From IMG/VR virus record IMGVR_UViG_3300027659_000066, positions 1-44,375 of that record: 44,375 bases of DNA; one strand, given 5' to 3'. Under the pieces are notes generated by a model. It did no database searches. It was not told the origin of the DNA and worked only from the letters and a program-made list of their open reading frames with translations. The stretch comes from a virus. Shown here in pieces: positions 1 to 44,375 of the stretch. Position 1 is the stretch's first letter. Each line of letters opens with the position of its first letter. Both the position numbers and the translations under genes were made by a program.

Positions 1-131
1 ATAGTGTAGTGAGCGGGGTGTGAGATTTCGTCAGTTTCCATGAAGTCAAAACTCATCTGTTGGGGCTGTGGGCAGATGTCACACTGTCCTTTACATATTC
101 CCGGCTGCTTTACGCAGTAGTAGGTTCCCAA
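1..131 (-). CDS. DUF3310 protein, N-terminal fragment cut by the window edge (copy 1)
   Basis: This is the first 43 codons of the gene seen complete at 43541-43846, running off the left edge. It starts with TTG behind AGAAGGTAATAC and overlaps the exonuclease end by 22 bases, as in the other copy. The N-terminal Cys-rich stretch differs (KQPGICKGQCDIC here, KEAGQCRGQCDIC in the other copy), while the following residues up to HPAHYT are the same. It is not a broken gene; the fragment is produced by the contig end. Confidence 0.85.
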   Translation of the reverse strand, partial: MGTYYCVKQPGICKGQCDICPQPQQMSFDFMETDEISHPAHYT

Positions 132-660
132 AGTATTACCTTCTGTTTGTTATCATCCCAGTCAGTTGATCTTAGGATGCGAGCTAGCCTTGCTTGAACA
201 AGTGTTTCTTCATCTGTTAATCCAGCTTTCTTGTAGGCTGCTAGAATGAATGACCATTCCTTACCTGTGCCACTAGCTAGCTTGATGATGCCTTCAGCCT
301 TCACAGGACCAATGCCGGGACAGCCTTTGTAGTTGTCTGTGGCATCACCTGTTAGAATTTGCTGGTAGAAGAAAGCATCAGCCTCTTCTTGAGACACCTT
401 GATTACACCCTCTTCAGTGAGGTGCTTACCGGGTATCTGCTTTAGGTCTTTATCAATTGACCAGATAACATAGTCTGGATCACTCGTAGCTAAGATACCG
501 AGTACGTCGTCAGCTTCTAATTTTGGATAGATTACAACCTTTTCACAATTCTCAAAGATCACACGCTCACGTATAGATTTGAAGCCCATAGGCTTGCGTG
601 TGGTTCTGTTCCCCTTGTAGTCAGGGTACAAGTCTTTGCGGAAGTTCTTAGCGTGTGAAA
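1..660. repeat. Terminal overlap, copy 1 (about 93% identical to 43716-44375)
   Basis: This segment aligns without gaps to 43716-44375. By eye there are about 45 mismatches, concentrated at 87-160 and 260-350. Bases 1-86 and 534-660 are identical in both copies. It contains the start of the DUF3310 gene and the 3' three quarters of the exonuclease gene. The most economical reading is closure of a circular or terminally redundant genome through a variant path. Confidence 0.9.
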
Positions 661-847
661 AGCAGAGTTTGTAGGAGTAGGTATCTATTTTCTCTAAGAG
701 ATTTACGACCAGTGAGTCGAACTTAGCTACAGCCTCGTTCTCGTCAGTCCATAGTACCCAGATGTCATCTTCAAACTCTACTTCATTCTCACAAGAGCTA
801 GCTGCTTGGTAGAGTAGTATGTCAGCGTCAATTAAAAGAGTGTGCAA
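110..847 (-). CDS. T7 gp6-like 5'-3' exonuclease (FEN/PIN fold)
   Basis: A 245-residue 5'-3' exonuclease of the flap/PIN nuclease family, the counterpart of T7 gp6, which removes RNA primers and degrades host DNA. Metal-binding acidic clusters are visible: D7 and D9 in LLIDADIL, E111-D113-D114 in KLEADDVLG, D132 and D134 in WSIDKDLKQ, and G167-D168..D171 in LTGDATDN. A helix-hairpin-helix (CPGIGPVKA, about 176-184) follows for DNA binding. The start is TTG at 847, chosen because GGAGGA lies six bases upstream and no better start exists. It overlaps the 78-residue gene before it and the DUF3310 gene after it. A second, diverged and truncated copy lies at the right edge. Confidence 0.95.
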   Translation of the reverse strand: MHTLLIDADILLYQAASSCENEVEFEDDIWVLWTDENEAVAKFDSLVVNLLEKIDTYSYKLCFSHAKNFRKDLYPDYKGNRTTRKPMGFKSIRERVIFENCEKVVIYPKLEADDVLGILATSDPDYVIWSIDKDLKQIPGKHLTEEGVIKVSQEEADAFFYQQILTGDATDNYKGCPGIGPVKAEGIIKLASGTGKEWSFILAAYKKAGLTDEETLVQARLARILRSTDWDDNKQKVILWEPTTA

Positions 848-1064
848 AAGTTTCCTCCACTCTCACTGTGTTTCCAAGAGCCTCAAGTATTATTTGAACC
901 TCTTCCATACTGTAGAAGTCTTGACCTTCTTTATTTTTTCCATCGTAGTTCCAAGTCTTAACTAGAACACCATCACTAAATAGGTGAGTGACCGAATTGT
1001 AGTGTAACCTCGAAACATCACACTTTGCTTCTATGACGTTCTGGATGATTTTGATGTCAGACAT
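828..1064 (-). CDS. Hypothetical protein, 78 aa
   Basis: Family not recognised. A small soluble protein with no membrane segment or obvious motif; the C-terminal half (MEEVQIILEALGNTVRVEE) looks helical. ATG at 1064 is preferred because AAAGGTGAG lies just upstream; a GTG six bases earlier (1070) overlaps the stop of the previous gene and is too close to that Shine-Dalgarno. Its 3' end overlaps the exonuclease start. Its position between 65-residue and exonuclease genes in a tightly overlapping run suggests a middle-class replication-region gene. Confidence 0.75.
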   Translation of the reverse strand: MSDIKIIQNVIEAKCDVSRLHYNSVTHLFSDGVLVKTWNYDGKNKEGQDFYSMEEVQIILEALGNTVRVEETFAHSFN

Positions 1065-1066
1065 TG

Positions 1067-1264
1067 TCACTCACCTTTGATGAACGGAACTACCTTCAGT
1101 TTAGTGGGAGGTTCTTCAATACCAATCGAGTCAACAAGCTTACGCATGTATTCCAACATCAGCTTCTTGCTGTCCCTGTTGTTCACGCTCTCCATGTTGA
1201 CAGCAAGGCTAGCGAGGGCGTCAGCCCGTAGACTCAGGTAGTCTGGTTGTGTGTACTCGTCCAT
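1067..1264 (-). CDS. Hypothetical protein, 65 aa
   Basis: Family not recognised. The sequence is helical and charged (LMLEYMRKLVDSIGIEEPP) without cysteines or membrane segments. ATG at 1264 follows AAAGGAG at seven-base spacing. The gene overlaps the glutaredoxin C-terminus by 31 bases in another frame, showing how compressed this operon is. No function can be assigned. Confidence 0.75.
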   Translation of the reverse strand: MDEYTQPDYLSLRADALASLAVNMESVNNRDSKKLMLEYMRKLVDSIGIEEPPTKLKVVPFIKGE

Positions 1265-1485
1265 TGCAAAAACTCCTTTGTATCTTTGTACCCACCAATT
1301 ACCTCACCCTCTGCGAAAACCAGAGGAACATTTGTCTTTCCTATTGCAGCCATAAACTCTTTTAGAGAGGGGTGCTTATCAACATCAAAGTAAACGTATG
1401 ACTTCTTGTTCATTGAAAGCAGTCCACGTACACGTTCGCACCAGATGCACATGGGTTGACCTATGATTACCCAGTTTTCATTCAT
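1234..1485 (-). CDS. Glutaredoxin
   Basis: An 83-residue glutaredoxin, full length for the single-domain family. The dithiol active site is C13-I-W-C16 after the first strand, TNVPLVF holds the cis-proline typical of thioredoxin folds, and GEVIGGYKD forms the glutathione-binding turn. In phages such proteins re-reduce ribonucleotide reductase; here the likely partner is the class II RNR at 41226-43208, although thioredoxin-type donors are also possible. It overlaps thyX by eight bases and so is co-translated with another dNTP gene. Confidence 0.92.
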   Translation of the reverse strand: MNENWVIIGQPMCIWCERVRGLLSMNKKSYVYFDVDKHPSLKEFMAAIGKTNVPLVFAEGEVIGGYKDTKEFLQWTSTHNQTT

Positions 1486-2161
1486 TCATTAAAGCCCTCC
1501 AGCTATGTGGGTAAAATTCAGCCATCGTGTCAGAGATAGGCTGTGCGACTAAACGAGTTTCATATTGTGTGTGTGGGTCGAGACGTAACTTGCACATCTT
1601 TGCGATGGCAAACAAACTGCCTGACCATATCCACTCAGTCATCATAGATTGAGGGAGGACCATACGGGCTTGTTCGGGACAAACTCCATCCTCTAGTAGA
1701 TTGTGATAAAAGTGGGCAAGGTCTTCTACCAAAGCATCATACTCATTGCCCCATCCGTCACTGTGCTTGATAGCCTCATCACTACTCCCCTGCTTCACAT
1801 TGTCAGCCTTCTTTCGCCATGTGTCAGGCGTGTAGAACTCAGGTTCACTATCTACGTACCTTCGTGAAACTTCGTTCCACGGCATGTATTCGTGTTTTAC
1901 AAGCTGCCTTGCTACGAATATGGGTGCCTTGACTCTGAAGGATGCGAAGCAGTGGTTGAACGGTGATTTGTGATTGTGCTTGGCTAGGTAGTTGATGAGC
2001 TTCTCATCAGCTTTGGTGAGGTAGTATTCTTTCTCAAAGTCAGGATGGCCCCAAGCATAATTCTCCCACTGGGTTTCTTTGCTGAAGGATACCCTCGCTG
2101 CATTGCAGACGGTAAGGTCTGATCCCATGTGTTCGATTAGTTCAACGCTGATGCTGCTCAT
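1478..2161 (-). CDS. thyX: Flavin-dependent thymidylate synthase ThyX
   Basis: A 227-residue ThyX, which methylates dUMP to dTMP using methylene-tetrahydrofolate, FAD and NADPH. The SPFNH segment (66-70) and the substrate-binding arginine region PHTQYETR (about 196-203) are present. The signature usually written RHRxxSxNExSxRY appears as KHEYMPWNEVSRRY (89-102), a deviation at the first, third and sixth positions that I recall in other phage ThyX proteins. ATG at 2161 shares ATGA with the stop of the upstream gene, so translation is coupled. With RNR, MazG and glutaredoxin it forms the dNTP supply set. Confidence 0.95.
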   Translation of the reverse strand: MSSISVELIEHMGSDLTVCNAARVSFSKETQWENYAWGHPDFEKEYYLTKADEKLINYLAKHNHKSPFNHCFASFRVKAPIFVARQLVKHEYMPWNEVSRRYVDSEPEFYTPDTWRKKADNVKQGSSDEAIKHSDGWGNEYDALVEDLAHFYHNLLEDGVCPEQARMVLPQSMMTEWIWSGSLFAIAKMCKLRLDPHTQYETRLVAQPISDTMAEFYPHSWRALMNE

Positions 2162-2472
2162 TCGCTGTCCTTCTTCAAAGCCCAGATAACAATAACGTCG
2201 ATAACAGGACTGTAGCGGTCCCTACTGTTGTTAGCCTTTGCAATTCGTTGAAGTGCGTCTTCAAGTTCTTCGATCCGGTCGGCGGCTATCAGTAAAACAT
2301 CTTCGTCAAAATCTTCGCATATTCCGTCTTCTGTCCAACCATCACGCAGTCGCTTCACAAGATCGTCAGTCACCAATGCCTCCATGTGTTCGCTATGATT
2401 GCAAAGCACGTTATTACTTGTAGACATTTGTAGATAAGGATCATCAGTGCGTCTCAGCCCAGTTACTTCCAA
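2158..2472 (-). CDS. Hypothetical protein with DDLVKRLRD-type motif, 104 aa
   Basis: Resembles a loose class of small phage proteins with a TDDLVKRLRDG segment followed by AADRIEELEDALQRI, a short helical hairpin or coiled coil. No enzyme motif is seen. The start is taken as TTG at 2472 because GGAGAA lies about nine bases upstream; the internal ATG at 2427 lacks a ribosome site. It overlaps the 3' end of the polymerase gene by 29 bases and the thyX start by four. Confidence 0.7.
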   Translation of the reverse strand: MEVTGLRRTDDPYLQMSTSNNVLCNHSEHMEALVTDDLVKRLRDGWTEDGICEDFDEDVLLIAADRIEELEDALQRIAKANNSRDRYSPVIDVIVIWALKKDSE

Positions 2473-4201
2473 CTTTGTATTCTCCAGTTAACGGGAGCTT
2501 GATGTTGAAGAACTCGCCAGCTTTAGCGATACACTCGACAATTTTCTTGCCAGCTTCGTCAGCAATCTCAGGATCACATTCGAACTGGCACTCATCGTGG
2601 ACCCAAGCGACTTGTTGTACCTTGTTATGCCATTCCATATGTGTAAGCATCTGATCAACTTCGACCATCCACTGTTTGCAAATCAAAGCTCCTGCTGACT
2701 GAAGGAGGACATTTAGTGCAGCGTGTGCTGAGCGGATGTGTAGGCGTCGTCCATCAAATCCAATGAGGTGGCCTCTTTCTTCCGCTCTGAAGATCACCTT
2801 GTTGATTAGACCTTGAAGTGATGGTGTTTTCTCTAGGAAAGTTGCCTTTAAAAGTTTACCTTCCTTAGCTCCCTTTCCTACTATACTACCTAGACGAGAG
2901 TCGCCTCCGCCGAAAAGAAATGCGTAGATAAAAGTCTTGGCTTGACCTCTATTAGTTAGACCCGCTGCATGCATGTTTACCGTGTGGATGTCACCTTGCA
3001 CAACTTCTCTTGAATAGTCAGCATCACCCATGAAGTGGGCAAGCATACGTAGCTCTAGTCCTGAGACATCCACACCAACAAGGTACTTATTGTTAGATAC
3101 TGTGAACAAAGAGCGACATTCTGTACCATACAAAGCACCTACCGCAGGGACTTGAGCTATGTTGGGGTTGCGATGTGTAGCTCGCCCAGTAACAGCACCA
3201 TTGGTGTTGACCTCTCCGTGTATGCGCCCACTAGGTTTAACCAAGCGCATCCAAGCGTTGTCGCCCTCTACCAACATTCCTAAACGCTTTTGAACCATCA
3301 GATACTCTGTGAGTACTTTTGCTTCAGGCCATTTAAGAACGCCTAGTACCTGTTCATCAATCTTGGCAGAGCCGTCTGGAGTGTACTCCTTGGGCTTCCA
3401 GCCATACTTATCGATGAGCCTGTCAGCTATCTGCTTACGAGAGCCGGGGTTGAAGATTACAGTGTGGGTCTTGAAGGTTTCTACGCCTTTGACATAGCCA
3501 AACTTCTTATTGTTTGACTTAGGGGTAAACGGCTCCTTGACTTCATAAGGTGGGAACACGGCCTCCATCTCTACTAAAATCTCAGCACGTCTCTTTAAAA
3601 GAGTTGCCGCCAACCTATCGGCAGCTTTGCCATCAAAGGCAAAACCATTCCGCTCTTGTTGGGCTACAATGTGAGCAACTTCATGCTCCAATACACTAGC
3701 CTTTTCAGAGTAGGTTGGATCAGTTATTAGCAATTGGTGGAGCTTTAGAGTGACCAGCGTGTCCCTCTCATTATAGACTAACATGTCGTGGGAGAAGGTT
3801 TCCCATCCCCCATCATAATCAGCCTTATGATAACCTAGACGTTGACCCCACGCCTTCAATGAATGTGAGCCTATCAGCTTACTATCAATGATGACCCCCG
3901 GCTTGCGATCTGAGTCACTGCGATCTGGATGGAGCAAGCGGGAAAGGATCAACGTATCTGTTACCCGTGATCGTTCAATTGAGAACCACGGGTAAAGCTT
4001 TTGTGCGACGGGTATGTCATAGCCAACGATGTTGTGGCCGATTACCTCATCCGCTTCCATGATGAAACGTAAGCCCTGTTCAACCTTGGAAGGTTCAAAC
4101 TTATGGACATCGCCTGTTAGAATATCGATTGCTACGAGGCAATGGATGCGGCTTGCATCCCAGTATAAGCCATCAGCTTCAAGATCGAATACAAGCCTCA
4201 T
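2444..4201 (-). CDS. T7-type family A DNA polymerase with 3'-5' exonuclease
   Basis: A 585-residue replicative polymerase, shorter than T7 gp5 (704). The proofreading domain shows DLEADGL (D6, E8), GHNIVGYDIP and YNERD (143-147). Polymerase motif A is VDVSGLELR with D378, motif B is RGQAKTFIYAFLFGGGD with K422 and Y426, and motif C is HDE at 535-537. Y426 aligns with T7 Tyr526 and E. coli Phe762, the residue used to type viral polymerases; F430 replaces the following conserved tyrosine. It lies directly downstream of the primase-helicase and two small genes, the usual T7 order. Confidence 0.97.
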   Translation of the reverse strand: MRLVFDLEADGLYWDASRIHCLVAIDILTGDVHKFEPSKVEQGLRFIMEADEVIGHNIVGYDIPVAQKLYPWFSIERSRVTDTLILSRLLHPDRSDSDRKPGVIIDSKLIGSHSLKAWGQRLGYHKADYDGGWETFSHDMLVYNERDTLVTLKLHQLLITDPTYSEKASVLEHEVAHIVAQQERNGFAFDGKAADRLAATLLKRRAEILVEMEAVFPPYEVKEPFTPKSNNKKFGYVKGVETFKTHTVIFNPGSRKQIADRLIDKYGWKPKEYTPDGSAKIDEQVLGVLKWPEAKVLTEYLMVQKRLGMLVEGDNAWMRLVKPSGRIHGEVNTNGAVTGRATHRNPNIAQVPAVGALYGTECRSLFTVSNNKYLVGVDVSGLELRMLAHFMGDADYSREVVQGDIHTVNMHAAGLTNRGQAKTFIYAFLFGGGDSRLGSIVGKGAKEGKLLKATFLEKTPSLQGLINKVIFRAEERGHLIGFDGRRLHIRSAHAALNVLLQSAGALICKQWMVEVDQMLTHMEWHNKVQQVAWVHDECQFECDPEIADEAGKKIVECIAKAGEFFNIKLPLTGEYKVGSNWAETH

Positions 4202-4207
4202 GTTACC

Positions 4208-4414
4208 TCATTTGGGGTTGTAGCACCCACACCTATATTCAAGGTCAACCAGCCTCATACGAGGGTGAGGATCGAGTTGAACAAAAGGAGGGAACTTGAA
4301 TGTGCAGTATATCTGACCGTTCCAAGGCTCTGAGGATTTGCACGATCCACACCTTGGGATGTTGAGAGGAAGTTTATCCTCTTCAACCGTTTCGGTCTTA
4401 GTCTTCTTAGGCAT
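4208..4414 (-). CDS. Small Cys-rich (zinc-ribbon-like) protein, 68 aa
   Basis: Contains RCGSC (C22, C25), a lone C37 and CGC (C62, C64) around a hydrophobic middle, a spacing that could hold one zinc ion. The N-terminus is lysine-rich. It overlaps the stop of the HTH gene (ATG within the last codons) and precedes the polymerase by six bases, so it is probably translated by coupling. Function unknown; a polymerase or host-protein modulator is only a guess. Confidence 0.7.
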   Translation of the reverse strand: MPKKTKTETVEEDKLPLNIPRCGSCKSSEPWNGQIYCTFKFPPFVQLDPHPRMRLVDLEYRCGCYNPK

Positions 4415-4784
4415 TCAACATGTAGCGAGTGTATGCGTTGCCAGTTATAGGATGCTTCTTTCGTAGAGACATGATGTCCATACGGTGTTCGATACGCAGT
4501 AGTGAGATGTACTTGCTCAAAGCGCCACCGCTCATCTGGTAGTCATTCATCGCTTCAAGGTGAGAGATCGAGCCAGTCTTCTTGAGATGCTTTACGAGTT
4601 TCTGAATCTTGGTCATACCGTTTGCCTTTTTCCAGCCGCTGTTTTCAGTTGATACACACATGGTAAGGAGCTTGATGTGGTATGGTCCCCACCCCTCTTC
4701 TTCCCACGCTCTAACACAAGCCTTATCTGACATGTGGAATAGAAGGTCTTCACCGTTAGAAGGGTGCATCCTGTAATTCCTCAT
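4407..4784 (-). CDS. Helix-turn-helix domain protein, 125 aa
   Basis: Residues about 57-125 (TKIQKLVKHLKKTGSISHLEAM, then LSKYISLLRIEHRMDI and HPITGNAYTRYML) fit the winged-helix HTH_39 type domain found in many phages between replication genes. The N-terminal 55 residues are of unknown type. ATG at 4784 overlaps the helicase end; an ATG at 4769 has a better Shine-Dalgarno (GAGGAA) and may be the true start. It could bind DNA as a local regulator or replication accessory. Confidence 0.75.
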   Translation of the reverse strand: MRNYRMHPSNGEDLLFHMSDKACVRAWEEEGWGPYHIKLLTMCVSTENSGWKKANGMTKIQKLVKHLKKTGSISHLEAMNDYQMSGGALSKYISLLRIEHRMDIMSLRKKHPITGNAYTRYMLNA

Positions 4785-6363
4785 TGATGAAAGAGTGTTC
4801 AGAGATTAGTCCAGTAGTTCCGTCGTAGTGGAGTTGTACCGTCACACCGGATGCTTGCCCTGTGTAACGATCTTTCAAGATGCGTAGTGTAGAAGACTTG
4901 CGTGCTTCCTTGTTGTCATCCTGTTGGTTTCTTTCGACACCAAACATGAAGTATGACCAGAACCCAATGGCACGAGCGCCCTTGAAGTGCTTGATCATGA
5001 CACGCCCACCTTCTTCGTGTGACTTGCCTTCTGGTGTTGAAAGATGGGAGATCAGGTGAATGATGATTCCTAACTCTTGAGCCAACCCTGCCAACTCTTT
5101 CATGAGTTGTTCCAAGCTTTCACGTTCGTTAGAAGCATCAGCCATAGCTGTAAGGTGGTCGATGTAGATTAGCTTGATATCCAGCCCCACAGCCATGTAG
5201 CGAACCCGCTCAAGGACTACGCCCCACTCAGTTTCACCAAAGTGATCGTAGAGGTAGACCTTGCCATCAAGCCTATCTAAAGCAGCACCCAACTCTTCAG
5301 GTGTCCACCCATCGTCAGGGACGTGGAAACGCTTACCGGCGAGCTTACCAGCAAGGCGTCTAGCAGTCTCGTGAACAGGCTGTTCGAGGAAGATACCACC
5401 AACCTTCATATTGAGTTCAGTGACATCGAAAGCCATCTGCTGTGTGTATATGTCCGTCTTACCGACGCCAGTACCGGCTCCTAGACAATATATTTCAGAT
5501 GGTCTTCGACCGTAGGTTGCCTTGGTTAGAGTTGGTAGAAACCACGGTAGACCCCACTCTACTGGACGAAGAGCAGCTTCTTTAACTTCCTCAATACTGA
5601 CAACACCATCAGGTCGATAGATAGATGCACCCCAGATAGCATCGATGATCTCTGCGCCACGTCCTGTGGTTAAGAGTTCATTTGCATCCTTGGCGTTGTT
5701 GAGGCTTGCTATCTTTGCTTTACCGGGAGCTAACAGTTTTGCACATTCTAGTGCAGCCGCTCGCCCCGGTTCATCCATGTCGAACATGAAGACGACTGTT
5801 TCAAACTTGTTGATGAAGTCGAGGTTCTTTCGAATAGACTTAGCAGCACCGCTAGCACCGTTCTCAATGCTGACAACAGGCCACTTCAGGTTTTGAATCT
5901 GGCTTATGCTCAAGGCGTCTACTTCGCCCTCACAAACTACCAGCATCTTACCACCGTCTCTACACAGCCATTGACCGTATAGAGGAGCTTTCTTAGGGTC
6001 GCCTATCCAAGTGAAGGATTTGTCAGCGAACCTAACTTTAGCTGCTACAGGCTCACGGGTGGTTGGATCGAGGTAATACGCAAACTGTGCTGGTTTGTCG
6101 TTGTGTGTGCCATACCTGTATTGCCAGTGCTTGCACGTATCTTCACGGATGTTTCTAGCGGGGAGTGCAACTACATCACCAAGGAAGCTAATCTTGGTAG
6201 GGTTTTTTGTTGTAAAACTCTGTTCATTATCTGACACTTCACCTCCAACTCGTTCCCATGTTTTACAAACAAAGCAAAAGGTGTGATCAGTGTAGATGGC
6301 ATTACCATTACTACTACCACACCCTTCACAAGGATCGTGTCTGATAAATGACCCCTCTTCCAT
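4756..6363 (-). CDS. Primase-helicase, T7 gp4-like
   Basis: A 535-residue fused primase and DnaB-type helicase (T7 gp4 is 566). Zinc-binding cysteines C12, C15, C30 and C33 open the primase part. TOPRIM motifs are CEGEVDAL (144-151) and FDMDEPG (194-200). Helicase Walker A is GAGTGVGKT (295-303), the catalytic glutamate is in FLEQP (E327) and Walker B is KLIYIDH (397-403). The start at 6363 forms TAATG with the upstream stop; the open frame extends 30 codons further but that part overlaps the previous gene and lacks zinc-domain character. Confidence 0.96.
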   Translation of the reverse strand: MEEGSFIRHDPCEGCGSSNGNAIYTDHTFCFVCKTWERVGGEVSDNEQSFTTKNPTKISFLGDVVALPARNIREDTCKHWQYRYGTHNDKPAQFAYYLDPTTREPVAAKVRFADKSFTWIGDPKKAPLYGQWLCRDGGKMLVVCEGEVDALSISQIQNLKWPVVSIENGASGAAKSIRKNLDFINKFETVVFMFDMDEPGRAAALECAKLLAPGKAKIASLNNAKDANELLTTGRGAEIIDAIWGASIYRPDGVVSIEEVKEAALRPVEWGLPWFLPTLTKATYGRRPSEIYCLGAGTGVGKTDIYTQQMAFDVTELNMKVGGIFLEQPVHETARRLAGKLAGKRFHVPDDGWTPEELGAALDRLDGKVYLYDHFGETEWGVVLERVRYMAVGLDIKLIYIDHLTAMADASNERESLEQLMKELAGLAQELGIIIHLISHLSTPEGKSHEEGGRVMIKHFKGARAIGFWSYFMFGVERNQQDDNKEARKSSTLRILKDRYTGQASGVTVQLHYDGTTGLISEHSFINEELQDAPF

Positions 6364-6593
6364 TACGTGGCCGTTGTGTGTATCTCTTTGCCATCTTGGT
6401 CGAGGACGACCAGACCACCAATGTATGTGTATCCAATGGCGTTCATGAACCACACGAACTCTTGAACAATGGTTGGATAGTCGTCTTCACCTGTTATTGA
6501 ACGACTAACAAAAGACTTTACACCTCCACTCCTTGAACTGGCTGTCCAAGTAATTTCATTGGAGAAGTCGTCATCTTCAAATTCATCACACAT
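6363..6593 (-). CDS. Hypothetical protein, 76 aa
   Basis: An acidic N-terminus (CDEFEDDDFSNE) is followed by a compact segment, PTIVQEFVWFMNAIGYTYIGGLVVLD, whose hydrophobic pattern suggests a small folded domain and not a membrane protein. Function unknown. It overlaps the endonuclease I stop by eight bases and hands over to the primase-helicase through TAATG, so its ratio to both neighbours is probably fixed by coupled translation. Confidence 0.75.
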   Translation of the reverse strand: MCDEFEDDDFSNEITWTASSRSGGVKSFVSRSITGEDDYPTIVQEFVWFMNAIGYTYIGGLVVLDQDGKEIHTTAT

Positions 6594-6999
6594 GTTTCTT
6601 TGTTTCCTTTAACCATTCATCGGGGATACTGGTGTCAGCGTATTTGAAGCCATACTTCTCACAGAACATTGCGTAAGTAGTCTTTGACTTCTTGCCGATA
6701 CGCTCTTTGGAACGAGAGAATACAAACCTGATATCAAGAGCGGGATGTTGCTTCTGTACTAGGAGATGCTTCTGACGATCAGCCGTAAGCCATCGCCCCT
6801 TTGTTTCCACAATTATGCCATTAGGAAGAACAAAGTCAGGCGTATAGCGCGCTGCTTTTTCAGGCTTGATGTAGTTGATTACTAGTTCTTCGTACTCGAA
6901 GGGGACACCGGCTTCTAAAAGCTCTTGGGCGATACGCTCTTCAAGTCCAGATCGATAACCGTTAGAAAGGGATTGCGTCGTTGTTGGCGTCTTGTGCAT
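6586..6999 (-). CDS. Endonuclease I (Holliday junction resolvase), T7 gp3-like
   Basis: A 137-residue junction-resolving endonuclease that in T7 cuts branched DNA and breaks down the host chromosome. With the start at 6999 the catalytic residues fall at E20, D55, E65 and K67 (RSGLEE, YTPDF, VETKG), the same numbering as in T7 gp3, which is the main reason for choosing this start over longer in-frame options. The C-terminal half (CEKYGFKYADTSIPDEWLKE) also matches the T7 protein closely. Its 5' end overlaps the SSB 3' end by 38 bases. Confidence 0.95.
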   Translation of the reverse strand: MHKTPTTTQSLSNGYRSGLEERIAQELLEAGVPFEYEELVINYIKPEKAARYTPDFVLPNGIIVETKGRWLTADRQKHLLVQKQHPALDIRFVFSRSKERIGKKSKTTYAMFCEKYGFKYADTSIPDEWLKETKKHV

Positions 7000-7540
7000 T
7001 ATTGTTTTTGGTTTCTTCTTCAGGTTCACCGTCGTATTCAAAACCTTCTTCAGGAGTGAAGACGTTCTTCTCAACAAGGTTGATCAATTGGATTGAGCGC
7101 ATGTTCAAACGAGCGCCCATTGCTGCAACGCTAATCCAACCTTCAACTTTGAGGGTTGAACCAGATGTAAGCGGGAAGTTAGACGGCATGGGACGACCAC
7201 GCGCATCGACAAGGAAGACCTTGTTCATCGATCCATCCTTGCGCTTTCCATAGGCGCGGAACTTCACTTCGACATTGTCAGTCTTCTTGTTAGTATCCTT
7301 GTCCACCTGTGCCTTGTAGGGAAGGTGTTGAGGTGTCATTCCTGAAGCGGAGATAGCTTCATCGAGTACCACCTTGAGAGGTGCAAACTCTTTAGCTGAC
7401 ATGATCAGCTGTAGATCATACTGACCATTAGGATCAGGCATAGAACGCTTCATAGCGTTGTTATATGTGTAAGGCTGATCCAAGCGAGGATACTTAGCGA
7501 TACCTTTAGGGGATTGGTAGTTGATGTACTTAGTGGACAT
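6962..7540 (-). CDS. Single-stranded DNA-binding protein, T7 gp2.5-like
   Basis: A 192-residue protein placed where T7 has gp2.5. The body is basic and strand-rich, and the C-terminal tail is acidic (EEGFEYDGEPEEE) and ends in a phenylalanine, DAIPF, the feature gp2.5 uses to contact the polymerase and helicase. ATG at 7540 follows GAGAGAAG; a TTG 18 bases earlier is less likely. Recognition rests on position, size, tail and overall pattern. Confidence 0.88.
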   Translation of the reverse strand: MSTKYINYQSPKGIAKYPRLDQPYTYNNAMKRSMPDPNGQYDLQLIMSAKEFAPLKVVLDEAISASGMTPQHLPYKAQVDKDTNKKTDNVEVKFRAYGKRKDGSMNKVFLVDARGRPMPSNFPLTSGSTLKVEGWISVAAMGARLNMRSIQLINLVEKNVFTPEEGFEYDGEPEEETKNNNAQDANNDAIPF

Positions 7541-7736
7541 TGAGCTTCTCTCTATCAATTAAGTCTCCATCTTTGCTAAGATGAAACTTTAAAACGTCGA
7601 GGATTGTGGGGAACATAGCGATGGGGATGACGACTTCGTCTTCGTCTTGAATGATCGCAACTTGCTGATCATCAAAATCGATCACAACGAATGTTTCATC
7701 CTCACCTTCACCGATCTGGTAGGTTGGATATGGCAC
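7530..7736 (-). CDS. Acidic hypothetical protein, 68 aa
   Basis: Family not recognised. About one third of residues are D or E (GEGEDETFVVIDFDDQQ, QDEDEVV), with alternating hydrophobics that suggest beta strands. Acidic small proteins are common among phage inhibitors and DNA mimics, but nothing here proves such a role. It overlaps the SSB start by 11 bases. Confidence 0.7.
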   Translation of the reverse strand: MPYPTYQIGEGEDETFVVIDFDDQQVAIIQDEDEVVIPIAMFPTILDVLKFHLSKDGDLIDREKLNVH

Positions 7737-7739
7737 TGA

Positions 7740-7925
7740 CTAGACCTCATCCCAGAGGCGCTGGAGGTAGTCTTCCAAGTCTGGTCCTTGGAGTTCCTTG
7801 ATCTTTTGATCGTAGACTTCCGTTGTCTCGCTCTTGAGCAAACCATCAACGATTGCGTCTCTGACGATCTGCTTGATTTGAGGTAGCCAGTCGTGTGTTG
7901 GGGCATACACAGGGGTTTGGTTCAT
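7740..7925 (-). CDS. Hypothetical protein, 61 aa
   Basis: Family not recognised. Mostly helical and charged (IKQIVRDAIVDGLL, QKIKELQGPDLEDYLQRLWDEV). ATG at 7925 follows AAGGAA at about nine bases. It is the first gene after the RNA polymerase, a position where T7-like phages often keep host-takeover or regulatory proteins. Function unknown. Confidence 0.72.
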   Translation of the reverse strand: MNQTPVYAPTHDWLPQIKQIVRDAIVDGLLKSETTEVYDQKIKELQGPDLEDYLQRLWDEV

Positions 7926-7990
7926 GACGTAGGGTTCCTTCGCATGCTGCTAGAGGACGTGATAAGTTGTGGTTCCATATGTGTAACGAT

Positions 7991-10432
7991 CTAAGAAACA
8001 AAGAACTCGGACGTTAGGACTCCATTAAGGTCCAGATCACCTGGTGTTGGTAAGGGTTCAAGCTTCTCTTGGACTTCAGGTGGGAGCTTGTCTCTGAACT
8101 GTTCAAGCAGGGGTTGCTGATACATCTCAACGAATGCTTCTTTCACCAGCTTTACAAAGACTGGCATGTCAGCTGCGTGTACCCCAAAGCTATCGTGAAC
8201 CATTGCAAACGATGGGTTATCAATGGCTTCAATACCTTTCAGGATTGATGCTCTCATGAGGTTTGCGTCGTAGGAGTGGATCAGGTTCGGCGCCACAGCG
8301 AGTGACAACCCTCCTACATCCATCTTGTTAGTTGCTTCCATATATGTAAGCGATACTCGTCCATCTAGATATGTATCGGCCTGACGCTTCTTCTCATCAG
8401 GACGGTAGTGGATGGCTTCGAAACCATCTGGTGTGGTCCATGTCATACGCTTATCGAAGGCAGTCCCCTCCCCTACCTTGTTAACGTGTTTGGCATACTC
8501 CCTAGCCGCTGATGACAACCAGCGCATGGCCTCCTTACCTTTGACAACCACCTGATCGATGGCCTGCCAGATCAATTGAGAGAGGTAGAGGATACGATCC
8601 TGCGGGTTTTCATCACCCCAAGGACACGGATAACCATCGTCAAGCTTATCCTGCACAGCCTCACGGGTGTAAGCTAGACAAGAAGAGAAGGTGCCTGCAT
8701 ACGGGACAACCATGACCTGACGCTTGGTTGTCTTTCGGTCTATTCCAAAGGCTAGCCAATCCTTGTCAAAAGGGTTCTCACCTTTCATCAGGACTTCAAT
8801 CACCCTGTCAGCCACGTCTTGATACACGTCTTGACGAGGTAGACCGGGGACTAGGTTGACGGATCGTCCCCCTACCGAATCAAGCAGGAGGGCTGAATAG
8901 TGCTGGAGACCAGAGCATGTTGCATCCACACATGTAACTATATGGGAAATAAAACCATAGCCCCTGTCCTTGAAGGCTGACCACTCTAAGCAGAAGCGTA
9001 GGGCTTGGAATGGTTCACTAACATTCATCCATCTGTGGTCCCCCTTTGGGTTAGCTCCTATATCAAGAATCATCTCCTCGTTAGCCTTGACCCAAGCCAC
9101 TCTGTCTTTGAGAGATATCTTATCTTGACCAAAAGCATTAGCTCCTGAGATCGCCAGCCAATCAGCTTGCTCTTGAGTAGTGATGGGCTTGCCGTGAGCA
9201 AACTCTAAGAGAGCCTTGCAATAGTCTGGACCTTGTGTGTTGAGGAAGGCTGGCAAAGGGTAAGCCCTGCCCCTAGAGTCAAGGTTGTGTGGAAAGAACA
9301 TCTCCTTAAAGTTCTTGAACCTCTTCGCTACGCCTATGGTAGCTAGCACCATCAGACGCTTACTCTTAATCTCCCGATTGAAGCTGTGAATTAGAAAGCA
9401 CACCTTGTTGTGAGCCTTCTTGACCTCTTCATCAGTGCGGTAGCCAGGTGGTTCATCTGGCAATTGCTTACCATCAGCCAGAGGTAGACCAGCGATCCCA
9501 CCACCCTTGACAAACATAGACCAGCTTAAGATTTCAAGCATGTCTTTGTTGACCCTCCAAGGCACCTCCTGCAAGGCGTTGAGTGGAGGGATTACCTTGA
9601 CCCAGTCCATTGCAGCAAACCTGTCTACGTCCCTCCTACGTGACCCCTTGATGATTGGGTAATGACGGGTCTTCTTTGTTGATAGGTAGCCTCCTCTGAA
9701 CAGGTGAGATGTAGACCAAGGCAGGGGCTTAACAACCATTGGCTGGTAGATCATGAAGTCCAAAACACGGGTTGTCATGGCCTCCTCAATTGCTTTCACA
9801 AGTGTAACTACTGGTTCTACAAAGATGGACTTAGGGCCAGCTTCGATGAGACCAGTGTGATCTCTGAAGAGGAGGAGGAGAGCATAGCCAACGTGGAGTT
9901 TATCGTGGGTTGACCATTGTTCCCAGCTGATCTGTTCAGCGTGGAAGGCATTCTGGATGGTACGCTTGCGCCAGTCCCTTGGGTACGTCCTCTTGTCAAA
10001 GTCCTTGAACAGCTTCTTAAGCAGAGCCTTGCGATTCTTCTGTTCAGCAAAGTGTCTGATTCGCCACTCGTCGTGTATCAGGTCAGCAGCTTTGATACAC
10101 AGGCTGACACGCTTGACCCTACGACGGTGCGTCAAGGGGATCATGTTGTAGAGAGCCTTGGTAAACAGGTGGCTGATGACATCAGGTTCCAAGCCGGTCA
10201 GACGGAGCTTCTCAAACGCTCGTTTACCTCGTCCACCACCACCACCGACTTTACCTAACTCAGAGTGAACCGCCTCTGAGAACCGTTTAGCAGCCTGTCT
10301 GTGGAAGCTAATACCCAGTTTAGACTCAGACCAAGCCTGACGTTTATTCGATTGGTAATTGTCCCTAGTGACACGATTACCAGCTTCCTTAAGAGTTTCA
10401 GACTCAAGGTTGACCTGATGCTCAAGCGGCAT
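7991..10432 (-). CDS. T7-type single-subunit RNA polymerase
   Basis: An 813-residue DNA-directed RNA polymerase that would transcribe the middle and late genes from phage promoters. Motif A is CVDATCSGLQHYSALL with catalytic D503, motif B is KRQVMVVPYAGT with K570 and Y578 (T7 K631 and Y639), and motif C is HDSFG with D747. The segment about 652-690 is where the promoter-specificity loop should lie. A run of five glycines occurs at 63-67 before a basic patch. ATG at 10432 follows AAAAGGA. The 416-base segment upstream carries a repeat array and a likely host promoter. Confidence 0.97.
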   Translation of the reverse strand: MPLEHQVNLESETLKEAGNRVTRDNYQSNKRQAWSESKLGISFHRQAAKRFSEAVHSELGKVGGGGGRGKRAFEKLRLTGLEPDVISHLFTKALYNMIPLTHRRRVKRVSLCIKAADLIHDEWRIRHFAEQKNRKALLKKLFKDFDKRTYPRDWRKRTIQNAFHAEQISWEQWSTHDKLHVGYALLLLFRDHTGLIEAGPKSIFVEPVVTLVKAIEEAMTTRVLDFMIYQPMVVKPLPWSTSHLFRGGYLSTKKTRHYPIIKGSRRRDVDRFAAMDWVKVIPPLNALQEVPWRVNKDMLEILSWSMFVKGGGIAGLPLADGKQLPDEPPGYRTDEEVKKAHNKVCFLIHSFNREIKSKRLMVLATIGVAKRFKNFKEMFFPHNLDSRGRAYPLPAFLNTQGPDYCKALLEFAHGKPITTQEQADWLAISGANAFGQDKISLKDRVAWVKANEEMILDIGANPKGDHRWMNVSEPFQALRFCLEWSAFKDRGYGFISHIVTCVDATCSGLQHYSALLLDSVGGRSVNLVPGLPRQDVYQDVADRVIEVLMKGENPFDKDWLAFGIDRKTTKRQVMVVPYAGTFSSCLAYTREAVQDKLDDGYPCPWGDENPQDRILYLSQLIWQAIDQVVVKGKEAMRWLSSAAREYAKHVNKVGEGTAFDKRMTWTTPDGFEAIHYRPDEKKRQADTYLDGRVSLTYMEATNKMDVGGLSLAVAPNLIHSYDANLMRASILKGIEAIDNPSFAMVHDSFGVHAADMPVFVKLVKEAFVEMYQQPLLEQFRDKLPPEVQEKLEPLPTPGDLDLNGVLTSEFFVS

Positions 10433-10503
10433 GTGAGATATCCTTTTATGTTAGGATGATACAGTAGTTATACGGTAGTACTTTTAGCACTAAACAGGCT
10501 AGG

Positions 10504-10680
10504 GTACTGTTACCAATACTGTTAAGGTACTGTTTACCTAGTGTATAAACAAGACTGACAACAATTCTAAAGTATTAGTACTACTATGTACTGTTAGAGT
10601 ACTGTTAATCTATAGATTAGAATCTACTAGTACCTACTTGTAGTCATACTCTATATTAATGTACTCTTAATGTACTGTTA
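10504..10680. repeat. Seven TACTGTTA-type sites in helically phased groups
   Basis: Sites start at 10505, 10517, 10528 (TACTGTTTA), 10589, 10600, 10662 (TACTCTTA) and 10673. Within groups neighbours are 11-12 bases apart, one helical turn. The groups recur at 72-73 bases (10517/10528, 10589/10600, 10662/10673), close to seven turns. On the minus strand the unit reads TTAACAGTAC. A protein bound to them would sit on one face of the DNA. Confidence 0.8.
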
Positions 10681-10681
10681 A
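10653..10681 (-). promoter_or_regulatory. Candidate host sigma70 promoter for the RNA polymerase gene
   Basis: Minus strand TTAACA, a 17-base spacer and TAATAT give five and four matches to the -35 and -10 consensus. The -35 lies inside the first TACTGTTA repeat and the spacer covers the second, so a repeat-binding protein would block it. It would give a leader of about 210 bases. Confidence 0.4.
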
Positions 10682-10683
10682 CA

Positions 10684-10741
10684 TATGTATACATATATCT
10701 TACTAGTACTAGTACCAGTATTATGTATACACTATGTATAC
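10684..10741. repeat. Three TATGTATAC direct repeats
   Basis: Copies at 10684-10692, 10722-10730 and 10733-10741; the last two are 11 bases apart, like the neighbouring TACTGTTA pairs. Each contains the palindrome GTATAC. Confidence 0.55.
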
Positions 10742-10784
10742 AGTACATTAACCTATGCTAAGATAGAGATAGACCCCTCCCCCT

Positions 10785-10836
10785 CCAAGCTACTAGTGGA
10801 CGTGGTAAGTTTTTAACGTCCGTCTAACTAGCTTGG
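10785..10836. terminator. Imperfect hairpin downstream of the 79-residue gene
   Basis: CCAAGCTA at 10785-10792 pairs with TAGCTTGG at 10829-10836, and TAG and GACG segments inside extend the stem with bulges. It follows the stop at 10849 by 12 bases on the minus strand. There is no clear T tract after it, so it may be an RNA-processing or regulatory structure, not a terminator. Confidence 0.35.
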
Positions 10837-10848
10837 AAGGTGAGTTAA

Positions 10849-11088
10849 CTACTTGATATATAACAGCTTTTCAGTATACCAAAGCTCGTCTAACAGGTCG
10901 TCTACATCGATGAAGAGACTGATGTCATAAAGGGTTCGAGTACCTTTAACCTTCTTAAGCTTGTCATCAATGAGGGTGAATACGAGGGTGTATCCGCTTC
11001 CTCCCGCAGTAGATCTACGTAAGCTGATCAATTCAAAGGCTTGAACAGCGATTACGGCTGATAACAATGCAGTGAAGGTGTGTTGCAT
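10849..11088 (-). CDS. Hypothetical protein, 79 aa, between attP and the polymerase gene
   Basis: Family not recognised. The N-terminal stretch MQHTFTALLSAVIAVQAFELI is hydrophobic and could be a weak signal or membrane segment; the rest is charged (IDDKLKKVKGTRTLYDISLFIDVDDLLDELW). ATG at 11088 follows GGGGAAG. Its place next to attP suggests an excisionase or lysogeny function, but no HTH or Xis-type motif is visible. Confidence 0.65.
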   Translation of the reverse strand: MQHTFTALLSAVIAVQAFELISLRRSTAGGSGYTLVFTLIDDKLKKVKGTRTLYDISLFIDVDDLLDELWYTEKLLYIK

Positions 11089-11218
11089 TTCTGTAACTTC
11101 CCCGCTAGCGCCACTTCCATTTGTGGAGTGGCTTCATTAATGATTGTCATAAAAAAGAATAATAAGCAACCGCCCACCAGAACAGTGACTTATCCTTTAG
11201 TCTAACTGAATGTGTTGG

Positions 11219-11261
11219 GGGTTTTGGAGACCGACGCTCTAACCAGCTGAGCTAAGCCCCT
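11219..11261 (-). other. attP: Candidate attP core: 5' half of tRNA-Trp(CCA)
   Basis: Minus strand from 11261 reads AGGGGCT, TA, D-arm GCTC-AGCTGGTTA-GAGC, G26, then TCGGT and anticodon loop CTCCAAA (CCA, Trp) followed by ACC. Pairing of the anticodon stem fails after three bases and no variable loop, T-arm or CCA end follows, so only tRNA positions 1-41 are present. It sits 171 bases beyond the integrase stop, the usual place for attP. Alphaproteobacterial tRNA-Trp genes begin in this way. Confidence 0.6.
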
Positions 11262-11396
11262 AGCTCTCGTCGCGCCTAAATGCAACGAACTCTTAATGGC
11301 TTATTTAACCAGTGTTTGCAAGCGTTTTTACGGTTCTCGTCTACCCCTTTTCACACCCAGTTAGACATCGATTTCACGTACTTGTTTTGTACCTGT

Positions 11397-11428
11397 TTGT
11401 GCCATCGATGGCACAAGATTTGGCACAA
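11397..11428. repeat. TTGTGCCA sites: 20-base palindrome plus a third half-site
   Basis: TTGTGCCATCGATGGCACAA at 11397-11416 is a perfect palindrome, and a further TGGCACAA lies at 11421-11428. Read on the minus strand the last two make TTGTGCCA-N4-TTGTGCCA. The array abuts the integrase stop (11432) and is about 140 bases from the putative core, fitting arm-type integrase sites. The same N4-spaced pair recurs at 15105-15124. Confidence 0.6.
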
Positions 11429-11431
11429 GAG

Positions 11432-12409
11432 TTATGCAGCGTCAACACCTAAATGATAGGTTTGTTGCTCTAATATGCGAGCAGCCGACTGAAGATGGTG
11501 AGGAGAAAGCTTGGCATAGCGTAGGGTCGTCTTGTAGTCCTTGTGACCCAGCCAGACCATCACTCGCTTGAGGTCAACGCCACGCTGGACCAGACGGCTA
11601 GCACAGGTGTGACGCAGGACGTGCGGTGTCATCAACACGTCATCAGCAAAGCCCGCAGCATCCCTAGCCTTCACCCACCGCTTCCTGAACTTGGTGTAGG
11701 TCATGCAGGAGAAGGGTCCAGCTTGGTTGTGGCGGGTGAGCTTGGCCCACTCAATCACCGAGGCGGTTTGCTCAGTGAATGGGACGGCTCTGGACTCCCC
11801 ATTCTTCGTGTCCATGAACGCAATATAGGACTCGTTGATGTCCACCCACTTCAGCTTTGTGGCCTCAGAGTATCGACATCCGGTGTAAAGGAGAAACTTA
11901 CAGAAGTGTAAGTACTCGTCCTCAAAACAGGCTAGCAATGCTACTTCCTCGGTCTCCGTCAGGTAACGTAAATGTCCAGCCCTTTGAGGGTATAGCTCAA
12001 TCGGAGGCATAGCAGTTATAAGCTTACGTTTAAGCGCCCGTCTTAACATCTTTGAGAGGCGGGTTAGCTTGTTGTTGATGGTCTGGGGAGCCAAGCCCTC
12101 CTCCTCCATAGTGTCCTTCAGTTCTTCGATCAGCATCTCGTCGATTTGGAACATGTAGGTCTTAGGACCAATCCTCCTGACCAAGTCCTTAGTGATCGAC
12201 TTGGCGTCTCTATATGACTTCTCCTTTGCCCATATCTTCTCACAATAGTCAGGCAGGATTACACCAACGCTCGCCTCTCCTAACGCCAAGACATGCGCCG
12301 CGTTAGCCTCAAAGGCCACAGCCTCCTGCTCAGTATCAAACGCTGGTCTGACACGTTGCCCACCAACAATGCAGTCTGATTGCCACCTATTGCCACGCTT
12401 TCTAGCCAT
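11432..12409 (-). CDS. int: Tyrosine recombinase (phage integrase)
   Basis: A 325-residue integrase with the complete catalytic set: R179 in TGCRYSEA, K202 in TKNGESR, H263 and R266 in PHVLRHT, H289 in WLGHKD and nucleophile Y298 in TLRYAK. The N-terminus has an arm-binding-like basic start (MARKRGNRWQ) and a core-binding domain at about 50-135. It is preceded by the MarR-like gene, whose last codons contain AGGAGC as its ribosome site, so the two form an operon. It would recombine attP with a host tRNA gene, making this T7-like phage a potential temperate phage. Confidence 0.96.
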   Translation of the reverse strand: MARKRGNRWQSDCIVGGQRVRPAFDTEQEAVAFEANAAHVLALGEASVGVILPDYCEKIWAKEKSYRDAKSITKDLVRRIGPKTYMFQIDEMLIEELKDTMEEEGLAPQTINNKLTRLSKMLRRALKRKLITAMPPIELYPQRAGHLRYLTETEEVALLACFEDEYLHFCKFLLYTGCRYSEATKLKWVDINESYIAFMDTKNGESRAVPFTEQTASVIEWAKLTRHNQAGPFSCMTYTKFRKRWVKARDAAGFADDVLMTPHVLRHTCASRLVQRGVDLKRVMVWLGHKDYKTTLRYAKLSPHHLQSAARILEQQTYHLGVDAA

Positions 12410-12411
12410 GA

Positions 12412-12744
12412 TTAAGCTCCTGCTGACTTGCGTAAACGATCCATGAAATCCCGGCCAGTCTTGGTCAGGGTCAAGATACGAAAGCGCCTATCGTTAGGGT
12501 CTTCGACACGCGCTATGAAGTTCATGCCGGGCTTGTGGTCAAAGCGGATGTTTGTCCAAAAGCTCACATTCCTTGACGCAGAGGCATTCGTTAATTCTAA
12601 CGCCTCTTCAATCTGTTTTTGATTACACGACCCTACATGCGCCACAAAAAGGAATGTGCGGATGGTCTGGAGCGGAACTTCCCTGCCAACTTCATCGCAG
12701 ATAAACGACAGCTGGGCTTCAAGGGTGAGTGTGGATTTGCTCAT
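12412..12744 (-). CDS. MarR-like winged-helix transcriptional regulator
   Basis: A 110-residue single-domain wHTH protein. The recognition helix region is QKQIEEALELTNASASRNVSFW (about 42-63), and the wing DPNDRRFRILTLTKTGRDFMDRL (about 82-104) has the DxxDRR and LTxxG pattern typical of MarR proteins. It lacks the long dimerisation helices of full-size MarR, so it is shorter than usual. It lies upstream of int, with an inverted repeat over its probable promoter, suggesting autoregulation and control of integration. The ribosome site before ATG 12744 is weak. Confidence 0.85.
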   Translation of the reverse strand: MSKSTLTLEAQLSFICDEVGREVPLQTIRTFLFVAHVGSCNQKQIEEALELTNASASRNVSFWTNIRFDHKPGMNFIARVEDPNDRRFRILTLTKTGRDFMDRLRKSAGA

Positions 12745-12778
12745 CGGGACGTAGCCATAATTAACCCCATATTAACTT

Positions 12779-12806
12779 TTAATAGCGGCTTGATTGCCAC
12801 AATCAA
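12779..12806 (-). promoter_or_regulatory. Candidate regulator promoter overlapped by operator TTGATTG-N3-CAATCAA
   Basis: An inverted repeat with seven-base arms and three-base spacer occupies 12790-12806. On the minus strand its outer part TTGATT can serve as -35, with TATTAA 16 bases on as -10 (12779-12784), placing a start about 25 bases before the regulator ATG. Operator over -35 is the classic layout for self-repression by MarR-type proteins. Confidence 0.5.
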
Positions 12807-12947
12807 TGGTGTAACTATTCCTTTAAGCGAGGTCAACTCATATGTGTACCGACTAATGAAAATTGGAGTTTTAACTCTGTATAACTACGAATGTGACAAT
12901 CTGCCACAGCCCAACAATGCATATAGGAAGCTTTCCACCTTGGTCTT

Positions 12948-13041
12948 AGCTATGAGCTTTAACTGAGCTATAGGCTTGATCTGAGCCATAGGCTTTGACT
13001 TGACCATGAAGCTTGAACATGACCATAAGGCTTTACCTTTG
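12948..13041. repeat. Degenerate tandem repeat, five units of 18-20 bases
   Basis: Units start at 12948, 12966, 12984, 13003 and 13022, with consensus near AGCYATAGGCTTTGACTTG; a partial sixth unit follows. Unit length drifts from 18 to 20 bases, so it is unlikely to be coding. Units are diverged, which suggests binding sites or an old duplication. Confidence 0.65.
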
Positions 13042-13085
13042 CTATGAGCGTTAGCTTTACTTTAAGCGTGGGCTGAACAATAGCA

Positions 13086-13118
13086 AACGCAGCCTTAACC
13101 GTGAGGTTAGACTGCGTT
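13086..13118 (-). terminator. Candidate terminator after the 96-residue gene
   Basis: AACGCAG pairs with CTGCGTT, and CTTAACC with GGTTAG across a GTGA loop. It starts 23 bases beyond the stop at 13141. Only three Ts follow the stem on the minus strand, so termination efficiency is uncertain. Confidence 0.4.
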
Positions 13119-13140
13119 AGGATAGGTTAGTGTTTTAGGG

Positions 13141-13431
13141 TTAGCGTAATTCCGCACTCATATCATACCATGCGGAATGTTCTAAAACGCTTTCATCCTC
13201 TTTTGATTTCCACGGTTCAACTGTAGCAATTCCCATGCGTACCGCCCCACCCTGCCATGATATCGGTTCGCCCCGTTCTCGCATGATCATAGCAACTGTT
13301 AACGCAGCCTTGCGCGTCGGATAGTGCGACAGCTTGCCCCAACCACTACATGTTCCATCACTAAAAAAAACATTAGACATTATAGACCACTTGTTAGGTG
13401 CTAGCTTATCAATTCTCCAATGTGTTCGCAT
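13141..13431 (-). CDS. Hypothetical protein, 96 aa
   Basis: Family not recognised. Aromatic-rich with six or more tryptophans (HWRIDKLAPNKWSIMSN, SGWGKLSHYPT, ISWQGGAV) and a likely mixed alpha-beta fold (TRKAALTVAMIMRERGEP helix). No signal or membrane segment. ATG at 13431 shares its A with the stop of the previous gene (TAATG), so the two are translated together. It is the last gene of the accessory run 14842-13141. Confidence 0.75.
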   Translation of the reverse strand: MRTHWRIDKLAPNKWSIMSNVFFSDGTCSGWGKLSHYPTRKAALTVAMIMRERGEPISWQGGAVRMGIATVEPWKSKEDESVLEHSAWYDMSAELR

Positions 13432-13646
13432 TATACTAGCTCCCCAACTGATACTAATCCCTTGTTATTATCCCATGCATAGTTCACAGGCTCTGGCACC
13501 TCACTTGCTCGCCAGCTAGTCACGCTAAACCATCTTATAGCAAGGTCTCTAGCGTTAGCTTGCGCCTCTTCAATCGTCGCAAATCGCAAGGCGTTATCAT
13601 ACCATCTAGGATCGTCGTTAGTTTGAACTTCGGGCTTGTAAGACAT
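13431..13646 (-). CDS. Hypothetical protein, 71 aa
   Basis: Begins MSYKPEVQTNDDPRWYDNALRF and contains ATIEEAQANARDLAIRWFSV, a helix pattern I associate with small phage or plasmid proteins predicted from alphaproteobacterial and marine sequences; no function is known to me. ATG at 13646 is chosen over an upstream start because GGGAGG precedes it at ideal spacing. Confidence 0.78.
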   Translation of the reverse strand: MSYKPEVQTNDDPRWYDNALRFATIEEAQANARDLAIRWFSVTSWRASEVPEPVNYAWDNNKGLVSVGELV

Positions 13647-13650
13647 GCGA

Positions 13651-13743
13651 TTAACCTCCCATAAACCCGACAAACACAAGGCTTGCCGGTAGTGCGAAAA
13701 GGACGAAACGAAACGCCAAGAGTTCGCATTCTTGATTGCTCAT
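13651..13743 (-). CDS. Small membrane protein, 30 aa
   Basis: An ATG at 13743 behind GGAAGGGAG opens a 30-codon frame ending at 13651. The product starts MSNQECELLAF and then has one hydrophobic stretch (FRFVLFALPASLVFVGFMGG), a single predicted membrane helix. The gene fits exactly between its neighbours, and its stop overlaps the ribosome site of the 71-residue gene, which supports it being real despite the length. Confidence 0.6.
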   Translation of the reverse strand: MSNQECELLAFRFVLFALPASLVFVGFMGG

Positions 13744-13782
13744 ATTAGCTCCCTTCCTGTATTGTTCACATATGTGTAACTG

Positions 13783-14475
13783 CTAGTGCAATGGATAGCT
13801 CACGTTTGCAGCTTCCTTGCTCCAACATGTGCGACATGTTCCGCAATTGGAGGCCTTATCTTCACGCAAAGCCCTATGCTCTGGCGAACTAGATGGGCAA
13901 GCTTGCCCAACGTGTGGCAAGCCGTGACGGTGGACGGTAGATGTTAGGGCATGGCCTTTTATTGGCGCGTCACCTATCATTGTAGAAGATATCCGAATGA
14001 CAAGGTTAGCAGGCGCAACTCCACCGGCTTTAATCCAAGCCTTGATTATTGCAGCTTCACGGCTTGGCATCCAATGTTCGATATGTGGCGTTAGCTCGCA
14101 TGTTCGAACTATTGCAAACATCATTGCGACCGATTGCAAATCGCCCCCATCAAACCACCTATGATAATTCTCGCCAGACTTTTCAGCTTGCTTGCGTATT
14201 TGAAAAGCCATGGCTTGCGCCCATTGTTCGGGCTTGTTAGCAATCAAGCTTGTAGCTTTTAGATAATTATCGCCCCACCCTTGCTTGACGCTTGGATACA
14301 TGGCCTCACTCTTAGCAGCGTAACACTTATAACAAACAGAGCCTTCAACATCGGCAAGCTTGCCACCTACCTTGCAAAGGGAAGGCGGTAGCGCATAGCT
14401 TGATCCGGGCATCTTGCGATTGCGTGATGAGATACCGCCTGCGAAGTCTTTAGCCTTGGCTTGTGATGTGAACAT
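13783..14475 (-). CDS. GP88-family phage protein
   Basis: A 230-residue protein resembling the gene product 88 family of phages (N-terminal SQAKAKDFAGGISSRNRKMPG, then CxnCYKCYAAK-type cysteines). C34, C48 and C51 near the N-terminus and C211, C214 and C217 in CGTCRTC near the end could together hold a metal or iron-sulfur cluster. HRWFDGGDLQS and MPSREAAIIKAWIKAGG are family-like segments. Biochemical role unknown. ATG at 14475 follows AGGA. It is the largest gene of the accessory early region. Confidence 0.8.
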   Translation of the reverse strand: MFTSQAKAKDFAGGISSRNRKMPGSSYALPPSLCKVGGKLADVEGSVCYKCYAAKSEAMYPSVKQGWGDNYLKATSLIANKPEQWAQAMAFQIRKQAEKSGENYHRWFDGGDLQSVAMMFAIVRTCELTPHIEHWMPSREAAIIKAWIKAGGVAPANLVIRISSTMIGDAPIKGHALTSTVHRHGLPHVGQACPSSSPEHRALREDKASNCGTCRTCWSKEAANVSYPLH

Positions 14476-14507
14476 GGGCTTACATCCTATTAGATACGCT
14501 GATGTAA

Positions 14508-14753
14508 CTATATGACAAAGGTAAAGGTAGCAACATCACAAGCGAGAACTCCAAACTCGCTAGCATCATGCCAGCGTTTAAAATCAAGCTCTGGCGCCAC
14601 GTCTACACAATGGCATGACCCGAACTTGTCGAGCATGTAATCGGTAAACTTATCTAGGGTTTCAACATCGATATCGTCTAGCGCGCTTTCGTCGCCATTA
14701 ATAAGAGGTGAAGCCCAAAAGTCAGGTAGCTCTAATTTGATCAGATTGTTCAT
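14508..14753 (-). CDS. DUF6926-like hypothetical protein, 81 aa
   Basis: Starts with IKLELPDFWASPLINGDESALDDID, matching small proteins common on phages and plasmids (DUF6926-like). No catalytic motif is visible. ATG at 14753 is preferred, with GAGGG seven bases upstream; a TTG six bases earlier overlaps the previous stop. Lies in an operon-like run with the 28-residue gene before it and GP88 after it. Confidence 0.75.
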   Translation of the reverse strand: MNNLIKLELPDFWASPLINGDESALDDIDVETLDKFTDYMLDKFGSCHCVDVAPELDFKRWHDASEFGVLACDVATFTFVI

Positions 14754-14755
14754 TA

Positions 14756-14842
14756 TCAAGCCCTCTTGTTAGATATGAAGAACGAAAAACCAAAGCACCA
14801 CAGTTTGACAAAGTGTAGTCCACCAACCTTTTTATAAGTCAT
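14756..14842 (-). CDS. Conserved-type small protein, 28 aa
   Basis: An ATG at 14842 behind AGGGAAG opens 28 codons beginning MTYKKVGGLHFVKLWCFGFSF. The YKKVGGLHF followed by a short aromatic, basic tail is a pattern I have seen in very small phage and plasmid proteins. Its stop lies inside the start region of the next gene (TTGATAATG), consistent with coupled translation. Function unknown. Confidence 0.6.
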   Translation of the reverse strand: MTYKKVGGLHFVKLWCFGFSFFISNKRA

Positions 14843-14877
14843 TTGCTTGCTTCCCTGTGTGCCTTGTTTCGATTACT

Positions 14878-14907
14878 AATAGTCTCACATGTGCAATGAT
14901 ATTGCAA
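14878..14907 (-). promoter_or_regulatory. Weak candidate host promoter for the early accessory genes
   Basis: Minus strand CTTGCAA, resembling the alphaproteobacterial -35, then ACTATT about 18 bases on. The -35 overlaps the inverted repeat 14892-14906. The leader to the 28-residue gene would be about 30 bases. The match is poor at -10. Confidence 0.25.
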
Positions 14908-15104
14908 GCGGTATCTAATAAATAAATCAAAGAAACTCAATAGTTTAAAATACCTACCAATACACAAGCTTAAGCTTCAACTAACTTGATCTAAGCTTTA
15001 TCCATTGCCAAGCCCTCGTTCAACATGATCTAAGCAATGGAAATCGGTTCCTGAAACCGTGATCGATCACGCTAACCTATTGATATCACGAGGCTTCCGG
15101 CCTC

Positions 15105-15124
15105 TTGTGCCAGGAATTGTGCCA
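15105..15124 (+). repeat. TTGTGCCA-N4-TTGTGCCA direct repeat
   Basis: Two copies 12 bases apart, the same unit and spacing as at 11409-11428 but in the opposite orientation. I saw no other paired copies in the intergenic segments I checked. Confidence 0.65.
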
Positions 15125-15210
15125 TTCAATAGTCAAGACCGTGTTATCCACGGCTAAGATCAAGGCGGTATCTAGGCCTAGGCTATGGGGGGAAGGCCGG
15201 AGCGGCGCGT

Positions 15211-15253
15211 TAAAAGAAGGGTTGACGGATTTTTGCTAAGAATCTATCAACCC
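15211..15253 (-). terminator. Rho-independent terminator after phoH
   Basis: Arms GGGTTGA (15219-15225) and TCAACCC (15247-15253), an inner GATT/AATC pair and a nine-base loop form a long stem. On the minus strand it is followed by TTCTTTTA. It lies about 95 bases beyond the phoH stop and would end late transcription before the early region. Confidence 0.65.
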
Positions 15254-15346
15254 CCCTATCAGCCTCCTAAACACCCATGCTAACCTTTAGGCTGCCCACA
15301 TAGCCCCTAATATCAACAAACCGCTGTACGGGGCTGCTAGAGGCCT

Positions 15347-16114
15347 TTAAATCGATCTAACCTTATGTTGAGCATCTTCAACCTTGGTGAACGCCTCTGC
15401 CCACATCTTGCAGATGCCAGATCGCACCACGTCTTCATTTGTGAACTCGATCACTGGAACGGGTAGCTTAAGGGTGTTGATGATCTTCAGAACCGTGGCT
15501 AACCCTGACTCACCCTCTAGGTCAGTCTGGCGTATATCGCCGTTGACTATCACCTTAGACCCCTCCCCGATACGAGTGAGGAACATCTTGATCTGGGCGT
15601 AGGTAGTGTTCTGCGCTTCATCAAGAAAGATGAGGGCTTTGTCGAAGGTCCGTCCACGCATGTAAGCGATAGGGGCGATCTCTATCTGCCCATCGTGCAT
15701 AGCCCGTTTGAACTTATCTTTACCCATCCTCTTCTGCATAACCTCGGTAAACGGGACTACCCAAGGGGCAATCTTCTTACCAATGTCACCGGGGAGGAAG
15801 CCGTGTTCCTCATCTACACCCACTGCTGGACGTGTGAGGATGATCTTATCGATGTCTCCAGAGAGGAGTAGATCACACGCAACAGTGGCTGCAATGAAGG
15901 TTTTACCAGTACCAGCTGGACCAAGGGTAAACACTTGTTCACCAGTCTCAATAGCTCTGATGTAGTCAGCTTGACGTCTGTTAAGAGCTTTGAGAGGCTC
16001 AGTGTCAGGCTCTTCTCTAGGCTTACGTAGGGACTCTTCTAACCTGTTATGGATGTTAAAGGGGCGCTTATGGCGCTGTGAAGACCTACTATCTCTACGA
16101 GACGAACGCCCCAC
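15347..16114 (-). CDS. phoH: PhoH-like ATPase
   Basis: A 255-residue PhoH-family P-loop protein, frequent in marine phages. Walker A is GPAGTGKT (65-72), Walker B is ALIFLDEAQN (about 161-170), and GDIRQTD (about 194-200) is the sensor-like segment. The first 35 residues are basic and low in complexity. Cellular PhoH proteins are linked to phosphate stress and RNA metabolism; the phage role is not settled. The start is GTG at 16114 in TAGTG, overlapping the SpeD stop, with AGGGTG upstream. Confidence 0.94.
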   Translation of the reverse strand: MGRSSRRDSRSSQRHKRPFNIHNRLEESLRKPREEPDTEPLKALNRRQADYIRAIETGEQVFTLGPAGTGKTFIAATVACDLLLSGDIDKIILTRPAVGVDEEHGFLPGDIGKKIAPWVVPFTEVMQKRMGKDKFKRAMHDGQIEIAPIAYMRGRTFDKALIFLDEAQNTTYAQIKMFLTRIGEGSKVIVNGDIRQTDLEGESGLATVLKIINTLKLPVPVIEFTNEDVVRSGICKMWAEAFTKVEDAQHKVRSI

Positions 16115-16506
16115 TATGCAGCACCCTGCAAATAGCTCGCTCCTCGTTCAAGCTGATACATACTGATTGAATCGGGACCAAAGAACTCAGTGATAGTTTC
16201 CATAACAACATCAATGTCGAAGTCTTTACACGAGAACACATCGATGTATGCTTCACCAGTAGCATCAACGAAGTGAGCGCAGATGTTAGAAGTCTCAATC
16301 AGTTGAACCAAGGTATACCCAGCCTTACTAGGGTCATGCTCTGCGAAGTGGACTACAACAGGTTCACCATAGGCCTTCATGTCAATACGTTTGACTAGCT
16401 CTTTGGAGAAGGCTTTGATGTTGTCTCCATTGGTAATCCTAGTCTTGTCACATCCACCACAGTCAAAGGCTGCATGGTATCCCCAAATGTATTTCTTATT
16501 GGTCAT
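16114..16506 (-). CDS. speD: S-adenosylmethionine decarboxylase-like protein (SpeD)
   Basis: A 130-residue protein of the bacterial SpeD class, which makes decarboxylated AdoMet for spermidine synthesis and matures by self-cleavage to a pyruvoyl group. With ATG at 16506, S73 (SNICAHF) is the expected pyruvoyl serine, H78 lies five residues on and C93 (DVFSCK) fifteen after that, the spacing of Ser63, His68 and Cys83 in the Thermotoga enzyme. The residue before the serine is threonine, where cellular enzymes usually have glutamate. CAGG precedes this ATG; an ATG at 16530 has no ribosome site. It overlaps phoH. Confidence 0.85.
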   Translation of the reverse strand: MTNKKYIWGYHAAFDCGGCDKTRITNGDNIKAFSKELVKRIDMKAYGEPVVVHFAEHDPSKAGYTLVQLIETSNICAHFVDATGEAYIDVFSCKDFDIDVVMETITEFFGPDSISMYQLERGASYLQGAA

Positions 16507-16537
16507 TAAATAAACCTGTTTACGCCCCATGAGGAGC

Positions 16538-18211
16538 TTAACGCCCGAATACCGGGTTCCAATTATTGTTTGAATGTCGTCTACCGACAGCGTGTTCTAG
16601 GAAAGACTCAATCTCCTTATCCATAGCGTCTGCTCTCTCTCTAGCAACACCTCTGTCAGCATCTTGAGCCATGTTCTCAACCCAATAGCTAACAGCCATA
16701 GACAGAGCGTCTAGTCTGTCGTCATGCTTCAAGGCTCCACGATCATTAGAGATACGAGTGAGTTGGTAGATGAGGGTCTTGGTGTACTTGTTATCACCAT
16801 CATAAGCCTGTGCTGTCCTGTAGTCATCCTCCACTACCATCCTGTCAAAGATCAGTTTGTGTCTGTTCATAACAGGTTCAATAGTGTCAATGATGCGTCT
16901 CTCCTTCTGTTGAGAGTGTTTAACTTCTTCGATAGCACAAGGGTGAACCTTGGAGATCACAGGGGAGAACAGGGAGGTGTACATACCATCGCCAAAGTTA
17001 GCTTCGATGATCACATGGTTGACACTTTCCTCTTTGGCTATGTTAGCAAGCTTCTGGAGGGTAGGCATGTCGTATCCACCTGGTAGACCACCACAACGCC
17101 TCACATAGAGGAAGCCGTTGAGCATCTTCACCACTGCATACCCTGTCTCGTCCTTACCTCGACCACTAGGGTCAATGGACATGACAGTGCCGGTGTATTC
17201 AGCAAACTGGTCTGAATGGACAGCAAAGGTGTAGAAGCGATCTCCAGCCATAGCAAGGTTAGGTAGGTCTTTGAGTTCACGCTTCTGGTCAGGCATCCAG
17301 TCTACCTTCATGGGTGCCTTGTCTGTTGGTACATCCATGACAACCAAGTCCCTAATCTTCAGTGGGAACCTGTCAGTATCACTTAGCTGTGTGTTCAACA
17401 TGAACTGCAACTGGAAGCCAGAGCGTCCATACTCAGCTTCACGTCCTGCTAGATCAAGGTCAGTGAAGCGTTCAGGATCAGTAGTAGTACCAGCCTCTCT
17501 AACCTCTGTTAGACGAGTGATGTAAGGAGCTAACCCTGATCCATACTTGTCAACCTCGGTGTCTGAAGGTACACGAGCAGGCCATATCCTAAGCTCAAAG
17601 GTCTCAGGTAGCTTGTTGTAGATAGAATCCTCAGTCTGGGGAGTGCCAAGATAGATGATCCTAGCTGTCAGAAGAGGCTTGAGGATGGCTGAGAACTCTT
17701 TAGTCCTCTCTAACAGCTTCTCACGCATGTCAGCAGTGGCTGAGTTGTTCAACACCTCCACGTCATCAGCAATGATCTCGTCAGCGCGTGAACCTGTTAG
17801 CTGACCTGTGATACCCACACTCTTCACAGAGGGAGACTGGTCAGCCATTGCTGGAGCTACGTCAAACTCGATCCTAGAGTTACGCTGTTCATCCTTTGGA
17901 CGGAGGTGAGCGAGGATGTCCATCTCTTGAATGAGACGCATCGTAAAGGTTGAGAAGGCATCTGCACGGGACTTACTGGCTGACACCACAAGGAACTTCA
18001 ACTGTGGATTGCAGTAGAGCCTCCAGAGGACGTAAGCAGCCGTAATGAACGACTTGCCTACGCCTCTGAAAGCCTCAATAGCGATCTTGTTAGGACCGTG
18101 TTGGAGGAAGTAAGCAATGTCATATTGGATAGGGGTTGGGTCAGGTAGACCAATGTGTTTCCAAACTACAAAGAGGAACTTCCTGAAATCAGCTTTTAGT
18201 GGATCAATCAG
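16538..18211 (-). CDS. Terminase large subunit, T7 gp19-like, apparent CTG start
   Basis: A 557-residue packaging motor. Reading from 18211 the protein starts (M)IDPLKADFRKFLFVVWKHIG, as T7-like terminases do, and has Walker A RGVGKS (49-54), Walker B IIADDVE (D149, D150, E152) and nuclease acids D347 (SIDPSGRG), E403 (IIEANFG), D497/D498 and D501 (HDDRLDA). No ATG, GTG or TTG exists between the in-frame TGA just upstream and codon 71, which lies after the Walker A motif. CTG at 18211 overlaps the TerS stop as CTGA and has GAGGA about nine bases upstream, so it is the best start. Confidence 0.93.
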   Translation of the reverse strand: MIDPLKADFRKFLFVVWKHIGLPDPTPIQYDIAYFLQHGPNKIAIEAFRGVGKSFITAAYVLWRLYCNPQLKFLVVSASKSRADAFSTFTMRLIQEMDILAHLRPKDEQRNSRIEFDVAPAMADQSPSVKSVGITGQLTGSRADEIIADDVEVLNNSATADMREKLLERTKEFSAILKPLLTARIIYLGTPQTEDSIYNKLPETFELRIWPARVPSDTEVDKYGSGLAPYITRLTEVREAGTTTDPERFTDLDLAGREAEYGRSGFQLQFMLNTQLSDTDRFPLKIRDLVVMDVPTDKAPMKVDWMPDQKRELKDLPNLAMAGDRFYTFAVHSDQFAEYTGTVMSIDPSGRGKDETGYAVVKMLNGFLYVRRCGGLPGGYDMPTLQKLANIAKEESVNHVIIEANFGDGMYTSLFSPVISKVHPCAIEEVKHSQQKERRIIDTIEPVMNRHKLIFDRMVVEDDYRTAQAYDGDNKYTKTLIYQLTRISNDRGALKHDDRLDALSMAVSYWVENMAQDADRGVARERADAMDKEIESFLEHAVGRRHSNNNWNPVFGR

Positions 18212-18432
18212 TTTACGTATTCCTCATCGTCAAACGTAGGTAAAGACGCAGCTAACATCCCTAATGGGTTGTCACTTGTAGCTACTGCTTCAATCCCATT
18301 GTTCTGTAAGAACTTGATTGCAGCGTTCATATCGGCTGGAGTAGCCTCACCACTGTTAATCTTGTCTGTAAGAGCTTGTGCAACTAGCTTATGAAGCTCT
18401 CCTAACGTGTCTTCTGATGCTCGTTTCTTCAT
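18208..18432 (-). CDS. Terminase small subunit, T7 gp18-like
   Basis: A 74-residue TerS matching the short class of podoviral small terminases: KRASEDTLGELHKLVAQALTDKI, the phrase SGEATPADMNAAIKFLQNNGIEA, then NPLGMLAASLPTFDDEE. It recognises phage DNA and recruits the motor. Its stop overlaps the TerL start by four bases. ATG at 18432 follows the holin-like gene by four bases. Confidence 0.92.
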   Translation of the reverse strand: MKKRASEDTLGELHKLVAQALTDKINSGEATPADMNAAIKFLQNNGIEAVATSDNPLGMLAASLPTFDDEEYVN

Positions 18433-18436
18433 TTAA

Positions 18437-18658
18437 TTACCTTGGTCCTAATGCTATCCAAGGGGTTGCCTTGGCAATCAAGGCTCCCACAGTGGAAGCA
18501 ACGCCAGCTACTAGAAGGAGGGTCTTCCACCCACCTTTGGCTTGGCTCAACACCTCTTTGATCTCTTTTGTGTCTGCTCTAACTTCGTCAATGATCTTTT
18601 TAAGGTACTCCACCTCAGTTTTGAGGATGGCAATCTGCACTTCTGGAATCTCAGACAT
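18437..18658 (-). CDS. Holin-like protein (XhlA-type), 73 aa
   Basis: An N-terminal helical, coiled-coil-prone stretch (AILKTEVEYLKKIIDEVRADTKEIKEVL) is followed by one hydrophobic segment (WKTLLLVAGVASTVGALIA, about 45-63), the layout of XhlA-type holin accessory proteins. Its place next to spanins and endolysin supports a lysis role. ATG at 18658 overlaps the Rz1 stop; an earlier in-frame ATG lies within Rz1 and is unlikely. Confidence 0.7.
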   Translation of the reverse strand: MSEIPEVQIAILKTEVEYLKKIIDEVRADTKEIKEVLSQAKGGWKTLLLVAGVASTVGALIAKATPWIALGPR

Positions 18659-18857
18659 TACACACAGCCTTCCAGCCAGCATTGTGTTGCTTAACTTGCT
18701 TGATTGTAGGGGGTGTATCCTTTGCTGACCACGTAATCGGGGGGAAAGAGGTACAAGTGAGACTACTTCCGCTGGAAACCGTCGTCATCGAGCAGCCTGC
18801 CACGGTCAGACTCAGTAGTAGAAGCGTTCCTAGCGTTATTAGCGCGTGTGATGGCAT
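18651..18857 (-). CDS. Outer-membrane spanin lipoprotein (Rz1-like)
   Basis: A 68-residue protein with a lipoprotein signal: hydrophobic ITLGTLLLLSLTVAGC, lipobox LTVAGC with C22. The mature part is proline-containing (SFPPITWSAKDTPPTIKQVKQHNAGWKAVC) as in other o-spanins. It starts inside the Rz-like gene in another frame, the usual Rz/Rz1 nesting. With the i-spanin it would fuse inner and outer membranes at the end of lysis. Confidence 0.85.
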   Translation of the reverse strand: MPSHALITLGTLLLLSLTVAGCSMTTVSSGSSLTCTSFPPITWSAKDTPPTIKQVKQHNAGWKAVCNV

Positions 18858-18999
18858 CTTGGGTGTCCTCCAAGGACTTGAGTTTATGTTTACTGGTCGC
18901 ATCACTCCGTCCTTTCCCGTAAACGGCTAGGAGGACTGTGAAGACTAGGCCAATGATGGCTATGAGTTTGTTAAAGGGGCTAATGAGAAGGGAGAGCAT
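18763..18999 (-). CDS. Inner-membrane spanin (Rz-like)
   Basis: A 78-residue protein with an N-terminal membrane helix (KLIAIIGLVFTVLLAVYG, about 11-28) and a charged periplasmic helix (KHKLKSLEDTQDAITRANNARN). It is short for an Rz protein but its 3' half hosts the Rz1-like frame, and it directly follows the endolysin by two bases. Confidence 0.82.
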   Translation of the reverse strand: MLSLLISPFNKLIAIIGLVFTVLLAVYGKGRSDATSKHKLKSLEDTQDAITRANNARNASTTESDRGRLLDDDGFQRK

Positions 19000-19001
19000 C
19001 G

Positions 19002-19721
19002 TCAGACACCCTCCTGTTCAGACTTCTTGATACGTTCCATGATGATGTAGATGGCAGCTAGGATGGATATTAAGCCCAGCCCTACAATCAACCACTGAGG
19101 AGGGATGAATGAGGCTGTCTCTACCACATCTGTGGTAAGCTGCCTGCCAGCAGAGGCCACAGCAGCCACGCCAGACACACCAGCAGCAAGGTTAGTCGTA
19201 GATGACAAGGCTGACTTGCCTTTACTGAGGTCAGCCCCGTTCACAAAGTGGTCATCAGTTTCGTCAAACCCAAAGGTGAACATCTTGCCCTCCTCTGCAC
19301 GCCTTCTGACCAAGCCTTTTAAGACCTTGCCGTTAGCCCTGTTGTACAAGGCTAGCTTTGCAGGCACTAGGTCGAACTGGCGAGCATTGACAGCCCTGAG
19401 TACAGATGACTTCTGGAAGTTGCCCGACCCTACGTTGTAGCAGAAGCTAACAAGGGCTGAGAATTGTTCATCAGTGATTGGAGTTTTAACAGCGAAGCGA
19501 ACATGGTTCTCAAAGGTTTTGAGATCACGCTTGAAGGTGTCTTCAGCATATTCCTTGGTAATCACCATGTCAGGTGTGACCTTGGGGATACCAGCAGCAG
19601 ACGTGTGTCCATAGCCGATAGTCCAAGGTTCACCTTTGGTAGCTGGGTCAGGATATGCTCGCAGACGTAAACCCTCGTGTGCCTTGATTAGCTCAAAGCC
19701 AGCTTGGGTTAGCCTGTTCAT
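19002..19721 (-). CDS. Endolysin: GH24 lysozyme with C-terminal membrane anchor
   Basis: A 239-residue T4-type lysozyme cutting peptidoglycan. The catalytic set is E16 (HEGLRLRAY), D25 (PDPATKG) and T34 (WTIGYGHT), matching T4 E11, D20 and T26 with a three-residue insertion. The lysozyme domain ends near residue 150. Beyond it is a linker rich in A, G and S and a clear membrane helix (WLIVGLGLISILAAIYIIME, about 212-231), absent from ordinary endolysins. The tail could tether the enzyme or give it holin-like or signal-anchor behaviour. It overlaps the preceding gene by four bases. Confidence 0.93.
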   Translation of the reverse strand: MNRLTQAGFELIKAHEGLRLRAYPDPATKGEPWTIGYGHTSAAGIPKVTPDMVITKEYAEDTFKRDLKTFENHVRFAVKTPITDEQFSALVSFCYNVGSGNFQKSSVLRAVNARQFDLVPAKLALYNRANGKVLKGLVRRRAEEGKMFTFGFDETDDHFVNGADLSKGKSALSSTTNLAAGVSGVAAVASAGRQLTTDVVETASFIPPQWLIVGLGLISILAAIYIIMERIKKSEQEGV

Positions 19722-20212
19722 GTTGGTTTAACCGGATAGACGACGTTAAATGGAAAGCCTGCTTGGTTTGGTACATCGCTTAAACTAGCTCTATACCTCT
19801 CCCACTCTTTGACCTTATCAGGAGGCAGGGAGGTGTCTTCAGCAACTGTCCAATCAGTCAGCCCAAGTGCTGAAGTTATTTTGTTTCTTATATCAGACTC
19901 TATCTGAACTATTTCACTATCTATTTCATCACTACTAAGTGCTTCAATGTTGTAGGACATAATCCATTCATCACCTTGTAGTTCTGGCTTCAGATAACGA
20001 GTTGATTTTTGAGTGTGGGGATCGTAACTAGGACTAATAACATCCATAACTAAAACTACTTTAGCATTTGAGGCTATCTGATCCTCTGTGCCATTATAAC
20101 AATCCACGATATTTGACCCATCATCAAAGTTCGTATATGGGTTTTCTTCTTCCAAGTCTTGAAATGTGTAGGGATACTTTAGAACTTCATTACCTAAAAC
20201 TTTTGCATACAT
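19718..20212 (-). CDS. Phage tail assembly chaperone-like protein
   Basis: A 164-residue protein whose C-terminal third (ITSALGLTDWTVAEDTSLPPDKVKEWERYRASL, then DVPNQAGFPFNVVYPVKP) matches the Phage_tail_APC pattern, where W, YR, DxP and FPxxVxxPxxP are conserved. Such proteins help fold or attach fibres. The N-terminal part is acidic and not recognised. It closes the second fibre module and abuts the endolysin. Confidence 0.78.
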   Translation of the reverse strand: MYAKVLGNEVLKYPYTFQDLEEENPYTNFDDGSNIVDCYNGTEDQIASNAKVVLVMDVISPSYDPHTQKSTRYLKPELQGDEWIMSYNIEALSSDEIDSEIVQIESDIRNKITSALGLTDWTVAEDTSLPPDKVKEWERYRASLSDVPNQAGFPFNVVYPVKPT

Positions 20213-20224
20213 TAATGTTTGACC

Positions 20225-20449
20225 TTACCACTTATTGATAGGACACGTAGTCATCTTGAGTTTTGTTTTTGCTGGCATGAAACAACCACATTTCTTACAA
20301 ATACTAAGGAGGTAGTTTTCACATTTCTGGCAAGTTTCTAGACGAGTTTTAGATGTTTCCTCGTCTGCAAACATAAGAGGACCACTAAAGTTGCCTTTAA
20401 CACCACCATCTTTACCTCTTAACTCAGCTTTCTTTAATGCTTCATCCAT
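20225..20449 (-). CDS. Zinc-binding DUF6171-like protein, 74 aa
   Basis: The C-terminal half has CQKCENYLLSICKKCGCFMP followed by CPINKW, a CxxC...CxxCxC...CPxxKW arrangement that I know from small proteins beside marine phage fibre genes (DUF6171-like). It probably binds zinc. ATG at 20449 has AAGGAG upstream and overlaps the stop of the 220-residue gene, so the pair is co-translated. Function unknown. Confidence 0.75.
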   Translation of the reverse strand: MDEALKKAELRGKDGGVKGNFSGPLMFADEETSKTRLETCQKCENYLLSICKKCGCFMPAKTKLKMTTCPINKW

Positions 20450-21111
20450 TACAGAAACTCCTTCTTTGCATGAAATTTCTTCCAATACCAATGAGGGATC
20501 GCTTTTGTCATTTTCAACGCTTGACCAAGCCAGTCTCCTAGATCACCCCGACTTACCGTGGAAACAAACCGCTCCCTCTTAATAGGTATAATCTGAAGTA
20601 TGGGAGTTCCACGAGGAATCATAAAACCCTCATCTTTCAGGATCGAGAAAATCCAAGAAGCCTTATGTAGACCGTCTGTATCGACGACACCGGGGTACGT
20701 CATGACGTGATTCATATTATCTAGGAAATGATAAAATGGCGACACAAACATGCAGCTATACCCCGGTGCTGTTTTTATCAGCCACGGTATTTCAACCTTG
20801 AACACGTTTGGTGATACACCCTTTTCAAAATTGTAGGGGATCAACTTATCATTTAATCTACCTGTACCTGACTTAGCAAAGTCGTGTTCAGCGTGGTTGA
20901 AATGAACACGAAATCCTTCCTCTTCAGACTTTTCAAAGTAGATGTCTGTCCACGCTTTGATAAGATAACCTGTAGTGTTCCAATCGTGTATGCCGGGACA
21001 CACATGCATTGGGTAGCGTTTTCTATCTGCTGGAGGTGTATTTGATATTGGGGTAATCGGCCACGCAAGCTCAAGACCGGGGAGTGTAGAAGTAAATGTA
21101 ACTTCTGGCAT
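20449..21111 (-). CDS. DUF6065-like hypothetical protein
   Basis: A 220-residue protein with CPGIHDW, TGYLIKAWTDI, WLIKTAPGYSCMFVSPFYHF, YPGVVDTDG and FMIPRGTPILQIIPIKRE, segments shared with uncharacterised marine phage proteins (DUF6065-like). The fold is not known to me and no catalytic set is evident. Its pairing with the Cys-rich 74-residue protein beside fibre genes suggests a role in fibre modification or host adhesion, as inference only. Confidence 0.72.
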   Translation of the reverse strand: MPEVTFTSTLPGLELAWPITPISNTPPADRKRYPMHVCPGIHDWNTTGYLIKAWTDIYFEKSEEEGFRVHFNHAEHDFAKSGTGRLNDKLIPYNFEKGVSPNVFKVEIPWLIKTAPGYSCMFVSPFYHFLDNMNHVMTYPGVVDTDGLHKASWIFSILKDEGFMIPRGTPILQIIPIKRERFVSTVSRGDLGDWLGQALKMTKAIPHWYWKKFHAKKEFL

Positions 21112-21770
21112 TAGTAATTGTTTCTATATTGTATAAAGGCTGCTCCGGTGGAGCCGGAACCGCAGCCACCATACGATCCATATCCATTGTAACCGTTTAT
21201 TGTGCTTCCATATCCATAACCACAAGGACCATAGTAATAGTCATCATTGTACCAGTTACCACTTGTGTTAGAATATACTCCAAAAGTAATTATGCTGACA
21301 GGTAGCGTATAGGTTCCTGATCTAGACACAGGAGGACCATTGTTTCCATAACCGCATTCAGGTGCCATACTTCCTACTTGAATGTATTTACCGTTATTAA
21401 CTCCTCCATTGATGTACAATTGGTGTGCGGTATTTCTAGATCCTGCTCCAACATTTACGTTCCACAAGATATCAACGGATGTTTCACCTCCTGTAAAAGT
21501 GTACGAGAATTGAGCATATTCACCAGATGATGAATTACCACAATTTCCACAACACGAACTTCCAGAGGTGGAACCATCTCCTACAAAATGAAAGTAAACT
21601 CCCGCCTCATATCCACTCAGGACACCAACAGTTGCTGATCCGGTATTTCCTCTGGATGGATTAGACGCAAGTAGCTGTGATGATGTGTTTGGGGATATTA
21701 CTAAACCCTTACCACCTGAAAACCCAAACCCCTGTGCAGTCGCAGCGCCTTTTGTAATGATTACAGGCAT
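21111..21770 (-). CDS. Gly/Ser/Tyr-rich adhesin-like protein
   Basis: A 219-residue protein. It starts MPVIITKGAATAQGFGFSGG; the middle has CCGNCGNSSSG and the end YYYGPCGYGYGSTINGYNGY, then GSYGGCGSGSTG. Glycine-rich loops with tyrosine resemble the receptor-binding tips (gp38-like adhesins) of other phages, where such loops vary among strains. It lies directly after the collagen-like fibre and before its probable helper genes. Adhesin is an inference from composition and position. Confidence 0.65.
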   Translation of the reverse strand: MPVIITKGAATAQGFGFSGGKGLVISPNTSSQLLASNPSRGNTGSATVGVLSGYEAGVYFHFVGDGSTSGSSCCGNCGNSSSGEYAQFSYTFTGGETSVDILWNVNVGAGSRNTAHQLYINGGVNNGKYIQVGSMAPECGYGNNGPPVSRSGTYTLPVSIITFGVYSNTSGNWYNDDYYYGPCGYGYGSTINGYNGYGSYGGCGSGSTGAAFIQYRNNY

Positions 21771-21777
21771 ACTAACC

Positions 21778-23409
21778 TCACTTAAATTTTGTCAAAGAAG
21801 CTAGGACGGTAAACGCTGCGTTCCCAGTCTTAATGATGGTGTAGGTGTACACATCCAAGGAAGTAGCGTTTCCTGCTGTAGGCGCTGTTCCTCCCTGCCA
21901 TTTTGGAGTGACAGCTGTTCCGTCTACTTGTACAGCTGAGTTGTAATATGCTGTCCCACCCTGTTCGGCCAAGAACACAACAGTTATTGTCTGTCCAATT
22001 GATAGAGCCGTATTTAAACTTGTTCCAGTACTAGCACGGAAGTTGATCGTCCAGTTTCCGGTGGCATTCGTTGTATAATACAAGACGGACTGCGAGGTCA
22101 CATTGTAGTCGATTACACCTGTAGACGCGGTTGCTATGATACTTGCATTTTCTGCAATGTTTACTGTGGCGACAGCTAGCTTGGTTGAACCACCTACAAA
22201 AGATTGTGTACCTGTAAAAGAGTTATTACTCGTGGGTAGAACATACCCAGCTACACCATGATTACCCCAGCCATACGCTGTATCCCAGTACCCAAGCTTG
22301 GTTGTAGTAACCCCAGCCGCTGCGCTAGCAGAGTAAACAGGGTCAGCCTCAGTAAACGAGGTTAGGTAGGTAGCGGTATCTAGTGTGAAAGTGTTAGCAG
22401 CGGTCTTCTTTAAGAACCCTGTGGTCCCTGTCAGTCCAGCAATCGAGGTGAGATCACCATCTAAGGGCTGATACGTTGTAGATGCGCTAGCAGTGGTCAG
22501 GTAGGTGCTGAGAGCCGCTGACGTGATGTATGCACTATCATTGGTGAACGCAGAGACAACCGTGGGTACAGTAGGTATGGTAGGCTTACCACTCAGGTCA
22601 GCATATGCACCAGAGGTTGCCACGGTAGACAGGCTAGCAGTAAGAGCAAAGTCACTCGTCTTAGAACCACTATCCTTAATCAGCTTACCTGTGGTGCCAT
22701 CAAAGGTAGCAAGGTTGTTAGCAACTGCGCTAGCAGGGCCAATGATGTCACCAGTGCCACTCCCTGCTGCTCCTGTAGCTCCGGTGGCTCCTGTAGGCCC
22801 AGCAGGCCCAATAGCCCCAGTAGGGCCAGGAACAGTAGACACCGCACCAGTAGCTCCGGTAGCTCCGGTAGCTCCAACAGGTCCGACTGGCCCCTGTATA
22901 GATTCAATAATGTTAAACACGCCAGCCATGCCAGCATGATATTGGCAGTTGTAGTACAGCGTGCTGGGCGCACTAAACGGAACTGTGAATGTTACAGTGC
23001 CAACATCTGCACCATTATTGGTGACACCTGTGGTGAACGGATTTACCGTTCCTAAACTTGATATTGTCTTGATGAAAAACGGATGTCCAGCCGCGTTGAC
23101 CTTGAAGTAATAGGTAAACCCCTTAATCAAAATCAAGGTTGGGTTAGCATTTCCTTCAACAGTGTATGCACTGCTTCCTGAATTTACGACGTTGTATGTA
23201 AGACCACCAGCGATACCGCTGTCGCCCTTGAGGCCGATAGGGCCAGTAGCCCCCGTCTCTCCAGAGATAGGAACTACATTATTAGAGGCATCCTTAATAT
23301 AGAATTTTCTATCGGCCAGATTGACCGCAAGCTCACCAACATCCAGCTGAGATGCAGAAGGCACCTTCGCAGGGACGGATGAACGCTTTAGTTGAATTTT
23401 TACAGGCAT
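21778..23409 (-). CDS. Collagen-like tail fibre with an embedded cupredoxin-like domain
   Basis: A 543-residue structural protein. The start MPVKIQLKRSSVPAKVPSAS, then GELAVNLADRKFYIKD, is a common fibre/appendage N-terminus. Gly-X-Y repeats occur at 50-67 and 173-218. Between them, residues about 90-170 look like a cupredoxin: H109 in GHPFFIKT, C155, H158 and M161 in YYNCQYHAGMAG. The rest is T/S/A-rich with shaft-like repeats and a beta-rich end (about 400-543). It starts after a terminator, so it may have its own promoter. Probably a host-binding fibre attached to the T7-type fibre or tail. Confidence 0.85.
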   Translation of the reverse strand: MPVKIQLKRSSVPAKVPSASQLDVGELAVNLADRKFYIKDASNNVVPISGETGATGPIGLKGDSGIAGGLTYNVVNSGSSAYTVEGNANPTLILIKGFTYYFKVNAAGHPFFIKTISSLGTVNPFTTGVTNNGADVGTVTFTVPFSAPSTLYYNCQYHAGMAGVFNIIESIQGPVGPVGATGATGATGAVSTVPGPTGAIGPAGPTGATGATGAAGSGTGDIIGPASAVANNLATFDGTTGKLIKDSGSKTSDFALTASLSTVATSGAYADLSGKPTIPTVPTVVSAFTNDSAYITSAALSTYLTTASASTTYQPLDGDLTSIAGLTGTTGFLKKTAANTFTLDTATYLTSFTEADPVYSASAAAGVTTTKLGYWDTAYGWGNHGVAGYVLPTSNNSFTGTQSFVGGSTKLAVATVNIAENASIIATASTGVIDYNVTSQSVLYYTTNATGNWTINFRASTGTSLNTALSIGQTITVVFLAEQGGTAYYNSAVQVDGTAVTPKWQGGTAPTAGNATSLDVYTYTIIKTGNAAFTVLASLTKFK

Positions 23410-23428
23410 TATATAATCCCCTTCTCCT

Positions 23429-23465
23429 TAAATAAAAGAAAAGGGAGAGCTAATAATGCCCTCCC
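23429..23465 (-). terminator. Strong rho-independent terminator between the two fibre modules
   Basis: Minus strand GGGAGGGC (23465-23458) pairs with GCTCTCCC (23450-23443) over all eight positions with one G-U wobble, loop ATTATTA, then TTTTCTTTTATTT. It follows the 69-residue gene stop by ten bases. Confidence 0.8.
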
Positions 23466-23475
23466 TCGTTATTGC

Positions 23476-23685
23476 TTAAAATGTACCGCCATCAACAGTT
23501 GTAAGGGCGGTCGCTTCGAGAATATCCAGTCGTGTATCAAGTGAACTAATTGTGGTCTGAATATCAGAGACATTGCCTTCAAAGGCAAACGTGTTGTTAC
23601 CCTTGAATACAAGAGCCTTGTTCACATCCCCTGTAGTAGGGTTAGGAACGCCCTTGACCTGTGTTAGCCTAAGTTCAGTAGGCAT
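23476..23685 (-). CDS. Small fibre-region protein, 69 aa
   Basis: MPTELRLTQVKGVPNPTTGD, followed by a beta-like stretch VNKALVFKGNNTFAFEG and a helix SDIQTTISSLDTRLDILEA. It looks like a trimeric fibre segment on its own, ending in a coiled coil. A near-perfect AAAGGAGGTG precedes ATG 23685, which overlaps the previous stop (TGATG), so it is strongly translated. Not assigned to a family; possibly a fibre cap or adaptor. Confidence 0.75.
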   Translation of the reverse strand: MPTELRLTQVKGVPNPTTGDVNKALVFKGNNTFAFEGNVSDIQTTISSLDTRLDILEATALTTVDGGTF

Positions 23686-24002
23686 CAGACACCTCCTTTC
23701 GGGTACTTGTCTTTGACAGCCTGAAGGTTGGTAATCCATGTAGACGTAGCTTCAGGCAAGGTTATACCCTGTTCCTGAAGCGCCTTAGCCATCTTGAAGA
23801 CAGCATCAAGCTGTTCGCCAACAGGTGGATACTGAATCATCCTGTTGTAGGTGTAGTTGACTATCCTGACATCAGGCTCTTGAGTGACAATACCACGTAC
23901 CGCACGTTCACCTTGGTTAGCTTGGTTAGCCAGTAGTTCAGGTGGGCATGTGCCAGAACGCACAGCCCTTTCTTCAGCATTATATACTGTGTATTCAATC
24001 AT
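23685..24002 (-). CDS. Tail fibre accessory/chaperone-like protein, 105 aa
   Basis: Contains PPVGEQLDAVFKMAKALQEQ, followed by LPEATSTWITNLQAVKDKYPKG, a pattern found in small phage proteins near fibre genes (XkdW-like). The N-terminus MIEYTVYNAEERAVRSGTCPPEL is typical of this group. It overlaps the end of the T7-type fibre gene by four bases. A role in fibre folding is inferred from position. Confidence 0.7.
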   Translation of the reverse strand: MIEYTVYNAEERAVRSGTCPPELLANQANQGERAVRGIVTQEPDVRIVNYTYNRMIQYPPVGEQLDAVFKMAKALQEQGITLPEATSTWITNLQAVKDKYPKGGV

Positions 24003-26434
24003 CGTTTGGTCTCCAAGAACACCATGCTAGCTGTGCGAACAGTGGTTTGACCTCCGTAGGTCTTCATCTGAAGGGAGAGAGTGTGCGTACCCGCAGCAAC
24101 ATTACTAAACATGGCAAACATTGAACCGGCAGTTGTAGAGCCTTTTTGAAGAGTGATATCTACTTCCACACTCTGACCAGCAAGCGACACGTTTGCAAAC
24201 TGACCAGATAGGTAATCATTGACTAACCAATACTGACCGCTTTCATAGAAGTCGTAATTAGAGCTACTAGATACTCTCTGGTTAGGTGCAGTCCATGTCA
24301 CCAGTACGATGATGGGCTGAGTACCAGACACAGAGACTGAACCACTGAGGACAGAGGTATATGAGCTACCAATAGTTTCTACATAGGAAGACCTGTTGAA
24401 GGCTTGCGCCTGTGTAACCTGATTATCACCAATCTTCAAAGTAGTAATAGCAGCATTGGCGATCTGTGCGTTACCAATCAAGACCGCGTTAGCTTGTAGT
24501 TTATCCGCTGTAATAGCGCCCGCCGCCAACTGGGTTGTACCGATTGCACCAGCTTGGATAAGTCCTGCTGTGATTGAATTGGCTACAATCTTACTAGCAT
24601 CAAGCGTACCCGCTACGATCTTGCTTCCTGTAATAGAAAGCGCAGCAATCTCTGAAGCCCCAATAGAACCAGCTTCAATCTTACCAGCAACAATGGCACC
24701 AGCACCAATCTTGTCAGCAGTGATTGCACCAGCAGCCAACTGAGTTGTACCAATAGCTCCAGCTTGTATCTTACCAGCAACGATAGCATTTGCAGCTATC
24801 TTATCAGAAGTGATTGCATTGCTGTTGATATTTTCAGCGGAGATTGCAAGTGCTGCAATTTTCCCAGCCGTAATAGAACCCGCCGCAATCTTTGAAGCGT
24901 TGATTGCATCAGCAGCAATCTCAGTCGCAGAGATAGCTCCCGCTTGGATTTTACCAGCGATAACTGAGTTAGCCGCTAGCTGACCAGAGGTAAGCTGTCC
25001 TGTGATGTCTCCTGCGGCCACACCAGTAACAAAATTGTAACCGTTATATCTATACAGTTTGTTATCAGAGGTTAGGTAAACCAGCCGCCCTACAACATTG
25101 GAAGTTGTTGGGAGTGAGTCAACAATCTCTACAGGACGTATACCAGAGGCAAACTTTGCAGTTGTCAACGCTCCATCTGCAACTTCAGCAGCGGTTGACG
25201 TAGGCTCTACAACCTGAATCCAACCGCTCGTTGTATATTTATAGAGCTTGTTGAAAGTAGTGTTGAAGACTACCCTGTTTACATAATTACCTGTAGTCGG
25301 ATTGAACTCTACAAGCTCAATACCACTTGGAGCATTTGGTGTAAGGTCGTTTTTGAGGAGAACAAATGCACCGTTTTTATATATGTAGATTTGCTTATCC
25401 GTCGTCAGATAGACAAGTCTACCTTCTACATTCCCAGTTGTTGGTAATGCGGCAAGATATTCGACCGCTCTTGCACCACTAGAATACAATCCAGAAACAA
25501 TATCTGTAGCTGTTACATTTGCAACAAGAGCTTGCCAAACCCCATTAACACAGGTGTACAGCTTGTAGTCTGTTCTTAGAAGAACGATCTGACCAGTGGT
25601 ACACCCAGTAGGAAGGGTATCAACAATAGGAATACCAGCAGGAGCATCTGGTGTATAAGCTGCTAAGATGTCGATATAGGAACCATCTTTACAGATGAAG
25701 AGCTTACCTAGTGTAGAGTTGTAGATAGCTTTACCATTTATCGAACAAGAGGTAGGCGTTGTGGTAACAATTTCAATATCAATGTCGTCACCGCTTCCTC
25801 CTCCACCAGATGATCCACCAGATGATCCACCACCCCCACCGAGTACACCATCATAAAAACGAACAAACTTAATGAGGATATTGTCAGTCGCTTGTGGAGC
25901 CTCTACAAAGTTAATCTTTGCTGACCCAGAAACGACACTAAGTGTGTAGTCAGTTACAGCTTCGAGTGCGGAGCCATTAAGTGACACCACCCACATGCCG
26001 GGATCGAAAACTAGCGTACCGAGGTTAACTCCCCCACTGCTCAAGTTGAACTGAGTGGTAGTACTATTGAAGAGGCTCTCAAATCCAGAGATGTCGTATA
26101 CACGGGCATAGACAGTCCCTGTGCGGTCACTTGCCTCCTGAACAGCAAAGCGAAGCTGGTCGAGGGACTTGTTAATGTTGTCAGCAGTTAGTCCACCACC
26201 ATTCTGGAAGACTACGTTAGGAGTTACAAGGGCTGTTCTGCGTTCAATAAATAGCTTATCGCCAACATCGATGGCAGTTGCAACCCTGATGATATTCGGG
26301 CTAACGAAGACGAAAGTAACGGGACCATTCTGCCTCGTAACAACTACGTCTTCTTGTTTTAGATATGTGAAGGGGATGGCAAAGTCTTTTGTACTGCCAT
26401 CACCATCGAAAGTGATGTATGTGTTGTAAGACAT
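23999..26434 (-). CDS. T7 gp17-like tail fibre
   Basis: An 811-residue fibre. Residues about 1-150 match the T7 tail-fibre attachment domain (ITFDGDGSTKDFAIPFTYLK, LTADNINKSLDQLRFAVQEA). A Gly/Ser linker follows near 200-215. Five diverged repeats of about 50-65 residues (LPTTGNVEGRLVYLTTDKQI type) span about 225-470. A second array at about 490-665 is built of AGAITADKI-like units of 10-15 residues, with IQAGAIGTTQLAAGAITADK present twice. The last 130 residues form a beta-rich tip. The domain order suggests an attachment head, two shafts and a knob. Confidence 0.94.
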   Translation of the reverse strand: MSYNTYITFDGDGSTKDFAIPFTYLKQEDVVVTRQNGPVTFVFVSPNIIRVATAIDVGDKLFIERRTALVTPNVVFQNGGGLTADNINKSLDQLRFAVQEASDRTGTVYARVYDISGFESLFNSTTTQFNLSSGGVNLGTLVFDPGMWVVSLNGSALEAVTDYTLSVVSGSAKINFVEAPQATDNILIKFVRFYDGVLGGGGGSSGGSSGGGGSGDDIDIEIVTTTPTSCSINGKAIYNSTLGKLFICKDGSYIDILAAYTPDAPAGIPIVDTLPTGCTTGQIVLLRTDYKLYTCVNGVWQALVANVTATDIVSGLYSSGARAVEYLAALPTTGNVEGRLVYLTTDKQIYIYKNGAFVLLKNDLTPNAPSGIELVEFNPTTGNYVNRVVFNTTFNKLYKYTTSGWIQVVEPTSTAAEVADGALTTAKFASGIRPVEIVDSLPTTSNVVGRLVYLTSDNKLYRYNGYNFVTGVAAGDITGQLTSGQLAANSVIAGKIQAGAISATEIAADAINASKIAAGSITAGKIAALAISAENINSNAITSDKIAANAIVAGKIQAGAIGTTQLAAGAITADKIGAGAIVAGKIEAGSIGASEIAALSITGSKIVAGTLDASKIVANSITAGLIQAGAIGTTQLAAGAITADKLQANAVLIGNAQIANAAITTLKIGDNQVTQAQAFNRSSYVETIGSSYTSVLSGSVSVSGTQPIIVLVTWTAPNQRVSSSSNYDFYESGQYWLVNDYLSGQFANVSLAGQSVEVDITLQKGSTTAGSMFAMFSNVAAGTHTLSLQMKTYGGQTTVRTASMVFLETKR

Positions 26435-26454
26435 AAAATCTCGTTTCTTTTAAA

Positions 26455-29400
26455 TTATTGTTGGAATGGCGATGTTAAAACATCCTTCCCGCCAGTCTTT
26501 CCTTGTACTGAACCAGTGAGCTTTCTAATGAACCTTTGTTCAACTTTAATCTCTTCAGACATAAGACGTAAGAAAGCTGCTTCTCTAGATTTGTTGATAA
26601 TATCCCGTGTGACCTCTTCCCTTAGACCTTTGGTAGAAGGCGTTCCTATTGGAAGCTTGTTCTGCACAAGGATAGGATAGAGTTGATCAACCAGCTTCAT
26701 GTCACTGGTATACTTCATCCACCTGTCGTAGAGAGTTGACTTACCATCCGCTGTAAGCTCAGTACGCATATCAATATCACCAAGCTCTGCTCTCTTATAT
26801 GGAGCCATGAAGTTGGTGTTGTTAGAGATACTGATGATAGCTAGCTCCTGAAGCACCTTAGCTTCTTTAGGAGGAATGGCGTTCTGTCTCTTCTCAAGAG
26901 ATGTTACGTTAATACCAGTCAGCGCAGCTAGAGGATTGGTTATGGTTCTAACATTACCAAGCTCATTGTACTGACGTGGGACCAGCTGATCAGACGGGTT
27001 AATCCGCCCCCTAATGAACTGTTCGAGTGTCTTAGGATCGTTGAGAACTGGGTTGTCCTGAATGAGCGTCTTGTTGATTACATTGGGAACAGCAAGCTGT
27101 GCCTTCTGTCCAAGGAGCTTGGTCAGCTTAGACTCGTTAGTCTCTGGATCACCGATAGCTTCAGCAAATGTCAGAAGCTGGTCGATACCCTCTGTAAGGC
27201 TAGCATCTCTGATTGCTTGAGCAACTGAGCCAACACCTACACCGAGCCAAGCAAGAGCTTCCTTCTCAGCCTTGTCTACATACTCCCCTTGAGCCTTCCT
27301 GTATTGGAGCGTCTGATAACGATCCAACGCATTGGTAATGATCTTGAATGGGGTAGCAAACGGATCGAGGTTTCTGAATGAGAAGGTAGACCCATCCCCA
27401 AACGTGATGGTGTAGGGTTCAAACTTCTTACCGTTCTCTAACGAGCGTCTCTGTTTGAAGTCATCAGGTCCACCACTGGTGATGCTGCCGTTAGCATAGA
27501 GAGCTAGGACAGATGCCCCAATCCCATATGCCATAAGAGCCTCACCCTGCGCCCTGACTTGCTTCATGGAGCCATTAGCTCCCTTGAGGTCAGCTACGAA
27601 GCCTGGACTAATCAGATTAAGACCGGGAGTGAGGCGTATACCCTCTTCAAACACACGGACAGGAGTTCTGAAGAACAGCTGACCGACTAGTCGCATGATA
27701 GGGTTCTGGTTGATGAACTTCTCATAACCGATTGCTAGCTTAGATACACCCGTCTCACCAGAGAACTTCCTCTTGAACAGGATATCATCAGCATAGTTCT
27801 TACCGCTCTGGTTGACAGCAGACTTAAAGAACTCAGGGTTCTTCTCAAGTTCTGACCGTACCCAAGTACTCAGGTTAGTTCCTGAATAACCCCTATCAAC
27901 CCCTTGCTGACGGAGGAAGTCTATTACATTAACAGTGTCAGCCTTGGTGCTGTAAGCATTGCTCACAGCCTTCTCAACTTGGTCTTTGATAAAGGTATCG
28001 AGGTTCGCACCCTTCAACCCTTGTTTAGTACCGGCTATCACAGCGTCAGAGGTTGCTTCACCCACCACGAACCCACGGTAGATCACCTGACTGAAGTATT
28101 CGTCAGAAGCTGTGAGGAGACGTGGGAAGGTACGCAGCACACGTCCTTTGAGACCTGAGATCACATTCCCTGATTCAAGGAGCTTGCTAGTGTCACCTGT
28201 CAGACCGCTTCTCTCATATTTGAAAGCAGTCCTAGCAGCGTTGAATGCAGCACCTTGTACAGACGCCATAGCTGAATAGGTAGCAGTCATCTGACGGAAA
28301 GCTGCTTGGTCAAACGGTCCCTTCACGATGTATTCGAGGAATGGCTTGTAGAGGGACTTAACAAGGGCGGGGAGTACGTTTACCACAATTGTAGCTGGGG
28401 TAAACACGGTAGAGATCACGTACTCGTTGGTACGGGTGAGGACGGTGTCGTTAAACTTCTTGTAAGCAGATGATAAGACCCCGGTAGCCCTAGCTTCATC
28501 TTCTGCCAGCTTGGTCATCAAAGCACTGCGCTCTGCTGATGCAGAAACAGCAGCGTCAATGTCTCCAGCAGCCCTTGAAGCAATGATCTTCTGTTCCAAT
28601 GCGGAGACCTCTTTGTTGGTCTCAATCTTGGTCATGAAGCTTTCAATGCGCTTGCTGTACTCGTCCTCTGCCGCTCTAATGGCGTCAGGTGTAGCCTTCG
28701 CTGGGTCAATGTTACGCTCTGCAAGGATTGACTCAGGGGTTACACCTCTGAGGTCTCCTACAAAGACACCTCCCCTACGCGCACCTAAATCACCACCACT
28801 GGTGGAGCTAAGCCCCACGTCAAGCTTGCTAAGAGCATTCTGGGTGCTGATCAAGTCATCCAGTTGGGTTCGGATTAAAGCCTTCTCAGCGGGGGTAGAA
28901 GCAGCGCGTTCAGCCTTGATTAGATCGTTCCTGAGCAAGCCAATCACTTGGGCAGCTTCCTGAGAAGCAAGCTTGAGGATAGACCCTTCGTCAGGGCTGA
29001 CGTTCAGAGTGGATAGGACAGCCTTGGCGTCTTCAGCATCCTTGATCCCAAGGGACTGGAGCATGTCACTGGCCTGTCTGGCAGCAGTGGAGACCTCCTC
29101 CCGTGTGAGGGTACGCTGGACACCGTCTACAAAGTCAGGAGCAACGCTTTTAACAGCGGCTATGACATCTTGGACAGTGATAGGAGGAAGACCGCTAACA
29201 GCCTCATCCATACCCCTGGCAACGACGCTAGGAGTATTAGCGACATTATTCGTGACACTATTCGTGACACTATTAGCGTCAACTACAGGCCCATTAACAT
29301 CGTCAGCTACCTTGGTAGCCCCAGTCGCTAGCGGGTCGTCAGCAGCCTTTACAATGGCTCCATCAACACCATTAGCCGGTAGACCTCCCTTAAGGGCCAT

Positions 29401-30132
29401 CCTACCAGCTTCAAAGCCCCCGCCGAGGATAGCTCCAGCCCCTACGCCAATGGCAGCAGAGGTAGCAACCTCACCGAGGTTAACCGAGTCCTTACGCCCT
29501 CCAGATATCTCCACAGACTGACGAATAGCGTTGTCAGCGCCCATGAAGAGACCGCCTTCGATGCCAGCTACTGTAGCAGTTCTGAGAAGGGCTTTTACAC
29601 CCTCCTTAGAAGCTATCTTAGTACCTTGAGCAGCGGCTGCACCAAGACCAAACGTGGCTAGACCAAAGTAGTTGGTAGGGTCTGCCGCTGCACCTTTAAT
29701 GAAGCGTCCAAACCCTCCCCAAGACATCTCAAGCTGGTCGTAGGTATCCATGAGGTGAAGGAATGAATCCTTCTCTGCCTTACCGGCATTACGGAGACGG
29801 TTAGCATCTAGGGCCATCGATGGGAGGTTGTAGTTGAACCATCCCATCTGGTCCAAGCCCCACTCAGCAAGGTCTTTCTGTGAACCTTGAAAAGCCTTTC
29901 CTTGAGTCTTCTCAAACAAGGTTCTGGACGCTGTGGTCCAATCCTTGTCGTATTGCAGAGTGTCTGGGTCTACTTTGACCCCTTTGGGACGTTCTGCGTA
30001 GGTAGGGGAAGAGGTTCCTTGGACGGTAGACTGACCAGAGGAACCTTTAGACGAAATGTAATCGTTGAAGTCTTTATCAGTCCAATCATCTGGAAAATCG
30101 TAGGTCTTCCCATCCATCTTAAAGATTGCCAT
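26455..30132 (-). CDS. Internal virion protein, T7 gp16-like
   Basis: A 1225-residue ejection protein in the gp16 position (T7 gp16 is 1318). The N-terminus MAIFKMDGKTYDFPDDWTDKDF is typical of podoviral internal proteins. There are Ala/Gly-rich hydrophobic stretches (LATFGLGAAAAQG, SAAIGVGAGAILGGG) and long helical regions. I see no lytic transglycosylase motif, unlike T7 gp16; the peptidoglycan hydrolase activity seems to reside in the neighbouring gp15-like protein. In T7 this protein helps form the channel across the cell envelope. Confidence 0.85.
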   Translation of the reverse strand: MAIFKMDGKTYDFPDDWTDKDFNDYISSKGSSGQSTVQGTSSPTYAERPKGVKVDPDTLQYDKDWTTASRTLFEKTQGKAFQGSQKDLAEWGLDQMGWFNYNLPSMALDANRLRNAGKAEKDSFLHLMDTYDQLEMSWGGFGRFIKGAAADPTNYFGLATFGLGAAAAQGTKIASKEGVKALLRTATVAGIEGGLFMGADNAIRQSVEISGGRKDSVNLGEVATSAAIGVGAGAILGGGFEAGRMALKGGLPANGVDGAIVKAADDPLATGATKVADDVNGPVVDANSVTNSVTNNVANTPSVVARGMDEAVSGLPPITVQDVIAAVKSVAPDFVDGVQRTLTREEVSTAARQASDMLQSLGIKDAEDAKAVLSTLNVSPDEGSILKLASQEAAQVIGLLRNDLIKAERAASTPAEKALIRTQLDDLISTQNALSKLDVGLSSTSGGDLGARRGGVFVGDLRGVTPESILAERNIDPAKATPDAIRAAEDEYSKRIESFMTKIETNKEVSALEQKIIASRAAGDIDAAVSASAERSALMTKLAEDEARATGVLSSAYKKFNDTVLTRTNEYVISTVFTPATIVVNVLPALVKSLYKPFLEYIVKGPFDQAAFRQMTATYSAMASVQGAAFNAARTAFKYERSGLTGDTSKLLESGNVISGLKGRVLRTFPRLLTASDEYFSQVIYRGFVVGEATSDAVIAGTKQGLKGANLDTFIKDQVEKAVSNAYSTKADTVNVIDFLRQQGVDRGYSGTNLSTWVRSELEKNPEFFKSAVNQSGKNYADDILFKRKFSGETGVSKLAIGYEKFINQNPIMRLVGQLFFRTPVRVFEEGIRLTPGLNLISPGFVADLKGANGSMKQVRAQGEALMAYGIGASVLALYANGSITSGGPDDFKQRRSLENGKKFEPYTITFGDGSTFSFRNLDPFATPFKIITNALDRYQTLQYRKAQGEYVDKAEKEALAWLGVGVGSVAQAIRDASLTEGIDQLLTFAEAIGDPETNESKLTKLLGQKAQLAVPNVINKTLIQDNPVLNDPKTLEQFIRGRINPSDQLVPRQYNELGNVRTITNPLAALTGINVTSLEKRQNAIPPKEAKVLQELAIISISNNTNFMAPYKRAELGDIDMRTELTADGKSTLYDRWMKYTSDMKLVDQLYPILVQNKLPIGTPSTKGLREEVTRDIINKSREAAFLRLMSEEIKVEQRFIRKLTGSVQGKTGGKDVLTSPFQQ

Positions 30133-30182
30133 ATATTCTCTCTTTGTTTTTCAAAATGGGCTTTCCATAGCCAATATAAAGA

Positions 30183-32894
30183 TTAGTTCTTTGGCTTAAC
30201 GAGTGTATCCAGCTGCTGTTGCAATAAATCAATTTGATCTTGAATAGCCGTCCTATCACTGGCAGCACCAGTAGGTCCAAGAGGACGTGAAGAACCTTTC
30301 GCTGGGTTATTCAATTGGTCCTTAAGGAACTTGATCTGACTAGTCAGCTGGAGTGGGCTTGCAGGCTGGGCTTCAGGCCTCTGAGGCAAGAGAGCCTTCA
30401 ACGCTTCCATAACTGGTATTGGGGGAGCATCGCTTGTTTCAGGTGTCTTGTAGGTCGCCTTCGGAGGTACTGGGGCTTTAGGAGCCTCATCACGTCGTCT
30501 AATGATCTCAGTCCCGTCTGCACCAGTGAACACATCAATAGGAACACCATTACGCTCAAAGCTCCTAACGAATGTTGACCCTTCTGGACCAACAGGTGTA
30601 GGTCCGGTAGGTGCCGGTGGCTGGTTAGGAGCAGGAGGAGCCTGTTCTTGACCCGGTCTAACGATAGGCTCACTATTCTTAATACGCTCCAACGAACTTG
30701 TGAAATGGCTCTCAGCCTTCTTCTCAGCACGTTCAATCAGGTCTACAAGAGCCTGACCTTCTGGCTTACCGTTACCAGTAGCCCTAGCTGCTGTGATGCC
30801 TCTACGGATTTCCTCTTTGAAAACACGTTGAGTATCTGCCGCTAGGGTAGGATATTTAAGACCATACAACTTCTGAAAAACATCGGTTTTAAGAGTGCTG
30901 TCCACAGTAAGGCCAACGCTCTCTTTGTATGCCTTATCGATGTAGGGGTCTTGCATGAGGGAAGCGCCTTGAGCAATCTTCTCAAGCTTCTCAACGATCT
31001 TGATACCGTCTTGTGGACGGATGTCAGTACGCGCCCTAATAGCTGCACGTATCTCTCTTGAGTTAGGTGTTCTACCTTCTGCAACGATACCGCCGAGGAC
31101 AGGATCGTCTCCAAAGAACTTCTTGAACCCATCAGGGGTTGCATAAGCATCCTCAAGACGGTCTTCAAGGTTAGCTGCATTGACGCTACTGTCGAAGTTA
31201 GGGATAGAAGAACTGTTCTGAAGGTTCTCTAGGTATGTCTTGCGAACAGGATCAATACGACCATCAGGCATCCTAGCGTCCTTAAGGGGATCGATAGGCT
31301 TACCTTCTGCAAAGCGTGTGGTTGCATCCTTCTGGAAGTTCTCAAGATCGTCAGCCTCTTTGTCAGACTTCATCTTTCGATCTTGATTGTATTTAGTTAC
31401 CTTACGAGAAGCGATGGCTTCTTCCATCTGTTGGAATTTAGATCGCAACTGTTGAGTCATCAACTTGTCTGGCATGGCTTGAAGAATAGAAGGGTCAAGA
31501 AACTTCTCAGCCATTCTCAAGTATGACGCAGCAGCAGTGTCTCTAATCTCATCACGTTTAATCGTACCTGAACGCTGGTACTCTGTATCAATGCCAAAGA
31601 AGTGACGACGGAGTGAGAGAACCTTTGGATCGAGTACTACAGCATCTGGTTCTTTAGGTGGTGGCGTTCCTGTTCCTACACCAACGGTAGGAGCATCTGA
31701 TGCAACATTACTGTTAGAAGCTACCTGAACAAGGGCTTGCGGATCGCCCTCACGCTCAGAATACTGGGCAGCAATCTTACCAGCGTCCCCCGGCTTACGA
31801 TAACCAAGAAGATCAGAAGACTTGTAAGAAGCAACGCTTACCGAGTTAGACTGGTTTCCACCAAGAACTTTTATGTTACCATCTTCGTCCTTACCCATGT
31901 AGAAACCAACGTGACCTCCGTCACCTCGCTTGAAAACGACGATGTCACCTTTGGTTGGCTCAGTCGTAGCAGTACCATACTTGAGGAAGTCTCTAGCCCA
32001 GTTGCTATTCATTCCACCGTTACCAGTGGATTGTAGGACAGCATCTACGAAAGCTGCACACCAAGGCGTTACAGCAGGGTTAACACTTCGACCAGTGGAC
32101 TTTTTAATGAACGCTGCGATGGTAGCCCTGTCAGCATTCTCATGAAGCCCCATCATCGTGTTAGCAACCTTTACAGGGTCTCTACGATCAGCTTCAGGAA
32201 GAGCGGCTACACGGTTAGCTCCAGCCGAGTTAACAACATCAGCAACAGGATCGGGAGAGCCATCGTCACGAGTGTTAGGCGCACGCCCTGTCCAGATATC
32301 TTCAGCAGCACCATCTGTTCTAGACCCAATAGCATCTCTCTGGATTGCTCTAGTCTTCTCAATTCTATTGTTAGAGTCAGCAGAACCACGGGCTTCAATG
32401 AGCCTCTTGTACTCCTGCATATACCCGTTCTGATAGAATGAGTTACCAACCCTACCAGAGCTAACAAGAGCATCTCCCATAAGCTTCTTGTAGAAGGCTT
32501 GGTCATCATTGACATCAAGGGATACGTCCCTGTTAGCCCCCTCAAGAGCCTTCTGAGCATCCAAGCGGCCTACAGAGGCGCCATAGTCCTGTGAGACACG
32601 CGCTCTAACCTTGGGATGAAGGGGTGACAGCGTGTTGTTGATATCATCATCTGTAGCCTGATCACCAAAGGTAGACATGATCTTAGCATTCCAAGCAGCG
32701 GATTGCTCACCTTGCTTCTTGATCTGGTCATCTTCGACAGCATCAAACCCAACTCCCATTTTACCGAGAGCCTTAGCAAGTTCCGTAAAACCACCGTCAT
32801 CTTTAGAAGCAGCGACTGGAACATAAGTTTCGGTAGAAGTGATTCTAGACCTACCGAGATCAATAGAACCCTGATCGGGGAATTGAATAGCCAT
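30183..32894 (-). CDS. Internal virion protein, gp15-like, with cysteine peptidoglycan hydrolase domain
   Basis: A 903-residue protein in the T7 gp15 position. Residues about 240-370 form a TIGR02594/CHAP-like domain: C279 in TPWCAAFVDA, H328 in GGHVGFYMG and N347 in VLGGNQSN make a plausible catalytic triad. The flanking regions are helical, and the last 180 residues are proline-rich (PPAPNQPPAPTGPTPVGPEG) before a helical end. The domain could open the cell wall during DNA ejection, the job done in T7 by a different fold in gp16. Confidence 0.9.
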   Translation of the reverse strand: MAIQFPDQGSIDLGRSRITSTETYVPVAASKDDGGFTELAKALGKMGVGFDAVEDDQIKKQGEQSAAWNAKIMSTFGDQATDDDINNTLSPLHPKVRARVSQDYGASVGRLDAQKALEGANRDVSLDVNDDQAFYKKLMGDALVSSGRVGNSFYQNGYMQEYKRLIEARGSADSNNRIEKTRAIQRDAIGSRTDGAAEDIWTGRAPNTRDDGSPDPVADVVNSAGANRVAALPEADRRDPVKVANTMMGLHENADRATIAAFIKKSTGRSVNPAVTPWCAAFVDAVLQSTGNGGMNSNWARDFLKYGTATTEPTKGDIVVFKRGDGGHVGFYMGKDEDGNIKVLGGNQSNSVSVASYKSSDLLGYRKPGDAGKIAAQYSEREGDPQALVQVASNSNVASDAPTVGVGTGTPPPKEPDAVVLDPKVLSLRRHFFGIDTEYQRSGTIKRDEIRDTAAASYLRMAEKFLDPSILQAMPDKLMTQQLRSKFQQMEEAIASRKVTKYNQDRKMKSDKEADDLENFQKDATTRFAEGKPIDPLKDARMPDGRIDPVRKTYLENLQNSSSIPNFDSSVNAANLEDRLEDAYATPDGFKKFFGDDPVLGGIVAEGRTPNSREIRAAIRARTDIRPQDGIKIVEKLEKIAQGASLMQDPYIDKAYKESVGLTVDSTLKTDVFQKLYGLKYPTLAADTQRVFKEEIRRGITAARATGNGKPEGQALVDLIERAEKKAESHFTSSLERIKNSEPIVRPGQEQAPPAPNQPPAPTGPTPVGPEGSTFVRSFERNGVPIDVFTGADGTEIIRRRDEAPKAPVPPKATYKTPETSDAPPIPVMEALKALLPQRPEAQPASPLQLTSQIKFLKDQLNNPAKGSSRPLGPTGAASDRTAIQDQIDLLQQQLDTLVKPKN

Positions 32895-32922
32895 AATGTA
32901 ATACCCTCAAGTATTGTTAGGA

Positions 32923-33537
32923 TTAGGAAACAGGGCGAGGATCAAACCATCCCTGTTTAGTGCCATACTTGACACCATCAGTTGCAATGTTAAGTCCCAA
33001 CGCCAACGCACTAGGACCAGAACTCATAGGACGGGAAGCAATCCTCCCCGCTGCTTCAGCCTCGATTGACTCAACCCTTGAGTCGAAAGACTGGAATAGA
33101 TCATCTTGTTTGAAATTAACTCGTGATAGGTTCTCAGCAGTCAGCTGACGTTGTGCAGCCAAAAGGCTAGCAATAGACACAGAGCCAACCTGTATACCTG
33201 AAGAGCCTGTAGAGGCAGTACCAGTAGCTACAGCAGACCTTCCCGCCATCGTGGCGTCATAGCCCTGCTGTTGAAGACCTCTTGAGTCATAGATGAACTT
33301 TCTCTGTTCATCCTCGTATTTACGTTGTGCAGCCATGCTAGCAGATTGTGCGTTAGCAAGGGCAGCGGTGTTAGCGGAGTCAGCAGCCTGCTGTTGGCCT
33401 ATAAAGCCTGCAACAGTGCTACCAATTGAGAGAGCAGTAGAGAGAGCGCCAGCACCCCCGACTGCGGCAGTGGCAGACGATGCGGCAGTGCCAACGGCTG
33501 TCCCTATGGCAGCAAGAGAAACTGGATCAATACACAT
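32923..33537 (-). CDS. Internal virion protein, gp14-like
   Basis: A 204-residue protein with an Ala/Gly-rich hydrophobic N-terminus (LAAIGTAVGTAASSATAAVG, STALSIGSTVAGFIG), then a Gln/Ala helix (QQQAADSANTAALANAQSAS). This composition and the position between gp13-like and gp15-like genes fit T7 gp14, which inserts into the outer membrane during ejection. ATG at 33537 precedes CIDP, common in this class. Confidence 0.85.
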   Translation of the reverse strand: MCIDPVSLAAIGTAVGTAASSATAAVGGAGALSTALSIGSTVAGFIGQQQAADSANTAALANAQSASMAAQRKYEDEQRKFIYDSRGLQQQGYDATMAGRSAVATGTASTGSSGIQVGSVSIASLLAAQRQLTAENLSRVNFKQDDLFQSFDSRVESIEAEAAGRIASRPMSSGPSALALGLNIATDGVKYGTKQGWFDPRPVS

Positions 33538-33542
33538 GTATG

Positions 33543-34016
33543 TTAGTTCCTTAACTTAACAAATTCGATAAATTCTTTATTGAATGGAGGAAGGTTTACC
33601 TCCCTCAAGAAATGAAAACCTAACCATCTAAGCCAGCTGTGATGCAGCCTGTTCTCAGCGTAGGTGTAATTGTATAAGACCTCGTAGCCGCTCTGTTCAA
33701 ACAGGAGGTCTAATGCCTGTTTAGAGTTCTTGATAACTGTCTTAGGATGCTTTGACATCCCTTTAGTACCTAGTAACCAAACCGCTCCCCATTTAGGACC
33801 GTGTTGGCTTGGAGAAGCCCCTAAGATGGCACACGGAGTTCCATCAGGCTCACGTAGAGTATAGGACACTTTAGCGTGGTAGTAGCTCAATAGGAGAGCG
33901 TCGAGGGGCAGAAGCCCTAAAGCCCCCGCCTCCTCAATATCTTCTTGTCTCATATTGTTAGCTACAAACCTTACGTCAACCTCATTTGCAGGAGTTACAT
34001 AAAGCTCTAAACTCAC
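33543..34016 (-). CDS. gp13-like (DUF2833) protein with acetyltransferase-like fold
   Basis: A 157-residue protein in the T7 gp13 position. GTPCAILGASPSQHGPKWGAVWLLGT followed by HPKTVIKNSKQALDLL and WLRWLGFHFLREV resembles GNAT-type acetyltransferases, and the family is annotated so in many podoviruses. In T7 gp13 is needed for correct assembly of internal proteins. It overlaps the gp12-like gene by four bases. Confidence 0.82.
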   Translation of the reverse strand: MSLELYVTPANEVDVRFVANNMRQEDIEEAGALGLLPLDALLLSYYHAKVSYTLREPDGTPCAILGASPSQHGPKWGAVWLLGTKGMSKHPKTVIKNSKQALDLLFEQSGYEVLYNYTYAENRLHHSWLRWLGFHFLREVNLPPFNKEFIEFVKLRN

Positions 34017-36364
34017 ATTCGCTTCCTTGATCTAAGGGTAAGCTCACCTTGCCACTCAGCAGCACCAAAGGCTGATGGATATGGGGTATCGTTTGAGATA
34101 GTGAGATTAACGTCTGTGTTCCTACTCATCACTGGAATCCTAAAGACACCAGATGCAAACGATTGAGTACCGAGGGTGCTGTTAAGACTTCCTACAGTCT
34201 TTCCACTGAAGGTTGAGACAAACGAAGACCGACCGGGAAGTGTCAATGTGGCCTTAAAGAAAGCTGTGTCGTGATACTCAACAGACAGATATCTAACCTG
34301 TAGTCTAGCATCTAATATCACAACCTCTCCTTGACCCTTTGCCTGCCGAGGAAACAGCGTCGAGAACTCATATAGGAGTGTGTATGGAAGTCCCGCAGTC
34401 ACTGTGTGTGTGGTTATGTTTCCAGACACTGAAACCTGAGTGTCTGAAACTTTGGTTGTAGGGTGTCTATAACCATTCACTCCCTGACCAGTTGAAACAA
34501 TTTCAACATGAGGATGCGTCGTAGACCACGGAAGATTGATGAACGTCCTATCACTCGTAGCGTTATAGGTCATCGTCACTGCTTTAGTACGACGATCTAA
34601 CAGGATTGAGTAGTTTGTAGGGGTGTCAAACACGTCCTCATCAAACTTAATACTCTCTAGGCACAAACCTTCCGCTCTCTGTATCAAGATATACATATAC
34701 GTTCCAGAGAAGGTTCCCCAGTGTATCTTCACACAGTCGTTGAAGGTCCACTTACTCCATGCGGTTTGGACCTTACGATCACCAGACCAGAAGAATTTAT
34801 AGAAATACAGAGAAGCTGGATCGCTGTTACTGGATAGCAGCACAGCGTCAGCCCTGTTTGATCCAGCCATAAAGGTAATATCGCTGGGGATGTATTCTGG
34901 AACAGATGCTGAAACTTCATCAGCATCATCTGCTACCACATTCTCTTTTGGGTAGTACTCAAGAACCTTACAGAAGCTATAGTCTGCTCGATCATCAATG
35001 AAGTAAAGCGAGTTACCCATATTGATTGGTCGAATGCGTGAGGACACGTTAAAGGAGGTTGTATACCTGATCTGAGTGTTCTTAGCCGATAAGAAGTTCT
35101 GATAGCTCAATCTAAACTGGTTAGTGTTTGACATGAGCAACAGGTCACGGTTGTAGGCAATAGCGTGTTGAAGGATGTCAACATTGTTGTGTAGGACTGC
35201 AATATCAATCCTGTCACTATCTAGAGCTTGGGTAGTTGTGGTTCTATAGAAGTTCTCAAAAGCATCTGACTCTGAAAGGATGACATTCTCGTCAGCCAAG
35301 AAGCCAAGACGGTTAGTGTAGACAAAGATGTCGTTGATTGTAGCTCCAACAAAAGAAGGAGACTTGTTGCTCTCTTCATCTCCAGCAGAACGCCCTTCCC
35401 AAACATGAGGAGCGAAGGACCACGTTCCATCACTCTCTCTTACGAGAACATGGGGCATTGATGTAGCAACGACGCCCTCACCACTGGAGTAGCCAAGAGT
35501 TTCCTCCCATACACCACCCCTGAAGACAACGTAGTAGTCATCTCCAGCTTCCTCAACATCACCTTTAACTCTTACAATAAGACCTTCAGGAGCCTGTGGT
35601 GGAAGATCAGAGAACGACTGAACCGAGTCCTTAAATGCTTTAAGTGATCTGTCACCAGAGCCAGCCTGAACTGTTATTTTATCGGTACTTACAAGGTTCG
35701 ATATTGTTAAAGTAGAACCTCTCTTAGTGACAGTGTAACCGCTGGCTTCAAGTGCAACTCGTAGTTTGTCAGCTATAAACCCAGTGTCTGGTACAGAGGA
35801 CGCAGCATCTACGCCTTTTGGAGACAGGTACTCAGCTTTTAATACGTTGTTGATATAGATCGTGTAGTATGAGTTAGCTGCCGATAAGGCTACATATATA
35901 GTTCCCCTAGTTAAGGGGGAAAGCCTGAGAGGCGTTCCAGAAGATTCAGCAATACTCGCCTTAGCAACAGTAATTTTTCTATTCGCTATAAAGGTAAAGT
36001 CACCAAAGGTAACAAACCTGAATGAGTCTACTGGAGTGGTTGACGTTAGATAGGCCTTGCCCGCTGGAAAGGTTACTGTTTGAAATGTCCCATCGTTCAG
36101 GTTCAGCACCTTAAGATCACCATTAGTGATCAGGGCCATGTACCGATACGTGGAGCTTCTCTCAATGAGATAACCCGCTACTCCATTTGTAATGGCTAGA
36201 CCCACCTTCGCTATGTGTTCAGTAGGAGGTCTCTTTTGAAGACCAGATACAACAGAGGACCAAGCATTCTCAACACGCTCTCCTGATGTAGCTACTCGAA
36301 GTGCAGGAGGCTGCTGAGATACCCCTCCAACAAGATTGGGGATTGAGCTAGAAACTAGCGCCAT
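34013..36364 (-). CDS. Tail tubular protein B (nozzle), T7 gp12-like
   Basis: A 783-residue tail protein (T7 gp12 is 794). It begins MALVSSSIPNLVGGVSQQPPALR, the near-universal start of this family, and continues with VENAWSSVVSGLQKRPPTEHI. The body is beta-rich, as expected for the nozzle. ATG at 36364 is chosen since AGGGGG precedes it and it overlaps the gp11-like stop (TAATG); an 18-codon upstream extension is not family-like. Confidence 0.96.
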   Translation of the reverse strand: MALVSSSIPNLVGGVSQQPPALRVATSGERVENAWSSVVSGLQKRPPTEHIAKVGLAITNGVAGYLIERSSTYRYMALITNGDLKVLNLNDGTFQTVTFPAGKAYLTSTTPVDSFRFVTFGDFTFIANRKITVAKASIAESSGTPLRLSPLTRGTIYVALSAANSYYTIYINNVLKAEYLSPKGVDAASSVPDTGFIADKLRVALEASGYTVTKRGSTLTISNLVSTDKITVQAGSGDRSLKAFKDSVQSFSDLPPQAPEGLIVRVKGDVEEAGDDYYVVFRGGVWEETLGYSSGEGVVATSMPHVLVRESDGTWSFAPHVWEGRSAGDEESNKSPSFVGATINDIFVYTNRLGFLADENVILSESDAFENFYRTTTTQALDSDRIDIAVLHNNVDILQHAIAYNRDLLLMSNTNQFRLSYQNFLSAKNTQIRYTTSFNVSSRIRPINMGNSLYFIDDRADYSFCKVLEYYPKENVVADDADEVSASVPEYIPSDITFMAGSNRADAVLLSSNSDPASLYFYKFFWSGDRKVQTAWSKWTFNDCVKIHWGTFSGTYMYILIQRAEGLCLESIKFDEDVFDTPTNYSILLDRRTKAVTMTYNATSDRTFINLPWSTTHPHVEIVSTGQGVNGYRHPTTKVSDTQVSVSGNITTHTVTAGLPYTLLYEFSTLFPRQAKGQGEVVILDARLQVRYLSVEYHDTAFFKATLTLPGRSSFVSTFSGKTVGSLNSTLGTQSFASGVFRIPVMSRNTDVNLTISNDTPYPSAFGAAEWQGELTLRSRKRM

Positions 36365-36966
36365 TAATAACCCCCTCTTGAGAAGTGGTGTCTGTTTAGG
36401 ATTGATGCAGTCTGCCAAGAATCGTCGAGCATGTTATAGTCAGCCACGTCAGCCTCCTCTTGGAGAAGGGTCAACCAAGCTCTCTGCTCATCATTCTGAT
36501 TAAACTTAGATAGGGTTTCTGATCCGAGGACGCGCTGTTGAAATAGGCGTGCGGATTTGTACGTCACATAGTTCTTCGCAGCCAGAGGCATGTCCTCAAA
36601 TGGCAGGATGACGTAGATTTCTAAACGAATTGGGTCAGTAAATGTGTGTGTGTTCTCATAGCGGTTGAAAAGCTTTCCACCACGCTGAATAACATCTGTA
36701 GTGCGACTATCCTCAACCGTATCAACACGGGCTGTGTTAGCCGGGAGTTTAATCTGGTTAAGCGTATCTGGGATAAGGAGATGCCTCTCCCTGTTCCAAT
36801 GCCAGCCTTCTGCTTGCACGGTACGAGAGGTCTCATCAATAAGGTCAGAAGCCATCTGTGCATCGACAGAGGAACCGTCTAGAGCGTTAATCATCGGTTC
36901 GCCCATCGACGACAAGCAAATGTTCACGGCATCCAGTTTGGTCATTGGCGTGTTGAAATAAGCCAT
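36364..36966 (-). CDS. Tail tubular protein A (adaptor), T7 gp11-like
   Basis: A 200-residue adaptor joining portal and nozzle (T7 gp11 is 196). The start MAYFNTPMTKLDAVNICLSS, then GEPMINAL, is typical, and AAKNYVTYKSARLFQQRVLG near 145 is the conserved helix. ATG at 36966 has GGAG seven bases upstream; the open frame extends further but that part overlaps the terminator and the capsid end. Confidence 0.95.
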   Translation of the reverse strand: MAYFNTPMTKLDAVNICLSSMGEPMINALDGSSVDAQMASDLIDETSRTVQAEGWHWNRERHLLIPDTLNQIKLPANTARVDTVEDSRTTDVIQRGGKLFNRYENTHTFTDPIRLEIYVILPFEDMPLAAKNYVTYKSARLFQQRVLGSETLSKFNQNDEQRAWLTLLQEEADVADYNMLDDSWQTASILNRHHFSRGGY

Positions 36967-36987
36967 CATGGGTCTCCAAATGAAATT

Positions 36988-37015
36988 GAAAAGAAGGGAG
37001 AGAATTTCTCCTCCC
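36988..37015 (-). terminator. Rho-independent terminator after the capsid gene
   Basis: Minus strand GGGAG-G-AGAA pairs with TTCTCTCCC with a tight loop and a one-base bulge, followed by TTCTTTT. It lies 19 bases beyond the capsid stop, the same place as the T-phi terminator in T7, which holds downstream genes below capsid level. Confidence 0.75.
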
Positions 37016-37033
37016 CCTCCACTAGTGTAACTA

Positions 37034-37987
37034 CTAGGCCTTCTTGATCTCGTAGATGCACTCAGGGCGCAGAACGCCATGACCAACGAGCATCTTCGAA
37101 AGCATGAGCCACGTCTGACGACGCACGTCCCATTCCATCTCAGAGGCAAGGTCCATCAACTTGACAGTACCAAGAGCCTGCGGATGCAGGATGAGAGCCA
37201 AGGTCTTGGTGGCGTCCACCTGATACTTGGTTCCATAGTCAACAGTGGTAGTGACATGGTTCACAGCAAGATTGTTCGTCTTGATGATCTTCATGCCAGC
37301 GACGTTGATGACAGTGCCGTCCGAATAGACACCGTTCGAGCCACCAAAGTCCTGATTGAGGATTTTGTCGTTCGTAACGATTGACCAATAGACAGACGGC
37401 GACACGAAGACATAACGCTCCGAGTCGGGGATGTTGGTTTCATCGAACTTCTGAGCAGCTGCATAGATGGCAGTGATCGTTTCAGCAACGGTAGGCGTAG
37501 CGCCCAGCGTGGCAGAAGAAGCGTTTGCCTGACCGACAGCGCCAACACCGATACCACCAGAACCCGTGTCACGCGCAGCCTTAATAGCCAGCGAGAACAG
37601 GTTACGGTCGTGGGTCTGTGCAAGAGCTTCACCGATTTGACGGCTGTACTCAGAGCGAACTTCGAAGTGCGACATTGCCTCATCAACGTCAGAGATCGAC
37701 GCATGAGAGATGAGCTTGTCATCAATGGTGATGATCTTCTCATCCGACTGAATAGCATTGCCGAGGATTTCAGTACCGGGAGTGTGATACTCCGCAACGG
37801 TCGTACCGATTGCTGGGAAAGAGGCAGACTTGCCAGAAGAGATGTTACGAACACGGGTTTTATCGGTCATAACAGTCTTGTTAGCGAAAGTAGTGAGAAC
37901 TTCACCACTTACTACCTTTAGGAATAGTTCACGCTTGTCAGAGCCGCCTTTAATAGCGCCATAACGTGAGGGAGTTGAATTAGCCAT
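37034..37987 (-). CDS. Major capsid protein, T7 gp10-like
   Basis: A 317-residue capsid protein. MANSTPSRYGAIKGGSDKRELFLKVVSGEVLTTFANKTV, shortened here only as a marker, leads into FPAIGTTVAEYHTPG and EQ-type E-loop segments, and the C-terminal part (YECVFVSPSVYWSI-like: SERYVFVSPSVYWSIV) is typical of T7-like capsids. GGAAGG precedes ATG 37987. A 141-base leader with a possible phage promoter lies upstream and a terminator follows, so the gene may form its own transcription unit. Confidence 0.95.
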   Translation of the reverse strand: MANSTPSRYGAIKGGSDKRELFLKVVSGEVLTTFANKTVMTDKTRVRNISSGKSASFPAIGTTVAEYHTPGTEILGNAIQSDEKIITIDDKLISHASISDVDEAMSHFEVRSEYSRQIGEALAQTHDRNLFSLAIKAARDTGSGGIGVGAVGQANASSATLGATPTVAETITAIYAAAQKFDETNIPDSERYVFVSPSVYWSIVTNDKILNQDFGGSNGVYSDGTVINVAGMKIIKTNNLAVNHVTTTVDYGTKYQVDATKTLALILHPQALGTVKLMDLASEMEWDVRRQTWLMLSKMLVGHGVLRPECIYEIKKA

Positions 37988-38021
37988 AGAATTATTTCCT
38001 TCCGAGAAATATATTGGGGGA

Positions 38022-38044
38022 TTGAAAATGAGTTGAAATGAACT
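38022..38044 (-). promoter_or_regulatory. Small hairpin in the capsid leader
   Basis: GAGTT and AACTC arms over a six-base loop, with GGGA/TCCC partly extending it, lie 35-57 bases upstream of the capsid start. The short stem makes a terminator unlikely; it may protect or process the capsid mRNA. Confidence 0.3.
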
Positions 38045-38058
38045 CGTCCCACCTATTC

Positions 38059-38083
38059 GGTTATCCTATTGTGATCTCCTCAA
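38059..38083 (-). promoter_or_regulatory. Candidate phage RNA polymerase promoter upstream of the capsid gene
   Basis: Minus strand GATCACAATAGGATAACC contains TCACAATAGG, nine of ten matches to the TCACTATAGG core of the T7 promoter. It sits in a non-coding leader between a terminator-like hairpin and the capsid gene, where a late promoter is needed. The resemblance may be chance because related phages use different promoters. Confidence 0.3.
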
Positions 38084-38128
38084 AGACTATCGTTGGGCCG
38101 GAAGGTTAGTACTTGTCATTATGTTTAC

Positions 38129-38359
38129 TTAAGACCGCTTAGGTTGTTTACGCCTGTTAGCAGCCTTGGAAAGGATTTGGAGATTAGTGCGACGGTTATC
38201 AGATGCGTTCATATTCTTATGATCGACTTCTTTACCCTTTAACGCAGAAGCCCCATGCTCCTTAATCATCAAACGCCGAGCGCGCTGTCTCATTATGTTG
38301 TCTTGGCGTCGTTCAGGCGTCCGTGATGCTTTGTATTCTTTGTTGTAATCACGAGCCAT
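38129..38359 (-). CDS. HNH endonuclease inserted between scaffold and capsid genes
   Basis: A 76-residue basic HNH protein. The motif is VDHKNMNASDNRRTNLQIL with D46, H47 and N59, and the N-terminal half is rich in Arg and Lys (RTPERRQDNIMRQRARRLM). Free-standing small HNH enzymes commonly invade capsid regions of phages and spread by homing. Non-coding flanks on both sides (141 and 69 bases), unusual in this compact genome, support insertion. It could instead act in packaging, as some HNH proteins do beside terminases, but it is far from them here. Confidence 0.9.
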   Translation of the reverse strand: MARDYNKEYKASRTPERRQDNIMRQRARRLMIKEHGASALKGKEVDHKNMNASDNRRTNLQILSKAANRRKQPKRS

Positions 38360-38370
38360 GTAGTTAATCC

Positions 38371-38422
38371 AAAAGGCCCGCCGATCTGCTAATAGCAGTC
38401 AACTGTCCCCTTTAAAGGCGGG
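38371..38422 (-). terminator. Terminator-like structure after the scaffold gene
   Basis: CCCGCC and GGCGGG arms enclose a second hairpin (CTGCT-AAT-AGCAG). The minus strand continues with CCTTTT. It begins seven bases beyond the scaffold stop and ends just before the HNH start. The large interior lowers confidence. Confidence 0.45.
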
Positions 38423-38428
38423 TGTTAT

Positions 38429-39229
38429 TCATATGATGTCTGAGCGTTCCAGCTTGCGCTCCACATCCTTACGGAATGCAGGGTCTTTCTGGTAACGAGG
38501 GTCAGACATGTCTTTCTGAAGCTCTGCGAGAGAGCGGTATGTTTGGGCTTCAGCGTTGACGTTCTCACCCTTGACAGAGCGAATAGGCTCAAATCCTGCG
38601 TCTGCCTTGTAGCGAGCCTGTAGACCCTTAGTAGCCATGTTAGCCATGTTTAGGTCGCCAGAGTTCACTGCACGGTTGAACGTATCAATTTCGTTCTGTT
38701 TGAGATTGTCAGCTGCCCAGCCAATCATTTCGACATACTGATCTTTACCACCAACTGCGGATACGACGCTGCTTTCAAACTGCTGCGTCTTAAGATCAAT
38801 GTATTCATCAACTAGGGTCTTGGGGATACCCTTCTTATCGAAGGCTTCATAATCAGCCTCGTCAATAGAGCCGGTATCCCAGAACTTCTGAGAAAGCTGG
38901 GAGAGGTTTAAGCCTGCATCTTCGACCGCCTTAACAGCAGCCTCGTCAGTGGTAGGCTCTTCCACCTTCTCTACTTCGTCTGAACCGTCTTTATCATTTG
39001 TAGCTTCAGGTACTTCAAGCGTCCTCTTGGAGGACATCTTCTTCTCAAGTTCAGCATAGGCTTTCGCCATATCTGCCGCACTCTTGAACTTTTCAGGGAG
39101 CCATTCTGGGCGCTCTTCGTCACTACCCTCATCAGTTTGAGGGTCTTCATATTTAGCAGCTTCATCTTCAAGAGAAGGCTGCTGAACGTCCTTAGAGGCA
39201 TCTAACGATACCGAAATGTTATCACCCAA
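38429..39229 (-). CDS. Capsid scaffolding protein, T7 gp9-like
   Basis: A 266-residue acidic, helical protein between portal and capsid genes. The N-terminus is strongly acidic (EDEAAKYEDPQTDEGSDEE), followed by RPEWLPEKFKSAADMAKAYAELEKKM, the conserved scaffold signature in T7-like phages. The C-terminus is basic (FRKDVERKLERSD), as needed to contact capsid subunits. Confidence 0.93.
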   Translation of the reverse strand: MGDNISVSLDASKDVQQPSLEDEAAKYEDPQTDEGSDEERPEWLPEKFKSAADMAKAYAELEKKMSSKRTLEVPEATNDKDGSDEVEKVEEPTTDEAAVKAVEDAGLNLSQLSQKFWDTGSIDEADYEAFDKKGIPKTLVDEYIDLKTQQFESSVVSAVGGKDQYVEMIGWAADNLKQNEIDTFNRAVNSGDLNMANMATKGLQARYKADAGFEPIRSVKGENVNAEAQTYRSLAELQKDMSDPRYQKDPAFRKDVERKLERSDII

Positions 39230-39242
39230 TTAAATAATTACC

Positions 39243-40814
39243 TTATTGTGCAGGAGGTACTTGTGACGGGGCATTAGCTTGGTCTGCAATGCCTTTAACA
39301 GCACCGGGAATAGCCTTGCCTGCCATGTCTGACATCATCTGCATCTGTTGAGCTTGTTGAGCCTGTTGAGCCTCCGCAACCATCTCTTCATCAGTCTTGA
39401 CCAAGCCCTTAGCGTCGATGCCAAGAGAGGTTGCAATGCGGCTGATGTAGTCTCCGGGGTTCATGTACTTCATGATAACCTCTGGACCGAGCGGTTGAAG
39501 GGCGCTTAGTAAAGCAGAATACTTGTTGAGATCGTGTCCTCGTCCAAGAGCCTCTAAACCTGTGACGATAGCAGGCTGTACAACCCCTTTAGGGAGGGCT
39601 GGGAGCTTCTTCTGCTTGGTCATACGGTCCATGAGACGGTTGACTAGAGGTAGCTGAAATTCCTGAGAGAGGATTGAGTAGACGCCACCGAGCGCAGCTT
39701 CCAAGTCATTCGCCATAAAGCGGATTTCTTCAGCTGTAACGCGCTCTGCTTGACGTTGAACTGAGGAGTTCATCAGAAACGCCATAGATAGGCGATCAGT
39801 AATCGTCTTAGCAGCTTCATACGCAATCCGCATGTCAGACTGCTTGTCTGTCTGGATGGTTGTAACGTCATCCTTCTTACCTACAACGAAGTCTCCAGAC
39901 TCAGCCTTAGACACATCCCGCATACGGGTGACGCCATTGGGGTTGAGAAGGAAGACTACCTTTGCAGCGGCAGCTGACGCTTCTACAATTGCTTTTGATA
40001 GACCCTCTAGGGAGATCAGATCACCAAGGTATTCCTCGATGTAGCCACGGCCATAGTCCTCTCCGTCAATAGCCGTCCAACGGAGGGCTAGCATAGGGGA
40101 CTTGTCGATGGGCCATTGTCCCTCAGAGCCGGGGACTACCTTCCCGTTGATCTCCTGATAGAGACGCCATTTGCCTTCGTGTCGGCAGAGACGGGTATAG
40201 ACCTTGACGGTCTTTTCTGTGGTGTAATCATCTTCATTGCTTGTATCATCAAGCATAGAACGCTCTTCTTCAGTCAGCGCCATTGGGCTAACTTCGTCCT
40301 TGGCGATAATATCAAGGACATTACCAGCTGGATCACGCTTGACCACATAAGTGTCGAGGCGATAGACCCGCACCCCACCCTCTTTGGGGAGGTACATTAG
40401 GACGTTACCAGAGACGATCAGTTGCTTCAGAGACTGAAATACAGAAGGGCGAATGTTGGAGCCTTCAATTTCGGCTTGTACACTTCGTTCAATCTTGTTC
40501 AGTCCCTCATCTACCTTTGCCTTAGCTCCAGGTCGTCCTGCCATTTGATCAAGTGTGAAGTCATCCACAACGAGACGGAAGAATGGAGAGTTTGGAGGGA
40601 GGAGTGAGAGTAGCAGTTTTGATGCTAGGTTGTTAACACCTCTTGCGCCGATACCTTGCCAAGGTGTGTAGTACACGGTGGACTTGCTATGCCCAGAAGG
40701 CGGGACAAGTGTAGGGATGGTGAGTTCAGCACAACGCCTAGCACGATCCAAGAAGGTAGTACGGTCGGTCGCAAGGCTTTCATAACGTGATTGACACGTC
40801 ATTGCCTCGTTCAT
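39243..40814 (-). CDS. Portal (head-tail connector), T7 gp8-like
   Basis: A 523-residue portal (T7 gp8 is 536). RARRCAELTIPTLVPP, then TPWQGIGARGVNNLASKLLLSLLPPNSPFF and AERVTAEEIRFMANDLEAALGGVYSILSQE are family landmarks. The C-terminus has a Gln/Ala/Met-rich helix (AQQAQQAQQMQMMSDMAGKA). It starts nine bases after the proline-rich protein gene; its ATG follows AAGGACAAACG. Confidence 0.96.
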   Translation of the reverse strand: MNEAMTCQSRYESLATDRTTFLDRARRCAELTIPTLVPPSGHSKSTVYYTPWQGIGARGVNNLASKLLLSLLPPNSPFFRLVVDDFTLDQMAGRPGAKAKVDEGLNKIERSVQAEIEGSNIRPSVFQSLKQLIVSGNVLMYLPKEGGVRVYRLDTYVVKRDPAGNVLDIIAKDEVSPMALTEEERSMLDDTSNEDDYTTEKTVKVYTRLCRHEGKWRLYQEINGKVVPGSEGQWPIDKSPMLALRWTAIDGEDYGRGYIEEYLGDLISLEGLSKAIVEASAAAAKVVFLLNPNGVTRMRDVSKAESGDFVVGKKDDVTTIQTDKQSDMRIAYEAAKTITDRLSMAFLMNSSVQRQAERVTAEEIRFMANDLEAALGGVYSILSQEFQLPLVNRLMDRMTKQKKLPALPKGVVQPAIVTGLEALGRGHDLNKYSALLSALQPLGPEVIMKYMNPGDYISRIATSLGIDAKGLVKTDEEMVAEAQQAQQAQQMQMMSDMAGKAIPGAVKGIADQANAPSQVPPAQ

Positions 40815-40823
40815 CGTTTGTCC

Positions 40824-41036
40824 TTAAGTGATACTTAGACCGCCTGAAGCGGTAGAGCCGGGGGATGAGTCGATTCCAAGCCCGCTTGTGCGGTATCGCT
40901 TGGTGCCTCCTGCACGCCTCTCCATCATATCTGCTTGCTTAGGAGCAGACGTGTCTGGTGCTTCCTGATCCAATACAGGAGGAGGAGGCGGCGGCGTAGG
41001 GGGAGGTGGGGGAGCTTTTGCACCGCCAAAACACAT
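40824..41036 (-). CDS. Proline-rich small virion protein, T7 gp7.3-like
   Basis: A 70-residue protein with MCFGGAKAPPPPPTPPPPPP at the start, then RRAGGTKRYRTSGLGIDSS and an end GSTASGGLSIT. A C-terminal basic-Gly segment finishing in GG(L/I)xI directly before the portal gene is characteristic of small T7-like proteins such as gp7.3 (virion component and host-range factor). The homology is inferred from this tail and location, not from strong similarity. Confidence 0.65.
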   Translation of the reverse strand: MCFGGAKAPPPPPTPPPPPPVLDQEAPDTSAPKQADMMERRAGGTKRYRTSGLGIDSSPGSTASGGLSIT

Positions 41037-41047
41037 GTTGAAATATC

Positions 41048-41221
41048 CTATTTATTCTGTTGATCTTCGTAGAGCAGGCTCAGATGTCTAACGACACCAA
41101 CTGCACCACGGGCAATCCAAATGTCCCTGTCAGATTGAGAGGGTTCGGGGGAGATATCGGGAAAGAGCCGCTGGAGATATTCCAGCAGCCCCTTCTCAAT
41201 ATAAGGAGTTTTATCTTCCAA
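41048..41221 (-). CDS. Hypothetical protein, 57 aa, TTG start
   Basis: A 57-codon frame fills the gap between the RNR and proline-rich genes. It starts with TTG at 41221 behind TAAGGTAA, and the product (MEDKTPYIEKGLLEYLQRLF, then DIWIARGAVGVVRHLSLLYEDQ) is helical and amphipathic and looks genuine. The family resembles short unnamed proteins beside podoviral portals. It starts five bases after the RNR stop. Confidence 0.72.
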   Translation of the reverse strand: MEDKTPYIEKGLLEYLQRLFPDISPEPSQSDRDIWIARGAVGVVRHLSLLYEDQQNK

Positions 41222-41225
41222 GATA

Positions 41226-43208
41226 TTACCTTATTGGACAAGCGCCTGTAGCGCAGTCAGCATCAGTCAGTTCATCAAAGCTCTCTGTACCGTCGAGATC
41301 GACAGGGGATAGTGTGGAGACATAAGCATCGTAGTCATTTTTTGTGACAACCTCCTGTGGAAGATAGAGATAACCAAGGTCAGCAGCGGTCTTCGTAGGG
41401 TCATTACGGTAGATAAAGCTTACACCAACGTAACTATCCCAGTTTACTAAGAGCCAGTTGATGATCGTAGGAACTTCGCTTGGGTCATACGAGATTGTCA
41501 CTGAGCAGTTATGATCTACATAATTATCCATTAGGAGCTTGTATCGATCTAACTGGTCAACAGCAGACTCAAGGTTCACTTCAACCTCAACATCTTTGCC
41601 ATCACGCTTCAAGTTCATTTTGATGAACTCTACAGTGTCATATGACACCGGAAACGTGATTAGGGCAGAGGTGTTATCTAGAGGGTTTAGTACAACTTTG
41701 TAGCCAGAGTTTCGACATTTCTCAACGATAGGATCGTGGATAGAGAAATTCACATTGTTGAAGATGTATTTGCCAAGCGGCTTATGAACACCTTCAGTCG
41801 TATCCATGATCTTAGACAGAGTACCAGAGGGTTTAACTGTGGTTACTGCTTTTGCGTGTGGTAGACCAAGCTCATTCGCCATGTCATTTGCACCACTTTG
41901 TGCAGCGTGACGTAGGTCTTGTAGATCGTAGGCGTTTAGATTAGCAGAGCATATGCCTGTTAGACCCACGCCACACAGGCGTAGATACTGGTTTAACTCG
42001 TGCCAACCTCGCTGCAAGATACCGTCATCCAGGTCTACACAGGTTTGCCTGTAGTTAGCCCTTGCAACAATATATGTAGCATTGATTAGTCCATCGAAGT
42101 CACCGTTGAACTTGGCGACATCGATCTCGACTAGGTTACAGAAAGACTTGTTACCTAGCATGATCTCAGCGCAGGGGTTTACACCCTTGAACCAAGGCGC
42201 TCGCTTCCTAGCAGCCTCGCCATTGATGAACCCCGGTTCAGACCCACCAGCATCCATCATCATCTGGAAGATGCCAGCCAGTTCAAACCTTGAAGGCTTC
42301 TGCCAGAACAGGAGGGAGTTGTTGGACTGTCCTCGCTGTGGATTGTTTACCCAGAACTCCTTCTTTGCCATAGCGAAGTCGTGGGCCTCTGGATCGAGGG
42401 CTGGCACAAGGGCGATCTCAGCGGCCCTACGGCTGCTAAGAGTGGTTCCCAGCCAGTTAACTAGGTCTAGGATGTCAATGCGGCTGAGAAGCTTACCAGC
42501 CCGTTTGTTGAGGAGTTCAGCGATGCCTACAAAAGCTTTGGAGATGGTTTCATCGCCAGAGCTAATCCAGCCATAGCCCTTCAGGCGCTCACCCGCTGGA
42601 CGTATTTCTGAGAAGTCTAGGATGATCTTGTCCACTGGAGACTTCATAGCTACGAGTTTGCCTACACTCTTAGCCCACGCTTCCGCACTGTCACCTACCT
42701 GTAGCTGCCACACGGTTGTTCCGTCAGCCTTGTTGATGAACCACTCGGTGTTGCCTTCTCGCCCCTTGTTAGGGCGGGTTGACCGGATCACCTCGATGTT
42801 AACAGGCTGGGTAAATCCGTTAAGGTTTCCAGTGATTGGTTCAAATCCTACGCCACATCCCTGCAAGAGGAGCCAGAACGCATCAACTACATCGTGGACA
42901 GTTTCAACACGTCCAAAGCTACAGTTGAACTGGGAGGCTTCACGTCGCTTGGCAACCTCAGTACCACCTAGCCACAAGGTGCGGCCAGATGTGGTGACTT
43001 TTCGCTGTAACATTAGCTCACGGAGGTCGTAAATCTCGGAAGCTTGGGCATTAGATATCGGAATCTGTTGCGCCCTTTCCCACAGCCAACGCTGGTGTTC
43101 AATCACTCGGTCAACGGTTTGTTCCCACGTTTCGAACTTGGTTCCTTCATCGTTGAGAGGGCGGTTGTAGGTGCGTCGTGTAATGATGTTAGCGCGTGCG
43201 GATACCAT
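41226..43208 (-). CDS. Class II (adenosylcobalamin-dependent) ribonucleotide reductase
   Basis: A 660-residue monomeric B12-dependent reductase of the Lactobacillus RTPR type. C96 (NCSF) and C357 (KSFC) form the redox pair, C346 in NPCAEI is the thiyl radical cysteine with N344 and E348 beside it, and C652 and C657 in DCATGACPIR are the shuttle pair; all spacings match the Lactobacillus enzyme. It needs no oxygen and no second subunit but depends on host or environmental cobalamin. Follows the MazG gene and feeds the thyX and replication genes. Confidence 0.95.
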   Translation of the reverse strand: MVSARANIITRRTYNRPLNDEGTKFETWEQTVDRVIEHQRWLWERAQQIPISNAQASEIYDLRELMLQRKVTTSGRTLWLGGTEVAKRREASQFNCSFGRVETVHDVVDAFWLLLQGCGVGFEPITGNLNGFTQPVNIEVIRSTRPNKGREGNTEWFINKADGTTVWQLQVGDSAEAWAKSVGKLVAMKSPVDKIILDFSEIRPAGERLKGYGWISSGDETISKAFVGIAELLNKRAGKLLSRIDILDLVNWLGTTLSSRRAAEIALVPALDPEAHDFAMAKKEFWVNNPQRGQSNNSLLFWQKPSRFELAGIFQMMMDAGGSEPGFINGEAARKRAPWFKGVNPCAEIMLGNKSFCNLVEIDVAKFNGDFDGLINATYIVARANYRQTCVDLDDGILQRGWHELNQYLRLCGVGLTGICSANLNAYDLQDLRHAAQSGANDMANELGLPHAKAVTTVKPSGTLSKIMDTTEGVHKPLGKYIFNNVNFSIHDPIVEKCRNSGYKVVLNPLDNTSALITFPVSYDTVEFIKMNLKRDGKDVEVEVNLESAVDQLDRYKLLMDNYVDHNCSVTISYDPSEVPTIINWLLVNWDSYVGVSFIYRNDPTKTAADLGYLYLPQEVVTKNDYDAYVSTLSPVDLDGTESFDELTDADCATGACPIR

Positions 43209-43230
43209 GCGACCTCTTGGTTATGGTGGG

Positions 43231-43554
43231 TTAGCGTTCGTCGCCTGAACCGGACAGCTTGTTTCGCATCATACGGTCTTCAAGCTTTATTAGGTTCTGA
43301 TTAGCGATTTCTGACAGATCAATATCGAGGTCATAGGCAAGAGCAGAGATGTACCAAAGCACATCACCAAGTTCAGCGGTTACGTCATCTCTCAGTTGAA
43401 AGAACGAGGTGCCATCACGCAGATACTTTTTTACTTTACCAGCAACTTCCCCTGCTTCACTTGCCAAGCCGAGTGCTGGATAGATGATGGCGTGATCCTC
43501 AGAATAGATTGCTGTTAGTGAGCATCTGTTCTGGTATTCATCAAAGCTGTTCAT
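43231..43554 (-). CDS. MazG-like nucleotide pyrophosphohydrolase
   Basis: A 107-residue all-helical MazG-type NTP pyrophosphatase. Metal-binding residues are E33 and E36 (SEAGEVAGKVKK) and E61 and D64 (ELGDVLWYIS). Phage MazG proteins hydrolyse dNTPs such as dGTP or dCTP in vitro; the physiological target is debated. AAGGAG lies seven bases upstream of ATG 43554, inside the DUF3310 gene. It forms a set with the RNR immediately downstream. Confidence 0.92.
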   Translation of the reverse strand: MNSFDEYQNRCSLTAIYSEDHAIIYPALGLASEAGEVAGKVKKYLRDGTSFFQLRDDVTAELGDVLWYISALAYDLDIDLSEIANQNLIKLEDRMMRNKLSGSGDER

Positions 43555-43846
43555 CTTCTTGCTCCTTGATCAATTGGTCCAAGTACCAGCGAGCCTTCTT
43601 TAGGTCTTTAAGAGCCGATCCTTTGTAGGGAGATCGAGTGACATACTTGATCACGTTACCCTCAGCGAACCCTAGCTCCCATGCTGTGATGAAGTCATAG
43701 ACCTCGATCTTTCCTATAGTGTAGTGAGCGGGGTGTGAGATTTCGTCAGTTTCCATGAAGTCAAAACTCATCTGTTGGGGCTGTGGGCAGATGTCACACT
43801 GCCCTCTGCACTGACCAGCTTCCTTTACGCAGTAGTAGGTTCCCAA
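43541..43846 (-). CDS. DUF3310 protein with Cys-rich N-terminal extension
   Basis: A 101-residue protein. Residues 35-98 (DEISHPAHYTIGKIEVYDFI, NVIKYVTRSPYKG, KARWYLDQLI) match DUF3310, a phage family sometimes called nucleotide kinase-like on weak grounds. The N-terminus CVKEAGQCRGQCDICPQ has four cysteines that could bind zinc. The start is TTG at 43846 with AAGGTAATAC upstream, inside the exonuclease end. The left-edge copy differs in the Cys-rich part. Confidence 0.88.
   Translation of the reverse strand: MGTYYCVKEAGQCRGQCDICPQPQQMSFDFMETDEISHPAHYTIGKIEVYDFITAWELGFAEGNVIKYVTRSPYKGSALKDLKKARWYLDQLIKEQEDEQL
43706..43726 (-). promoter_or_regulatory. Weak candidate phage promoter inside the DUF3310 gene
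   Basis: Minus strand TACACTATAGGAAAG contains CACTATAGG, identical to the T7 promoter core, and shares CAC(A/T)ATAGGA with the site at 38059-38083. It is inside coding sequence upstream of mazG and RNR, so chance is a serious alternative. Confidence 0.2.
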
Positions 43847-44375
43847 AGTATTACCTTTTGTGTTTTAGCATCCCAGTCAGTTGATCTTAGGATGCGAGCT
43901 AGCCTTGCTTGAACAAGTGCTTCTTCATCTGTTAATCCAGCTTTCTTGTAGGCTGCTAGAACGAATGACCATTCCATGCCAGAACCTAAAGCTAGCTTGA
44001 TGATACCGTCAGCTTTGACTGGCCCAATACCGGGACAGCCTTTGTAGTTGTCGGTCGTATCGCCTGTGAGGATTTGTTTGTAGAAGAAAGCATCAGCCTC
44101 TTCTTGAGACACCGTGCTTACACCCTCTTCAGTGAGGTGCTTACCGGGTATCTGCTTGAGGTCTTTATCGATTGACCAGATAACATAGTCTGGATCACTC
44201 GTAGCTAAGATACCGAGTACGTCGTCAGCTTCTAATTTTGGATAGATGACAACCTTTTCACAATTCTCAAAGATCACACGCTCACGTATAGATTTGAAGC
44301 CCATAGGCTTGCGTGTGGTTCTGTTCCCCTTGTAGTCAGGGTACAAGTCTTTGCGGAAGTTCTTAGCGTGTGAAA
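43716..44375. repeat. Terminal overlap, copy 2 (about 93% identical to 1-660)
   Basis: See the left-edge copy. The final mismatch is at 44248 (533 in copy 1), leaving exactly 127 identical bases to the window end, the length of a common maximum assembly k-mer. Confidence 0.9.
43825..44375 (-). CDS. 5'-3' exonuclease, C-terminal part cut by the window edge (copy 2)
   Basis: The reading frame is open to the right edge and covers residues 63-245 of the exonuclease described at 110-847. All metal-binding motifs from KLEADDVLG onward and the helix-hairpin-helix are intact. Differences from copy 1 include EEGVSTVS for EEGVIKVS, VKADG for VKAEG and LALGSGMEW for LASGTGKEW, outside the catalytic residues. 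It is the same gene from another strain variant, or less likely a true paralogue. Confidence 0.9.
   Translation of the reverse strand, partial: SHAKNFRKDLYPDYKGNRTTRKPMGFKSIRERVIFENCEKVVIYPKLEADDVLGILATSDPDYVIWSIDKDLKQIPGKHLTEEGVSTVSQEEADAFFYKQILTGDTTDNYKGCPGIGPVKADGIIKLALGSGMEWSFVLAAYKKAGLTDEEALVQARLARILRSTDWDAKTQKVILWEPTTA

Follow-up and report, generated by a model that had tools for sequence, protein, structure and literature searches.

The locus described here offers a DNA element through which it may be asked how a T7-like phage with a self-driving RNA polymerase stays silent in a lysogen. The window, that is, the whole stretch of 44,375 nucleotides analysed (record IMGVR_UViG_3300027659_000066, an IMG/VR virus, 44.4 kb), is, as read from its sequence, a temperate T7-like phage with a MarR-like gene, an integrase, a tRNA-Trp attachment site, and an RNA polymerase. 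The genes around the polymerase run leftward, in the order MarR-like regulator, integrase, 5' half of tRNA-Trp, gene for a 79-aa protein, repeat array, and polymerase gene (Table 1). The best isolated relatives by RNA polymerase are Roseobacter phages (about 37% identity), and the nearer relatives (69–71% identity) are uncultivated. Positions 1–660 and 43716–44375 form a direct repeat of 660 bases with 93% identity between the record ends; the record is therefore probably a circularly permuted sequence that was closed across strain variation.

Table 1. Features of the window around the polymerase gene and genes of candidate binding proteins
Feature	Position	Strand	Remark
Winged-HTH (HTH_39) gene	4407..4784	-	Adjoins primase gene; second candidate binder
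phi2, second predicted phage promoter copy	7946..7967	-	Just after polymerase gene; match to phi1
T7-like single-subunit RNA polymerase gene	7991..10432	-	813 aa
Phased repeat array	about 10500..10755	-	Polymerase gene leader; minus strand is the useful orientation
Group 1, three TACTGTTA-like sites	10505..10535	+	10505, 10517, 10528 (TACTGTTT)
Group 2, two TACTGTTA sites	10589..10607	+	10589, 10600
Group 3, TACTCTTA and TACTGTTA	10662..10682	+	10662 (TACTCTTA), 10673 (TACTGTTA)
TATGTATAC copy	10684..10692	-	GTATAC core at 10687
Spacer with dyad symmetry (TACTAGTACTAGTA)	10693..10721	.	
Two TATGTATAC copies, 11 bases apart	10722..10741	-	GTATAC cores at 10725, 10736
phi1, predicted T7-family-like phage promoter	10789..10810	-	Upstream of array; 20/24 match to phi2
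Conserved 79-aa protein gene	10849..11088	-	Predicted helix-strands-helix fold
Likely attachment site, tRNA-Trp gene 5' half up to anticodon loop	11220..11261	-	90.5% match to tRNA-Trp genes of Caulobacter phages
TTGTGCCA repeats (two direct, one inverted)	11397..11428	-	Integrase gene end
Tyrosine integrase gene	11432..12409	-	
MarR-like regulator gene	12412..12744	-	Candidate array binder

The seven TACTGTTA-like sites reported in the first-pass annotation (coding-strand form, TAACAGTA) were all present; five are exact and two carry one mismatch. Within groups the sites are spaced by 12 and 11 bases (group 1) or 11 bases (groups 2 and 3), and the groups recur at distances of 72, 72 and 73, 73 bases. 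In group 3, the TACTGTTA site at 10673 overlaps a full GTTAAC core at 10677. For the second repeat, TATGTATAC, the annotation had noted a pair with 11-base spacing but had missed one of the three copies, which start at 10684, 10722, and 10733. Measured between starts, the core of the copy at 10684 is 38 bases away from the following one; this gap also occurs in the related phages L007 and L008. The spacer separates two unit clusters that are mutually inverted. The array region is the stretch of lowest G+C content in the window (31% vs 47%), but AT-richness does not explain the array, because its repeats far exceed those in 1,000 dinucleotide-preserving shuffles of the 310-base region: exact TACTGTTA occurred five times, against a mean of 0.15 and a maximum of 2 in the shuffles, and 16 pairs of identical 6-mers lay 11 bases apart, against 0.4 expected, a number reached by no shuffle. 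The octamer is thus not a by-product of base composition. In the whole window, one-mismatch matches to TACTGTTA were not enriched (47 vs 39 expected), and the signal is therefore local. These results support the earlier proposal of a helically phased, nonrandom array at the polymerase gene of a temperate T7-like phage, and regularly spaced sites at such a gene are what would be expected of an operator.

Two further arrays were observed. An unrelated one of 18–19-base repeats (AAGCYYATAGCTCAG-like) lies at 12948–13034, upstream of the MarR-integrase genes. The other, a G-rich array (GGGGTTAGGGAGGGTTTGAG) with a 10-base period, occupies a gap before the early genes in L007 (1270–1409), possibly near the packaging end, and is present in the window only in a degenerate version near 15200–15340.

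The array had been placed over the polymerase promoter, with one of its sites supplying the −35 element of a good sigma70 candidate, but this assignment was not supported. The pair TTAACA-17-TAATAT is present (10681–10653, minus strand); sigma70-like matches in 2.6 kb, however, were not above chance (1 found vs 3.6 in shuffles), so that the pair is no evidence for a promoter. The best candidate is instead the phage-type phi1, found together with phi2 by comparing the stretches before and after the polymerase gene. Their 20 shared bases compare with a maximum of 17 in shuffled sequence and in other, unrelated segments of this genome, and the next best match to the element on the same strand of the window was 15/22. 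The same type of pairing was found in most relatives tested, was marginal in L014, and was not seen in L018/L019 in the same comparison. In several (L016, L022, L062, and L068), the element contains ACTATA or CACTATA, which form the core of promoters in the T7 family. Because the predicted phi1 lies upstream of the array, the array appears to lie in the polymerase mRNA leader rather than over the promoter: counted from the presumed transcript start, the first unit lies about 50 bases in, and the array stops short of the polymerase start codon. The spacer between the unit clusters yielded no promoter.

Phased arrays were found at the same place, in the polymerase gene leader, in ten related phages whose polymerases are about 53–71% identical to that of the window (L007, L008, L015, L016, L018/L019, L061, L062 [with the near-identical L063], L064, L067, and L068). 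Their usual common unit is ATGTWWACAT, repeated every 10–11 bases (pooled unit, TATGTWWACATA), and unit distances are mostly 10–11, 20–22, 38–39, or 51–52. Most of these leader arrays scored above all shuffles. L016 was weak in the first test and passed the consensus test only (4/300 shuffles as high); L067 failed the first test (50/200 shuffles as high) and passed the consensus test; and L018/L019 passed the first test, but with AGTTAAAC-like units instead of the palindromic core. Among GTWWAC cores, 53 of 61 were self-palindromic, compared with about two thirds expected from the leader dinucleotides, and the bases flanking the cores were complementary more often than in shuffles (p 0.004). 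TACTGTTA is the window phage's own variant of the common unit. On the palindromic consensus alone the window was not significant (28/300 shuffles as high), because TACTGTTA is a half unit plus a private extension, whereas its own 11-base repeats were. Helical phasing was thus conserved, but the 72–73-base period and the octamer highlighted in the first-pass annotation were not, since spacing and unit differ among the relatives; the period was accordingly dropped as a conserved property. Place, phase, and core are retained down to about 53% polymerase identity. In the polymerase tree, the window groups with L007 and L008 (support 100/99). The array occurs solely within a single clade of T7-like phages that carry an integrase, and the tree requires five changes of the array label, compared with a mean of 7.8 when labels were shuffled (23/500 as low). 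One early gain followed by losses is a plausible history. Read by eye, the leaders of the array-less L014 and L069 are very short, and that of L066 carries an apparent terminator-like hairpin at the position of the leader.

Gene order in L007 and L008 is as in the window, with another tRNA half at the junction between integrase and polymerase. Different halves occur there in the window, L007, L008, L009, L014, L016, L018, L022, and L062, some being 5' halves that read towards the polymerase and others reversed 3' halves; with the 5'-half type, the polymerase gene would come to lie downstream of a host tRNA promoter on integration. The 79-aa protein, which has an EDDLhxELW-like motif, is always encoded between the attachment site and the polymerase gene, and the family gave no match to a known fold or family and no convincing fold match. 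It was rejected as an array-specific partner, since it also occurs without the array (L066, L069, and possibly L065); it was not detected in the array-bearing L061 and L064.

What, then, could the array do? We consider it about an even call, on the sequence evidence, that it is a multi-site operator or roadblock in the leader of a self-amplifying polymerase gene. Several observations lead to this reading: the array sits downstream of the predicted phi1 and ahead of the start codon both in the window and in its relatives, ten other phages have phased arrays, most of them above all shuffles, and these arrays are restricted to a single integrase-carrying clade. A phage that combines an autocatalytic polymerase gene with an integrase and MarR would also need a brake. 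The units are mostly self-palindromic, which fits dimer binding on double-stranded DNA, and their symmetry favours protein dimers as the putative ligands. Neighbouring units would each be occupied by a dimer of a candidate DNA-binding protein, all on one face of the helix, the phage MarR-like repressor being the foremost candidate, followed by the HTH_39 protein or a host protein. The resulting nucleoprotein stretch may stand in the way of host read-through as well as of phage polymerase that has started at phi1. Self-amplification of the polymerase would thereby be interrupted and lysogeny permitted, and lytic growth would begin once the block is released. The fuller scheme, a cooperative palindromic-array roadblock set up for lysogeny and removed for lysis that may double as a replication origin, is put forward tentatively, with a probability well short of even. 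Of the earlier suggestion that a cooperatively bound, possibly looping protein could shut off the polymerase gene as a lysogeny switch, the array at the polymerase gene stands, and looping found no specific support. The array is a concrete, short, and conserved DNA target that comes with a candidate promoter and candidate binding proteins, and relatives lacking it offer natural controls, so that the question of polymerase silencing becomes testable with a reporter.

Several points count against the operator. The comparison of gene content yielded no array-specific phage protein, no convincing window gene being limited to genomes with the array, and the MarR-like and HTH_39 proteins are common to array-bearing and array-less phages. 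MarR proteins with a similar recognition helix are present in L014, L065, L066, and L069, which have no array; the co-occurrence of MarR and array is neutral as to whether MarR binds it. Furthermore, phi1 and the start site are predictions, similar arrays occur in replication genes of unrelated phages, and the AT-rich leader beside a phage promoter resembles the primary origin of T7. This last resemblance underlies the main rival, a replication origin at which transcription from phi1 would open AT-rich, iteron-like units where replication starts. The first-pass annotation had named an iteron-type origin as its alternative, and we retain it as serious although rather unlikely, ranked below the operator. 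Directly downstream of the predicted promoter comes the window's most AT-rich stretch, as in a T7-type origin; in most of these phages the replication module includes a winged-HTH protein; and phased GTATAC arrays that other phages carry within DnaD-like replication genes resemble initiator iterons. Against this, array-less relatives keep the same replication genes, and the searched records of these relatives contain no array of this type at other sites, no G+C skew switch was found at the array (weak evidence), and, to our knowledge, T7-type replication needs no iteron-binding initiator. If it is an origin, it would be an unusual iteron-like one at a T7-type promoter.

Transcribed palindromes could also form long hairpins that serve as RNase III sites or control translation of the polymerase. 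The leaders do fold better than shuffles, with z from −2.4 (window) to −8 (L007), but self-palindromic units fold by construction, the structures vary from phage to phage, with weak folding in L061 and L022, there was no Rfam match, and the conserved 10–11-base period with local palindromy fits double-stranded DNA better; a leader RNA element is accordingly improbable. We attach similarly little probability to a host protein, either a xenogeneic silencer or a response regulator, reading the AT-rich phased sites. The array is AT-rich and TpA-rich, and the window leader has two CtrA-like TTAA-N7-TTAA boxes; these boxes were absent from the ten other leaders tested, on which ground a CtrA-controlled promoter was rejected, and a sequence-specific palindromic core is retained. 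PhoB-like direct repeats, suggested by the CTGTTA spacing, were likewise dropped, since the cores in relatives are palindromic. Least probable are arm sites for integrase or excisionase, or repeats without function. Integrase and attachment site are near the array, but the attachment site is 480–760 bases away, and the other repeat, TTGTGCCA, which recurs at the integrase end in relatives, probably represents the integrase arm sites; a lack of function would also accord poorly with the retention of place, phase, and core.

A pattern scan of viral contigs gave at least well over a hundred loci; six loci of this polymerase clade were among the matches listed, the others being in different settings. 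Phased GTATAC/GTTAAC arrays were seen in L222 (11396–11490), L253 (10308–10380), L131 (3703–3800), L207 (8047–8082), and L258 (6884–6950), in settings that include the inside of DnaD-like replication genes, the vicinity of a terminase small-subunit gene, and positions beside small RHH-like genes. Because arrays recur in unrelated gene settings, the phased GTWWAC motif alone is not diagnostic of function.

Comparison with known systems shows likenesses and differences in each case. In the primary origin of T7, phage promoters are combined with an AT-rich stretch adjoining gene 1. The order of a phage promoter and then an AT-rich stretch beside the polymerase gene is the same here; in T7, however, the origin follows the polymerase gene and has no phased palindromic units, whereas the present array precedes the gene and has them. 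The iteron-like arrays of L222 and L253 share GTATAC-type cores every 11 bases but lie within the initiator coding sequence, not in a polymerase leader. In parC/ParR of plasmid R1, clusters of 11-base repeats surround a spacer of about 39 bases, and clustered 11-base repeats with 38–39 bases between cores are likewise found in the window, L007, and L008. The parC repeats, however, are direct, bound by an RHH protein, and flank a promoter, whereas the cores here are palindromic, a promoter was not detected in the spacer, and no RHH match was recognised among the window proteins scanned, a part of the full set. The closest comparison is with LUZ100, for which a phi1/MarR lysogeny model for temperate T7-like phages has been published (PMC10134795). 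An earlier hypothesis, as cited in that paper, also has MarR repressing the polymerase in such phages, and in the published models MarR is proposed to bind close to the promoter of the polymerase, at untested sites. The first-pass annotation had held that no T7-like operator of this form is described. This is borne out for the array, on which a search of the open literature returned nothing for T7-like phages, but not for the general idea of polymerase repression at the promoter, which is already published (PMC10134795); the array, its in-leader position, and its conservation were absent from the literature searched. As in the window, LUZ100 has its MarR-integrase genes upstream of the polymerase and a phage-specific promoter before and another after it, and polymerase repression in lysogeny is proposed in both cases. 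The LUZ100 leader has no phased array, and its proposed sites flank the promoter, whereas the array described here lies inside the leader.
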